From an uncultured Pelagibacteraceae bacterium (GTDB lineage: Bacteria > Pseudomonadota > Alphaproteobacteria > Pelagibacterales > Pelagibacteraceae), in contig CACDCI010000004.1 of assembly GCA_902551215.1 (NCBI GenBank), positions 1 through 43,624 of the forward strand: DNA of 43,624 nucleotides, written 5' to 3'. A model generated the notes under the pieces. It was not told the DNA's origin and did no database searches. It was given only the letters and a program-made list of their open reading frames with translations. Made by a program: the position numbers and the translations under genes. The stretch's first letter is position 1, and the number at the start of each line of letters is the position of its first letter. Positions 1-43,624 of this stretch are shown in pieces.

Positions 1-1
1 G

Positions 2-538
2 GGACCGTTAGCATTTTTACCAATTTCGAATATTAAATCTTCAATAGTATTTTCAGCAATTAATAAAAAAAAAAATTTTAGTGAAAAAGAAATTAAAAAT
101 TTAATTTATCAATATAATAAAAATTATGAAATTAAAAGTTTCGGTAAATTAGAAAAATTCGAATTAAATTTTTCTGTTGCTAGAAAATATTATTATAAAA
201 ATATAATCAGTTTTGGTGATAGTCTTCACAAAATTCATCCACTTGCAGGGCAAGGTTTTAATATGACTTTAAGAGATATAAAAATTTTATCAAAAATTAT
301 AAAAGAACGTGTAGATTTAGGTTTGCAGATAGATCATTCAATTTATGAAGATTTTGAAAAAAAAACTAAACATTTTAATTTTATTTTTTCTTCTGCTAAT
401 GATTTTATTTATGAATTTTTTAAATTTGATAACAAATATAAAAACAATTACTTGAATCAATTAGTAAAATTTTTAGGTAAAAATAAATTATTTAACAATA
501 TTGCATCTAAATATGCTGATCAGGGATTATCTATTTAA
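2..538 (+). CDS. UbiH/UbiF/COQ6-family FAD-dependent ubiquinone biosynthesis hydroxylase, C-terminal part (5' truncated by window edge)
   Basis: Frame 2 is open from the window start; translation contains GDSLHKIHPLAGQGFNMTLRDIKIL, the typical second FAD-binding GDAAH.xxPxAGQGxN motif. The listed ORF begins at an internal Met (263). Confidence 0.85.
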   Translation, partial: GPLAFLPISNIKSSIVFSAINKKKNFSEKEIKNLIYQYNKNYEIKSFGKLEKFELNFSVARKYYYKNIISFGDSLHKIHPLAGQGFNMTLRDIKILSKIIKERVDLGLQIDHSIYEDFEKKTKHFNFIFSSANDFIYEFFKFDNKYKNNYLNQLVKFLGKNKLFNNIASKYADQGLSI

Positions 539-541
539 AAT

Positions 542-1186
542 TTACTGAATAGTCGTGTTACTGAAATCATCCAATATATAAGTTTTAATAATTTCTTCTA
601 ATTTAAATTTTCTTGAAATTAGATTTTGGGTTTCCAATAATGCTTGCTTTTCTTCTAAAGAAAATGGTGAAGCCATTGCAAGTGTATTGATTGTTTGGTT
701 TAGATCTTGTTTTTCCAACTCTTTCCAATTTATAATATAGCCTTTTTTTTGAAATAAATTTTTTAAATTTTTAAATATAAGCTCAAGATCAGTAAATTTA
801 ATTTCCTCTTTGTTAGAATTAATATCATTTTTAAATTCATTAAAACTAACTTTGCACTCACGGTAAAGTTTATTATTTTTTATTTCATCAATAATTTTAA
901 AACGACTAAGACCATTTATAATAATTAAATATCTTCCATCTTCACTTTCATTAAAGCTTGTTATTTTTCCTAAACATCCAATATTATATAATTCAGGGAT
1001 AGAGTTATTAGAATTTTTTTTTGGTTGTATCATGCCTATCATTCTTGAATTTTTCATACTATCATCAACCATTTCTATATATCTTGGTTCAAAAATATTT
1101 AATGGAACTGTTGTTTTGGGAAAAATTATAAAATTTGATATTGGAAATACAGGAATTTTATTTGGTAATTTATTTTTATTATCCAT
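542..1186 (-). CDS. LON peptidase substrate-binding (N-terminal) domain protein
   Basis: IPVFPISNFIIFPKTTVPLNIFEPRYIEMVDDSMKNSRMIGMIQP is characteristic of stand-alone LON N-terminal domain proteins. Confidence 0.88.
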   Translation of the reverse strand: MDNKNKLPNKIPVFPISNFIIFPKTTVPLNIFEPRYIEMVDDSMKNSRMIGMIQPKKNSNNSIPELYNIGCLGKITSFNESEDGRYLIIINGLSRFKIIDEIKNNKLYRECKVSFNEFKNDINSNKEEIKFTDLELIFKNLKNLFQKKGYIINWKELEKQDLNQTINTLAMASPFSLEEKQALLETQNLISRKFKLEEIIKTYILDDFSNTTIQ

Positions 1187-1257
1187 TCATTAACTTAACA
1201 AATTTTTATTATTTCTTGCATTAAAAAAAACCTCTATCTATAATAACTTTTTAATAA

Positions 1258-1332
1258 GCGGGCATAGCTCAGTGGTAGAGCGTCTCGTTGCCAACGAGAA
1301 GGTCGAGGGTTCGACCCCCTTTGCCCGCTCCA
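1258..1332 (+). tRNA. tRNA-Gly (anticodon GCC), CCA encoded
   Basis: GCGGGCA...TGCCCGC acceptor stem, D-arm AGCTCAGTGGTAGAGC, anticodon stem TCTCG/CGAGA with loop TTGCCAA, T-arm GAGGGTTCGACCCCCT, followed by TCCA. Confidence 0.97.
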
Positions 1333-1349
1333 AAAGACATAAGGTATTT

Positions 1350-1688
1350 ATGAATAATTTAGCAAATAAAAAATGTATTCCTTGTGAGGGAGGCATACCA
1401 AAGTTTGATACAACTGAAATCCACAAATATCTAAAAATGGTAGATGGCTGGGAAGTTAAAGAAGATGAATCGAAAATTTTTTATTTGATTAAAAAATTTA
1501 AATTTAAAAATTTTTTAGAAAGTCAAAACTTTATAAATAAAGTAGGTGAAATTGCAGAACAAGAAGGACATCATCCGGATATATGGTTTGGATGGGGTTA
1601 TGCCAAAATAAAAATTTTTACTCATTCTATAAAAGGTTTACATGAAAGTGATTTTATTCTTGCAGCTAAAGTAGATAAAATACTTTAA
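1350..1688 (+). CDS. Pterin-4a-carbinolamine dehydratase (PCD/DCoH family)
   Basis: MNNLANKKCIPCEGGIPKFD...GWEVKEDESKIFYLIKKFKFKNFLESQNFINKVGEIAEQEGHHPDIWFGWGYAKIKIFTHSIKGLHESDFILAAKVD. The listed ORF start at 1272 lies inside the tRNA; ATG 1350 is the plausible start. Confidence 0.92.
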   Translation: MNNLANKKCIPCEGGIPKFDTTEIHKYLKMVDGWEVKEDESKIFYLIKKFKFKNFLESQNFINKVGEIAEQEGHHPDIWFGWGYAKIKIFTHSIKGLHESDFILAAKVDKIL

Positions 1689-3226
1689 TGTTTAAAATGT
1701 CTTGTTTTTGAAAATACCAAGACCGTTTCAGTTTGATTGGCAAACTTAATTATTTCTTTATCTCTGATTGATCCAGATGGTTGAATTACAGCAGAAATAC
1801 CAGCTTGAACTAAAGTCTCAATTCCATCTACAAATGGAAAAAATGCATCTGAAGCAGCTACTATCCCATCAGTATTATTAGTTTTTTGAAATTGATTCAT
1901 TTTATTTATTGCAATTTTGCAACTATCTAATCGACTTGGTTGTCCTGAACCAATCCCAACAGTAGTATTATTTTTTGCCAAAACAATTGCGTTTGATTTA
2001 ACAAATCTACATATATTAAAAGCAAAAATTAAATTTTTTAATTCTGTAACAGATGGTTTTTTCTTTGACACAACTCTGAAATTTTTTTTAACAAATGGAT
2101 TTATGTCTGTAGATTGAACTAAAATAGAATTGAAATTCGACATAAAATTATACATATTTTCAAAAGCCAAATTATTAGCATCAATAATTCTCAAATTTTT
2201 TTTCTTTTTTAAGATTCTAAGAGCTTCTTTTTCAAAGCCATTAGCAATTACAACTTCAAAAAAAATTTTATTTAATTCTAAAGCCAAATTTTTATTAACT
2301 TTATAATTGCAAGAGACGATACCCCCAAAAGCACTTATGGGATCGCATCCTAATGCTGATTGATAACTTTTTTTATTATTTTTATCTATAGAAACACCGC
2401 ATGGGTTAGCATGTTTTACAATTACTGTGCCAATATTTTTTGGTAGAGACTTAGAAATCATTAAAGCTGAGAATATATCGTTATAATTGTTATAGCTTAA
2501 TTGTTTTCCGTGAATTTGCGAAATCCCTAATTCGTTAGTTTTAGAATAAATTGCACTTTCTTGGTGAGGATTTTCTCCATATCTTAATTTTTGAACTAAA
2601 TTGCTGTAAAAAATTTTTTTTTTTGGAAAAAAATTTTTGGAAATTCTATTAAAGTAGTTAGAAATTAAAGCATCATAGTAGGCAGTTTCAGAAAAAGCTT
2701 CTTCTGACATTTTTCGCCTAAAAGTTAATGAGGTTGAACCTTTATTGGAGTGAAGTTCATTTATTAATCCCTTATATTGTTTTGGTGAAGTGATTACTGT
2801 TACGTCATTATAGTTTTTGGCAGCAGCTCTAACCATGGTTGGCCCTCCAACATCTATATTTTCAATAATTTTAGAATGATTTTTTGTGTTTTTTAATGTT
2901 TCTTCGAATGGATAAAAATTTACAATTACCAAATCAATTTCATCAAAATTATTTTTTATTAGTTCTTTTTTATGAGATTTATTATTTCTTTTACTTAATA
3001 TTCCTGCATGAATTTTTGGATGTAGTGTTTTTACTCTGCCATTTAAAATTTCTGGAGAATTAGTATATTTGGAAATTTCAATACATTTGTGTTTTAATTT
3101 TTTTATTTTTTTATAAGTTCCACCAGAACTAATTAATTTTATTTTATACCTGGATAGTGTCTTTAAAAGAGGTGTTAATTCTTCTTTATTAGACAAAGAA
3201 ATTAACGCCTTTTTTATTTTTTTCAT
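1685..3226 (-). CDS. purH: Bifunctional AICAR transformylase / IMP cyclohydrolase
   Basis: Full-length homology by eye: MKKIKKALISLSNKEEL...SSGGT, KTLHPKIHAGIL, NVDVGGPTMVRAAAKN-like, LRYGENPHQ, VKHANPCGVS, SDAFFPFVDG. Confidence 0.97.
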   Translation of the reverse strand: MKKIKKALISLSNKEELTPLLKTLSRYKIKLISSGGTYKKIKKLKHKCIEISKYTNSPEILNGRVKTLHPKIHAGILSKRNNKSHKKELIKNNFDEIDLVIVNFYPFEETLKNTKNHSKIIENIDVGGPTMVRAAAKNYNDVTVITSPKQYKGLINELHSNKGSTSLTFRRKMSEEAFSETAYYDALISNYFNRISKNFFPKKKIFYSNLVQKLRYGENPHQESAIYSKTNELGISQIHGKQLSYNNYNDIFSALMISKSLPKNIGTVIVKHANPCGVSIDKNNKKSYQSALGCDPISAFGGIVSCNYKVNKNLALELNKIFFEVVIANGFEKEALRILKKKKNLRIIDANNLAFENMYNFMSNFNSILVQSTDINPFVKKNFRVVSKKKPSVTELKNLIFAFNICRFVKSNAIVLAKNNTTVGIGSGQPSRLDSCKIAINKMNQFQKTNNTDGIVAASDAFFPFVDGIETLVQAGISAVIQPSGSIRDKEIIKFANQTETVLVFSKTRHFKH

Positions 3227-3227
3227 T

Positions 3228-4856
3228 TTATATTTTGATTAATTCCCATTTTATAGTCTGGTTTTCATTTTGAGTCATGCCAGAAATAAATATATTTTGA
3301 TTTTCAACATATGAATTTTTTTTGCCAAAATACAAACCTGTTTCTATGTCAATAGTGTGTCCGTCGCATGTAAACTTCCATCCTTCATTTTCAAGCTCTA
3401 TAAATATTGATTTATTATCTTGTGTTTTCATAGTTTTTATATTTGGTTCTAAATGAAAACGAATTTCAAAATTTGTGCTTTTATTTTTTTTTTTTCTAAT
3501 TAGCTTATCAATTCCAATGAATTTGTTATTTTCTGGAAAAAATTCAATTTGTCTATCATGAATAATACCGTATTGTTTGCTATATCCATCATGTGCAGCT
3601 TTTATGCTCCAATAATTTTTTTGACATATAACTGATTTATTGGTTATTTTTAAACCACTTTCAACTATTGAATGTTTGTTACCTTGCTTTCTTAATTTGC
3701 AGGAAGATTGATTATCAATAATTAAAGTACTTTGTGAAGCAGTTGATTTTGAAAGATCATTAAGTTGATGTTTGTAATTTTGAAAATAACCAGAATTACA
3801 AATTAGTTTTTTTTCACCAGACATAATTTCAAAAGATAAAGCTCCTGCTTGATAGTCTCTAGAAAATTTTTTTTCTGGGGATGGGCCAATATCCATTATA
3901 AGTGCATTTTTTTTATTTTTTAAAATTGAATAACCAGCAACTTCATTATTTTCATTTTTAAATTTGTAACCGTATCTTTTTAAATAATTATCAAAATCGT
4001 TATTATTAATTTCATTATTTCCATTAAATAAAATATTTTTTTTAAAATTTTGGAAAATTAATGAGTAAGATTGACCCAAATGATAAATAGCCTCATCAAT
4101 ATATTCTGGTATATCATTTTGAGATTCTTTTAACCATTCTCTAATTAATATAAAATATTTTAAATAAAAATTTAATTGTCTTATACTTCTTGATTTTGGA
4201 AATCCTTCATTATCAAATGAAAATTTGATTATTTTTTTAAGTAAGTTTAATCCAAAATCTAGATATCCCGATTTATCATGAAAGGAAAGACCAGTTAGAA
4301 TTATTGCTGTACACCCTATCATTTTATCATCAATCCAATCTGATCTCTTTATTTCATTTATTAAGTGGTTAATTTGTTTTTGAATAATAGAATTAAATTT
4401 TGTTTTATATTCTTGACTACTATCTTCATAAGTTAATTTTGAATTAGATATCCAGGCAATTATTCTCTTTGAAAGAATGTCAACATCCCAACTTTTATAA
4501 TTATAGTTATGATTAGATTCTATCCATTTAAGAATAATTGACTGAGTAGACTGTTTAGAAGATTTTAAATCTAATGTGAATAACCAAAAAAAACTATGTA
4601 ATTTTTTATAATCTTTTTCTTTTATATTTTTATTTATCCAAATAGAATTTAGTGAAAAATCTTCTATTTTATTTTTTTTTTCATATTTAATTAAACAATC
4701 TAATATACTTGGGCTAGGTTTATATTCTAAATTTTTATCATTAATTTTAGAAATTTTTTTATTATAAATATTTGAATTTAAATAAAAATTTCTTGCTTTG
4801 CTTGTAAAGAAAAAAAAAAATTGACTTATGTAATTTAATGAACTTTTAAAAATCAT
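3228..4856 (-). CDS. Heparinase II/III family protein
   Basis: N-terminal helical region plus C-terminal beta part with DIGPSP...DYQAGALSFEIMSGEKKLICNSGYF and ASQSTLIIDNQSSC, as in alphaproteobacterial heparinase II/III-like proteins next to purH. Confidence 0.82.
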   Translation of the reverse strand: MIFKSSLNYISQFFFFFTSKARNFYLNSNIYNKKISKINDKNLEYKPSPSILDCLIKYEKKNKIEDFSLNSIWINKNIKEKDYKKLHSFFWLFTLDLKSSKQSTQSIILKWIESNHNYNYKSWDVDILSKRIIAWISNSKLTYEDSSQEYKTKFNSIIQKQINHLINEIKRSDWIDDKMIGCTAIILTGLSFHDKSGYLDFGLNLLKKIIKFSFDNEGFPKSRSIRQLNFYLKYFILIREWLKESQNDIPEYIDEAIYHLGQSYSLIFQNFKKNILFNGNNEINNNDFDNYLKRYGYKFKNENNEVAGYSILKNKKNALIMDIGPSPEKKFSRDYQAGALSFEIMSGEKKLICNSGYFQNYKHQLNDLSKSTASQSTLIIDNQSSCKLRKQGNKHSIVESGLKITNKSVICQKNYWSIKAAHDGYSKQYGIIHDRQIEFFPENNKFIGIDKLIRKKKNKSTNFEIRFHLEPNIKTMKTQDNKSIFIELENEGWKFTCDGHTIDIETGLYFGKKNSYVENQNIFISGMTQNENQTIKWELIKI

Positions 4857-4862
4857 TACTCT

Positions 4863-5522
4863 TTAACTTGCTTTTAAAGTATCAATATTTTTTTTAATAT
4901 TACCATTGTTGTTTTTGAAAATTGTTGTGCCTGAAACAAGAATATTTGCCCCAGCTTCTATTGCAAGCTTACTGTTATCAAAATTGATTCCACCATCAAC
5001 TTCAATGTCAAAATTAAAATTTTGTTGATCTTTTATTTTTTTTAATTCTTTTATTTTTACTAAAACTTCAGGCATAAACTTCTGACCTCCAAAACCAGGA
5101 TGAACGCTCATTATTAAAATTAAATTTATTTCAGAAAAAAATTCTTTAATAATATCAATTTTTGTATTGGGATTTAAAGAAACCCCAACTTTTTTTCCTA
5201 GCTCTTTTATATGATTAATTGATTCTTTTAAATCGTCGGTTGCTTCTGGATGTATTGTTATAATATCAGCTCCAGCTTCAGCATAATTTTTAATATATTT
5301 ATGAACTGGCGCTATCATCAAATGAACATCGAAAGGTAATTTTGTATAATTTCTCAAAGTTTTAATTACTGGCGGTCCTATAGTTAAATTTGGAACAAAA
5401 TGACCATCCATTACATCAACATGAATCATATCAGCGCCACCATCTTCAAGTCTTTTAATTTCATTACCTAATTGACTAAAATCTGCTGATAAAATCGATG
5501 GAGAAATTTTTATTTTTTTCAT
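4863..5522 (-). CDS. rpe: Ribulose-phosphate 3-epimerase
   Basis: ISPSILSADFSQLGNEI, DMIHVDVMDGHFVPNLTIGPPVIKTLR, MSVHPGFGGQKF, IEVDGGIN. Confidence 0.97.
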   Translation of the reverse strand: MKKIKISPSILSADFSQLGNEIKRLEDGGADMIHVDVMDGHFVPNLTIGPPVIKTLRNYTKLPFDVHLMIAPVHKYIKNYAEAGADIITIHPEATDDLKESINHIKELGKKVGVSLNPNTKIDIIKEFFSEINLILIMSVHPGFGGQKFMPEVLVKIKELKKIKDQQNFNFDIEVDGGINFDNSKLAIEAGANILVSGTTIFKNNNGNIKKNIDTLKAS

Positions 5523-5565
5523 TGAATACTAAATAACTAGTATCAATTTTAGTTTTTAATTTGAA

Positions 5566-5916
5566 TTAATTTTTGCCAAAAATTTGGTAAATTTGTGCTG
5601 CAATTTCACTTTCTAAAGGAAAAGATAGCATACCCATAACAGAATATCCCAATAAATACGGCATTAGATAAAATCTAAACATGAAAAAAAACCATGCTAC
5701 ATAAAGTGGAACAATGGGTCTTATTATGAATGAAGGCGTTATTGGTTTGAAAAAATTTATTAATGGATCTGTTAATTTTACAAATATTTTCATAAAAAAA
5801 AATTCAGAATCTTCTCTTTGAAAGATGTTCATTGCCACTCTACCAATTAATGTCCACATAATCATGCCCATTACATAATCGATTAAATAGACTAACGGGT
5901 GAAAGTTTGCAGACAT
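5566..5916 (-). CDS. Small membrane protein, divergent YggT-like
   Basis: 116 aa, hydrophobic; LIGRVAMNIF...LTDPLINFFKPITPSFIIRPIVPLYVAWFFFM resembles the YggT repeat layout. Confidence 0.5.
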   Translation of the reverse strand: MSANFHPLVYLIDYVMGMIMWTLIGRVAMNIFQREDSEFFFMKIFVKLTDPLINFFKPITPSFIIRPIVPLYVAWFFFMFRFYLMPYLLGYSVMGMLSFPLESEIAAQIYQIFGKN

Positions 5917-5932
5917 TTAAGATTTCTAGATT

Positions 5933-5959
5933 AAAAGGGGCGAAACTATCGCCCCTTAA
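5933..5959 (-). terminator. Rho-independent terminator downstream of the SSS symporter operon (possibly bidirectional)
   Basis: AAGGGGCGA-AACTA-TCGCCCCTT inverted repeat; on the minus strand followed by TTTTAAT. Confidence 0.8.
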
Positions 5960-5974
5960 AATTATATAATTATT

Positions 5975-7834
5975 TTAGTGTTGTTTTCCAAGTATTGTTC
6001 TACCGCTAGGTATACGTACTTCATCAACCATTCTTTGAGTAGCAGCATCAGGTGCTTTAGTCATTAAACTAACAACAACCATAGCAATTAAACTAACTGT
6101 TGCTCCAACTATTCCAAATGTAAGGTTAGTTATATCCCAGAATCCACACTTAGCACCTTCTGCACAAGTCATTACCCATATTAAGTATGCAGTTCCGGAA
6201 AGTAGTCCTAGTACCATACCTGCAATAGCACCTTGTGCATTTGCTCTCTTCCACCATACTCCTAGTACTAGTGGGAAAAACAATCCTGACATTGCAAAAT
6301 CAAAAGCCCATATAACTGAACCTAAGATCTGTTTTATACCCATGGCTGCAATAGTTGCTGCAGCAAAACCAATTACAACAAGTAGTGCCCTTGCAACAAT
6401 TAATCTTTTTGCAGTTTCTGCTTTAGGATCAATGATCTTGTAGTACAAGTCATGAGATAAAGCATTTGCAATTGCTAAAACTAAACCATCAGCAGTAGAC
6501 ATGGCAGCAGCCATACCTCCAGCGGCAACCAGTCCTGAAATTACATAAGGTAATCCAGCGATTTCCGGTGTTGCTAATACAACGGCTTTACCACCCATAA
6601 AGAACTCGTTTAACTCTAAAGTTCCATTTGAGTTAAAGTCTTGAACTAGCATTAGTTTTGCTTGGTTCCAGTTTTTATACCATTCTAATGCTTCAACTTC
6701 CGCAATTGATTTACCAATAATTCCTGTTGTCAGGGTTGGATCCATCAGTGATAGTTTTGATAACGTTGCTAACATTGGTGCAGAAGAATAAAGTAGGAAT
6801 ATAAAGAACAATGACCAGCCTACTGATCTTCTAGCAGTTTTAACACTTGGAGTAGTAAAATATCTCATCATAACGTGAGGTAATGACGCTGTTCCAGCCA
6901 TCATACAAATCGCTAACGAGATAAATTTCCAAGGAGTAGTATTAACTTCAGAGTGAGCTTTAGTAATACCAGATAATACCCACTTAGCTTCTCCAGGCTC
7001 TACTTTCGTTGCTTCTTTAAGCATCGCCATGTTTTCTGGAGAGTTTTTAATAATACCAAACTGAGCTTCCAATTCAGAAATTCTTGCAACTTCGTCTGCT
7101 AACATTAAATGTGGGAACCAATTCCCTCCAATTTTGCTACCAATCCAAAATACAGGTAACAAGTATGCTATAATTAGCACAATGTATTGTGCAACCTGCG
7201 TCCAGGTAACTGCCCTCATTCCACCTAGCATTGAACATATAAGTATACCTGCAAGCCCTATATAAACAGCATATTTAAAATCAATATCTAAAGCCACAGA
7301 AGCAATTGTTCCTGTTGCATTAATTTGAGCTGTCACATAAGTGAATGAAGCTACTGTTAAAACTACAACGGCACATACTCTTGCTACGTTTCCACCATAT
7401 CTTGTACCAATAAAATCTGGAACTGTATAACATCCAAATTTTCTTAAATAAGGTGCTAACAAAGAAGCAACAAGTACATATCCACCTGTCCATCCAACTA
7501 ATAAAGCCATATATCCGTAGCCTTTAAAGTAAATTCCACCTGCCATTGCAACGAATGATGCTCCAGACATCCAGTCTGCTGCAGTTGCCATTCCGTTGAA
7601 TACAGTTGGAACTTGTCTTCCTGCTACGTAATAAGCGTCAAGCTGAAGTGTACGTGACAGATACCCAATCAATGCATAAATAAAAACAGTAAATGCTACA
7701 AAGAAAACACCTATTGCCTCCTTGCTCATTCCCATTGACTCGGCAATTGCCATTAAGATTATAAATACTAGGAAACCTCCAGTATATATTCCATAGACTT
7801 TTGGTAAATTATCTATAAATTTTCCTTTAATCAT
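5975..7834 (-). CDS. Sodium:solute symporter (SSS family, acetate permease-like)
   Basis: 619 aa multi-TM protein; AGRQVPTVFNGMATAADWMSGASFVAMAG, GGMRAVTWTQVAQYIVL, ASLPHVMMRYFTTPSVKTAR. Paired with a DUF4212 small protein and near acsA. Confidence 0.9.
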   Translation of the reverse strand: MIKGKFIDNLPKVYGIYTGGFLVFIILMAIAESMGMSKEAIGVFFVAFTVFIYALIGYLSRTLQLDAYYVAGRQVPTVFNGMATAADWMSGASFVAMAGGIYFKGYGYMALLVGWTGGYVLVASLLAPYLRKFGCYTVPDFIGTRYGGNVARVCAVVVLTVASFTYVTAQINATGTIASVALDIDFKYAVYIGLAGILICSMLGGMRAVTWTQVAQYIVLIIAYLLPVFWIGSKIGGNWFPHLMLADEVARISELEAQFGIIKNSPENMAMLKEATKVEPGEAKWVLSGITKAHSEVNTTPWKFISLAICMMAGTASLPHVMMRYFTTPSVKTARRSVGWSLFFIFLLYSSAPMLATLSKLSLMDPTLTTGIIGKSIAEVEALEWYKNWNQAKLMLVQDFNSNGTLELNEFFMGGKAVVLATPEIAGLPYVISGLVAAGGMAAAMSTADGLVLAIANALSHDLYYKIIDPKAETAKRLIVARALLVVIGFAAATIAAMGIKQILGSVIWAFDFAMSGLFFPLVLGVWWKRANAQGAIAGMVLGLLSGTAYLIWVMTCAEGAKCGFWDITNLTFGIVGATVSLIAMVVVSLMTKAPDAATQRMVDEVRIPSGRTILGKQH

Positions 7835-8098
7835 TTAGTCATCCTCCTTTTCAGAGTAGCCAAATTCTTCATCTATTTTTTCTTGTCTACTTGCAAACCA
7901 AAAAATTAATATTACAAATATTCCGAGTGATCCTTGGCATGTCATATAGTATGACAATGGATATCCAAGAGGTCTAAAACTTGATGCTTCCATTTGGGCT
8001 CCGAAGAAAAAGATGCCAATTGAGAAAACAAACCAGATTGCTAATGTTATCCAAAGCAGATTTCTAGTTTTTTCCCAATGTTTTGCTTGTTTTGACAT
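7835..8098 (-). CDS. DUF4212-family small membrane subunit of the SSS symporter
   Basis: 87 aa, two TM segments, HWEKTRNLLWITLAIWFVFSIGIFFF...GYPLSYYMTCQGSLGIFVILIFWFA, immediately upstream of the symporter. Confidence 0.9.
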   Translation of the reverse strand: MSKQAKHWEKTRNLLWITLAIWFVFSIGIFFFGAQMEASSFRPLGYPLSYYMTCQGSLGIFVILIFWFASRQEKIDEEFGYSEKEDD

Positions 8099-8252
8099 AT
8101 TCTAACTCCCTTTAAGTTTAAAAAATCGTACCTTACTTATTAATAATTTTGAATGAAACCTAAAAGAAAGCTTAAAAATATTGAATTTTTTAATATAAAA
8201 CAACCTTAGGTAGTGTTATTTAATTAAATGATTTTTTACAACTGCAATTATT

Positions 8253-8879
8253 ATGGCCTTAAAATATAGATTAAATTTAAAAGATATAAAACTTGAAGAT
8301 TTTAAGATTTATTTATTTTCACTGTTTAAAGCCTTTATACCTAAAAAAAAAATTAAAAATATTAAAGATCTTAAAGAATTTATTCAAAAAAAATCATCAT
8401 GGGTTTCTCAGGTTACATTATATGGTTATCTAAAAACAAGAATGGGAACAAGATATGTTTTAATGTTTGATGATGAAATTTTTTTATCATCAATTAATAA
8501 AGCAAAGTGGAATATTTATTCTATCGCACTTCAAGATCTTACTTTTTATTGTCTATCATATTTATATGTATTTTATAACTACGACCTAACAACTAAGGCA
8601 AATGATATATATGAAGAATTTTTAAATGATGAAATAAAAAATGGAATGCCACAAGAAGTAATTTCAAAAGGAAAAGAAAAATTTAAAGAAAGATTAGAAA
8701 AAATAAATTGGAGAAAATATTATAATTCATGGCCATTTAATGAAAGTGCTTTAGCTTTATATGAATGGTCTCCAGTAGCTCAAGAATTAAAAAATTTAGA
8801 TAGAAAAATAGTTTTGAATTCTATGATTTTAAAATGGGAGAATATTCAAAAAGAATTTATAAAATTAATTAATTTTTAA
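8253..8879 (+). CDS. Conserved hypothetical protein
   Basis: 208-aa [35 protein letters not shown]; no family recognised; 4-nt convergent overlap with acsA. Confidence 0.7.
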
Positions 8880-10873
8880 TTATTTTTTCTATTATCAACT
8901 AAATTTTTAACAACACTCGGGTCAGCAAGAGTTGTTGTATCTCCAAGTTGATCATGTTCATTGGCTGCAATTTTTCTCAAAATTCTTCTCATTATTTTTC
9001 CTGATCTTGTTTTAGGAAGACCTGGTGAAAATTGAATGAAGTCTGGTGTTGCGATTGGTCCTATTTTTTTTCTAACCCAAAGTTTTAGTTCTCTTTCAAG
9101 ATCTCCATCTTCTTTTTCTCCTACGTTTAAAGTAACATAACAATATAAGCCATTACCTTTAATATCATGAGAAAAACCAACTACTGCTGCTTCAGCAACT
9201 TTTGGATGAGCAACAAATGCACTTTCTACTTCTGCTGTTCCAAGATTGTGTCCTGATACAATAATTACATCATCTACTCGTCCTGTAATCCAATAATATC
9301 CATCTTTATCTCTACGGCATCCATCGCCAGTAAAGTATTTTCCATCAAATTGTGAAAAATAAGTGTCAATAAATCTTTGATGATCACCATAAACTGTTCT
9401 CATCTGTCCTGGCCAGGATTGAGCTATGCAGAGTCTTCCTTCACATTCACCTTTTAAAGTTTTACCAGATTGGTTTACAATAACAGGCTTAATTCCATAA
9501 AATGGTTTTGTAGCGGAGCCTGGTTTTAAATTAATAGCCCCAGTTTGTGGACTTATTAATATTCCTCCAGTTTCAGTTTGCCACCATGTATCAACTATAG
9601 GACATTTTGAATCTCCAACAGTTTTATAATACCATTTCCATGCTTCTGGATTAATAGGCTCTCCAACAGTTCCTAAGAGTTTTAAAGATTTTCTTGATGT
9701 TTTTTTAACAGGTCCATCACCTTCTCTCATTAAAGATCTAATTGCAGTTGGAGCTGTATAAAAGATATTAACTTTATATTTATCAACTATTTGCCACCAT
9801 CTAGAGCTATCAGGATATGTTGGAATACCTTCAAACATTATAGTTGTTGCACCATTAGCTAGAGGTCCATAAATTATGTAGCTATGTCCTGTTATCCATC
9901 CAATGTCTGCAGTACACCAGTAAATGTCTTTTTGTTTATAATTAAAAATATATTGATGAGTCATGGAAGCATAAACCATATAGCCACCTGTAGTATGAAG
10001 AACCCCCTTAGGTTTTCCGGTTGATCCAGAGGTATAAAGTATAAATAATGGATCTTCTGCACTCATTTCTTCAGGGTTACACTGACTAGATACATTTTTA
10101 ATTATTTCATGATACCAAATATCTCTTTGATTATTCCAGTTTATGTAGTTGCCAGTTTTTTTGATTATAATACATTTCTTAATGCTTCGACATTTTGCAA
10201 GTGCTTCGTCAACAGTATATTTTAAAGGAATTATTTTTCCTCCCCTAATACCTTCATCAGCAGTTATTACATAATCTGATTTACAATCATCGATTCTTCC
10301 AGCAATAGAGTCGGCGGAAAAACCACCGAAAATAATTGAATGAATTGCACCAATCCTCGCACAAGCCAACATTGAAAATGCCAATTCAGGTATCATTGTT
10401 AAATAAATTGTAACACGATCACCTTTTTTTACTCCAAGATCTTTTAAAGCATTAGCAGTTTTTGAAACTTCTTTATGTAATTGTCTGTAAGAAATTTTCT
10501 TTGTATCTTTTGGATCGTCTCCAACCCATATAATTGCCGTTTTATCTTTTTTATCTTTAAGATGTCTATCAATACAGTTTGCAGAAGCATTTAAGGTACC
10601 ATCTTCATACCATTTAATACGAACTTCATCTTTACTATACTTTACGTTTTTTATTTTTTTGTAAGGTTTAATCCAAGTTATTCTTTTTCCTTCTTTTTTC
10701 CAAAATTCATCATTATTTTTTAAAGATTTTTTATATTTTTTTTCATACTCTGATTTATTAGCTAAAGCTTTATTGATCCAGTCTTTTTTGGTTTTAATTA
10801 TAAATTCTTGATTAATTTCTGATTTCTTTAATTTATTCTTAAATTTATTTTTTTTTTTTGATCTTTTAGTCAT
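8876..10873 (-). CDS. acsA: Acetyl-CoA synthetase
   Basis: [20 protein letters not shown]-type motif, [51 protein letters not shown]. Confidence 0.97.
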
Positions 10874-10882
10874 AAATTTTTT

Positions 10883-11297
10883 TTAAATATTACTCATCTT
10901 ATTTAATATTTTCCAGCACTTAGAATCAATAGACATTACGGATAATCTACTTTGTTTTATTAGAGACAAATGTCTAAGATATTTGTTTTTTTTAATATTT
11001 TCGAGCGTGACTGGTTTTTTAAGCATTTTTTTATATTTAACTTTAACAGAAACAAATTTTTTTTGTCTATCAGTTTTATCAATAAAAGCAGTTTTAATAA
11101 CTTCAACAATACCAACAATTTCTTTGCCAATATTAGAATGATAAAAAAAAACACAAATCTCCTTTTTTCATTTTTTTTAAATTGTTTGCTGCCTGGTAAT
11201 TTCTTACACCATCCCAGTCTGCACCTTTAAATCCAGCTTTTTTCTGTTGTTTAATAGACCAAACATTTGGTTCGGATTTTAATAACCAGTACTTCAT
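10883..11297 (-). pseudogene. EVE-domain protein (thymocyte nuclear protein 1-like), single-base frameshift
   Basis: Hand translation of the minus strand: MKYWLLKSEPNVWSIKQQKKAGFKGADWDGVRNYQAANNLKKMKKGDLCFF, then after a T9 tract (plus strand A9 11143-11151) the next frame continues YHSNIGKEIVGIVEVIKTAFIDKTDRQKKFVSVKVKYKKMLKKPVTLENIKKNKYLRHLSLIKQSRLSVMSIDSKCWKILNKMSNI*. Eight Ts would restore one ORF. Confidence 0.88.
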
Positions 11298-11384
11298 TTA
11301 ATTATTTTCCAAGTGCTTACTTATTATTTGATAAAATTTAATATACAAAGTATACAAAATAAACTTTATTTGTAATTAAAATTA

Positions 11385-12600
11385 ATGTCAAAAGTTGTTT
11401 TTTTAAATTTGGGAAAACATCCTGTTACCAACTCTTACTTAAAAAATTTAAAAAAAAAAAATAAAGAATATTTTTATAATTTAAAAATAACCTTTAATGA
11501 AAAAAATTTCCTTGTTTCTTTGTCCAGCTATGTAAAACCAACAATGATGTTTAATAACAAATATGCACATAGGGCATCATCTTCAAAAACTATGAGATTG
11601 CATTTTAAAAAATTATCGGATGAACTAAAAAAAAAAATAAAAAAAATTAAATGTCTGGAAATAGGCAGTAATGATGGAGTTTTCATAAAGAATTTTAACA
11701 AAAACGATACCGTAGCTGTTGAGCCTTGTTCAAATTTAGCAAAAATAACTAAAAATTTTGGATTTGTTACATACCCTGTTTTTTGGAATCAAAAAATTGC
11801 AAAAAAAATTTTAGAAAAACATGGAAAAAGAAATATAATATTTTCTGCAAATACCATTTCGCATATTAAAAATTTAAATGAAGTATTTTTATCTGTAAAA
11901 AAACTACTCGATAGAAATGGAATTTTTATTTTTGAAGATCCATACATTTTGTCAGTTTTAAAAAATAATTCTTATGATCAATTTTACGATGAACACGCTC
12001 ACCTATTCTCGTATTTATCTGCAAGTAGATTAATTGAAAAATTTAAATTAAGAATATTTGATGCAAAGATATTGGATGTTCATGGTGGTTCAATTAGATT
12101 TTACGTTTGCCATGAAAATAGTAAGTATAAAAAAAATAAGAATGTAACTAAGATAATTAACACAGAACTCAAAAATAAACTAAATAAACTTAAAACTTAT
12201 AAAAAAATTCGCTGATAGAGTTAAAAAATCAAAATTTCAATTATTAAAAATTTTAAGAAAAATAAAAAAAAAGAAAGAAATTATTATTGCCTATGGGGCA
12301 ACATATAAGTCATCAACTATTTATAACTACTGCAAAATCGATAATAATTTAATTGATTACATTATAGATAATACAAAAAACAAACAAAATAAATATGCAC
12401 CGGGATCACACATAAAAATTATATCTCCATCAAAAGGTCTAAATAAAAAAATTAAATATATATTTTTGTCTGCATGGAATTTTAAAAAAGAGATAATAAA
12501 TAAAGAATTAAATTTTTTAAAAAAAGGTGGAAGTTTTATTACACACGTTCCAAAGCCAAGAATAATTAAATTTAAAGATGTTAAAAAAGAAATTTCTTAA
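11385..12600 (+). pseudogene. Sugar C-methyltransferase (class I SAM methyltransferase with Methyltransf_14-type C-terminal domain), single-base frameshift
   Basis: First part (11385-12215): CLEIGSNDGVFIKNF, FSANTISHIKNLNEVF, FEDPYI...YDEHAHLFSYLS. After the A7 tract at 12201-12207 the other frame continues FADRVKKSKFQLLKILRKIKKKKEIIIAYGATYKSSTIYNYCKIDNNLIDYIIDNTKNKQNKYAPGSHIKIISP...VKKEIS* to 12600. Removing one A joins them. Confidence 0.87.
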
Positions 12601-13849
12601 TTGGTTCGAGAGTAGTGACAAATCGTCAGAATCTAGAATTGATAATATTGATATAATTAATTTAAAAAAATGGAAATTTGAAAATAAATTTATTTATCAT
12701 GAAAGTAAAAGATTTTTTAAAATTAAATTTTATAAAATTTTAAGCAAATTTATTAAAAAAAAAATTTCTTATTCACCATTTATAGAGCAAAAAGAAGTAG
12801 GTATTTTAGGCATAATAGTTAAAAAATTCAAAAAAGGTTACAAATACTTACTTCAAGCAAAATTTGAGCCTGGAAATATAAATAAAATACAAATATCTCC
12901 AACTGTCCAAGCAACTAAAAGTAACTACACCAAAGTTCATAAGGGGAAAAAAGTAAATTTCATAGATTTGTTTTTTACAGAAGTCGAAAAAAAAAATTAT
13001 ATTTTTAATGCCAAATTACCAGAGCAAGGAACAAGATATGTAAATAAATTTAATCAAAATATTACAATAGAAGTAAAAAGTAAAAAATTAAATATTCCAA
13101 ATAATTTTCTATGGGTTTCAAAACAAGAAATTCATTCATTATTAAAAAAAAATAATCTTATCAATATGGATACTCTTTCAGTACTTTCTTGTATTGTAAA
13201 AAAAGAAACTTTTGATGTTCCATTGAATAGTATAAAAAAAATAAAAGATAAAATAAAATTTTATAATAATTCTCACAAAATAAAAATAATTTCTATTGAA
13301 TTAAAAAAATTAATGGGTTGGCGTTATCAAAATAAAAAAATAATAAATCTAAAAAAAGAATATTTTTCAATTATTGGGATTAGAACAACTGCAAAGTCAA
13401 GAGAGATAAAAATTTGGGACCAACCAATTTTGAAAGAATATCACAAAGGAATAGTTGGTTTTATAGTAAAAAAAATAAATAATAGTTTGCATTATTACAT
13501 GCAAATAGTCAAAGAACCGGGACATAAAAAATCATTATTGACTTCAAGTATCTGTATTAAAAATTTTTCAATTAAACACTATAAAAATAATTTTTTTATG
13601 AATCTTTTAAAAAAAAAAAATAGTTCAAAAATATTGTTTAATAAAATTCTTTCAGAAGAAGGTGGAAGGTTTTTTCATAAACAAAATAAAAATATTGTTA
13701 TTGAGTTAAAAAAAAATGTTAATATACCTGATAAAAAAAATTTTATTTGGGTTTCACATAATCAAATGGTTGATTTAATTAAAAAAGGAATTATTAGTAT
13801 TGAAGCAAGAAATCTATTTGTTTCTTATAACATTAAAAAAATACTATGA
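12578..13849 (+). CDS. NDP-hexose 2,3-dehydratase family protein (EvaA/TylX3-like)
   Basis: Two tandem homologous halves; VGILGIIVKKFKKGYKYLLQAKFEPGNINKIQISPTVQATKSNYTKVHKGK, EQGTRYVNKFNQN, NFLWVSKQEIHSLLKKNNLINMDTLSVLSC, repeated as GIVGFIVKKINNSLHYYMQIVKEPGHKKS...EEGGRFFHKQNKN...NFIWVSHNQMVDLIKK. Confidence 0.93.
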   Translation: MLKKKFLNWFESSDKSSESRIDNIDIINLKKWKFENKFIYHESKRFFKIKFYKILSKFIKKKISYSPFIEQKEVGILGIIVKKFKKGYKYLLQAKFEPGNINKIQISPTVQATKSNYTKVHKGKKVNFIDLFFTEVEKKNYIFNAKLPEQGTRYVNKFNQNITIEVKSKKLNIPNNFLWVSKQEIHSLLKKNNLINMDTLSVLSCIVKKETFDVPLNSIKKIKDKIKFYNNSHKIKIISIELKKLMGWRYQNKKIINLKKEYFSIIGIRTTAKSREIKIWDQPILKEYHKGIVGFIVKKINNSLHYYMQIVKEPGHKKSLLTSSICIKNFSIKHYKNNFFMNLLKKKNSSKILFNKILSEEGGRFFHKQNKNIVIELKKNVNIPDKKNFIWVSHNQMVDLIKKGIISIEARNLFVSYNIKKIL

Positions 13850-14982
13850 TTAAAGTTTGGGATTATTTACCAGAATATAAAAAATATAGAAAAAGTTTTT
13901 TAAATGCTATTGATGAAGTATTTAAAAGTTCAACATTAATATTTGGACCAAAATTAAATAAATTTGAAGATAATTTCAAAAAATATATTGGAGTAAAATA
14001 TGGATTAGGTGTTGGCAACGGAACAGATGCTTTATATATAGCGATGAAAGCACTAAATATAGGAACTGGAGATGAAGTTATAACAACCTCAAATACTGCC
14101 GTACCAACTGTCACTGCAATTGTTAATGCTGGTGCTATCCCTGTATTTGTAGATGTTAATGATTATTATTTAATCAATACAAATTTGATTGCTAAAAAGA
14201 TCACAAAAAAAACTAAAGCAATTATACCTGTTCATTTATATGGTCAATCATGTGAAATGGATGAAATAAATAAAATAGCAAAAAAAAATAATCTGTATGT
14301 TATCGAAGATTGTGCACAATCACACGGAGCCGAATACAAAAAAAAAAAAACTGGATCACTAGGAAATATTGGTTGTTTTTCATTTTATCCTACAAAAATA
14401 TTAGGAAGCTATGGCGATGCTGGCTTTATAACAACTAATGATAAAAAATTATTTGAAAAAATGATGAGAATTAGATTTTTGGGAATGGAAAGAAAGAAAA
14501 TGTCATCAGGTCATTGGAACGGAAAATATTATGCAGTAGAACATGGGACAAATTCTAGATTAGACGAAATTCATGCCGCAATACTTTTGATTAAATTAAA
14601 AAATTTAGAAAAAAATATAAAAAAAAGACGACAAATAGCAAAAAGATATTATAAAGAATTAAAAAATACGGGCTTGTTATTGCCAGAAGAAAATAAAAAA
14701 AATAAACATGCTTATTATATTTATGTAGTTCAACACAAAAAAAGAAATAAAATAATGTCCGAGCTAGTAAAGAAAAATATCCATTTAAATATTAGCTACC
14801 CTTGGCCAATCCATATTATGAAAGCATATAAAAAATATGCACTTAGGTCATCTAAAGATCTTAAAAAAACCAATTTTTTCTCAAAAAAAATATTCTCACT
14901 ACCTATGTATCCAGAACTTACATTAAAAAAACAAAAATACACAATTAATTCACTAAAAGAAATTCTCTCAAATTTAAGTTGA
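13846..14982 (+). CDS. DegT/DnrJ/EryC1/StrS-family NDP-sugar aminotransferase
   Basis: VWDYLPEYKKYRKSFLNAIDEVFKSSTLIFGPKLNKFEDNF, GVGNGTDALYIAMKAL, IPVHLYGQ, VIEDCAQSHGA, GCFSFYPTKILGSYGDAGFI (PLP Lys). ATGA overlap with the preceding gene. Confidence 0.95.
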   Translation: MIKVWDYLPEYKKYRKSFLNAIDEVFKSSTLIFGPKLNKFEDNFKKYIGVKYGLGVGNGTDALYIAMKALNIGTGDEVITTSNTAVPTVTAIVNAGAIPVFVDVNDYYLINTNLIAKKITKKTKAIIPVHLYGQSCEMDEINKIAKKNNLYVIEDCAQSHGAEYKKKKTGSLGNIGCFSFYPTKILGSYGDAGFITTNDKKLFEKMMRIRFLGMERKKMSSGHWNGKYYAVEHGTNSRLDEIHAAILLIKLKNLEKNIKKRRQIAKRYYKELKNTGLLLPEENKKNKHAYYIYVVQHKKRNKIMSELVKKNIHLNISYPWPIHIMKAYKKYALRSSKDLKKTNFFSKKIFSLPMYPELTLKKQKYTINSLKEILSNLS

Positions 14983-15789
14983 AAATTTTTTAATTATTTC
15001 AGATAAAAAAAAATCAAGATTATTTTTTGGTACAAATTTATATTCTTTTTTAATTCTAGATATATTAATTATTGGTTCATCATATTTTATTTTTTGATTT
15101 GAATAAATTATTTTGCAATTTGTTAGCTTTTTAATTACCAAAGCAATTTTTTCTATTGTGACTCTTTTATCTGAGGCTATATTATAAAGTCTATACTTAC
15201 TTCTATTAACAATTTTAATTATAATACCTATGGCATCATAAATATTTAAATAATTTTTTTTTGACTTTTTATTAATTGAAATATTTATTTTTTTATTTTT
15301 TTTTGAATTTCTAATTAAATTAGGAAGAAGATAAGTTTGTTTTTTAAAATTAAATCCATATAAATTTGACAATCTTACAACTTTAATATTTTTATTTTTT
15401 TGTGACAAACAAAGGTTTTCAGAAGAAGCTTGTAGTAAATTATAAAAGTAATCTTTCGAATTAATATTTATTTTAATGTTATCATTTTCTTTTGTATTTT
15501 TAGAATTTAAATAAACTCTTGTGCTAGATATGAAGATAAATTTTTTAAATTTGTTTTTTAATAAGATTTTAGATAATAATTTTAAATTCGACTCAATTCC
15601 CTTCTCAGGATTTTCTAGTACATTGTCGGAGCCAATACAATAAATCACATTGTTTAAATTTTTAGAAAATTTTATCTTATTTCTTGAAGGGAGAAAAACT
15701 TCGTATTTTTTTTTTTTTAAATATTTAACAATATTACTTCCTAAAAAACCACTGTGTCCAAAAATAGTATACTTAATATTTTCTTTCAT
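14974..15789 (-). CDS. NAD(P)-dependent epimerase/dehydratase (extended SDR), candidate NDP-hexose 4-ketoreductase
   Basis: Rossmann motif YTIFGHSGFLGSNIVKYL, FIFISSTRVY, VVRLSNLYGF, YNIASDKRVTIEKIA. Convergent 9-nt overlap with the aminotransferase. Confidence 0.82.
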   Translation of the reverse strand: MKENIKYTIFGHSGFLGSNIVKYLKKKKYEVFLPSRNKIKFSKNLNNVIYCIGSDNVLENPEKGIESNLKLLSKILLKNKFKKFIFISSTRVYLNSKNTKENDNIKININSKDYFYNLLQASSENLCLSQKNKNIKVVRLSNLYGFNFKKQTYLLPNLIRNSKKNKKINISINKKSKKNYLNIYDAIGIIIKIVNRSKYRLYNIASDKRVTIEKIALVIKKLTNCKIIYSNQKIKYDEPIINISRIKKEYKFVPKNNLDFFLSEIIKKFST

Positions 15790-15871
15790 AGATTAATATG
15801 ATTTAAACATTTAAATTTATATTTGTTCAGTTGCTAATTTTATTTTTATAAGTATTTTAAAGTATTTTAAA

Positions 15872-16957
15872 GTGAAAAAAATTTATTACATCGCCGAATT
15901 AAATTTGCCAAATCCATCAGCATATTCAATTCACGTAGTAAAAATGTGTGAAGCAATTAAAAAAACAGGTGCAAATGTTTGTCTATTAACAATTAATGGA
16001 GATAACCGATCATTAATTTCAAATTTCTATAATATAAAAGAAAAATTCAAAATTATTTCAATTTTCAAAAAAAAAATTAATTTAAATTTTTTTTTTAGAA
16101 TTTTTTTTACATTAAATATTTTAATAAAGACTAATAGTGCTAATTGTATATATATTTCAAGAAGTGTAGTTTTTGCGTTGATTGCATCTTTATTGAGAAA
16201 AAAAGTAATATTAGAATTGCATCATGAAATTTCTGGTTTTTCTAAAACTCTTTATTTTTTTTTAAAATATACTTATCAATTAAAAAATTTAAATTACATA
16301 TTCACTAGTAAAAAATTAAATAATATTTATAAAATTGAGAAAAATAATAATATAGTTTTGGATAGCGCTGTGAATATAGAAGATTTTAAAATAAAAAAAA
16401 AATTTAAAAGATTTAAAAATACATGTGTATATATTGGAAGTTTTTTCCAAGGAAAAGGTATTGAACAAATTGTAAGACTAGCAAATCTAGATGAAAAGAT
16501 GAAATTTCACCTTTATGGCGAAAAAAAATTTTTAAAATTTCAAATTAACAATAAAAATATAAAGATATTTAATCATAAAAGTTACAAAAAAGTACCTAAT
16601 ATTTTATCTTCTTATGATGTTGCACTTATGCCTTATCAAAAAATTGTAAAAGGCAGATCAAGCATTGCGATACAAAAATATATGTCGCCTATGAAAATGT
16701 TTGATTATATGGCAGCTGGAGCAGTTATAGTTGCTTCAGATCTGAAAGTTTACAAACATATTTTAAAAAATAATTTTAATTCTAAACTAATTCAATTAAA
16801 CAATGATAATGAATGGATTAAAACAATAAACAAACTTTTTACCTATAAAAACAAAAATAAATTTCTTAAAAAAAATGCTTACAAAACTGCAAAAAAATAT
16901 ACTTGGGATAATAGAGTCAGAAAAATTTTTAACAAATTTAAAATTGAAGTTAATTAG
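15872..16957 (+). CDS. Glycosyltransferase, GT4-like (GTG start)
   Basis: YIAELNLPNPSAYSIHVVKMCEAIKKTGANV, CVYIGSFFQGKGIEQIVRLA, YDVALMPYQ...MSPMKMFDYMAAGAVIVASD. Confidence 0.9.
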   Translation: MKKIYYIAELNLPNPSAYSIHVVKMCEAIKKTGANVCLLTINGDNRSLISNFYNIKEKFKIISIFKKKINLNFFFRIFFTLNILIKTNSANCIYISRSVVFALIASLLRKKVILELHHEISGFSKTLYFFLKYTYQLKNLNYIFTSKKLNNIYKIEKNNNIVLDSAVNIEDFKIKKKFKRFKNTCVYIGSFFQGKGIEQIVRLANLDEKMKFHLYGEKKFLKFQINNKNIKIFNHKSYKKVPNILSSYDVALMPYQKIVKGRSSIAIQKYMSPMKMFDYMAAGAVIVASDLKVYKHILKNNFNSKLIQLNNDNEWIKTINKLFTYKNKNKFLKKNAYKTAKKYTWDNRVRKIFNKFKIEVN

Positions 16958-16985
16958 TTTTATTAATAATTTTTTTAACCTATTT

Positions 16986-17981
16986 TTAAAGATTAAATAT
17001 TTTTTGTATTGTCTGATAGTTAAGATTTTTTTTATTATATTTTTTTACAAAAAAATTAAATAATTCATTTAAATTTTCTTTAAACAAAAGGAAATTTAAT
17101 TTGGAAATCATATCTTCAGATGAATTAAATGTTAGTCTATCTGTTAAATCATTAAAAAGATTTTTTGAATTCTTGTTGAATGCTTGAAATAATATCCCTC
17201 CACTTTCAATTATTTGTATACTTCTTGTGTACAATGTTTCTTCACCATCTTTTGCCATAAAATCTACACAGATGTTTCCTTGATAAAAATTTGCAATAGA
17301 ATTTGCATCATAATTACTTGGATATGATTCTGGATATATTTTTTTTAAATCATCTCCAATTAATATACATTTTTTTCCAAAAACATTTTTAATTTTTTTT
17401 ATAAGCTCAAGTCTCAGTAATATCCTTAGATTTATGTAAATTTTATGTTTTTCAATGTTGCTTAAATTATCTATATTTTGATTTTCCCAAAAAACTTCAT
17501 TATCTAATAAAGATAGGTTTTCAAAAATTTCTAATTTATTTTTGTTCCATATTTTTAAAGAGTTCTTATCCTTAATTTCGCTAACTTTCATTGCTATTAC
17601 AATTTTTGGACTACTAAAATTTATACTTTTAGCAAGATCACATGGATAAAAATTAATCAAATTATTTTTTCTTGAAAATAAATTTGATGCTGTTACAAAA
17701 TTATTTTTGTATTGTTGAAAATCTTTATTAATTTTAAAGTCTGTACCTCCAAACCAAATATTAATCGAATTTTTTTCGTTGCTTAAAAAAGGTAAGCCAT
17801 CACATGATAAGAAAAAAAATTTTTTTGATAAATTTGTCATTAATATTATTTTTCCAATATAGCAAAGGATTGGACCTGATAAGTTTATGATTTTAAAATT
17901 TTCAATTTTTTTACATTTTAGAAAATTATTTAATGATTGCCTTCTAAATTTATATTTAAATATAAAAAATATATACTTCAT
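16986..17981 (-). CDS. Hypothetical protein, possible glycosyltransferase-like
   Basis: 331 aa; INIWFGGTDFKINKDFQQYKNNFVTAS, ANFYQGNICVDFMAKDGEETLYTRSIQIIESGGILFQAFNKNSKNLF loosely resembles the C-terminal donor-binding half of some glycosyltransferases; position in the sugar island. Confidence 0.5.
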   Translation of the reverse strand: MKYIFFIFKYKFRRQSLNNFLKCKKIENFKIINLSGPILCYIGKIILMTNLSKKFFFLSCDGLPFLSNEKNSINIWFGGTDFKINKDFQQYKNNFVTASNLFSRKNNLINFYPCDLAKSINFSSPKIVIAMKVSEIKDKNSLKIWNKNKLEIFENLSLLDNEVFWENQNIDNLSNIEKHKIYINLRILLRLELIKKIKNVFGKKCILIGDDLKKIYPESYPSNYDANSIANFYQGNICVDFMAKDGEETLYTRSIQIIESGGILFQAFNKNSKNLFNDLTDRLTFNSSEDMISKLNFLLFKENLNELFNFFVKKYNKKNLNYQTIQKIFNL

Positions 17982-18052
17982 AATTTTATTTTAAAATCTC
18001 TTTAAAACTTAAAATCTTCATAATTTTTTTAGATATCATGTTGTAGTCTTAA

Positions 18053-19126
18053 TTACAATTTAACTCCCGCACCTTTCAAAAACTTTGCTTTTTCATCTAG
18101 TGGCCATCTTGGTTTTGGAGAAAAATCTAAACTGTTAAACTTGTTTTTTTTAAATTTTTCTAAACCAACCATTGCAATCATTGCGGCATTATCTCCACAT
18201 AAACTAGTTGGAGGAAAAATAGGATTGAAATTTTTTTCCCTACAAAGATTTGTTAGATTTTCTCTTATTTTTTTATTTGCAGCCACACCTCCTGCTACAA
18301 CAAAAGTATTATCTTTACTTCCATTAATTTTTTTAAATTCTTCAAATGCAAATTTACTCTTTTTATTTAATATTTCTTCAACAGTTCTTTGAAATGAAGC
18401 TGCAAGATCATATTTTTCTTGATTAGTTTTAATTTGTTTAGAAATTTTTAGAACTGCAGTTTTAAGACCAGCAAATGATAAATTGCATCCACCTTTATGC
18501 ATTATAGGTTTGGGTAATTCATATTTTTTTGGATCGCCTTTTTTTGCGAATTCTTCTATCCTTGGGCCACCTGGAAATTCTATTCCAAGTAATTTTGCAG
18601 TTTTATCAAAAGCTTCACCAACAGCATCATCAATTGTTGTTCCTAATCTTTTATATTTACCCAAACCTTGAACGTTTAAAAATTGAGTGTGACCACCTGA
18701 AATTAAAAGTAATAGATAAGGATAGTTTAATTTTGAATTTAATTTAGGACTCAAAGCATGTCCTTCGAGATGATTAACTGCAATAAATGGTTTGTTTAAG
18801 GAAGAGGCTACAGATTTTCCAAAACTAAGACCAACTGCAAGACAGACAATAAGACCAGGGCCAGCGGTGGCTGCTATTGCATCAAGGTCTTTAAACTTAA
18901 CACCACTTTCATCAATTGCTTTTTTTGTTATTAGATCAATTTTTTCAATATGTGATCTTGCGGCAAGTTCAGGAACTACTCCACCAAACTCTTTATGCAC
19001 ATTTACTTGACTTGATACAACATTAGACAATATGATGGGAATACCTAGATCATTTTCTTGAATTACTGATGCTGCAGTTTCATCACAGCTTGATTCAATT
19101 CCTAAAATTATATGTTTTTTTTTCAT
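18053..19126 (-). CDS. tsaD: tRNA N6-adenosine threonylcarbamoyltransferase
   Basis: MKKKHIILGIESSCDETAASV, VAVNHLEGHAL-like, LLLLISGGHTQ, FPGGPRIEE-type, VVAGGVAANKKIR, CGDNAAMIA. The ORF extends to 19174, but Met at 19126 is the likely start. Confidence 0.96.
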   Translation of the reverse strand: MKKKHIILGIESSCDETAASVIQENDLGIPIILSNVVSSQVNVHKEFGGVVPELAARSHIEKIDLITKKAIDESGVKFKDLDAIAATAGPGLIVCLAVGLSFGKSVASSLNKPFIAVNHLEGHALSPKLNSKLNYPYLLLLISGGHTQFLNVQGLGKYKRLGTTIDDAVGEAFDKTAKLLGIEFPGGPRIEEFAKKGDPKKYELPKPIMHKGGCNLSFAGLKTAVLKISKQIKTNQEKYDLAASFQRTVEEILNKKSKFAFEEFKKINGSKDNTFVVAGGVAANKKIRENLTNLCREKNFNPIFPPTSLCGDNAAMIAMVGLEKFKKNKFNSLDFSPKPRWPLDEKAKFLKGAGVKL

Positions 19127-19176
19127 TAAATTAATTTTTATTAGTAATACAATCTCAATATAAGAATAAAGCATAA

Positions 19177-20100
19177 ATGAAAAACAAAAAAATTATTATT
19201 GGCTCTCGTGGTAGTAAATTAGCATTATGCTATGCCGAAAGAGCCAAGGATGAAGTTTTAAATATTTCACCTAGTTTTGAAATTGATGATGTTTTAATTA
19301 AAAAAATCAAAACTAAAGGTGACATAATTCAAGATATCAGATTATCAGAGGCTGGCGGCAAGGGATTATTTTCCAAAACAATTGAAGACGAACTATTGAA
19401 TGGAAAAATTGATATTGCTGTTCATGCATTAAAGGATATGCCATCACACGAAACAAGAGGGCTTATAACAAATTGTTTTTTAGAAAGAAACGATCCAAGA
19501 GAAATTTTAATTAGTAAAAATAATAAAAAGATCAAAGACCTTGCTAGCAATGCAATAGTTGGAACTTCATCTTTTCGAAGAGAGTTTCAATTAAAAAAAA
19601 TACGACAAGATCTTAATTATAAATTAATAAGAGGAAACGTTGACACAAGGATTAAAAAATTAAATGATGGTTTATTTGATGCCATCATTTTATCTTATGC
19701 TGGAATTAAATCATTAAATTTAGAAAATAAAATTTCCCAAACTTTTTCAACATCAGAAATTATCCCAAGTGCTGGACAAGGGGTTGTTGCTCTTCAATGT
19801 AGAGATAATGATAAAAATGTAATTGAATTATTAAAAAAAATTAACCACCAACCAACACATAATTGTGTTTTGGCAGAAAGAAATGTTCTTAAAATTTTAG
19901 ATGGAGATTGTGAAACTGCTGTTGGTGCAATTGCTAAAATTAATGAGGAAAATATTAGTCTTGAGGCAGAGTTATTTTCTTTAGATGGAAAAGAAAGATT
20001 TTATCATAAAGATTCAAAAGAAATTAAATTTGCTTTTGAACTAGGCAAAGAAGTAGGATTAATATTAAAGAAAGAATCTAAAAATTCGTATAAAAAATAA
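19177..20100 (+). CDS. hemC: Porphobilinogen deaminase
   Basis: IIIGSRGSKLALCYAE, IDIAVHALKDMPSHE, SSFRREFQLKK, RGNVDTRIKKLNDGLFDAIILSYAGI, GDCETAVGA. Confidence 0.97.
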   Translation: MKNKKIIIGSRGSKLALCYAERAKDEVLNISPSFEIDDVLIKKIKTKGDIIQDIRLSEAGGKGLFSKTIEDELLNGKIDIAVHALKDMPSHETRGLITNCFLERNDPREILISKNNKKIKDLASNAIVGTSSFRREFQLKKIRQDLNYKLIRGNVDTRIKKLNDGLFDAIILSYAGIKSLNLENKISQTFSTSEIIPSAGQGVVALQCRDNDKNVIELLKKINHQPTHNCVLAERNVLKILDGDCETAVGAIAKINEENISLEAELFSLDGKERFYHKDSKEIKFAFELGKEVGLILKKESKNSYKK

Positions 20101-20104
20101 AACT

Positions 20105-20803
20105 ATGCATATATTATTAACAAGACCATTAGAAGATAGTCATGAGATGATTTTAAGATTTCAATCACTTGGTCATAAAGTTTTTCACATACCACTGATT
20201 AATATTGAGAGTAAGAATTATGAATCTATAAATTTTTCTGATTATAATGGAATTATTTTTACAAGCGCCAATGCAATAAAATTTGTTGATTCAAAATTAA
20301 TTGATAAAAAGATTAGTTGTTTTTGTGTTGGAAGATCAACTGAAAAAAAAGCTAAAAGCATTGGTTTTCAAAATATATTTTGCGCAGATGGCAATGTTAA
20401 TAATTTAAAAGAATTAATTTTACAGAATTTTAATTCTTCAGATGGAAAATTACTTTATGTAAGTGGGGAAATTATTTCTAATGAGTTAGATCAACAACTT
20501 ATAGTTAAAGGTTATAATGTTAAAAGAATAATTAATTATACAGCTAAACCAGTTGAAAAATTTAATAATGAGCTCATAGAAAATCTTAAATTAAAAATGC
20601 CTGAAATTGTTTATATTTATTCTCAAAATAGTGCGATTAGTTTTTTGAATTTAATTAAGAATTACCAGTTAGAAAATCTTTGGATGGGTACTAATTTAAT
20701 GTGTATTAGCGAGAAAACGTCAAATGTTTTGAATGAAATTAAATGGAAAAAAATTTTCCTTTTTAACCCTGGAGAAGAAGAATTTTTGCTATATAAAATT
20801 TAG
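20105..20803 (+). CDS. hemD: Uroporphyrinogen-III synthase
   Basis: ILLTRPLEDSHEMILRFQSLGHKVFHIPLINIE, GIIFTSANAIKF, directly after hemC. Confidence 0.85.
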   Translation: MHILLTRPLEDSHEMILRFQSLGHKVFHIPLINIESKNYESINFSDYNGIIFTSANAIKFVDSKLIDKKISCFCVGRSTEKKAKSIGFQNIFCADGNVNNLKELILQNFNSSDGKLLYVSGEIISNELDQQLIVKGYNVKRIINYTAKPVEKFNNELIENLKLKMPEIVYIYSQNSAISFLNLIKNYQLENLWMGTNLMCISEKTSNVLNEIKWKKIFLFNPGEEEFLLYKI

Positions 20804-20805
20804 TT

Positions 20806-21891
20806 ATGGAATTATTTAATAATTTTAATGAATTGTTTTTATCAGTCTGGAATAAAGGAATTCTTGGTGTAGATATATTTCAAATACTAATTGGTGTTGG
20901 AATTTTTCTTATCTTTTTGATTTTTAGAGGGATAATTAGCAAAGTAATTATAAAGCGATTAGAAAATATAGCAAAAAGAACAACTAATAAGCTTGATGAT
21001 ACTTTTGTTCAAGCAATGGAAGGACCTGCAAGGTTTTTACCAATTGTTTTGGGTTTTTTTATTGCAAGTTATTATATGTCATTTTCAGACGATGGTAGAG
21101 CTATTGTTGACACTATAAATAGAACTTTAATAACTATTTTTATTTTTTGGGTTATTCATCAAATTATAGAACCCATTTCTTATATCTTGAGTGGCTTAGA
21201 TAAAGTTTTAACTCGAGAATTAATTGGTTGGATAATTAAGTCATTAAAAATTTTAATTTTCATTTTAGGTTTGGCTGCAGTTCTTGAGCTTTGGGGAATA
21301 AAAATTGGACCAATTATTGCAGGATTAGGTTTATTTGGTGTTGCAGTTGCCTTGGGTGCTCAAGATTTATTTAAAAATTTAATTTCAGGAATTTTAGTTT
21401 TAGTTGAAAAAAGATTTAAAATTGGAGATTGGATTTTAGTTGAAGGTATAATTGAAGGCATTGTTGAAAAAATAGGATTTAGATCAACTGTGATAAGAAA
21501 GTTTGATAAATCTATTGCCATTATTCCAAATTTTCAATTTGCTGAAAATGCAGTAATTAATATTAGTCAAACAACAAACTGGATTATTAGTTGGGTAATT
21601 AATTTGCAATATGACACAACAGTTGAACAACTTAAAACAATAAGAGATGAAATTGAAGAATATATAAAACAAAATGAAGATTATAAACCAGAACTTGGAT
21701 ATGCAGTTAGAGTAGATAAATTTGCTGAAAGTTCTATTGATATGTACATTCGTTGCTTTACAAAAACAGATGATTGGGATGAATGGTTAGCCGTTAAAGA
21801 AAGGCTTGCTATTTCAATAAAAAAAATTGTAGAAAAAAATAAAGCATCATTTGCTTTTCCAAGTCAGTCTATTTATGTTGAGAAAAAATGA
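20806..21891 (+). CDS. Mechanosensitive ion channel (MscS family)
   Basis: GPIIAGLGLFGVAVALGAQDLFKNLISGILVLVEKRFKIGDWILVEGIIEGIVEKIGFRSTVIRKFDKSIAIIPNFQFAENAVIN. Confidence 0.95.
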   Translation: MELFNNFNELFLSVWNKGILGVDIFQILIGVGIFLIFLIFRGIISKVIIKRLENIAKRTTNKLDDTFVQAMEGPARFLPIVLGFFIASYYMSFSDDGRAIVDTINRTLITIFIFWVIHQIIEPISYILSGLDKVLTRELIGWIIKSLKILIFILGLAAVLELWGIKIGPIIAGLGLFGVAVALGAQDLFKNLISGILVLVEKRFKIGDWILVEGIIEGIVEKIGFRSTVIRKFDKSIAIIPNFQFAENAVINISQTTNWIISWVINLQYDTTVEQLKTIRDEIEEYIKQNEDYKPELGYAVRVDKFAESSIDMYIRCFTKTDDWDEWLAVKERLAISIKKIVEKNKASFAFPSQSIYVEKK

Positions 21892-22178
21892 TTGCAATCT
21901 TTTATTTAGTTCTTCAAATATTAAAACTTTATTCTTACATTGTAATTGCCAATGTTATTATTAGTTGGTTGGTTGCATTTAATGTTTTAAATACTCAGAA
22001 TAGGTTTGTTTATTCCGTTCTTGACTTAACTTATCGTTTAACAGAACCATTTTTAAATAAAATAAGACGTTTTTTGCCTAACTTAGGTACACTTGATATT
22101 TCCCCAATAATTTTACTCCTGTTGATTTGGTTTATAGAAATGTGTATGAAGCTTTACGTGGCACCTATAATATTTTAA
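21888..22178 (+). CDS. YggT family protein
   Basis: LYSYIVIANVIISWLVAFNVLNTQNRFVYSVLDLTYRLTEPFLNKIRRFLPNLGTLDISPIILLLLIWFIE. Confidence 0.92.
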   Translation: MIAIFYLVLQILKLYSYIVIANVIISWLVAFNVLNTQNRFVYSVLDLTYRLTEPFLNKIRRFLPNLGTLDISPIILLLLIWFIEMCMKLYVAPIIF

Positions 22179-22185
22179 CTAATTT

Positions 22186-23031
22186 ATGATTTTAATAGAC
22201 GGAAAAAAAGTAGCAGCTGAACTTAGAGAAGAATTAAAAAAGAAAGTAACTGAACTTAAATCTAAATATAATACTGTTCCTGGATTAACTGTAATTTTAG
22301 TTGGAGAAGATCCAGCAAGTAAAATTTATGTAAAAAATAAAGAAAAATTTGCAAAAGAAATTGGAATGAATTCCGAAGTAGTTAGATATCCTGCGGATTT
22401 AGAAGAAAAGGCGTTACTAAACAAAATTAAAGAACTTAATAAAAATGAAAAAATTTCAGGCATATTAGTTCAACTGCCCCTTCCGAAACATATTGATAAA
22501 AGAAAAGTTATAGAAACCATAGATCATGGAAAAGATGTTGATGGTTTTCATCCTATGAACGTTGGCAATCTATCCTCCGGTTATGATAGTAGCATTCCGT
22601 GCACACCTCTAGGCTGTAGTTTATTGCTCAAAAAAGTTGAAAAAAATTTAAGTGGAAAACATGCAGTAGTAATTGGGAGATCTAACTTAAATGGAAAACC
22701 AATGACTCAATTACTTCTTAAAGAGAATTGTACTGTCACTATTACTCATTCAAAAACTGAAGATCTAAAAGCGGAATGTCTTAGAGCTGATATAATCATT
22801 GCAGCTGTAGGAATACCTGAATTAGTTAAGGGTGATTGGGTAAAAAAAGGCGCAATAGTTATAGATGTTGGAATTAATAAAACAGAAAAAGGTATTGTAG
22901 GTGATGTTGCATTTGATGAAGTTTCTAAAATAGCAGGTGCACTTACTCCAGTTCCTGGTGGTGTGGGCCCAATGACAATTGCTTGCTTATTAAAAAATAC
23001 TATAGAGTGCTTTACAAAACTTAATTCTTAA
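22186..23031 (+). CDS. folD: Methylenetetrahydrofolate dehydrogenase/cyclohydrolase
   Basis: VILVGEDPASKIYVKNKEK, GILVQLPLPKHID, KDVDGFHPMNVGNL, VIGRSNLNGKPM, PVPGGVGPMTIACLL. Confidence 0.97.
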   Translation: MILIDGKKVAAELREELKKKVTELKSKYNTVPGLTVILVGEDPASKIYVKNKEKFAKEIGMNSEVVRYPADLEEKALLNKIKELNKNEKISGILVQLPLPKHIDKRKVIETIDHGKDVDGFHPMNVGNLSSGYDSSIPCTPLGCSLLLKKVEKNLSGKHAVVIGRSNLNGKPMTQLLLKENCTVTITHSKTEDLKAECLRADIIIAAVGIPELVKGDWVKKGAIVIDVGINKTEKGIVGDVAFDEVSKIAGALTPVPGGVGPMTIACLLKNTIECFTKLNS

Positions 23032-23034
23032 AAT

Positions 23035-24720
23035 TTAACTAACTAATTTTATAAAAATTTTTTCTAAATCTGAAATTACAAATTTATTTTCAAAAAGATT
23101 TTCCTTAGCTTTTTCATTATAATATTTTTTAATTTCATCTAAGTTTTTATTATTTGCTACTGCAACTGCAGTTGACACATAATCATTTATTGTATCTACT
23201 ATTGGATATATTGGAGCATCTTTTATTTTCATTTGATTATAAGCGCCTAAAACTAGTCTTGATTTTGTATACTTGGTTGGTTTAGTTACAGTAGGTGTGC
23301 CATAAAACATTGACTCATAAAAACTATTTCCAGCACTAAAATATAATGGATCTAACAAAACTGAGGCTTGACCACAGTGGTTAATATATTCTTCCCAAGA
23401 AAAACCTTCCATAAACTTTATTCTATCAAGATCTATGTTTTTGTTTTTCTTAAATCTAGATATTAATTTTTTGTAATAAGTCTTATTTGAGTCTTTAATA
23501 AAATATAATATTGCCTTTTTATCTTCTTTTAAAATACTACCAAGCACATCATCAAAATCAGGATGTATCTTAAATAAAGTTTGTGGACATGAATAAATAT
23601 TATTTTTGGACAATTCATCTTTTTTAAGTTTGTTTTTTATAGTTGGAGTGTAATAGTACATTGGTACATAATTTGAATATAATAAAGTTTCAGAAAATGT
23701 TTTTTCACTACCTTCTGCCTCTATTAATTTAGACGTTAAAAAGTAATCAATAGTATTGTTTCCTGTAGTTATGGGGTGCCCCCATGAAGTAATTTGGTAT
23801 TTAGCAAGTCTTATAAAAGAAAGATAATACAAATCTAATGAAAGGCCAATTTCAGGATAAAAAAGAATATCCAGGTTTTTTTCTGAAATTATTTTTTGTT
23901 TATCTTTGAATTTTGTAGGTAAAATATAATTTTTAATTATTTTGTTTTTTTCTGCGTGAATGAAATTTTCATAAATTTTACCTTTTTTAGTTTTTTGAGT
24001 GTGAAAAACTATTGTCTCAAATTTATTTTTGTCTAAGTTTAGAATAATTCCTTTATATAATTTACCAATTGTATGGTCAGTCAAATATTCAGAAATAAAT
24101 CCTATTTTAATTTTACTTTTAGAATTGTTTTTTAATAGATTCACCTCATTTATTTGGGGATATATTTTTCTAAAAAATTTAACACATTTTTTGTTAATTT
24201 CTAAATTATTATATTCATCATAAGATAGTTCAAAATGTGGTGGTTTAAGTAATTGATTATTTATATCTAATGTGATTTTTTTTTTTGAATTTAATATTTC
24301 ATTTAAATTTTTATCTAATCGATTTCTCGAAGATTTAACATCATCTTTATCTTTAAAAATCATGGGCAAGATAATTTTTTCTCTAATAAGCCATCTTTCA
24401 TCTAGGATTTTTTCTTCTATTCCAAGATTTATATAATGTATTGCTTCCTCTACTTTATCTTGTTTTTCTAAAACAACTATAAGCTGAGAAATTACATTAG
24501 GTATATTTATTTTTATTTTAATAATTTTTTTTAAAATCAGCTCTGCTTGTTCAAAATTTTTGGTATCAAAGTAACATAGAGATAAGTTTATTAGCGCAGA
24601 AAGATTTTTAGGGTCAATTTCTAATATCTTATTAAGACAATTTTGAGCTTCTAAATAGTTTTTTTTATTATAATTTTCTTGAGCTATTTTAAAAAGTTTT
24701 TCGGCTTCTATCTGTGACAC
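23035..24720 (-). CDS. TPR-repeat protein with O-GlcNAc-transferase (GT41/SPINDLY)-like C-terminal domain
   Basis: TPR units YNKKNYLEAQNCLNKILEIDPKNLSALINLSLCYFDTKNFEQAELILKKII; KIGFISEYLTDHTIGKLYKGII, DILFYPEIGLSLDLYYLSFIRLAKYQITSWGHPITTGNNTIDYFLTS, LLDPLYFSAGNSFYESMFYGTPTVT. Confidence 0.88.
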   Translation of the reverse strand: MSQIEAEKLFKIAQENYNKKNYLEAQNCLNKILEIDPKNLSALINLSLCYFDTKNFEQAELILKKIIKIKINIPNVISQLIVVLEKQDKVEEAIHYINLGIEEKILDERWLIREKIILPMIFKDKDDVKSSRNRLDKNLNEILNSKKKITLDINNQLLKPPHFELSYDEYNNLEINKKCVKFFRKIYPQINEVNLLKNNSKSKIKIGFISEYLTDHTIGKLYKGIILNLDKNKFETIVFHTQKTKKGKIYENFIHAEKNKIIKNYILPTKFKDKQKIISEKNLDILFYPEIGLSLDLYYLSFIRLAKYQITSWGHPITTGNNTIDYFLTSKLIEAEGSEKTFSETLLYSNYVPMYYYTPTIKNKLKKDELSKNNIYSCPQTLFKIHPDFDDVLGSILKEDKKAILYFIKDSNKTYYKKLISRFKKNKNIDLDRIKFMEGFSWEEYINHCGQASVLLDPLYFSAGNSFYESMFYGTPTVTKPTKYTKSRLVLGAYNQMKIKDAPIYPIVDTINDYVSTAVAVANNKNLDEIKKYYNEKAKENLFENKFVISDLEKIFIKLVS

Positions 24721-24749
24721 AAAAATAATTAATTATTATTAATAAATTA

Positions 24750-25937
24750 TTATCTAAATAATTTTTTTTTATGGAAGTCAATAAATCTTTCAACATTTGA
24801 TTTATTAAATGTTTTATTTTCTTCAAATGAAACCTTTTTAATTGAATAAGCATTGCTTTTGGTTTGTCTTGAAATAATTGTTATATTTCCCTTATATAGT
24901 TTAAGTTTAATTGATCCATTTACTTTGTTTTTTTTTAGATCTACAATTTTTTGTAATTTAAGTCTTGATTTTGAATACCAATATCCATTGTAAATTAATT
25001 TTGCATATTTAGATATAATTTCATCTTTTTTGTGCATTGTTTCCTTATCCAAGGTAATTGATTCAATTGCTCTATGGGCAGCCATTAATAAAGTTCCACC
25101 AGGAGTTTCGTAAATACCTCTGGATTTGATTCCAATAAATCTGTTTTCAACAAGATCAACTCTTCCAATACCATTTTTACCTGCAACAATATTTATTTTT
25201 TGAAGTAGTTTTGCTGGAGATAATTTTTTACCATTAATAGTTATAGGATCTCCGTTTTTAAATCCTATGGTTATATAAGAAGATTTGTTTGGCGCTTTTT
25301 CGGGTGAAGTTGTTCTTTGAAAAATATATTCTGGTGCTGGATTTTTGGGATTTTCTAAAACATTACCTTCAGTTGATGTGTGATATAAATTATCATCAAT
25401 TGAAAATGGTGGAATACCTTTTTTATTTTTAGGTATTGGTATATTATTTTTTTTTGCATATTTTATTAAATCTGTTCTTGAATTTAATTTCCAAATTCTC
25501 CATGGAGTTATAATTTTTACTTTTGGTCCAAAATAGTGATAACAAAGCTCAAATCTAACTTGATCATTACCTTTTCCAGTTGAGCCATGTGAGACTGCAT
25601 AAGCTTTAAATTTTTTTGCTATTTGAATTTGTCTTTTTGCAATTAATGGTCTAGCAATTGAAGTTCCTAATAAGTATACACCCTCATAAATTGCATGCCC
25701 TCTTAGCATTGGAAATACATAATCTTTAATAAATAAATTTTTAAGATCTTCAATTATAATTTTTTTAACACCAAGTGCTTTTGCATTTCTTAATATTTTT
25801 TTTCTATCAATTTTTTGACCAATATCAGCAGTGTATGAAATTACTTCAGCTTTGTAGTTTTCTTGAAGCCATTTTAAAATTATAGAGGTATCTAACCCGC
25901 CCGAATAGGCAAGCACGATTTTCCTTTTTGAAATCAT
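24750..25937 (-). CDS. argG: Argininosuccinate synthase
   Basis: KIVLAYSGGLDTSIILKWLQENY, GTSIARPLIAKRQ, SHGSTGKGNDQVRFE, GRVDLVENRFIGIKSRGIYETPGGTLL. Confidence 0.97.
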   Translation of the reverse strand: MISKRKIVLAYSGGLDTSIILKWLQENYKAEVISYTADIGQKIDRKKILRNAKALGVKKIIIEDLKNLFIKDYVFPMLRGHAIYEGVYLLGTSIARPLIAKRQIQIAKKFKAYAVSHGSTGKGNDQVRFELCYHYFGPKVKIITPWRIWKLNSRTDLIKYAKKNNIPIPKNKKGIPPFSIDDNLYHTSTEGNVLENPKNPAPEYIFQRTTSPEKAPNKSSYITIGFKNGDPITINGKKLSPAKLLQKINIVAGKNGIGRVDLVENRFIGIKSRGIYETPGGTLLMAAHRAIESITLDKETMHKKDEIISKYAKLIYNGYWYSKSRLKLQKIVDLKKNKVNGSIKLKLYKGNITIISRQTKSNAYSIKKVSFEENKTFNKSNVERFIDFHKKKLFR

Positions 25938-25943
25938 TTAAAA

Positions 25944-26450
25944 TTAACTACAACTTTTTTTTGCAGTATTGTAAGCTTTTGTAAATCCCAATAATGAGTA
26001 ATGATCAATTGTTTGTGAACCCTCTTGATTATAACCAGAAACCATAATTCTTGATCCTTTTTTCATGGTGTTAATCATCTTTTTTTCCATTTTGTTATCA
26101 GCTAGCCATGCAAAGTTTTCTTGAACAATATCAAACTTATATTTATGTTTTCCAGACTTAGCTGTAACAGAATTTTCATTATTAAATTTATAACCTGAAG
26201 TAATATTAATTTCATTTGTAATTTTTTCATTTGGTCTAAATGATACAAACAATCTAGCTTCTCTTTTATATGATTTTGGCGATTGTAAAACAGGTTTTGA
26301 TTGAGCAAAGCAAACTAGTTTAGAATTGTTTTTTATAATCATGGTTTCCCAATCTTTAAATTTTCCAATTTTTTTAACCTCTTCAGCAATAGCTTGATTA
26401 TTAAATGTTAAAAAAAGAAGTAAAATTATGACGTATCTAATTATGGACAT
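25944..26450 (-). CDS. Invasion-associated locus B (IalB)-like secreted protein
   Basis: Signal peptide, GKFKDWETMIIKNNSKLVCFAQSKPV, GSRIMVSGYNQEGSQTIDHYSLLGFTKAYNTAKKSC. Confidence 0.82.
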   Translation of the reverse strand: MSIIRYVIILLLFLTFNNQAIAEEVKKIGKFKDWETMIIKNNSKLVCFAQSKPVLQSPKSYKREARLFVSFRPNEKITNEINITSGYKFNNENSVTAKSGKHKYKFDIVQENFAWLADNKMEKKMINTMKKGSRIMVSGYNQEGSQTIDHYSLLGFTKAYNTAKKSCS

Positions 26451-27481
26451 GGGTTAGGATAAATTGTTTGAACTTCATTAATTTCTTTAATAATTTCATC
26501 AGTTAATTTTACATTTACACTTTCTATATCAGTTTTCAACTGCTCCATAGTCGTAGCACCAATAATTACGCTTGTCATAAATGCTTGGATTTCACAAAAT
26601 TTTATCGACATTTGACTCATATCAAGATTATATTTTTTACTTATTTTATAATATTTTTCTACTGCATTTTCCATATGGGGCGTGTTGTATCTATATTTCC
26701 AAAAATCCCAATCTCTTTCCATTCTAGATCCTTTTGGATATGTTTTATTTCTATATTTTCCACTTAAGTACCCACTTGCTAAAGGAGAATATGCCAGTAA
26801 GCCGATTTGTTCTCTTATTGAAATTTCTGCCAGACCAACTTCATAGGCTCTGTTTAATAAGCTGTAAGGATTTTGAATAGACATCATTCTAGGTAAATTT
26901 TCATCTTTTGAAACTTCTAGGTATTTTTTAGCACCCCATGCAGTTTCATTAGACAATCCAACATGTCTTACTTTTCCTTGATCAATAAATTTTTTAAGGT
27001 TTCCTAAAACATCTTCAAATTTATTCCAATCACCATTATCTTTATGTTCGTATCCCAATCTACCAAACATATTTGTATTTCTTTCTGGCCAATGAAGCTG
27101 ATATAAATCAATATAGTCAGTCTGAAGTCTTTTTAAACTTCCTTCTAATGCTTCGGTAATATTTTTTATATCATATTGATTACCGCCACCTCTTAAATAT
27201 GGGCGCATAGGTCCAGCTATTTTGGTAGCGAGTATAACTTTTTCTCTCTTTTTGGTTTTATTAAACCAATTTCCAATAATTATTTCTGTATGACCAAAAG
27301 TTTCTTTTTTTGGTGGAACCGAGTAAAGTTCGGCTGTATCCCAAAAATTTATTCCTTCATCTAAAGCATAATCCATTTGTTCAAAACCTTCTTCTTGAGA
27401 ATTTTGCTCACCCCAAGTCATGGTTCCCAAGCAAATAGTGCTAACATCAAGATCTGTAGTTCCTAATTTTTTATAATTCAT
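26441..27481 (-). CDS. Aldo/keto reductase
   Basis: KLGTTDLDVSTICLGTMTWGEQNS, ALDEGINFWDTAELYS, DYIDLYQLHWPERNTNMFG, SYSLLNR-type and GLLAYSPLASGYLSGKY. Confidence 0.95.
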   Translation of the reverse strand: MNYKKLGTTDLDVSTICLGTMTWGEQNSQEEGFEQMDYALDEGINFWDTAELYSVPPKKETFGHTEIIIGNWFNKTKKREKVILATKIAGPMRPYLRGGGNQYDIKNITEALEGSLKRLQTDYIDLYQLHWPERNTNMFGRLGYEHKDNGDWNKFEDVLGNLKKFIDQGKVRHVGLSNETAWGAKKYLEVSKDENLPRMMSIQNPYSLLNRAYEVGLAEISIREQIGLLAYSPLASGYLSGKYRNKTYPKGSRMERDWDFWKYRYNTPHMENAVEKYYKISKKYNLDMSQMSIKFCEIQAFMTSVIIGATTMEQLKTDIESVNVKLTDEIIKEINEVQTIYPNPCP

Positions 27482-27554
27482 GAGATTTTAAATATTTTTA
27501 AAAGCTTTTTATGATATCTTGAATTAATAGTAAAAGGCTATTATATTAAAGGTT

Positions 27555-28316
27555 ATGGAATTCAATAAACAGAATATTCTAAATAAAGTAAAAGCTGCAA
27601 CACAAACAACCGTTGTAATGGATGAAGGTTTGAGAGCCTACATGCTTAAAGTTTATAATTATATGGCAACAGGAGTTTTGCTAACAGGAATTATAGCTCT
27701 TATTTCCTTTAAAATGTCAGTTGTAACAGATTCTACTGGTTCAATAGCTGGTTTTACAAGTTTTGGTAATGCTTTGTTTTTTTCAGGATTAAAGTGGGTA
27801 GTGATGTTAGCTCCACTTGGTATAGTTTTTTATATGAGTTTTGGTATTAATAAAATGAGTGCCGGTAAAGCACAAACCGTATTTTGGCTGTTTGCAGCAC
27901 TAATGGGATTATCATTATCTTGGATTTTATTAGTTTATACTGGAGTAAGCGTTGCTAGAGTTTTTTTTATAACATCAGCAACTTTTGGAGCAATGAGTAT
28001 TTATGGTTATACAACTAAGAGAGATCTTACAAAGCTTGGATCTTTTTTAATGATGGGTTTAATAGGAATTATTATTGCCTCATTGGTAAATATTTTTCTT
28101 AAATCATCAATGATGTATTTTGTTATTTCAATTTTGGGTGTACTTATTTTTGTTGGTTTAACAGCTTATGATACTCAAAAAATTAAGAATATGTATGTGG
28201 CATCTGACAGTGGAGAAATAATTGGAAAAAAAGCTGTCATGGGTGCTTTAACTCTCTATTTAGACTTTATTAATCTATTTATAATGCTTTTGAGACTTTT
28301 TGGTCAAAGAAGATAA
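27555..28316 (+). CDS. Bax inhibitor-1/YccA family membrane protein
   Basis: VMDEGLRAYMLKVYNYMATGVLLTG, FWLFAALMGLSLSWIL, FFITSATFGAMSIYGYTTKRDLTKLGSFLMMGLIGI, TAYDTQKIKNMY. Confidence 0.95.
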   Translation: MEFNKQNILNKVKAATQTTVVMDEGLRAYMLKVYNYMATGVLLTGIIALISFKMSVVTDSTGSIAGFTSFGNALFFSGLKWVVMLAPLGIVFYMSFGINKMSAGKAQTVFWLFAALMGLSLSWILLVYTGVSVARVFFITSATFGAMSIYGYTTKRDLTKLGSFLMMGLIGIIIASLVNIFLKSSMMYFVISILGVLIFVGLTAYDTQKIKNMYVASDSGEIIGKKAVMGALTLYLDFINLFIMLLRLFGQRR

Positions 28317-28317
28317 T

Positions 28318-28662
28318 TTATCCAGCTAGTTTTTTCCAATTAGTATTTTTTAACATTTTATCTAAATCATTTGAATTTTTTAAAATTTTACCTTTAGAGT
28401 CCGTAACTAAATATTTTAAATTGTTGTTGCTAGGCCTAAAGTTTTTACAAATTTTGTACATAGCATTTTCAGTTGCATTTTTAAAAACACTAAAACCAAC
28501 TTGTCGATTTGATATTGTTAAACCATAGTCTTTCCAAGATCCTTTGGATACCATTTGGGCGTATAAATTTAATATAATTTTTAATTCATCTTTCTCAAAA
28601 AAATATTTTTCATCGATATTTTTTGATGAATTATTAATTACTAACTTTAAATTTTTATTCAT
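28318..28662 (-). CDS. DUF2794-family protein
   Basis: FEKDELKIILNLYAQMVSKGSWKDYGLTISNRQVGFSVFKNATENAMYKICK. Confidence 0.85.
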   Translation of the reverse strand: MNKNLKLVINNSSKNIDEKYFFEKDELKIILNLYAQMVSKGSWKDYGLTISNRQVGFSVFKNATENAMYKICKNFRPSNNNLKYLVTDSKGKILKNSNDLDKMLKNTNWKKLAG

Positions 28663-29209
28663 TAGTTTTATATTTATTTATTAAGGGTATTTGAAAAGCA
28701 GTAAAAATAAAAGTTATTGGTAATATGCCCCATACTTTAAAATTAACCCAAAATTCTTCTGATTGAGTTCTCCATATAATTTCATTTAAAAAAGCCAATG
28801 CAAAGAAAAAATAAATCCATCTCTTATTTAACAATTCCCATCCCTGATCATTTAATGGAACTGATTTTCCCATTAATTTTTTTAGAACAGGTTCGCTAGT
28901 AAAATATTTTCCAAATATAAGTGCACAACCAAATAAAATATTTATTATTGTTGGTTTAATATAAATGAAAACAGGGTTATCAAAATATATTGTTAGTCCT
29001 CCAAAGACAGTAATTAATATTCCACTTAATAAAGGAACTTTTGGAATTTTTTTTTCTAAAAACCATATTATTGCTATTGAAATAATTGTTGCGACTATAA
29101 ACGGAGGTATCGCTATTTTTAAATCTTTAACTCCTTCATCATAATAATACCAAAAAAAGATAACTAAAGGACCAAAATCTGTAATAAGTTTAATAAAAGA
29201 TTTATTCAC
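28655..29209 (-). CDS. yciB: Inner membrane-spanning protein YciB/septation protein A
   Basis: ITDFGPLVIFFWYYYDEG, FGGLTIYFDNPVFIYIKPTIINILFGCALIFG, NEIIWRTQSEEFWVNFKVWGILPITFIFTAFQIPLI. Confidence 0.93.
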   Translation of the reverse strand: MNKSFIKLITDFGPLVIFFWYYYDEGVKDLKIAIPPFIVATIISIAIIWFLEKKIPKVPLLSGILITVFGGLTIYFDNPVFIYIKPTIINILFGCALIFGKYFTSEPVLKKLMGKSVPLNDQGWELLNKRWIYFFFALAFLNEIIWRTQSEEFWVNFKVWGILPITFIFTAFQIPLINKYKTNE

Positions 29210-29292
29210 TAATAAAGATATTAACAGATTAAAAAAAATTTAATATTTTTTTTATTGATTTTTTTTTTAAAAGATCCATATTAAAATTATTA

Positions 29293-29613
29293 ATGAGCAT
29301 TCAAAAAGCAAAATTCTCAATTGGTGATATTGTGAGACATAAACACTTCGACTTTAGAGGAGTTATTTACGATGTTGATTTTGAGTTTAATAACTCAGAA
29401 GAATGGTATCAGTCTATTCCAAAAAATGTTCGTCCAAAAAAAGATCAGCCTTTTTATCATTTACTTGCTGAAAATGATGAAATTACATATGAGGCTTATG
29501 TATCTGAACAAAATTTATTAACAGATGATTCTGAAGAACCTATAAAACATCCTTTAATTAATGAAATTTTTTCTGGGAAAAAAGGATCCAGTTATTTTAA
29601 GCCTTCAAATTAA
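29293..29613 (+). CDS. hspQ: Heat shock protein HspQ
   Basis: AKFSIGDIVRHKHFDFRGVIYDVDFEFNNSEEWYQ...RPKKDQPFYHLLAENDEITYEAYVSEQNLL. Confidence 0.93.
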   Translation: MSIQKAKFSIGDIVRHKHFDFRGVIYDVDFEFNNSEEWYQSIPKNVRPKKDQPFYHLLAENDEITYEAYVSEQNLLTDDSEEPIKHPLINEIFSGKKGSSYFKPSN

Positions 29614-29648
29614 ACTCGTCATTTTTTAAACACAATTAGTTCAAAACT

Positions 29649-29760
29649 TAGACATATGATCTTGTTACATTAAAATATATTCTGATCAAGGATGCATAAC
29701 ATTCCCTTATATTATCTCCCTCAGCATTCTTGATCGGATAAGAATAAAAAAATAATTAAG
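29649..29760 (+). ncRNA. Candidate structured small RNA or 5' leader upstream of ccmC
   Basis: Promoter-like TAGACA (29649-29654) N16 TAAAAT (29671-29676), then a 12-bp stem GATCAAGGATGC (29684-29695) / GCATTCTTGATC (29724-29735) with a loop containing CTCCCTC. Confidence 0.4.
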
Positions 29761-29788
29761 TTCTCCCATTTTTATTATATATAATGTT

Positions 29789-30499
29789 GTGATGTTAAAT
29801 TTTTTAGAGCCTAATAAAATATTTGTAATTACTTCTAAAGCACCCAAATATGTTTTTTTTTTATTTATAATTGTTCTTTCCATTGGTTTAACTGAAGCAC
29901 TTTTTTTATCACCAGAAGACTATAAACAAAGTCATTCGGTAAGAATTATGTACGTTCATGTTCCTTCAGCATGGATATCACTTGGAATATTTTCAATAAT
30001 TGCTTTTCTATCCATATTTAGTTTTATTTTTAAAAATAAAAATTTTCCTTTAATATCTAAAAGTTTAGCACCATCAGGTTTTGTATTTAATATAATTGCA
30101 TTAGTCACTGGAGCTATATGGGGAAAACCTACTTGGGGAACATGGTGGGCTTGGGATGCAAGAATTACATCAATGTTAATTTTAGCATTATTTTATTCTA
30201 TGTATTTATTATCTTGGAAAATTTTTAAAAATGATGAAAAAGCTGGAAAAGTATCATCGGTCATTGCAATTTTAGGAGTTGTTAATGTTCCTATAATAAA
30301 ATTTTCTGTAGATTGGTGGTCAACTTTACACCAGAGTTCATCGGTAAAAATTTTGTCAACAACAACAATACATACATCTATGCTGATTCCCTTGGCTATT
30401 ATGACTGCGGCATTTACACTATTTTCAATATTAATTTTTTTAATGAAATATAATACGGAACTGATAAAGATTAAAAATAAAGGATTAGATAGATTATGA
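29789..30499 (+). CDS. ccmC: Heme exporter protein CcmC
   Basis: MYVHVPSAWISLGIFSIIAF, WGKPTWGTWWAWDARITSMLIL, WWSTLHQSSSVK. Confidence 0.95.
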   Translation: MMLNFLEPNKIFVITSKAPKYVFFLFIIVLSIGLTEALFLSPEDYKQSHSVRIMYVHVPSAWISLGIFSIIAFLSIFSFIFKNKNFPLISKSLAPSGFVFNIIALVTGAIWGKPTWGTWWAWDARITSMLILALFYSMYLLSWKIFKNDEKAGKVSSVIAILGVVNVPIIKFSVDWWSTLHQSSSVKILSTTTIHTSMLIPLAIMTAAFTLFSILIFLMKYNTELIKIKNKGLDRL

Positions 30500-30729
30500 T
30501 AAATGAAATATTTTTAATGAATGGATATGGGATCTATGTATGGTCTGCATTTTCTTTTACACTGATGAGTTTTGGATCTTTATTTTTTATAACTAAATTA
30601 CAATTTTTAAAAGAAAGAAGAAAATTTGTTCAAAAATTTGGTTTATTAAATGGCAAAGCAATAAGAGTCGCAAAATCACAAAAGATTAACAAAGAAATAT
30701 TAGAAGGTGTTTTAAGCTCTAAAATTTAA
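30496..30729 (+). CDS. ccmD: CcmD-like heme exporter small protein
   Basis: Short one-TM protein, NGYGIYVWSAFSFTLMSFGSLFFITKLQFLKERR, between ccmC and ccmE, overlapping ATGA. Confidence 0.82.
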   Translation: MINEIFLMNGYGIYVWSAFSFTLMSFGSLFFITKLQFLKERRKFVQKFGLLNGKAIRVAKSQKINKEILEGVLSSKI

Positions 30730-30741
30730 CTTCTTCAACCT

Positions 30742-31161
30742 ATGTATGGTAAAAAAGTTAAATTAAGAATATTGTTTCTATTTTTGTTATTTGCTACTAT
30801 AATTTTATCAGTTTATTTAATTTTAAAATCCCTTGAAGAAAACGTTGTTTATTTTATTTCGCCTACAGAAATTAAAAATTTAACTGAAATAAATTCAGAT
30901 AAAATTAGAATTGGTGGAATGGTAAAAAATAAATCAATTAAAATTAAATCAAATAAAATTAATTTTATAATTACTGATTTTAAAAATGAAATTAATGTAA
31001 GTTATTCAGGTTCAGTTCCGAATTTGTTTGCCGAAGGAAAAGGTGTTGTGGCCGAAGGATACTTAAAAGATAGAAATTATTTTAATGCAGTAAAAATTTT
31101 AGCGAAACATGATGAAAATTATATGCCGCCAGAAATTAAAGAAGCTTTAGGGGAGGAATAA
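30742..31161 (+). CDS. ccmE: Cytochrome c maturation heme chaperone CcmE
   Basis: [13 protein letters not shown]..., [34 protein letters not shown] (heme-binding HDENYMPPE motif). Confidence 0.95.
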
Positions 31162-31162
31162 A

Positions 31163-33049
31163 TTGTTAGCTCATCAAATTGGACATTATTCTTTAATTTT
31201 AGGATTTTTTTTTTCAATACTAATTATTCCAATATCCATTAAAAATTTTAATAAAAAAAATAAAATTATTGATAATAAAATTTTTTCAATATCTTTTTTT
31301 CAATTTTTTTTTGTATTAGTTAGTTTTTTTGGTTTAATTCTATCATTTGTTAATTCTGACTTTGGTAATGAAACAGTTTTTAATAATTCTCATACTACAA
31401 AACCTTTATTTTATAAAATTTCTGGAACGTGGGGAAATCATGAGGGAAGTTTATTACTTTGGCTGTTAGTTTTAACTCTTTTTATTTTTATATTTTTAAT
31501 TAAATCAAATAACCAACCCAAAAAATATAGAATTTTAACATTACTTTTTCAACAAGTGATTATAATTGGATTTTTTTTATTTCTTTTAAAAACATCAAAT
31601 CCTTTTAATTATTTATTTCCGACACCAAAAGAAGGATTAGGACTTAATCCAATATTACAAGATCCTGCGTTAGCTATTCACCCACCTATTTTATATTTAG
31701 GTTATGTGGGTTCTTCTATAATATTTTCTTCGTCTCTTGCAGCAGTTGTTGCAAAACATATTTCTACAGTTTGGGCCAAACATATTAAATTTTGGATATT
31801 AGTCTCATGGATATTTTTAACTTTTGGAATTATGCTTGGTTCAATTTGGGCTTATTATGAACTTGGTTGGGGTGGATTTTGGTTTTGGGATCCTGTTGAA
31901 AATGTTTCTTTAATGCCGTGGTTTTGTTTAACAGCATTGTTGCACTGTATTTTGGTTTTAGAAAAAAGATCAACACTTAGCTCTTGGACCATAATCTTAT
32001 CTATAGCAACATTCATGCTAAGTATGTCCGGAACTTTTTTAGTTAGGTCTGGCATACTTAATTCTGTTCATACATTTGCAAATGATCCTGAAAGGGGAAT
32101 ATTTATTTTAATTTTTTTATTTATTTTAATTTTATTTTCACTCATAATTTTTTTTCTATTTCATAAAGAAAAGGATCAAAAAATTGTTAAAATCAATTGG
32201 TCAAGTAAAGAAGCATCAATTTTATTTAATAATTGGTTTTTGATGTATTTTTTATCTGTTGTATTAATTGGAACAGTCTACCCAATTTTTTTGGATGTTT
32301 TATCTAGTGAAAAAATTTCAGTCGGTCCTCCTTTTTATTACAAGCTAATAATTCCTTTTTTAATTCCTTTTTTATTTTTTATGTCAATTGGACCAAATTT
32401 AAATTGGATTAAGTCCGAAATTAAAAAAATAAAAACACAAATAGTTTTATCATTTGTAATTTCTTTATTAATATCATTTGTAATTTTAAACCAAATTGGT
32501 TTTGTAGGTTTAATTAATAGTGTTTTAATTTTAGTAACTTTTTATTTATTTTTTATAACCATTAAAGATTTCTTTTTGAAAAAATTTAAAAATTATTCTC
32601 AAATTTTTTCTCATTTTGGTTTTAGTTTGCTTATTTTGAGTATTTTATTTAATAGCATTCTTTCAAGTGAAAAAACAATAAATTTAAAAGTTGGAGAAGA
32701 ATTTAGTTTTAGGGAGGAAACTATTTTTTTTGAATCAATAGAAAGCATTAAAAATGAAAATTATAAGTCAATTATTGGCAATTTTAAAATTAAAGATAAA
32801 CAAAATAATTTCTTACAATTAAAACCTGAACTAAGAATTTATAATCAACCTGTAATGATCACGAGCGAAGCAGACATCAAAACTACTTTATATTATGATA
32901 AATTTTTAGTTATGAATTTAGTCAAAGACTATGAATATTTTAATGTGAGATATCAAGTTAAAGCATTTATGATTTGGATTTGGATTTCAATAGTAATATT
33001 AGTTATAGGAGGTTTTCTTAGTTTATTTCAAAGATCATATGAAAAATAA
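31163..33049 (+). CDS. ccmF: Cytochrome c maturation heme lyase CcmF (TTG start)
   Basis: GTWGNHEGSLLLWLLVLTLF, DPALAIHPPILYLGYVGSS, ELGWGGFWFWDPVENVSLMPW (WWD domain), GTFLVRSGILNSVHTFANDPERG. Confidence 0.96.
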   Translation: MLAHQIGHYSLILGFFFSILIIPISIKNFNKKNKIIDNKIFSISFFQFFFVLVSFFGLILSFVNSDFGNETVFNNSHTTKPLFYKISGTWGNHEGSLLLWLLVLTLFIFIFLIKSNNQPKKYRILTLLFQQVIIIGFFLFLLKTSNPFNYLFPTPKEGLGLNPILQDPALAIHPPILYLGYVGSSIIFSSSLAAVVAKHISTVWAKHIKFWILVSWIFLTFGIMLGSIWAYYELGWGGFWFWDPVENVSLMPWFCLTALLHCILVLEKRSTLSSWTIILSIATFMLSMSGTFLVRSGILNSVHTFANDPERGIFILIFLFILILFSLIIFFLFHKEKDQKIVKINWSSKEASILFNNWFLMYFLSVVLIGTVYPIFLDVLSSEKISVGPPFYYKLIIPFLIPFLFFMSIGPNLNWIKSEIKKIKTQIVLSFVISLLISFVILNQIGFVGLINSVLILVTFYLFFITIKDFFLKKFKNYSQIFSHFGFSLLILSILFNSILSSEKTINLKVGEEFSFREETIFFESIESIKNENYKSIIGNFKIKDKQNNFLQLKPELRIYNQPVMITSEADIKTTLYYDKFLVMNLVKDYEYFNVRYQVKAFMIWIWISIVILVIGGFLSLFQRSYEK

Positions 33050-33560
33050 AATTATATTAAGTGTACTGGTATTATTTTTTACTTTTTGTTTTATTGTTTT
33101 ATATAAAGGTTTAAATAATTCTAATATATATGTTCCAGAAACAAAAATTGAAAAAACTTTAATAAAATTTAATTCAACAGATTTTTATTCAGGAAATAAA
33201 ATTTCTTCTGACCAAATATTTGTTGGTAGCGAATATTATGTCTTAAATATATGGGCATCCTGGTGTGTTCCTTGCAGACAAGAACATCCAAAATTAATAA
33301 AACTTAGCAAAAACAAATCTATAAAGCTAATTGGCTTAAATTATAGAGATAATCCTAAAAACGCTAAAAAGTTTCTTAATGAATTTGGTGATCCTTATTT
33401 TATGATTATAAAAGATAGCAAAGGAATGATATCCGTTGATTTAGCTGCAATTGGTGTTCCAGAAACATTTATAATCAATAAAGATAAAAAAATTATAAAA
33501 AGATTTTTAGGATCTTTAAACGAAAAATCACTTAATGAAATAAATTTAATTACAAAATGA
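33039..33560 (+). CDS. ccmG: Thiol:disulfide interchange protein CcmG/DsbE
   Basis: LNIWASWCVPCRQEHPKLI, GLNYRDNPKNAKKFLNEFGDPY, IGVPETFIINKDKKI. Confidence 0.93.
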   Translation: MKNKIILSVLVLFFTFCFIVLYKGLNNSNIYVPETKIEKTLIKFNSTDFYSGNKISSDQIFVGSEYYVLNIWASWCVPCRQEHPKLIKLSKNKSIKLIGLNYRDNPKNAKKFLNEFGDPYFMIIKDSKGMISVDLAAIGVPETFIINKDKKIIKRFLGSLNEKSLNEINLITK

Positions 33561-33928
33561 AACTATCAGCTTTTTTATTAATTATTTTGATAATTTTTAA
33601 TTTTACTAATCTTAATTCAGAAGAAAATAATGATAAAATAAAAAATAAAATTTCAAAAAATATTCGCTGTTTGATTTGTCAAGGACAGTCTGTTTATGAT
33701 TCTGAATCTGATTTTGCAGTAAGTATAAAATTGATTATTGATAAAAAACTTAATGAAGGATTAAATGAGAATGAAATTTATGATTTTTTAAAAAAACAAT
33801 ATGGAGAGTGGATTACTTATGATCCTGAATTTAATAAAAAAACGTTTATTTTGTGGATATTGCCGATCTTGTTATTTTTTATTGGAGGTGCAATAATACT
33901 TAGAAAATTTATAGTTCAAAAACTATGA
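33557..33928 (+). CDS. ccmH: Cytochrome c maturation protein CcmH (CycL-type)
   Basis: NIRCLICQGQSVYDSESDFAVSIKLIIDKKLNEGLNENEIYDFLKKQYGEWITYDPEF. Confidence 0.93.
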   Translation: MKLSAFLLIILIIFNFTNLNSEENNDKIKNKISKNIRCLICQGQSVYDSESDFAVSIKLIIDKKLNEGLNENEIYDFLKKQYGEWITYDPEFNKKTFILWILPILLFFIGGAIILRKFIVQKL

Positions 33929-34485
33929 CTATAATGTATAAAAGCCATAATTTTAATTTTATGAAATTAAATATATTTATAAAAAAATTTATTTTTGTTG
34001 TAGTTCTTTGTTTTTTTTTCTTACCAGTTAATAGCGAAGAAAAAAAAATATCTAGGGATGAACATAAATTTAATTTTTATTCTGGTATTTTTGATTTTAG
34101 TGATGATGGAAAAAGAGCTACAATATTTGGCCTTGAACACCAAAATGAAAATCTTTTTAGAGATAGTTTTTTAGGAACACTTTCTCCAGTAACTGGAGCT
34201 TTAATTACGGCCGATAATGCAGCTTATATTTATACAGGAGTGCAAGCTCAGTATAAAATTGGAAAAATTAATTTAACACCAAGTTTTACCCCAGGACTTT
34301 ATAGCGAAGGTGATGGTAAAGATTTGGGTCACATAGTGGAATTTAAAAGTGAAATTCAATTATCAGTAGATTTATTAAAAAATAGCCATCTAGGTTTTTC
34401 TTATAATCATATATCCAATGCAAGTTTGGGTGACAAAAATCCAGGTGCAAACAGTTATATGTTTAATTTTTTTAAAAATTTTTAA
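33925..34485 (+). CDS. Acyloxyacyl hydrolase, lipid A 3-O-deacylase PagL-like
   Basis: Probable start at 33961 (MKLNIFIKKFIFVVVLCFFFLPVNSEEK signal peptide); C-terminal GFSYNHISNASLGDKNPGANSYMF resembles the PagL H-S active-site region. Confidence 0.75.
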   Translation: MTIMYKSHNFNFMKLNIFIKKFIFVVVLCFFFLPVNSEEKKISRDEHKFNFYSGIFDFSDDGKRATIFGLEHQNENLFRDSFLGTLSPVTGALITADNAAYIYTGVQAQYKIGKINLTPSFTPGLYSEGDGKDLGHIVEFKSEIQLSVDLLKNSHLGFSYNHISNASLGDKNPGANSYMFNFFKNF

Positions 34486-34494
34486 TTTAAATTA

Positions 34495-35646
34495 ATGAAT
34501 TTGAAGGATTGTCATAATTTTGATGACTTTCGCAAATTAGCAAAAAAAAAATTACCATCTCCAATTTTTCATTATATTGATGGTGGTTCTGATGATGAAG
34601 TTACTTTAAAGAGAAATACAGAAGCATTTAACGACTGTGATTTAATTCCAAATGTTTTAGCTGATGTAGGCAATATAGATTTATCTACAACAGTCTTAGG
34701 TCAAAAAATAGATTTTCCACTTTTTCTTTCGGCTACTGCTATGCATCGTCTCTATCATCATCATGGAGAAAGAGCTACAGCAAGAGCTGCAGAAAAGATG
34801 GGTACGATTTTTGGTACATCAACTATGGCAACTGTTAGTATTGAAGAAATTGGTGAATTAACTAAAGGTCCTAAGTTATTTCAACTTTATATTCACAGAG
34901 ACAGAGGACTTACCGATAATTTAATAGAAAGATGTAAAAAATCAAATTTTAATAGTATGTGTTTAACTGTTGATACTGTGATTGCAGGTAACAGAGAGCG
35001 AGATCGTAGAACAGGATTTTCAACTCCACCAAAATTAACTTTGGAAAGCTTACTAAGTTTTGCACTGCATCCTGGATGGACTTTAAATAATTTATTTCAT
35101 GAAAAATTTAAGTTGGCAAATATTATTCATATGACTGAAAAAGGAAGTAGCATTGATAAATCAGTTATAGATTATATTAATGAACAATTTGATCCTTCTA
35201 TGAATTGGAAAGATGCTGAATACTGTGTAAAAAAATGGAATGGTCCTTTTGCATTAAAGGGAGTTATGTCTGTTGAGGATGCCAAGAAAGCTATTGATAT
35301 TGGATGTACTGCAATAATAATTTCAAATCATGGAGGAAGACAACTAGATGGCTCAAGAGCACCTTTTGATCAACTTGCTGAAATTGTTGATGCTGTTGGA
35401 GATAAAATAGAAGTGATTTTAGATGGAGGAGTTAGAAGAGGAACTCATGTTTTAAAAGCATTATCTTTAGGTGCAAAAGCATGTAGTTTTGGTAAAGGAC
35501 AATTATTTGCTTTAGCTGCTGGAGGACAAAAGGGTGTTGAGGCAATATTAAAAAAAATGAAAGAAGAAATTTATCGCGATATGACACTAATGGGATGTAA
35601 ATCAATTAATGAACTAAATAGATCTAAAGTAGTATTTAGAAAATAA
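34495..35646 (+). CDS. FMN-dependent alpha-hydroxy-acid oxidizing protein (LldD-like)
   Basis: YIDGGSDDEVTLKRNTEAFNDCDLIPNVL, TIFGTSTMATVSIEEI, LFQLYIHRDRG, IIISNHGGRQLDGSRAPFDQLAEIVDAVGDKIEVILDGGVRRGTHVLKALSLGA. Confidence 0.94.
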   Translation: MNLKDCHNFDDFRKLAKKKLPSPIFHYIDGGSDDEVTLKRNTEAFNDCDLIPNVLADVGNIDLSTTVLGQKIDFPLFLSATAMHRLYHHHGERATARAAEKMGTIFGTSTMATVSIEEIGELTKGPKLFQLYIHRDRGLTDNLIERCKKSNFNSMCLTVDTVIAGNRERDRRTGFSTPPKLTLESLLSFALHPGWTLNNLFHEKFKLANIIHMTEKGSSIDKSVIDYINEQFDPSMNWKDAEYCVKKWNGPFALKGVMSVEDAKKAIDIGCTAIIISNHGGRQLDGSRAPFDQLAEIVDAVGDKIEVILDGGVRRGTHVLKALSLGAKACSFGKGQLFALAAGGQKGVEAILKKMKEEIYRDMTLMGCKSINELNRSKVVFRK

Positions 35647-35657
35647 AAAAAATTAAA

Positions 35658-36821
35658 ATGAAATTAGCAAAGAACCTAGAAAGATTAGGAACTGAATCTG
35701 CTTTTAAAATATTAGCAGAAGCAAAAAAACTTGAAAGCGAAGGAAAAGAAATAATCCATTTAAGTTTAGGACAACCTGATTTTAAAACACCAAAGCATAT
35801 AGTTTATGCTGCAAAAAAAGCTTTAGATGATGGTCATCATGGTTATGTTTTGCCAAATGGAACAATTGAATGCAGAAAAGCAGTTACCAGAAAGATAAAA
35901 AATCTTTATAATGCAGAAATTGACCCTAGTAGAGTAATTATTATGCCTGGGGGCAAACCCACAATGTATTATGCAATAACACTGTTTGGTGAACCCGGAA
36001 CAGAAATAATATATCCCGATCCAGGATTTCCAATTTATGAGTCCATGATAAACTATACTGGTGCAAAAGCAGTTCCAATAAACATTCTTGAAAATAATGA
36101 TTTTTCAATGAATCCAGAAAAAATATTGTCTTTAATTAATGATAAAACACGGTTGATAATTTTAAATAATCCAAACAATCCAACAGGTGGATTTACTGAA
36201 AAAAGTAAAATTGATCAACTTGCCGAAGGTTTAAAAAAATTTCCTAATGTTGCAATTTTAAGTGATGAAATTTATAGCAGGCAAATTTTTGATAATAAAA
36301 AAATGGCAACTTTTTTTGATTATCCTGAGTTATATAATAGGTTAATCGTGCTTGATGGCTGGAGTAAAGCTTATTCAATGACTGGATGGAGGTTAGGATG
36401 GGGAGTATGGCCAGAAGATCTAGTAGAATATGTAATAAAGTTTTGTGTAAATAATCATTCTTGTGTAAATGCTGCTATTCAATTTGGAGGCATTGCAGCG
36501 TTAGATGGATCAGATGATTTTATAAACATGATGATGGAAAAATTTACAAAAAGAAGAAAAATTATTTTTGAAGGATTAAATAATATTAAAGGAATTGAAT
36601 GTAGTTTGCCTGGAGGTGGATTTTATGCTTTTCCAAAAGTTATTGGTACTGGAATGAATGGACAAGAATTTGCAAAAAAATGTCTTCATGAAGCTGGTGT
36701 TGCAATTGTCCCAGGTGTAGCTTTTGGTAAAAAAGCAAATGATTATGTTAGATTTAGTTTTGCAGCGTCACAAAATGATATTTCTAAAGCTTTAGAAAAG
36801 ATAAGAAAAATGTTAGGCTAG
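35658..36821 (+). CDS. Pyridoxal-phosphate-dependent aminotransferase, class I/II
   Basis: EIIHLSLGQPDFKTPKHIVYAAKKAL, IIYPDPGFPIYESMINYTGA, LNNPNNPTGGF, LDGWSKAYSMTGWRLGWGVWP. Confidence 0.95.
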   Translation: MKLAKNLERLGTESAFKILAEAKKLESEGKEIIHLSLGQPDFKTPKHIVYAAKKALDDGHHGYVLPNGTIECRKAVTRKIKNLYNAEIDPSRVIIMPGGKPTMYYAITLFGEPGTEIIYPDPGFPIYESMINYTGAKAVPINILENNDFSMNPEKILSLINDKTRLIILNNPNNPTGGFTEKSKIDQLAEGLKKFPNVAILSDEIYSRQIFDNKKMATFFDYPELYNRLIVLDGWSKAYSMTGWRLGWGVWPEDLVEYVIKFCVNNHSCVNAAIQFGGIAALDGSDDFINMMMEKFTKRRKIIFEGLNNIKGIECSLPGGGFYAFPKVIGTGMNGQEFAKKCLHEAGVAIVPGVAFGKKANDYVRFSFAASQNDISKALEKIRKMLG

Positions 36822-36829
36822 AAAGCCTA

Positions 36830-38326
36830 ATGAGTAATATAGCGTTACCAGAGATAGATCAATCAACTATTAATAAAAAAGAATATATTTTTAAGAAATT
36901 AAAAAAATTAACTTCTTCAGAAAATGTATTGAGTCATGAAGCTGAAATAAAACCTTATGAAACAGATGCTTTATCGGCTTATAAACAAAAACCCTTATGT
37001 GTTGTGTTGCCTGAAAATACAGAAGAAATAAGTAATATTTTAAAATTTTGTTATAAAGAAAATATTAAAGTTATTCCAAGAGGTGCTGGTACAGGTTTAT
37101 CAGGAGGTTCTTTACCTCTTCAAGATGCCGTACTTATTAGTCTGACAAAATTTAATAAAATTTTGGAAATAGATTTTGAAAATAAATGTGTAGTTGCTCA
37201 ACCAGGTGTAACAAATTTATCTATTACTCATGCAGTGCAACATAAAGGATTTTATTATGCCCCAGACCCATCCAGTCAACTAGCTTGCTCAATTGGAGGA
37301 AACGTAGCTGAAAATTCAGGAGGTGTACACTCTTTAAAATATGGAACAACAACAAATAATATTCTTGGAGTTGAAATTGTTCTAATGGACGGAACAATTT
37401 GTAGGCTTGGAGGAAAAACTTTGGACCAAGAAGGCTATGATATGCTTGGTTTAATTTGTGGATCAGAAGGCTTGTTAGGAGTTATTACCGAGGTGACTGT
37501 AAAAATATTAAAAAAACCACAAACAGTTAGAGCTGCATTAATAGGGTTTCCAAGTCATGAGGACGGAGGAAACTGCGTGTCAGAGATAATTGCTAATGGC
37601 ATTGTCCCTGCTGGCATGGAGATAATGGATAAAGCTTTAATTATAGCTACAGACAATTTTAGCAAAGCAGGCTATCCAAGAAATGTCGAACTTTTATTGA
37701 TAGTTGAATTAGATGGAACCGCTTCTGAGGTAGATGAATTAATAAATAAGGTAAGTGAAATTAGTAAAAAAAATAATTCTTTAAACATAAAAATAAGCAA
37801 GAACGAAGCTGAAAGATTATCTTTCTGGATTGGACGAAAAGCCGCTTTTCCAGCTTGTGGAGCAATGGCTCCTGACTATTATTGTATGGATGGTTCAATC
37901 CCAAGAGGAAAATTAGCAGCAGCTTTGAAAGAAATAAATGAATTATCAAAAAAATATAATTTGCCTGTTGCTAATTGTTTTCATGCTGGTGATGGAAATT
38001 TACATCCTTTAATTATGTTTGATGGAAACAAAGAAGAGGAATTAAAAAAAACAGAAGAATTTGGTGCTGAAATTTTAAAAATGTGCGTAAGATTTGGTGG
38101 AGTTTTAACTGGTGAGCATGGAGTGGGAGTTGAGAAAAGAGAACTTATGTGTGAAATGTTTAATGATAACGATATTCAACAACAATTGAGTATTAAAAAG
38201 TCTTTAGACAATAAAAATTTGTTAAATCCTGGAAAAGTTTATCCAATATTAAGAAAATGTGCAGAGGAAGGAAGGGTTCATGTCCACAGAGGAGAAGAAA
38301 AATTTCCAGACATTCCAAGATTCTAA
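36830..38326 (+). CDS. glcD: Glycolate oxidase subunit GlcD (FAD-linked oxidase)
   Basis: VIPRGAGTGLSGGSLPLQDAVLISLTKFNKILEIDFENKCVVAQPGVTN, GGNVAENSGGVHSLKYGTTTNNILG, HAGDGNLHPLIMFD, GGVLTGEHGVGVEKR. Confidence 0.96.
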   Translation: MSNIALPEIDQSTINKKEYIFKKLKKLTSSENVLSHEAEIKPYETDALSAYKQKPLCVVLPENTEEISNILKFCYKENIKVIPRGAGTGLSGGSLPLQDAVLISLTKFNKILEIDFENKCVVAQPGVTNLSITHAVQHKGFYYAPDPSSQLACSIGGNVAENSGGVHSLKYGTTTNNILGVEIVLMDGTICRLGGKTLDQEGYDMLGLICGSEGLLGVITEVTVKILKKPQTVRAALIGFPSHEDGGNCVSEIIANGIVPAGMEIMDKALIIATDNFSKAGYPRNVELLLIVELDGTASEVDELINKVSEISKKNNSLNIKISKNEAERLSFWIGRKAAFPACGAMAPDYYCMDGSIPRGKLAAALKEINELSKKYNLPVANCFHAGDGNLHPLIMFDGNKEEELKKTEEFGAEILKMCVRFGGVLTGEHGVGVEKRELMCEMFNDNDIQQQLSIKKSLDNKNLLNPGKVYPILRKCAEEGRVHVHRGEEKFPDIPRF

Positions 38327-39560
38327 TAATGTTTATAAGCCATTAGATGAAAGAGAAGCTTCAAACTTTGTAAAAGAAGTTTATAGCAAAAATTTACCAA
38401 TAGAAATAATAGGAACAAATTCAAAAAATTATATTGGTAATAAGTTACAGTGTGCAAAAGTATTAGATCTTTCAAATTTGTCTGGAATTGTAGAGTATCT
38501 TCCTGAGGAACTTTATATTAAAGTAAAAGCTTGCACTCCTATAAGTTTAATTGAGGAAGCTTTAGAAAAAAATAATCAACAACTAGCATTTGAACCTATT
38601 GATTTTGGATATATAAAAAATTTCAAATCAAATAAGGGCACAGCTGCTGGCCAACTCTCATGTAATTTTTCAGGCTCTAGAAGATTTAAGGTAGGGAGTA
38701 TAAGAGATCATGTTCTTGGATTTAAAGGTATAAATGGAAAAGGAGATATAATTAAATCTGGAGGAACAGTTGTAAAAAATGTTACTGGATACGATCTATC
38801 AAAATTAGTTACCGGATCTTTTGGAACATTAGTTGCTCTTACTGAAATTACTTTTAAAGTATTGCCTGTAAAAGACTCAATAAATACAATAGCTATATAT
38901 ACCGAAGATAATAAAATCGTTAGAAAGATTTTTGATCAATTACTTAGTTCAAGCAATGAAATATCAGGTTCAGTTTATATACCAAATGAACCAAAAAATA
39001 ATAATTATACAATAAATAGAGAAAAAATTTTAAAGTTTAATGATTTGAAAAGCGAAGAACCTTTTTTGGCTTTAAGAATCGAAGGTTCAAAAAAGTCAAT
39101 TGAAGAAAGAAGTAAAGAAATTTTTAAAGAACTTGAATTGCAAAAAATGAAAACTTCTATACTTGATTTTTATCAATCTAAATTATTTTGGGAAAAAATT
39201 AACAATATTGAACTATTTTCTGGAACAAAAAATAATTTATTAAGAGCAGTAATTCCACCTGCGAAAAGTTTAGATTTAATGAAACATCTCAAAAACAATT
39301 TTAAATATTATATTGATTGGTGTGGTTCATTATTTTGGTTAGAAGTATTAGATAATGAAAATGAAAAAATTGAAGAAATTAAAAGTATAGTTGTTAAATT
39401 AGGTGGATATTTGACTATTATAAAAAATTCAGAAAATTTTACTTCTGATATAGATCTTTTTACAATTAATAATACACGATTACTTTTAAGCAAAAAAATC
39501 AAAGAAAGTTTTGATCCAAAAAATTTATTAAATCCAGGAAAAATGTATAGAGAAGTATAA
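38280..39560 (+). CDS. glcE: Glycolate oxidase subunit GlcE (FAD-binding)
   Basis: NKGTAAGQLSCNFSGSRRFKVGSIRDHVLGFKGINGKGDIIKSGGTVVKNVTGYDLSKLVTGSFGTLVALTEITFKVLP. ORF opens at 38259; ATG 38280 is an alternative start; overlaps glcD. Confidence 0.94.
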   Translation: MSTEEKKNFQTFQDSNNVYKPLDEREASNFVKEVYSKNLPIEIIGTNSKNYIGNKLQCAKVLDLSNLSGIVEYLPEELYIKVKACTPISLIEEALEKNNQQLAFEPIDFGYIKNFKSNKGTAAGQLSCNFSGSRRFKVGSIRDHVLGFKGINGKGDIIKSGGTVVKNVTGYDLSKLVTGSFGTLVALTEITFKVLPVKDSINTIAIYTEDNKIVRKIFDQLLSSSNEISGSVYIPNEPKNNNYTINREKILKFNDLKSEEPFLALRIEGSKKSIEERSKEIFKELELQKMKTSILDFYQSKLFWEKINNIELFSGTKNNLLRAVIPPAKSLDLMKHLKNNFKYYIDWCGSLFWLEVLDNENEKIEEIKSIVVKLGGYLTIIKNSENFTSDIDLFTINNTRLLLSKKIKESFDPKNLLNPGKMYREV

Positions 39561-40855
39561 TGCAAACAAATTTCAGTGAAGAGCAGCTTAAAATTGAAGA
39601 CAATAAATCTGCAGAAAAGATATTTAAGAAATGTGTTCATTGCGGCATGTGCAATGCAACATGCCCAACATTTAATTTGTTAGGAGATGAGTTAGATGGT
39701 CCAAGAGGCAGGATATATTTAATTCAAGATATGCTTGAAAATGAAAGGAAACCAACATCTAATGTTGTTAAACATATCGATCGTTGTTTATCTTGTTATA
39801 GCTGTATGACTACTTGTCCGGCCGGTGTAAACTACATGCATTTAATTGATCATGGTCGAAAATATATTGAAAAAAATTATGAAAGACCTTTTTTTGACAG
39901 AATAATTAGAAATTTTTTGTCTAAAATACTTCCTGATTCAAAATTATTTAAATTATCAATTTTACTAGCAAAATTAGGAAAACCTTTTAAATTTTTATTT
40001 CCTTCAAAAATAAAAAATATGTTGGATTTAATGCCAACATCATTTCCAAAAAAAGCTTTTAAAACAAAAGAGATTTATAAAACTAAAAATAAAAAAAGAA
40101 TTGCTCGAGTTGCTTTATTAACTGGATGTGTTCAAAAAGAAATATCTCCACAAATAAATGAATCAACAATTAGAATATTAAATAGACATGGTGTCGAAGT
40201 TGTAGTTCCAGAAAAAATAAGATGTTGTGGATCTTTAAATCATCATTTGGGAAAAAATGATGAAGCTCATCAAGACTTTATAAATAACATTAATATTTGG
40301 TATGATGAAAATTTAAAAGGTAACTTAGATGCTATTTTATCAAATACATCTGGCTGTGGAACAACAATGAAAGATTATGCATTTATATTTAGAGACGACA
40401 AAAAAATGAAGAAAAAAGCAAAAAAAATATCTGAATTAACAAAAGATGTATCTGAATATTTATCTGAAAATTTAAATCTGAAATTTAAAAAAAAAGAAAA
40501 AAAACTTAGGATTGCTTATCATTCAGCATGCTCTATGCAACATGGTCAAAAAGTACATTCACAACCTATCAACTTGCTTGAAAAAACTAAAAATGAAATT
40601 TTAGAAATTCCTGAAGGACATATATGTTGTGGGTCAGCTGGAACATATAATATTTTACAGTCAAAAATTGCTAAACAATTATTGAAAAACAAAGTAAGCA
40701 ATATAGAAAGTTTAAAACCTCAAATTATTTCTACAGGAAATATTGGGTGCATCACTCAAATTAGAAATGGTACAAATATTCCCATACTTCATACCATCGA
40801 ATTATTAGATTGGTATACAGGAGGACCAAAGCCAAAAATTTTAAATAAATTATGA
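39560..40855 (+). CDS. glcF: Glycolate oxidase iron-sulfur subunit GlcF
   Basis: CVHCGMCNATCPTFNLLGDELDGPRGRIYLI, CLSCYSCMTTCPAGVNYMHLIDHGR, two CCG segments (RCCGSLNHHLG, CCGSAGTYNIL). Confidence 0.96.
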   Translation: MQTNFSEEQLKIEDNKSAEKIFKKCVHCGMCNATCPTFNLLGDELDGPRGRIYLIQDMLENERKPTSNVVKHIDRCLSCYSCMTTCPAGVNYMHLIDHGRKYIEKNYERPFFDRIIRNFLSKILPDSKLFKLSILLAKLGKPFKFLFPSKIKNMLDLMPTSFPKKAFKTKEIYKTKNKKRIARVALLTGCVQKEISPQINESTIRILNRHGVEVVVPEKIRCCGSLNHHLGKNDEAHQDFINNINIWYDENLKGNLDAILSNTSGCGTTMKDYAFIFRDDKKMKKKAKKISELTKDVSEYLSENLNLKFKKKEKKLRIAYHSACSMQHGQKVHSQPINLLEKTKNEILEIPEGHICCGSAGTYNILQSKIAKQLLKNKVSNIESLKPQIISTGNIGCITQIRNGTNIPILHTIELLDWYTGGPKPKILNKL

Positions 40856-41031
40856 AAAAAGTTTTAATTAAAGACGATAAAGGTAAGGAAATAGAAGTTG
40901 ATTTACTTAAATTTATTAATCACATAAATAAATTTCATAAAACTGGAACAACTATTCACGATGAGAATGGTCACTATTTTACTGTGAACGATAATTTTAG
41001 AAAAAGATTAAAAGAAATGTTGGAGATTTAA
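40852..41031 (+). CDS. Small conserved-looking hypothetical protein (59 aa), absent from the ORF track
   Basis: ATGA overlap with glcF stop; MKKVLIKDDKGKEIEVDLLKFINHINKFHKTGTTIHDENGHYFTVNDNFRKRLKEMLEI*. Confidence 0.7.
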   Translation: MKKVLIKDDKGKEIEVDLLKFINHINKFHKTGTTIHDENGHYFTVNDNFRKRLKEMLEI

Positions 41032-41159
41032 TACAATTGAAAGTTGTAATACTTTAAAATTCTATTCTTTTAGTGATTTTTATTAGTTGAATTATCAAGA
41101 CTCTTAAAAGTTTCTATGTTTAAATATTGTCAAGTTAATTAACAAAGAGGGGAAGACAT

Positions 41160-42290
41160 ATGTCAAAGAAAACTAAAACGTTAAAAGGAAAAACTCCTTC
41201 TAGACGTAAGTTTATGAAAGCTGCTGCTGCAACTGGTGTTGCTGCTGTTGCTGCATCATCTTTAGCTGCTCCAGCTGTTGCTGCTGAAAGAGTAGAAGCT
41301 GCGATGGTAGCTACTTGGCCAAGAGATTTTCCTGGTTTAGGTACAGGCGCACAAAGATTTGCAAAAAGACTAGCTGATATGAGTGACGGACGTATACAAG
41401 TTACTTATTATGCATCTGGAGAAAGAGTAAAAGCATTTGACTCATTTGATGAAGTTGCATCAGGTAACTCACAAATGTATCATGCTGCAGACTACTACTG
41501 GGTTAAAAAACACCCAGCTTTTGGATACTTTACAGCATGTCCATTTGGTTTTACTTACTCAGAAATAAACGCTTGGATCCACCATGGTGGTGGTCAGGAG
41601 CTTTGGGATGAACTATGTGATGATTATGGAACTCAAAGTTTTATTGCTGGTAACACAGGAGTTCAAATGGGTGGTTGGTTTAATAAAAAAATTAGATCAG
41701 CTAATGACTTTAAAGGTTTAAAAATGCGTATGCCTGGATTAGGTGGACAAGTTCTTGGAAAACTTGGTGGTTCTCCAATTTCACTTCCTGGTGGACAAAT
41801 TTATGAAAACCTTGTTTCAGGAGCAATTGATGCAACTGAATGGGTAGGTCCTTGGAACGATGAAGCTATGAAGTTTCATGAAGCTGCTAAATACTATTAC
41901 TATCCTGGTATGCACGAGCCTGGTTCGATGTTAGCATGTGGTGTTAACAAATCATGGTTTACAAGCTTAACAAAATCAGATCAGCTGACAATTAAAACTG
42001 CATGTGCTTGGGCAGATGAAATTACGATGGCAGAGTATAATGCTAAAAATGGTGCTGCATTAGCTCGTCTAGTAAATGATCATGGTGTTAAACTTGAGAA
42101 ATTTAATGATAAAGTTTATGACGCTTTTGCTAAAGGTGCTGCTGAAGTTTATGATGAAGTTCAGCAACATAGTGATCTTGCTGCAAGAACGCATAAAGCT
42201 TTTGTTAAAGCTCGAAAAGAAATTGGTGCTTGGACTAACTTGTCTGACTCACCATATATTCAGCAAAGAAATAGAGCTTTAGGAATTTAA
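41160..42290 (+). CDS. TRAP transporter substrate-binding protein DctP, TAT-exported
   Basis: SRRKFMKAAAATGVAAVAASSLAAPAVAAE twin-arginine signal; AMVATWPRDFPGLGTGAQRFAKRLADMSDGRIQVTYYASGERV; KGLKMRMPGLGGQVLGKLGG; GAIDATEWVGPWND. Strong RBS GAGGGGAAG upstream. Confidence 0.96.
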   Translation: MSKKTKTLKGKTPSRRKFMKAAAATGVAAVAASSLAAPAVAAERVEAAMVATWPRDFPGLGTGAQRFAKRLADMSDGRIQVTYYASGERVKAFDSFDEVASGNSQMYHAADYYWVKKHPAFGYFTACPFGFTYSEINAWIHHGGGQELWDELCDDYGTQSFIAGNTGVQMGGWFNKKIRSANDFKGLKMRMPGLGGQVLGKLGGSPISLPGGQIYENLVSGAIDATEWVGPWNDEAMKFHEAAKYYYYPGMHEPGSMLACGVNKSWFTSLTKSDQLTIKTACAWADEITMAEYNAKNGAALARLVNDHGVKLEKFNDKVYDAFAKGAAEVYDEVQQHSDLAARTHKAFVKARKEIGAWTNLSDSPYIQQRNRALGI

Positions 42291-42321
42291 TAATTCTTAA
42301 GGTTAGAATAAAATTTGATAT

Positions 42322-42351
42322 AAGGGCCCTTTATTAAGGGCCCTTTATTTT
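42322..42351 (+). terminator. Hairpin terminator/attenuator between dctP-like and dctQ-like genes
   Basis: AAGGGCCC-TTTATTAA-GGGCCCTT followed by TATTTT; formed by a perfect 14-bp tandem repeat. Confidence 0.78.
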
Positions 42352-42381
42352 ACCAGTTTTCTTAAATAGGGTTTTTATTTT

Positions 42382-43365
42382 ATGGTTACGAAAAACAACT
42401 TACCGATATTAATTAGAATATTTAGTTTTTCGATATTATCTATTACTTTTGTTTTTTTAATTAATAATGTTTTAACAATTTGGTTTGATTGGCCTGGTAT
42501 TAAACAATTATTTTCAAATTATGGTCTATTTGGATTTAAAAAGTTAGGTAAACCTTTAGAAGGGTCAGTATTAACTTTCGCTTTTATTCAATTATTTTTT
42601 TATTTTATTTCAGTATTGTTGGTAATTTTTTATGTATTTAGATCTATTAACCAAACTTTAGAATCTGATGCAGAAATTCTTACTAAATTTACAGCTTATA
42701 TTATTCGGTCTTCTTTTTGGGCAGTTTTGATCGTTGGAATTGCAGATGCAATAGTTTCATTTATGGTTGTTGAAAAATTAACTGGTCCAATCTTAGGTGA
42801 ATATTTGAGAGTAAAATTAGTTATTCCAAACTTTAGAATTACTTATGTTCATTTTCCTTTAATATTAATTTCATTTATCATTGGATATTTTACAAGATCT
42901 GTAGGTTTTATTTGGTTAGCAATTTTAGTTGTTGGTAGTGAATTTACAATTGTTTTATCCAGATTTATATTTGAGTATGAACAAGCTTTTCAAGGAGATT
43001 TAGTTCGTTTTTGGTATTCAGCTCTTTATCTTTTCGCTAGCGCATATGCTTTAATGCACGAAGGTCATGTAAGAGTTGATGTTTTATACACTGGGTTTAC
43101 TGAACGAAAAAAAGCTTGGACAAACTCTATAGGATCGTTGGTATTAGGAATTCCGCTTTGTCTGATTGTTATATTTTTGGGAATGAGTGGTAAAGCGAGT
43201 ATTATTAATGGTCCCGTTACTGCTTTTGAAATTACACAGCAAGGTTCTAATGGATTATATTTGCTTTATTTAATGGCAATATATTTAGCTGTTTTTGCCG
43301 TAAGTATGTTAACCCAATTTACTAGTTATTTTATGAGCAGCAGTCATAAACTTTTAAAAAATTAA
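42382..43365 (+). CDS. TRAP transporter small permease (DctQ-like)
   Basis: Multi-TM protein with DctQ-like C-terminal half FIFEYEQAFQGDLVRFWYSALYLFASAYALMHEGHVRVDVLYTGFTERKKAW, between DctP- and DctM-like genes. Confidence 0.88.
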   Translation: MVTKNNLPILIRIFSFSILSITFVFLINNVLTIWFDWPGIKQLFSNYGLFGFKKLGKPLEGSVLTFAFIQLFFYFISVLLVIFYVFRSINQTLESDAEILTKFTAYIIRSSFWAVLIVGIADAIVSFMVVEKLTGPILGEYLRVKLVIPNFRITYVHFPLILISFIIGYFTRSVGFIWLAILVVGSEFTIVLSRFIFEYEQAFQGDLVRFWYSALYLFASAYALMHEGHVRVDVLYTGFTERKKAWTNSIGSLVLGIPLCLIVIFLGMSGKASIINGPVTAFEITQQGSNGLYLLYLMAIYLAVFAVSMLTQFTSYFMSSSHKLLKN

Positions 43366-43368
43366 ATT

Positions 43369-43624
43369 ATGGAACATCTATTTTTATCTCTGCTTGTACT
43401 AATAATGATAGCAGCATTAGCTTCAGGTTTTCCAGTTGCTTTTGCATTACCGGGTTCTGCTATTATTGCAATAGGTCTCGCAGCTTTTTTTGGATATCTC
43501 TTTGAAGGAAATGCGAGTGCTTATTTTGCAACTGATGGTCCCATAGAATGGTTAACAGCAGGTATTACGAATTTCAGGAGTAATTATTGGGATGTAGAAA
43601 CTGATACTTTAATTGCAATACCTT
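43369..43624 (+). CDS. TRAP transporter large permease (DctM-like), N-terminal fragment cut by window edge
   Basis: MEHLFLSLLVLIMIAALASGFPVAFALPGSAIIAIGLAAFFGYLFEG... ; GFPVAFALPGSA matches the DctM N-terminus. Confidence 0.9.
   Translation, partial: MEHLFLSLLVLIMIAALASGFPVAFALPGSAIIAIGLAAFFGYLFEGNASAYFATDGPIEWLTAGITNFRSNYWDVETDTLIAIP

Follow-up and report, generated by a model that had tools for sequence, protein, structure and literature searches.

The window, which is the whole 43,624-nucleotide stretch of DNA analysed here, is contig C4 of a SAR11 genome (806 kb, 61 contigs, 58.6% complete) whose relatives are Pelagibacteraceae. Between the acetyl-CoA synthetase gene (acs) and tsaD/hemC lies a low-GC stretch (about 19–27% G+C) with genes for a C-methyltransferase (C-MT), a two-domain 2,3-dehydratase, an aminotransferase of the DegT type, an SDR and two further proteins, one a GT4 glycosyltransferase and the other weakly resembling a glycosyltransferase. 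The features of this island and its flanks are as follows.

8876–10873: acetyl-CoA synthetase gene (acs), one flank of the island.
10883–11297, minus strand: gene with an EVE domain, bordering the island; comparison with relatives shows that one extra base in an A9/T9 run (11143–11151) splits it.
11385–12600, plus strand: sugar 3-C-methyltransferase of the EvaC/TcaB9/KijD1 type, frameshifted (PF08421, PF13489 and PF08484; Methyltransf_13/23/14).
12201–12207, plus strand: A7 homopolymer at the frameshift site, one A beyond what the relatives' frame needs in an alignment with intact relatives.
12578–13849, plus strand: two-domain NDP-hexose 2,3-dehydratase of the EvaA family (PF03559, Hexose_dehydrat, twice; E 5e-95).
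13846–14982, plus strand: DegT-family sugar aminotransferase of the EvaB-like clade, probably C3-specific, with the PLP lysine kept (PF01041, DegT/DnrJ; E 1e-110).
14974–15789, minus strand: epimerase-family SDR whose gene converges on that of the aminotransferase, with a degenerate YxxxK motif (YNLLQ) and an uncertain role (PF01370; E 5e-17).
15872–16957, plus strand: GT4-type glycosyltransferase (GT1/GT4) with a GTG start and an alternative ATG at 15944 (PF00534; E 5e-13).
16986–17981, minus strand: weakly glycosyltransferase-like protein (PF13524; E 0.011, below the cut-off).
18053–20100: tsaD/hemC, the other flank of the island.

The island occupies a variable site. In all 30 other genomes of the genus that carry acs and tsaD on one contig, the two genes are neighbours at a spacing of 0.5–7.5 kb; the gap is shorter than 0.7 kb in 14 of these genomes and measures 7.2 kb in the window. 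All eight short gaps (<0.7 kb) that were read contain the EVE gene. The same three-gene cassette is found at this site in AG-439-I17, and G604 carries different genes there, sugar-related by inspection of the sequence. The island resembles the SAR11 surface-glycan island HVR2 in being AT-rich, variable and equipped with sugar genes, but it is much smaller, and its identification with HVR2 was rejected because it lies between acs and tsaD/hemC, whereas the published position of HVR2 is between the rRNA genes for 5S and 23S (PMC2217521). A virus-borne cassette was also rejected, as a related dehydratase occurs in only two IMG/VR contigs and has another context there.

Domain and structure searches confirmed most of the enzyme families proposed by an earlier sequence-only reading. 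The dehydratase contains PF03559 twice and matches the EvaA structure over nearly its full length (PDB 4J7G, E 1.7e-52); it is 42%–44% identical to other two-domain forms of SAR11, and the family is present in 19 of the 297 genomes of a family-wide sample. PF01041 bears out the DegT-type aminotransferase, and the overlapping starts noted in that reading exist (23 nt at 12578–12600 and ATGA at 13846–13849), the 23-nt overlap of the C-MT with the dehydratase being present only for the shifted C-MT frame. The C-MT gene belongs to the proposed family but is not a single open frame: the first frame runs from 11385 to a stop at 12215, and the remainder continues in an adjacent frame from about 12208 to 12600 (130 codons). 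PF08484 falls largely within this shifted part (E 3e-34), which scores highly and is free of stops.

In the PDB, an intact SAR11 orthologue of the C-MT matched best to KijD1 (E 2e-81), with 277 bits against 187 for the mycarose enzyme MtmC; for an orthologue from a hydroxyl-type cassette the gap was smaller (235 against 194). The predicted structure of the intact orthologue (pLDDT 88) superimposed on KijD1 over the full length with a TM score of 0.95. Catalytic residues Tyr76, His181, Tyr222, Glu224 and His225 of TcaB9, which are those mutated in the TcaB9 crystal entries, correspond to Y60, H160, Y201, E203 and H204 of the window C-MT, all five being conserved; here a shift of two between TcaB9 numbering and chain index is assumed, in agreement with all five residue types. 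The zinc motif CxxC of the N-terminal domain is found in none of 45 SAR11 C-MTs, a set that counts some genomes twice through two records and so represents fewer independent genomes, whereas both pairs are present in all 31 actinobacterial ones. This loss is particular to the C-MT lineage, since the same genome encodes two Methyltransf_13 paralogues that retain CxxC, and genome-wide zinc scarcity was for this reason rejected as its cause. In the C-MT tree, the sequences of the dehydratase–aminotransferase cassette and of the hydroxyl-type cassette (cassettes A and B below) are placed apart within one SAR11 lineage, the support for A being weak (49). The SAR11 C-MTs offer a natural way to test whether folding or catalysis requires the conserved zinc site.

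The assignment of the remaining genes stood in part. The SDR is indeed an epimerase-family protein with its glycine motif kept, but alignment revealed YNLLQ at the YxxxK position, so that the catalytic lysine is missing. Its orthologues read YNSLK in L050 and L053, FNSLK in G038, and FNSLR or FNSIR in three others. Since the RmlD-like proteins of relatives retain YAxSK or YGWSK, the window SDR is a weak 4-ketoreductase candidate, and its equation with EvaE was downgraded. As for the two glycosyltransferase-like genes, PF00534 supports 15872–16957; the product of 16986–17981 gave a marginal, sub-cut-off match to PF13524 and no relative in a PDB search.

Counting that of the window, nine assemblies share the order C-MT, dehydratase, aminotransferase. 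As C-MT and aminotransferase repeat in this order in several SAR11 assemblies, the gene set goes beyond chance. Related loci fall into three types.

Cassette A: C-MT, 2,3-dehydratase and aminotransferase, in the window, AAA288-N07, AG-457-I17, AG-313-M10, AG-439-I17, AG-333-M03, AG-911-K15, AG-447-O23 and a contig binned as Chloroflexi NAT118.
Cassette B: C-MT, 2,3-dehydratase, Gfo/Idh 3-ketoreductase, RmlD and RmlC, often with RmlA and RmlB adjoining.
Cassette C: RmlB, RmlA, RmlC, FdtA, SDR, C-MT, RmlD and aminotransferase.

Judged by gene content, SAR11 has three putative alternative ways of C3 branching, namely dehydratase plus aminotransferase, dehydratase plus 3-ketoreductase, and FdtA plus aminotransferase, a finding that is new. 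In AG-447-O23 (L068/L209), cassette A is joined by RmlB, RmlA, RmlD and RmlC in one cluster, a set that makes direct expression and assay possible.

Precursor genes are located outside the window, where the earlier reading had expected TDP-4-keto-6-deoxyhexose synthesis. The genome encodes RmlB (418 bits, above its cut-off), and beside rmlB is the start of rmlA, truncated by the end of contig C21. The genes next to them, apt and GT2, are the same neighbours as in cassette-B genomes and AG-447-O23, in which RmlC and RmlD are found near these rml genes. An RmlC-family 5-epimerase adjoins the cassette in five loci (L046, L054, L059, L061 and L068). A search of the 58.6%-complete genome, the window included, gave no RmlC (EvaD), and the rml contig of this genome ends within rmlA; nor was an RmlD-like reductase of the relatives' type found in its available sequence. 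Given the contig end and the incompleteness, RmlC and RmlD are not necessarily missing from the genome; RmlC/EvaD could be encoded past a contig end.

These findings enabled us to propose a putative pathway. Its starting compound, dTDP-4-keto-6-deoxyglucose, would come from RmlA and RmlB, whose genes lie outside the window in the same genome, and would be converted by the 2,3-dehydratase into a 3,4-diketo-2,6-dideoxy intermediate. The PLP enzyme would then aminate C3, and the SAM-dependent C-MT would methylate the same carbon to yield dTDP-3-amino-3-C-methyl-2,3,6-trideoxy-4-keto-hexose. A 5-epimerase and a 4-ketoreductase from outside the window or from an unassembled part would set the presumed stereochemistry and finish a vancosamine/eremosamine-like sugar, to be transferred by a glycosyltransferase to a cell-surface glycan. 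The enzymes of EvaA, EvaB and EvaC type in SAR11 support a 3-amino, probably 3-C-methyl, 2,3,6-trideoxy sugar. Of the EvaA–E-like route first suggested, the EvaA, EvaB and EvaC families were retained (4J7G match, EvaB clade and KijD1-type C-MT); EvaE was not, and the C-MT frame is broken. Neither outcome that the earlier reading had named as refuting it occurred, as 12578–13849 matches EvaA and the genome holds rmlB and the start of rmlA. Altogether, we consider it probable that 11385–14982 encodes the central steps of EvaA/EvaB/EvaC type toward such a surface sugar, with the precursor and finishing enzymes encoded elsewhere.

In a ranking of PDB entries, the window aminotransferase scored highest with 7b0d and 7n63, followed by the C3 aminotransferases QdtB (268 bits), DesV (215) and WbpE (213); the C4 enzymes perosamine synthetase (178), ArnB (151) and WecE (147) scored lower. 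It is 64%–68% identical to the orthologues of the SAR11 cassettes (67%–68% for G038 and G013). In a tree of 74 sequences it forms a group (SH-aLRT 99) together with eight orthologues from SAR11, nested in a clade of 40 (SH-aLRT 100), with QdtB near this clade and ArnB and WecE far from it; the clade occurs in 14 of the 297 genomes of the family-wide sample. Among its members are 21 actinobacterial enzymes, most of them a few kb or less from homologues of EvaA, RmlC and the C-MT. Those of loci L187–L194 are EvaB-like by family and context only, and their reading as proven glycopeptide clusters was dropped, ORF frames in high-GC DNA being uninformative. Further SAR11 aminotransferases (50%–56% identical) are encoded in operons together with FdtA, a 3,4-ketoisomerase that marks 3-amino-sugar pathways, in all eight loci spanning the region, with a C-MT and an RmlD-like reductase nearby. 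Amination at C4 after C3 reduction and methylation would instead give a 4-amino-2,4,6-trideoxy-3-C-methyl sugar, with the 3-ketoreductase encoded elsewhere. It would fit the rows of dehydratase, Gfo/Idh/MocA reductase and related aminotransferase (about 47%–57% identity) in several unrelated bacteria, and in G038 a Gfo/Idh gene is two genes away from the cassette. However, the window cassette has no 3-ketoreductase, and in SAR11 cassettes aminotransferase and 3-ketoreductase are alternatives at one position. These points make the C4 route decidedly improbable; the PDB ranking, the tree and the FdtA genes beside related enzymes favour C3 and strongly suggest that the window enzyme aminates this carbon.

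Whether the C3-aminated sugar would also be methylated depends on the broken C-MT frame. Were the frameshift real, the C-MT would be dead or made by rare slippage only, and the cassette would either produce an unmethylated 3-amino-2,3,6-trideoxy sugar (daunosamine/acosamine-like) or be decaying. This would agree with the assembly, in which the C-MT loses its frame before the last domain and a second such lesion is present at a distance of 1 kb, and with the C-MT tree, in which no other end branch of the group is as long as that of the window sequence (0.56). On the other hand, each lesion amounts to one extra homopolymer base, and the EVE gene is intact (137–139 aa) in all 10 relatives at this site. 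The out-of-frame half of the C-MT is a full domain, the catalytic residues are conserved, and the dehydratase and aminotransferase frames are open; the C-MT is intact in the other cassette-A assemblies spanning it. As the occurrence of a one-base homopolymer lesion in each of two neighbouring genes, together with an EVE gene intact in all relatives examined, makes a sequence error likelier, we regard the frameshift as more likely such an error or a very recent event than an old loss, and a truly inactive C-MT as unlikely. A separate question is where the sugar would be attached. Antibiotics are known uses of such chemistry, and SAR11 genomes encode GT41-type glycosyltransferases, one of which adjoins the cassette in AG-439-I17, as would suit a sugar carried by a protein or by a small secreted compound instead of a lipopolysaccharide-like glycan. 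We consider this very unlikely, as the window is devoid of polyketide, peptide-synthetase or other scaffold genes and the linked genes are glycosyltransferases. SAR11 sugar islands, moreover, have been described as cell-surface islands (PMC2217521). A surface location of the predicted 3-amino sugar is suggested by family, context and this published island content.

Taken together, the cassettes suggest a modular set in which one zinc-cysteine-free C-MT family is joined to type A, B or C at variable sites such as acs/tsaD. Exchange of a single enzyme could then determine whether the surface sugar bears an amino or a hydroxyl group at C3, and whether its C2 is deoxy or hydroxylated, a model to which we give an even chance. 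With nine assemblies of the same order and two cassette types sharing the C-MT family, such an exchange, possibly driven by phages or grazers, is testable. Among the open-access papers searched, we found none that joins SAR11 with a deoxysugar or with O-antigen plus aminosugar, nor one that joins EvaA, dehydratase and vancosamine.

In summary, the SAR11 gene set is a real and chemically sensible variant of a known pathway type. EvaA–EvaE constitute the TDP-L-epivancosamine pathway of chloroeremomycin, and antibiotics of actinomycetes are known to contain 3-amino-3-C-methyl-2,3,6-trideoxy sugars. The near-complete sets in close relatives, members of the ocean's most abundant bacterial group, suggest that streamlined marine bacteria, too, build such sugars into their surface glycans. 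Similar to EvaA–EvaE and related actinobacterial clusters, SAR11 groups the dehydratase, aminotransferase and C-MT families closely, and in relatives the set is completed by RmlC and a ketoreductase; in contrast, its C-MT has no zinc cysteines, several relatives use an RmlD-like reductase, no antibiotic scaffold is present, and the window has neither EvaD nor a convincing EvaE. The aminotransferase shares its family and PLP lysine with the C3 enzymes QdtB, DesV and those of FdtB type, the nearest group of known specificity in both PDB and tree, although the EvaB-type clade reads NISYPWP where QdtB has LIHYPIP. With KijD1 and TcaB9 (PDB 5T64 and 3NDI), the SAR11 C-MT has in common the full-length fold, three domains, the catalytic residues and the C-terminal PF08484, and differs from them in the absent CxxC pairs and, in the window copy, the frameshift. 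Outside the actinobacteria, a parallel is virenose of Coxiella burnetii, a 3-C-methyl-6-deoxy sugar of the lipopolysaccharide. Here too, a sugar with a 3-C-methyl branch was assigned to the surface glycan of a Gram-negative bacterium via a TylCIII-type C-methyltransferase, but its pathway involves neither 2-deoxygenation nor amination (PMC3539893).

In the SAR11 genome AG-439-I17, the variable island between acs and tsaD that carries the cassette of C-methyltransferase, 2,3-dehydratase and aminotransferase (cassette A) also encodes a restriction endonuclease of AlwI type (E 1e-63), along with a pair of methylase-like genes.

Locus L207 (genome G302, AG-439-I17), 4835-8154: AlwI-type restriction endonuclease and two methylase-like genes

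SAR11 cassette C (loci L225-L233) comprises RmlB, RmlA, RmlC, the 3,4-ketoisomerase FdtA, an SDR, a C-methyltransferase, RmlD and an aminotransferase. From this gene content its predicted product is a 3-amino-3-C-methyl-3,6-dideoxy sugar, whose synthesis would bypass the 2,3-dehydratase. Contig L054 (PABO01000029.1), binned as Chloroflexi NAT118, bears a SAR11-like cassette A together with an FdtA-type C-methyltransferase set, and was probably misbinned. Homologues of the C-methyltransferase, 2,3-dehydratase and aminotransferase are also grouped on an archaeal contig, L086, from a Candidatus Aenigmatarchaeota MAG, the C-methyltransferase of which retains both CxxC pairs.

In the window, the EVE-domain gene at 10883-11297 is split by a single surplus base in a homopolymer; the gene is unbroken in all 10 of 10 relatives. 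At locus L035 (G000:C35), 4982-6011, a pair of overlapping frames both hit the same protein family, which genome G154 encodes as a single gene. This is possibly a further frameshift in the window's own assembly.

Among the 19 SAR11 genomes bearing PF03559, the domain of NDP-hexose 2,3-dehydratases, 11 encode a single-domain 2,3-dehydratase-like protein (~227-253 aa) in place of the two-domain form.

Loci with the single-domain protein: L036, L037, L040, L041, L044, L045, L047, L048, L049, L051, L052

Its working form may be a homodimer. The predicted structure of one such protein, a moderate-confidence model (pLDDT 75), matches half of EvaA with a TM-score of 0.76.
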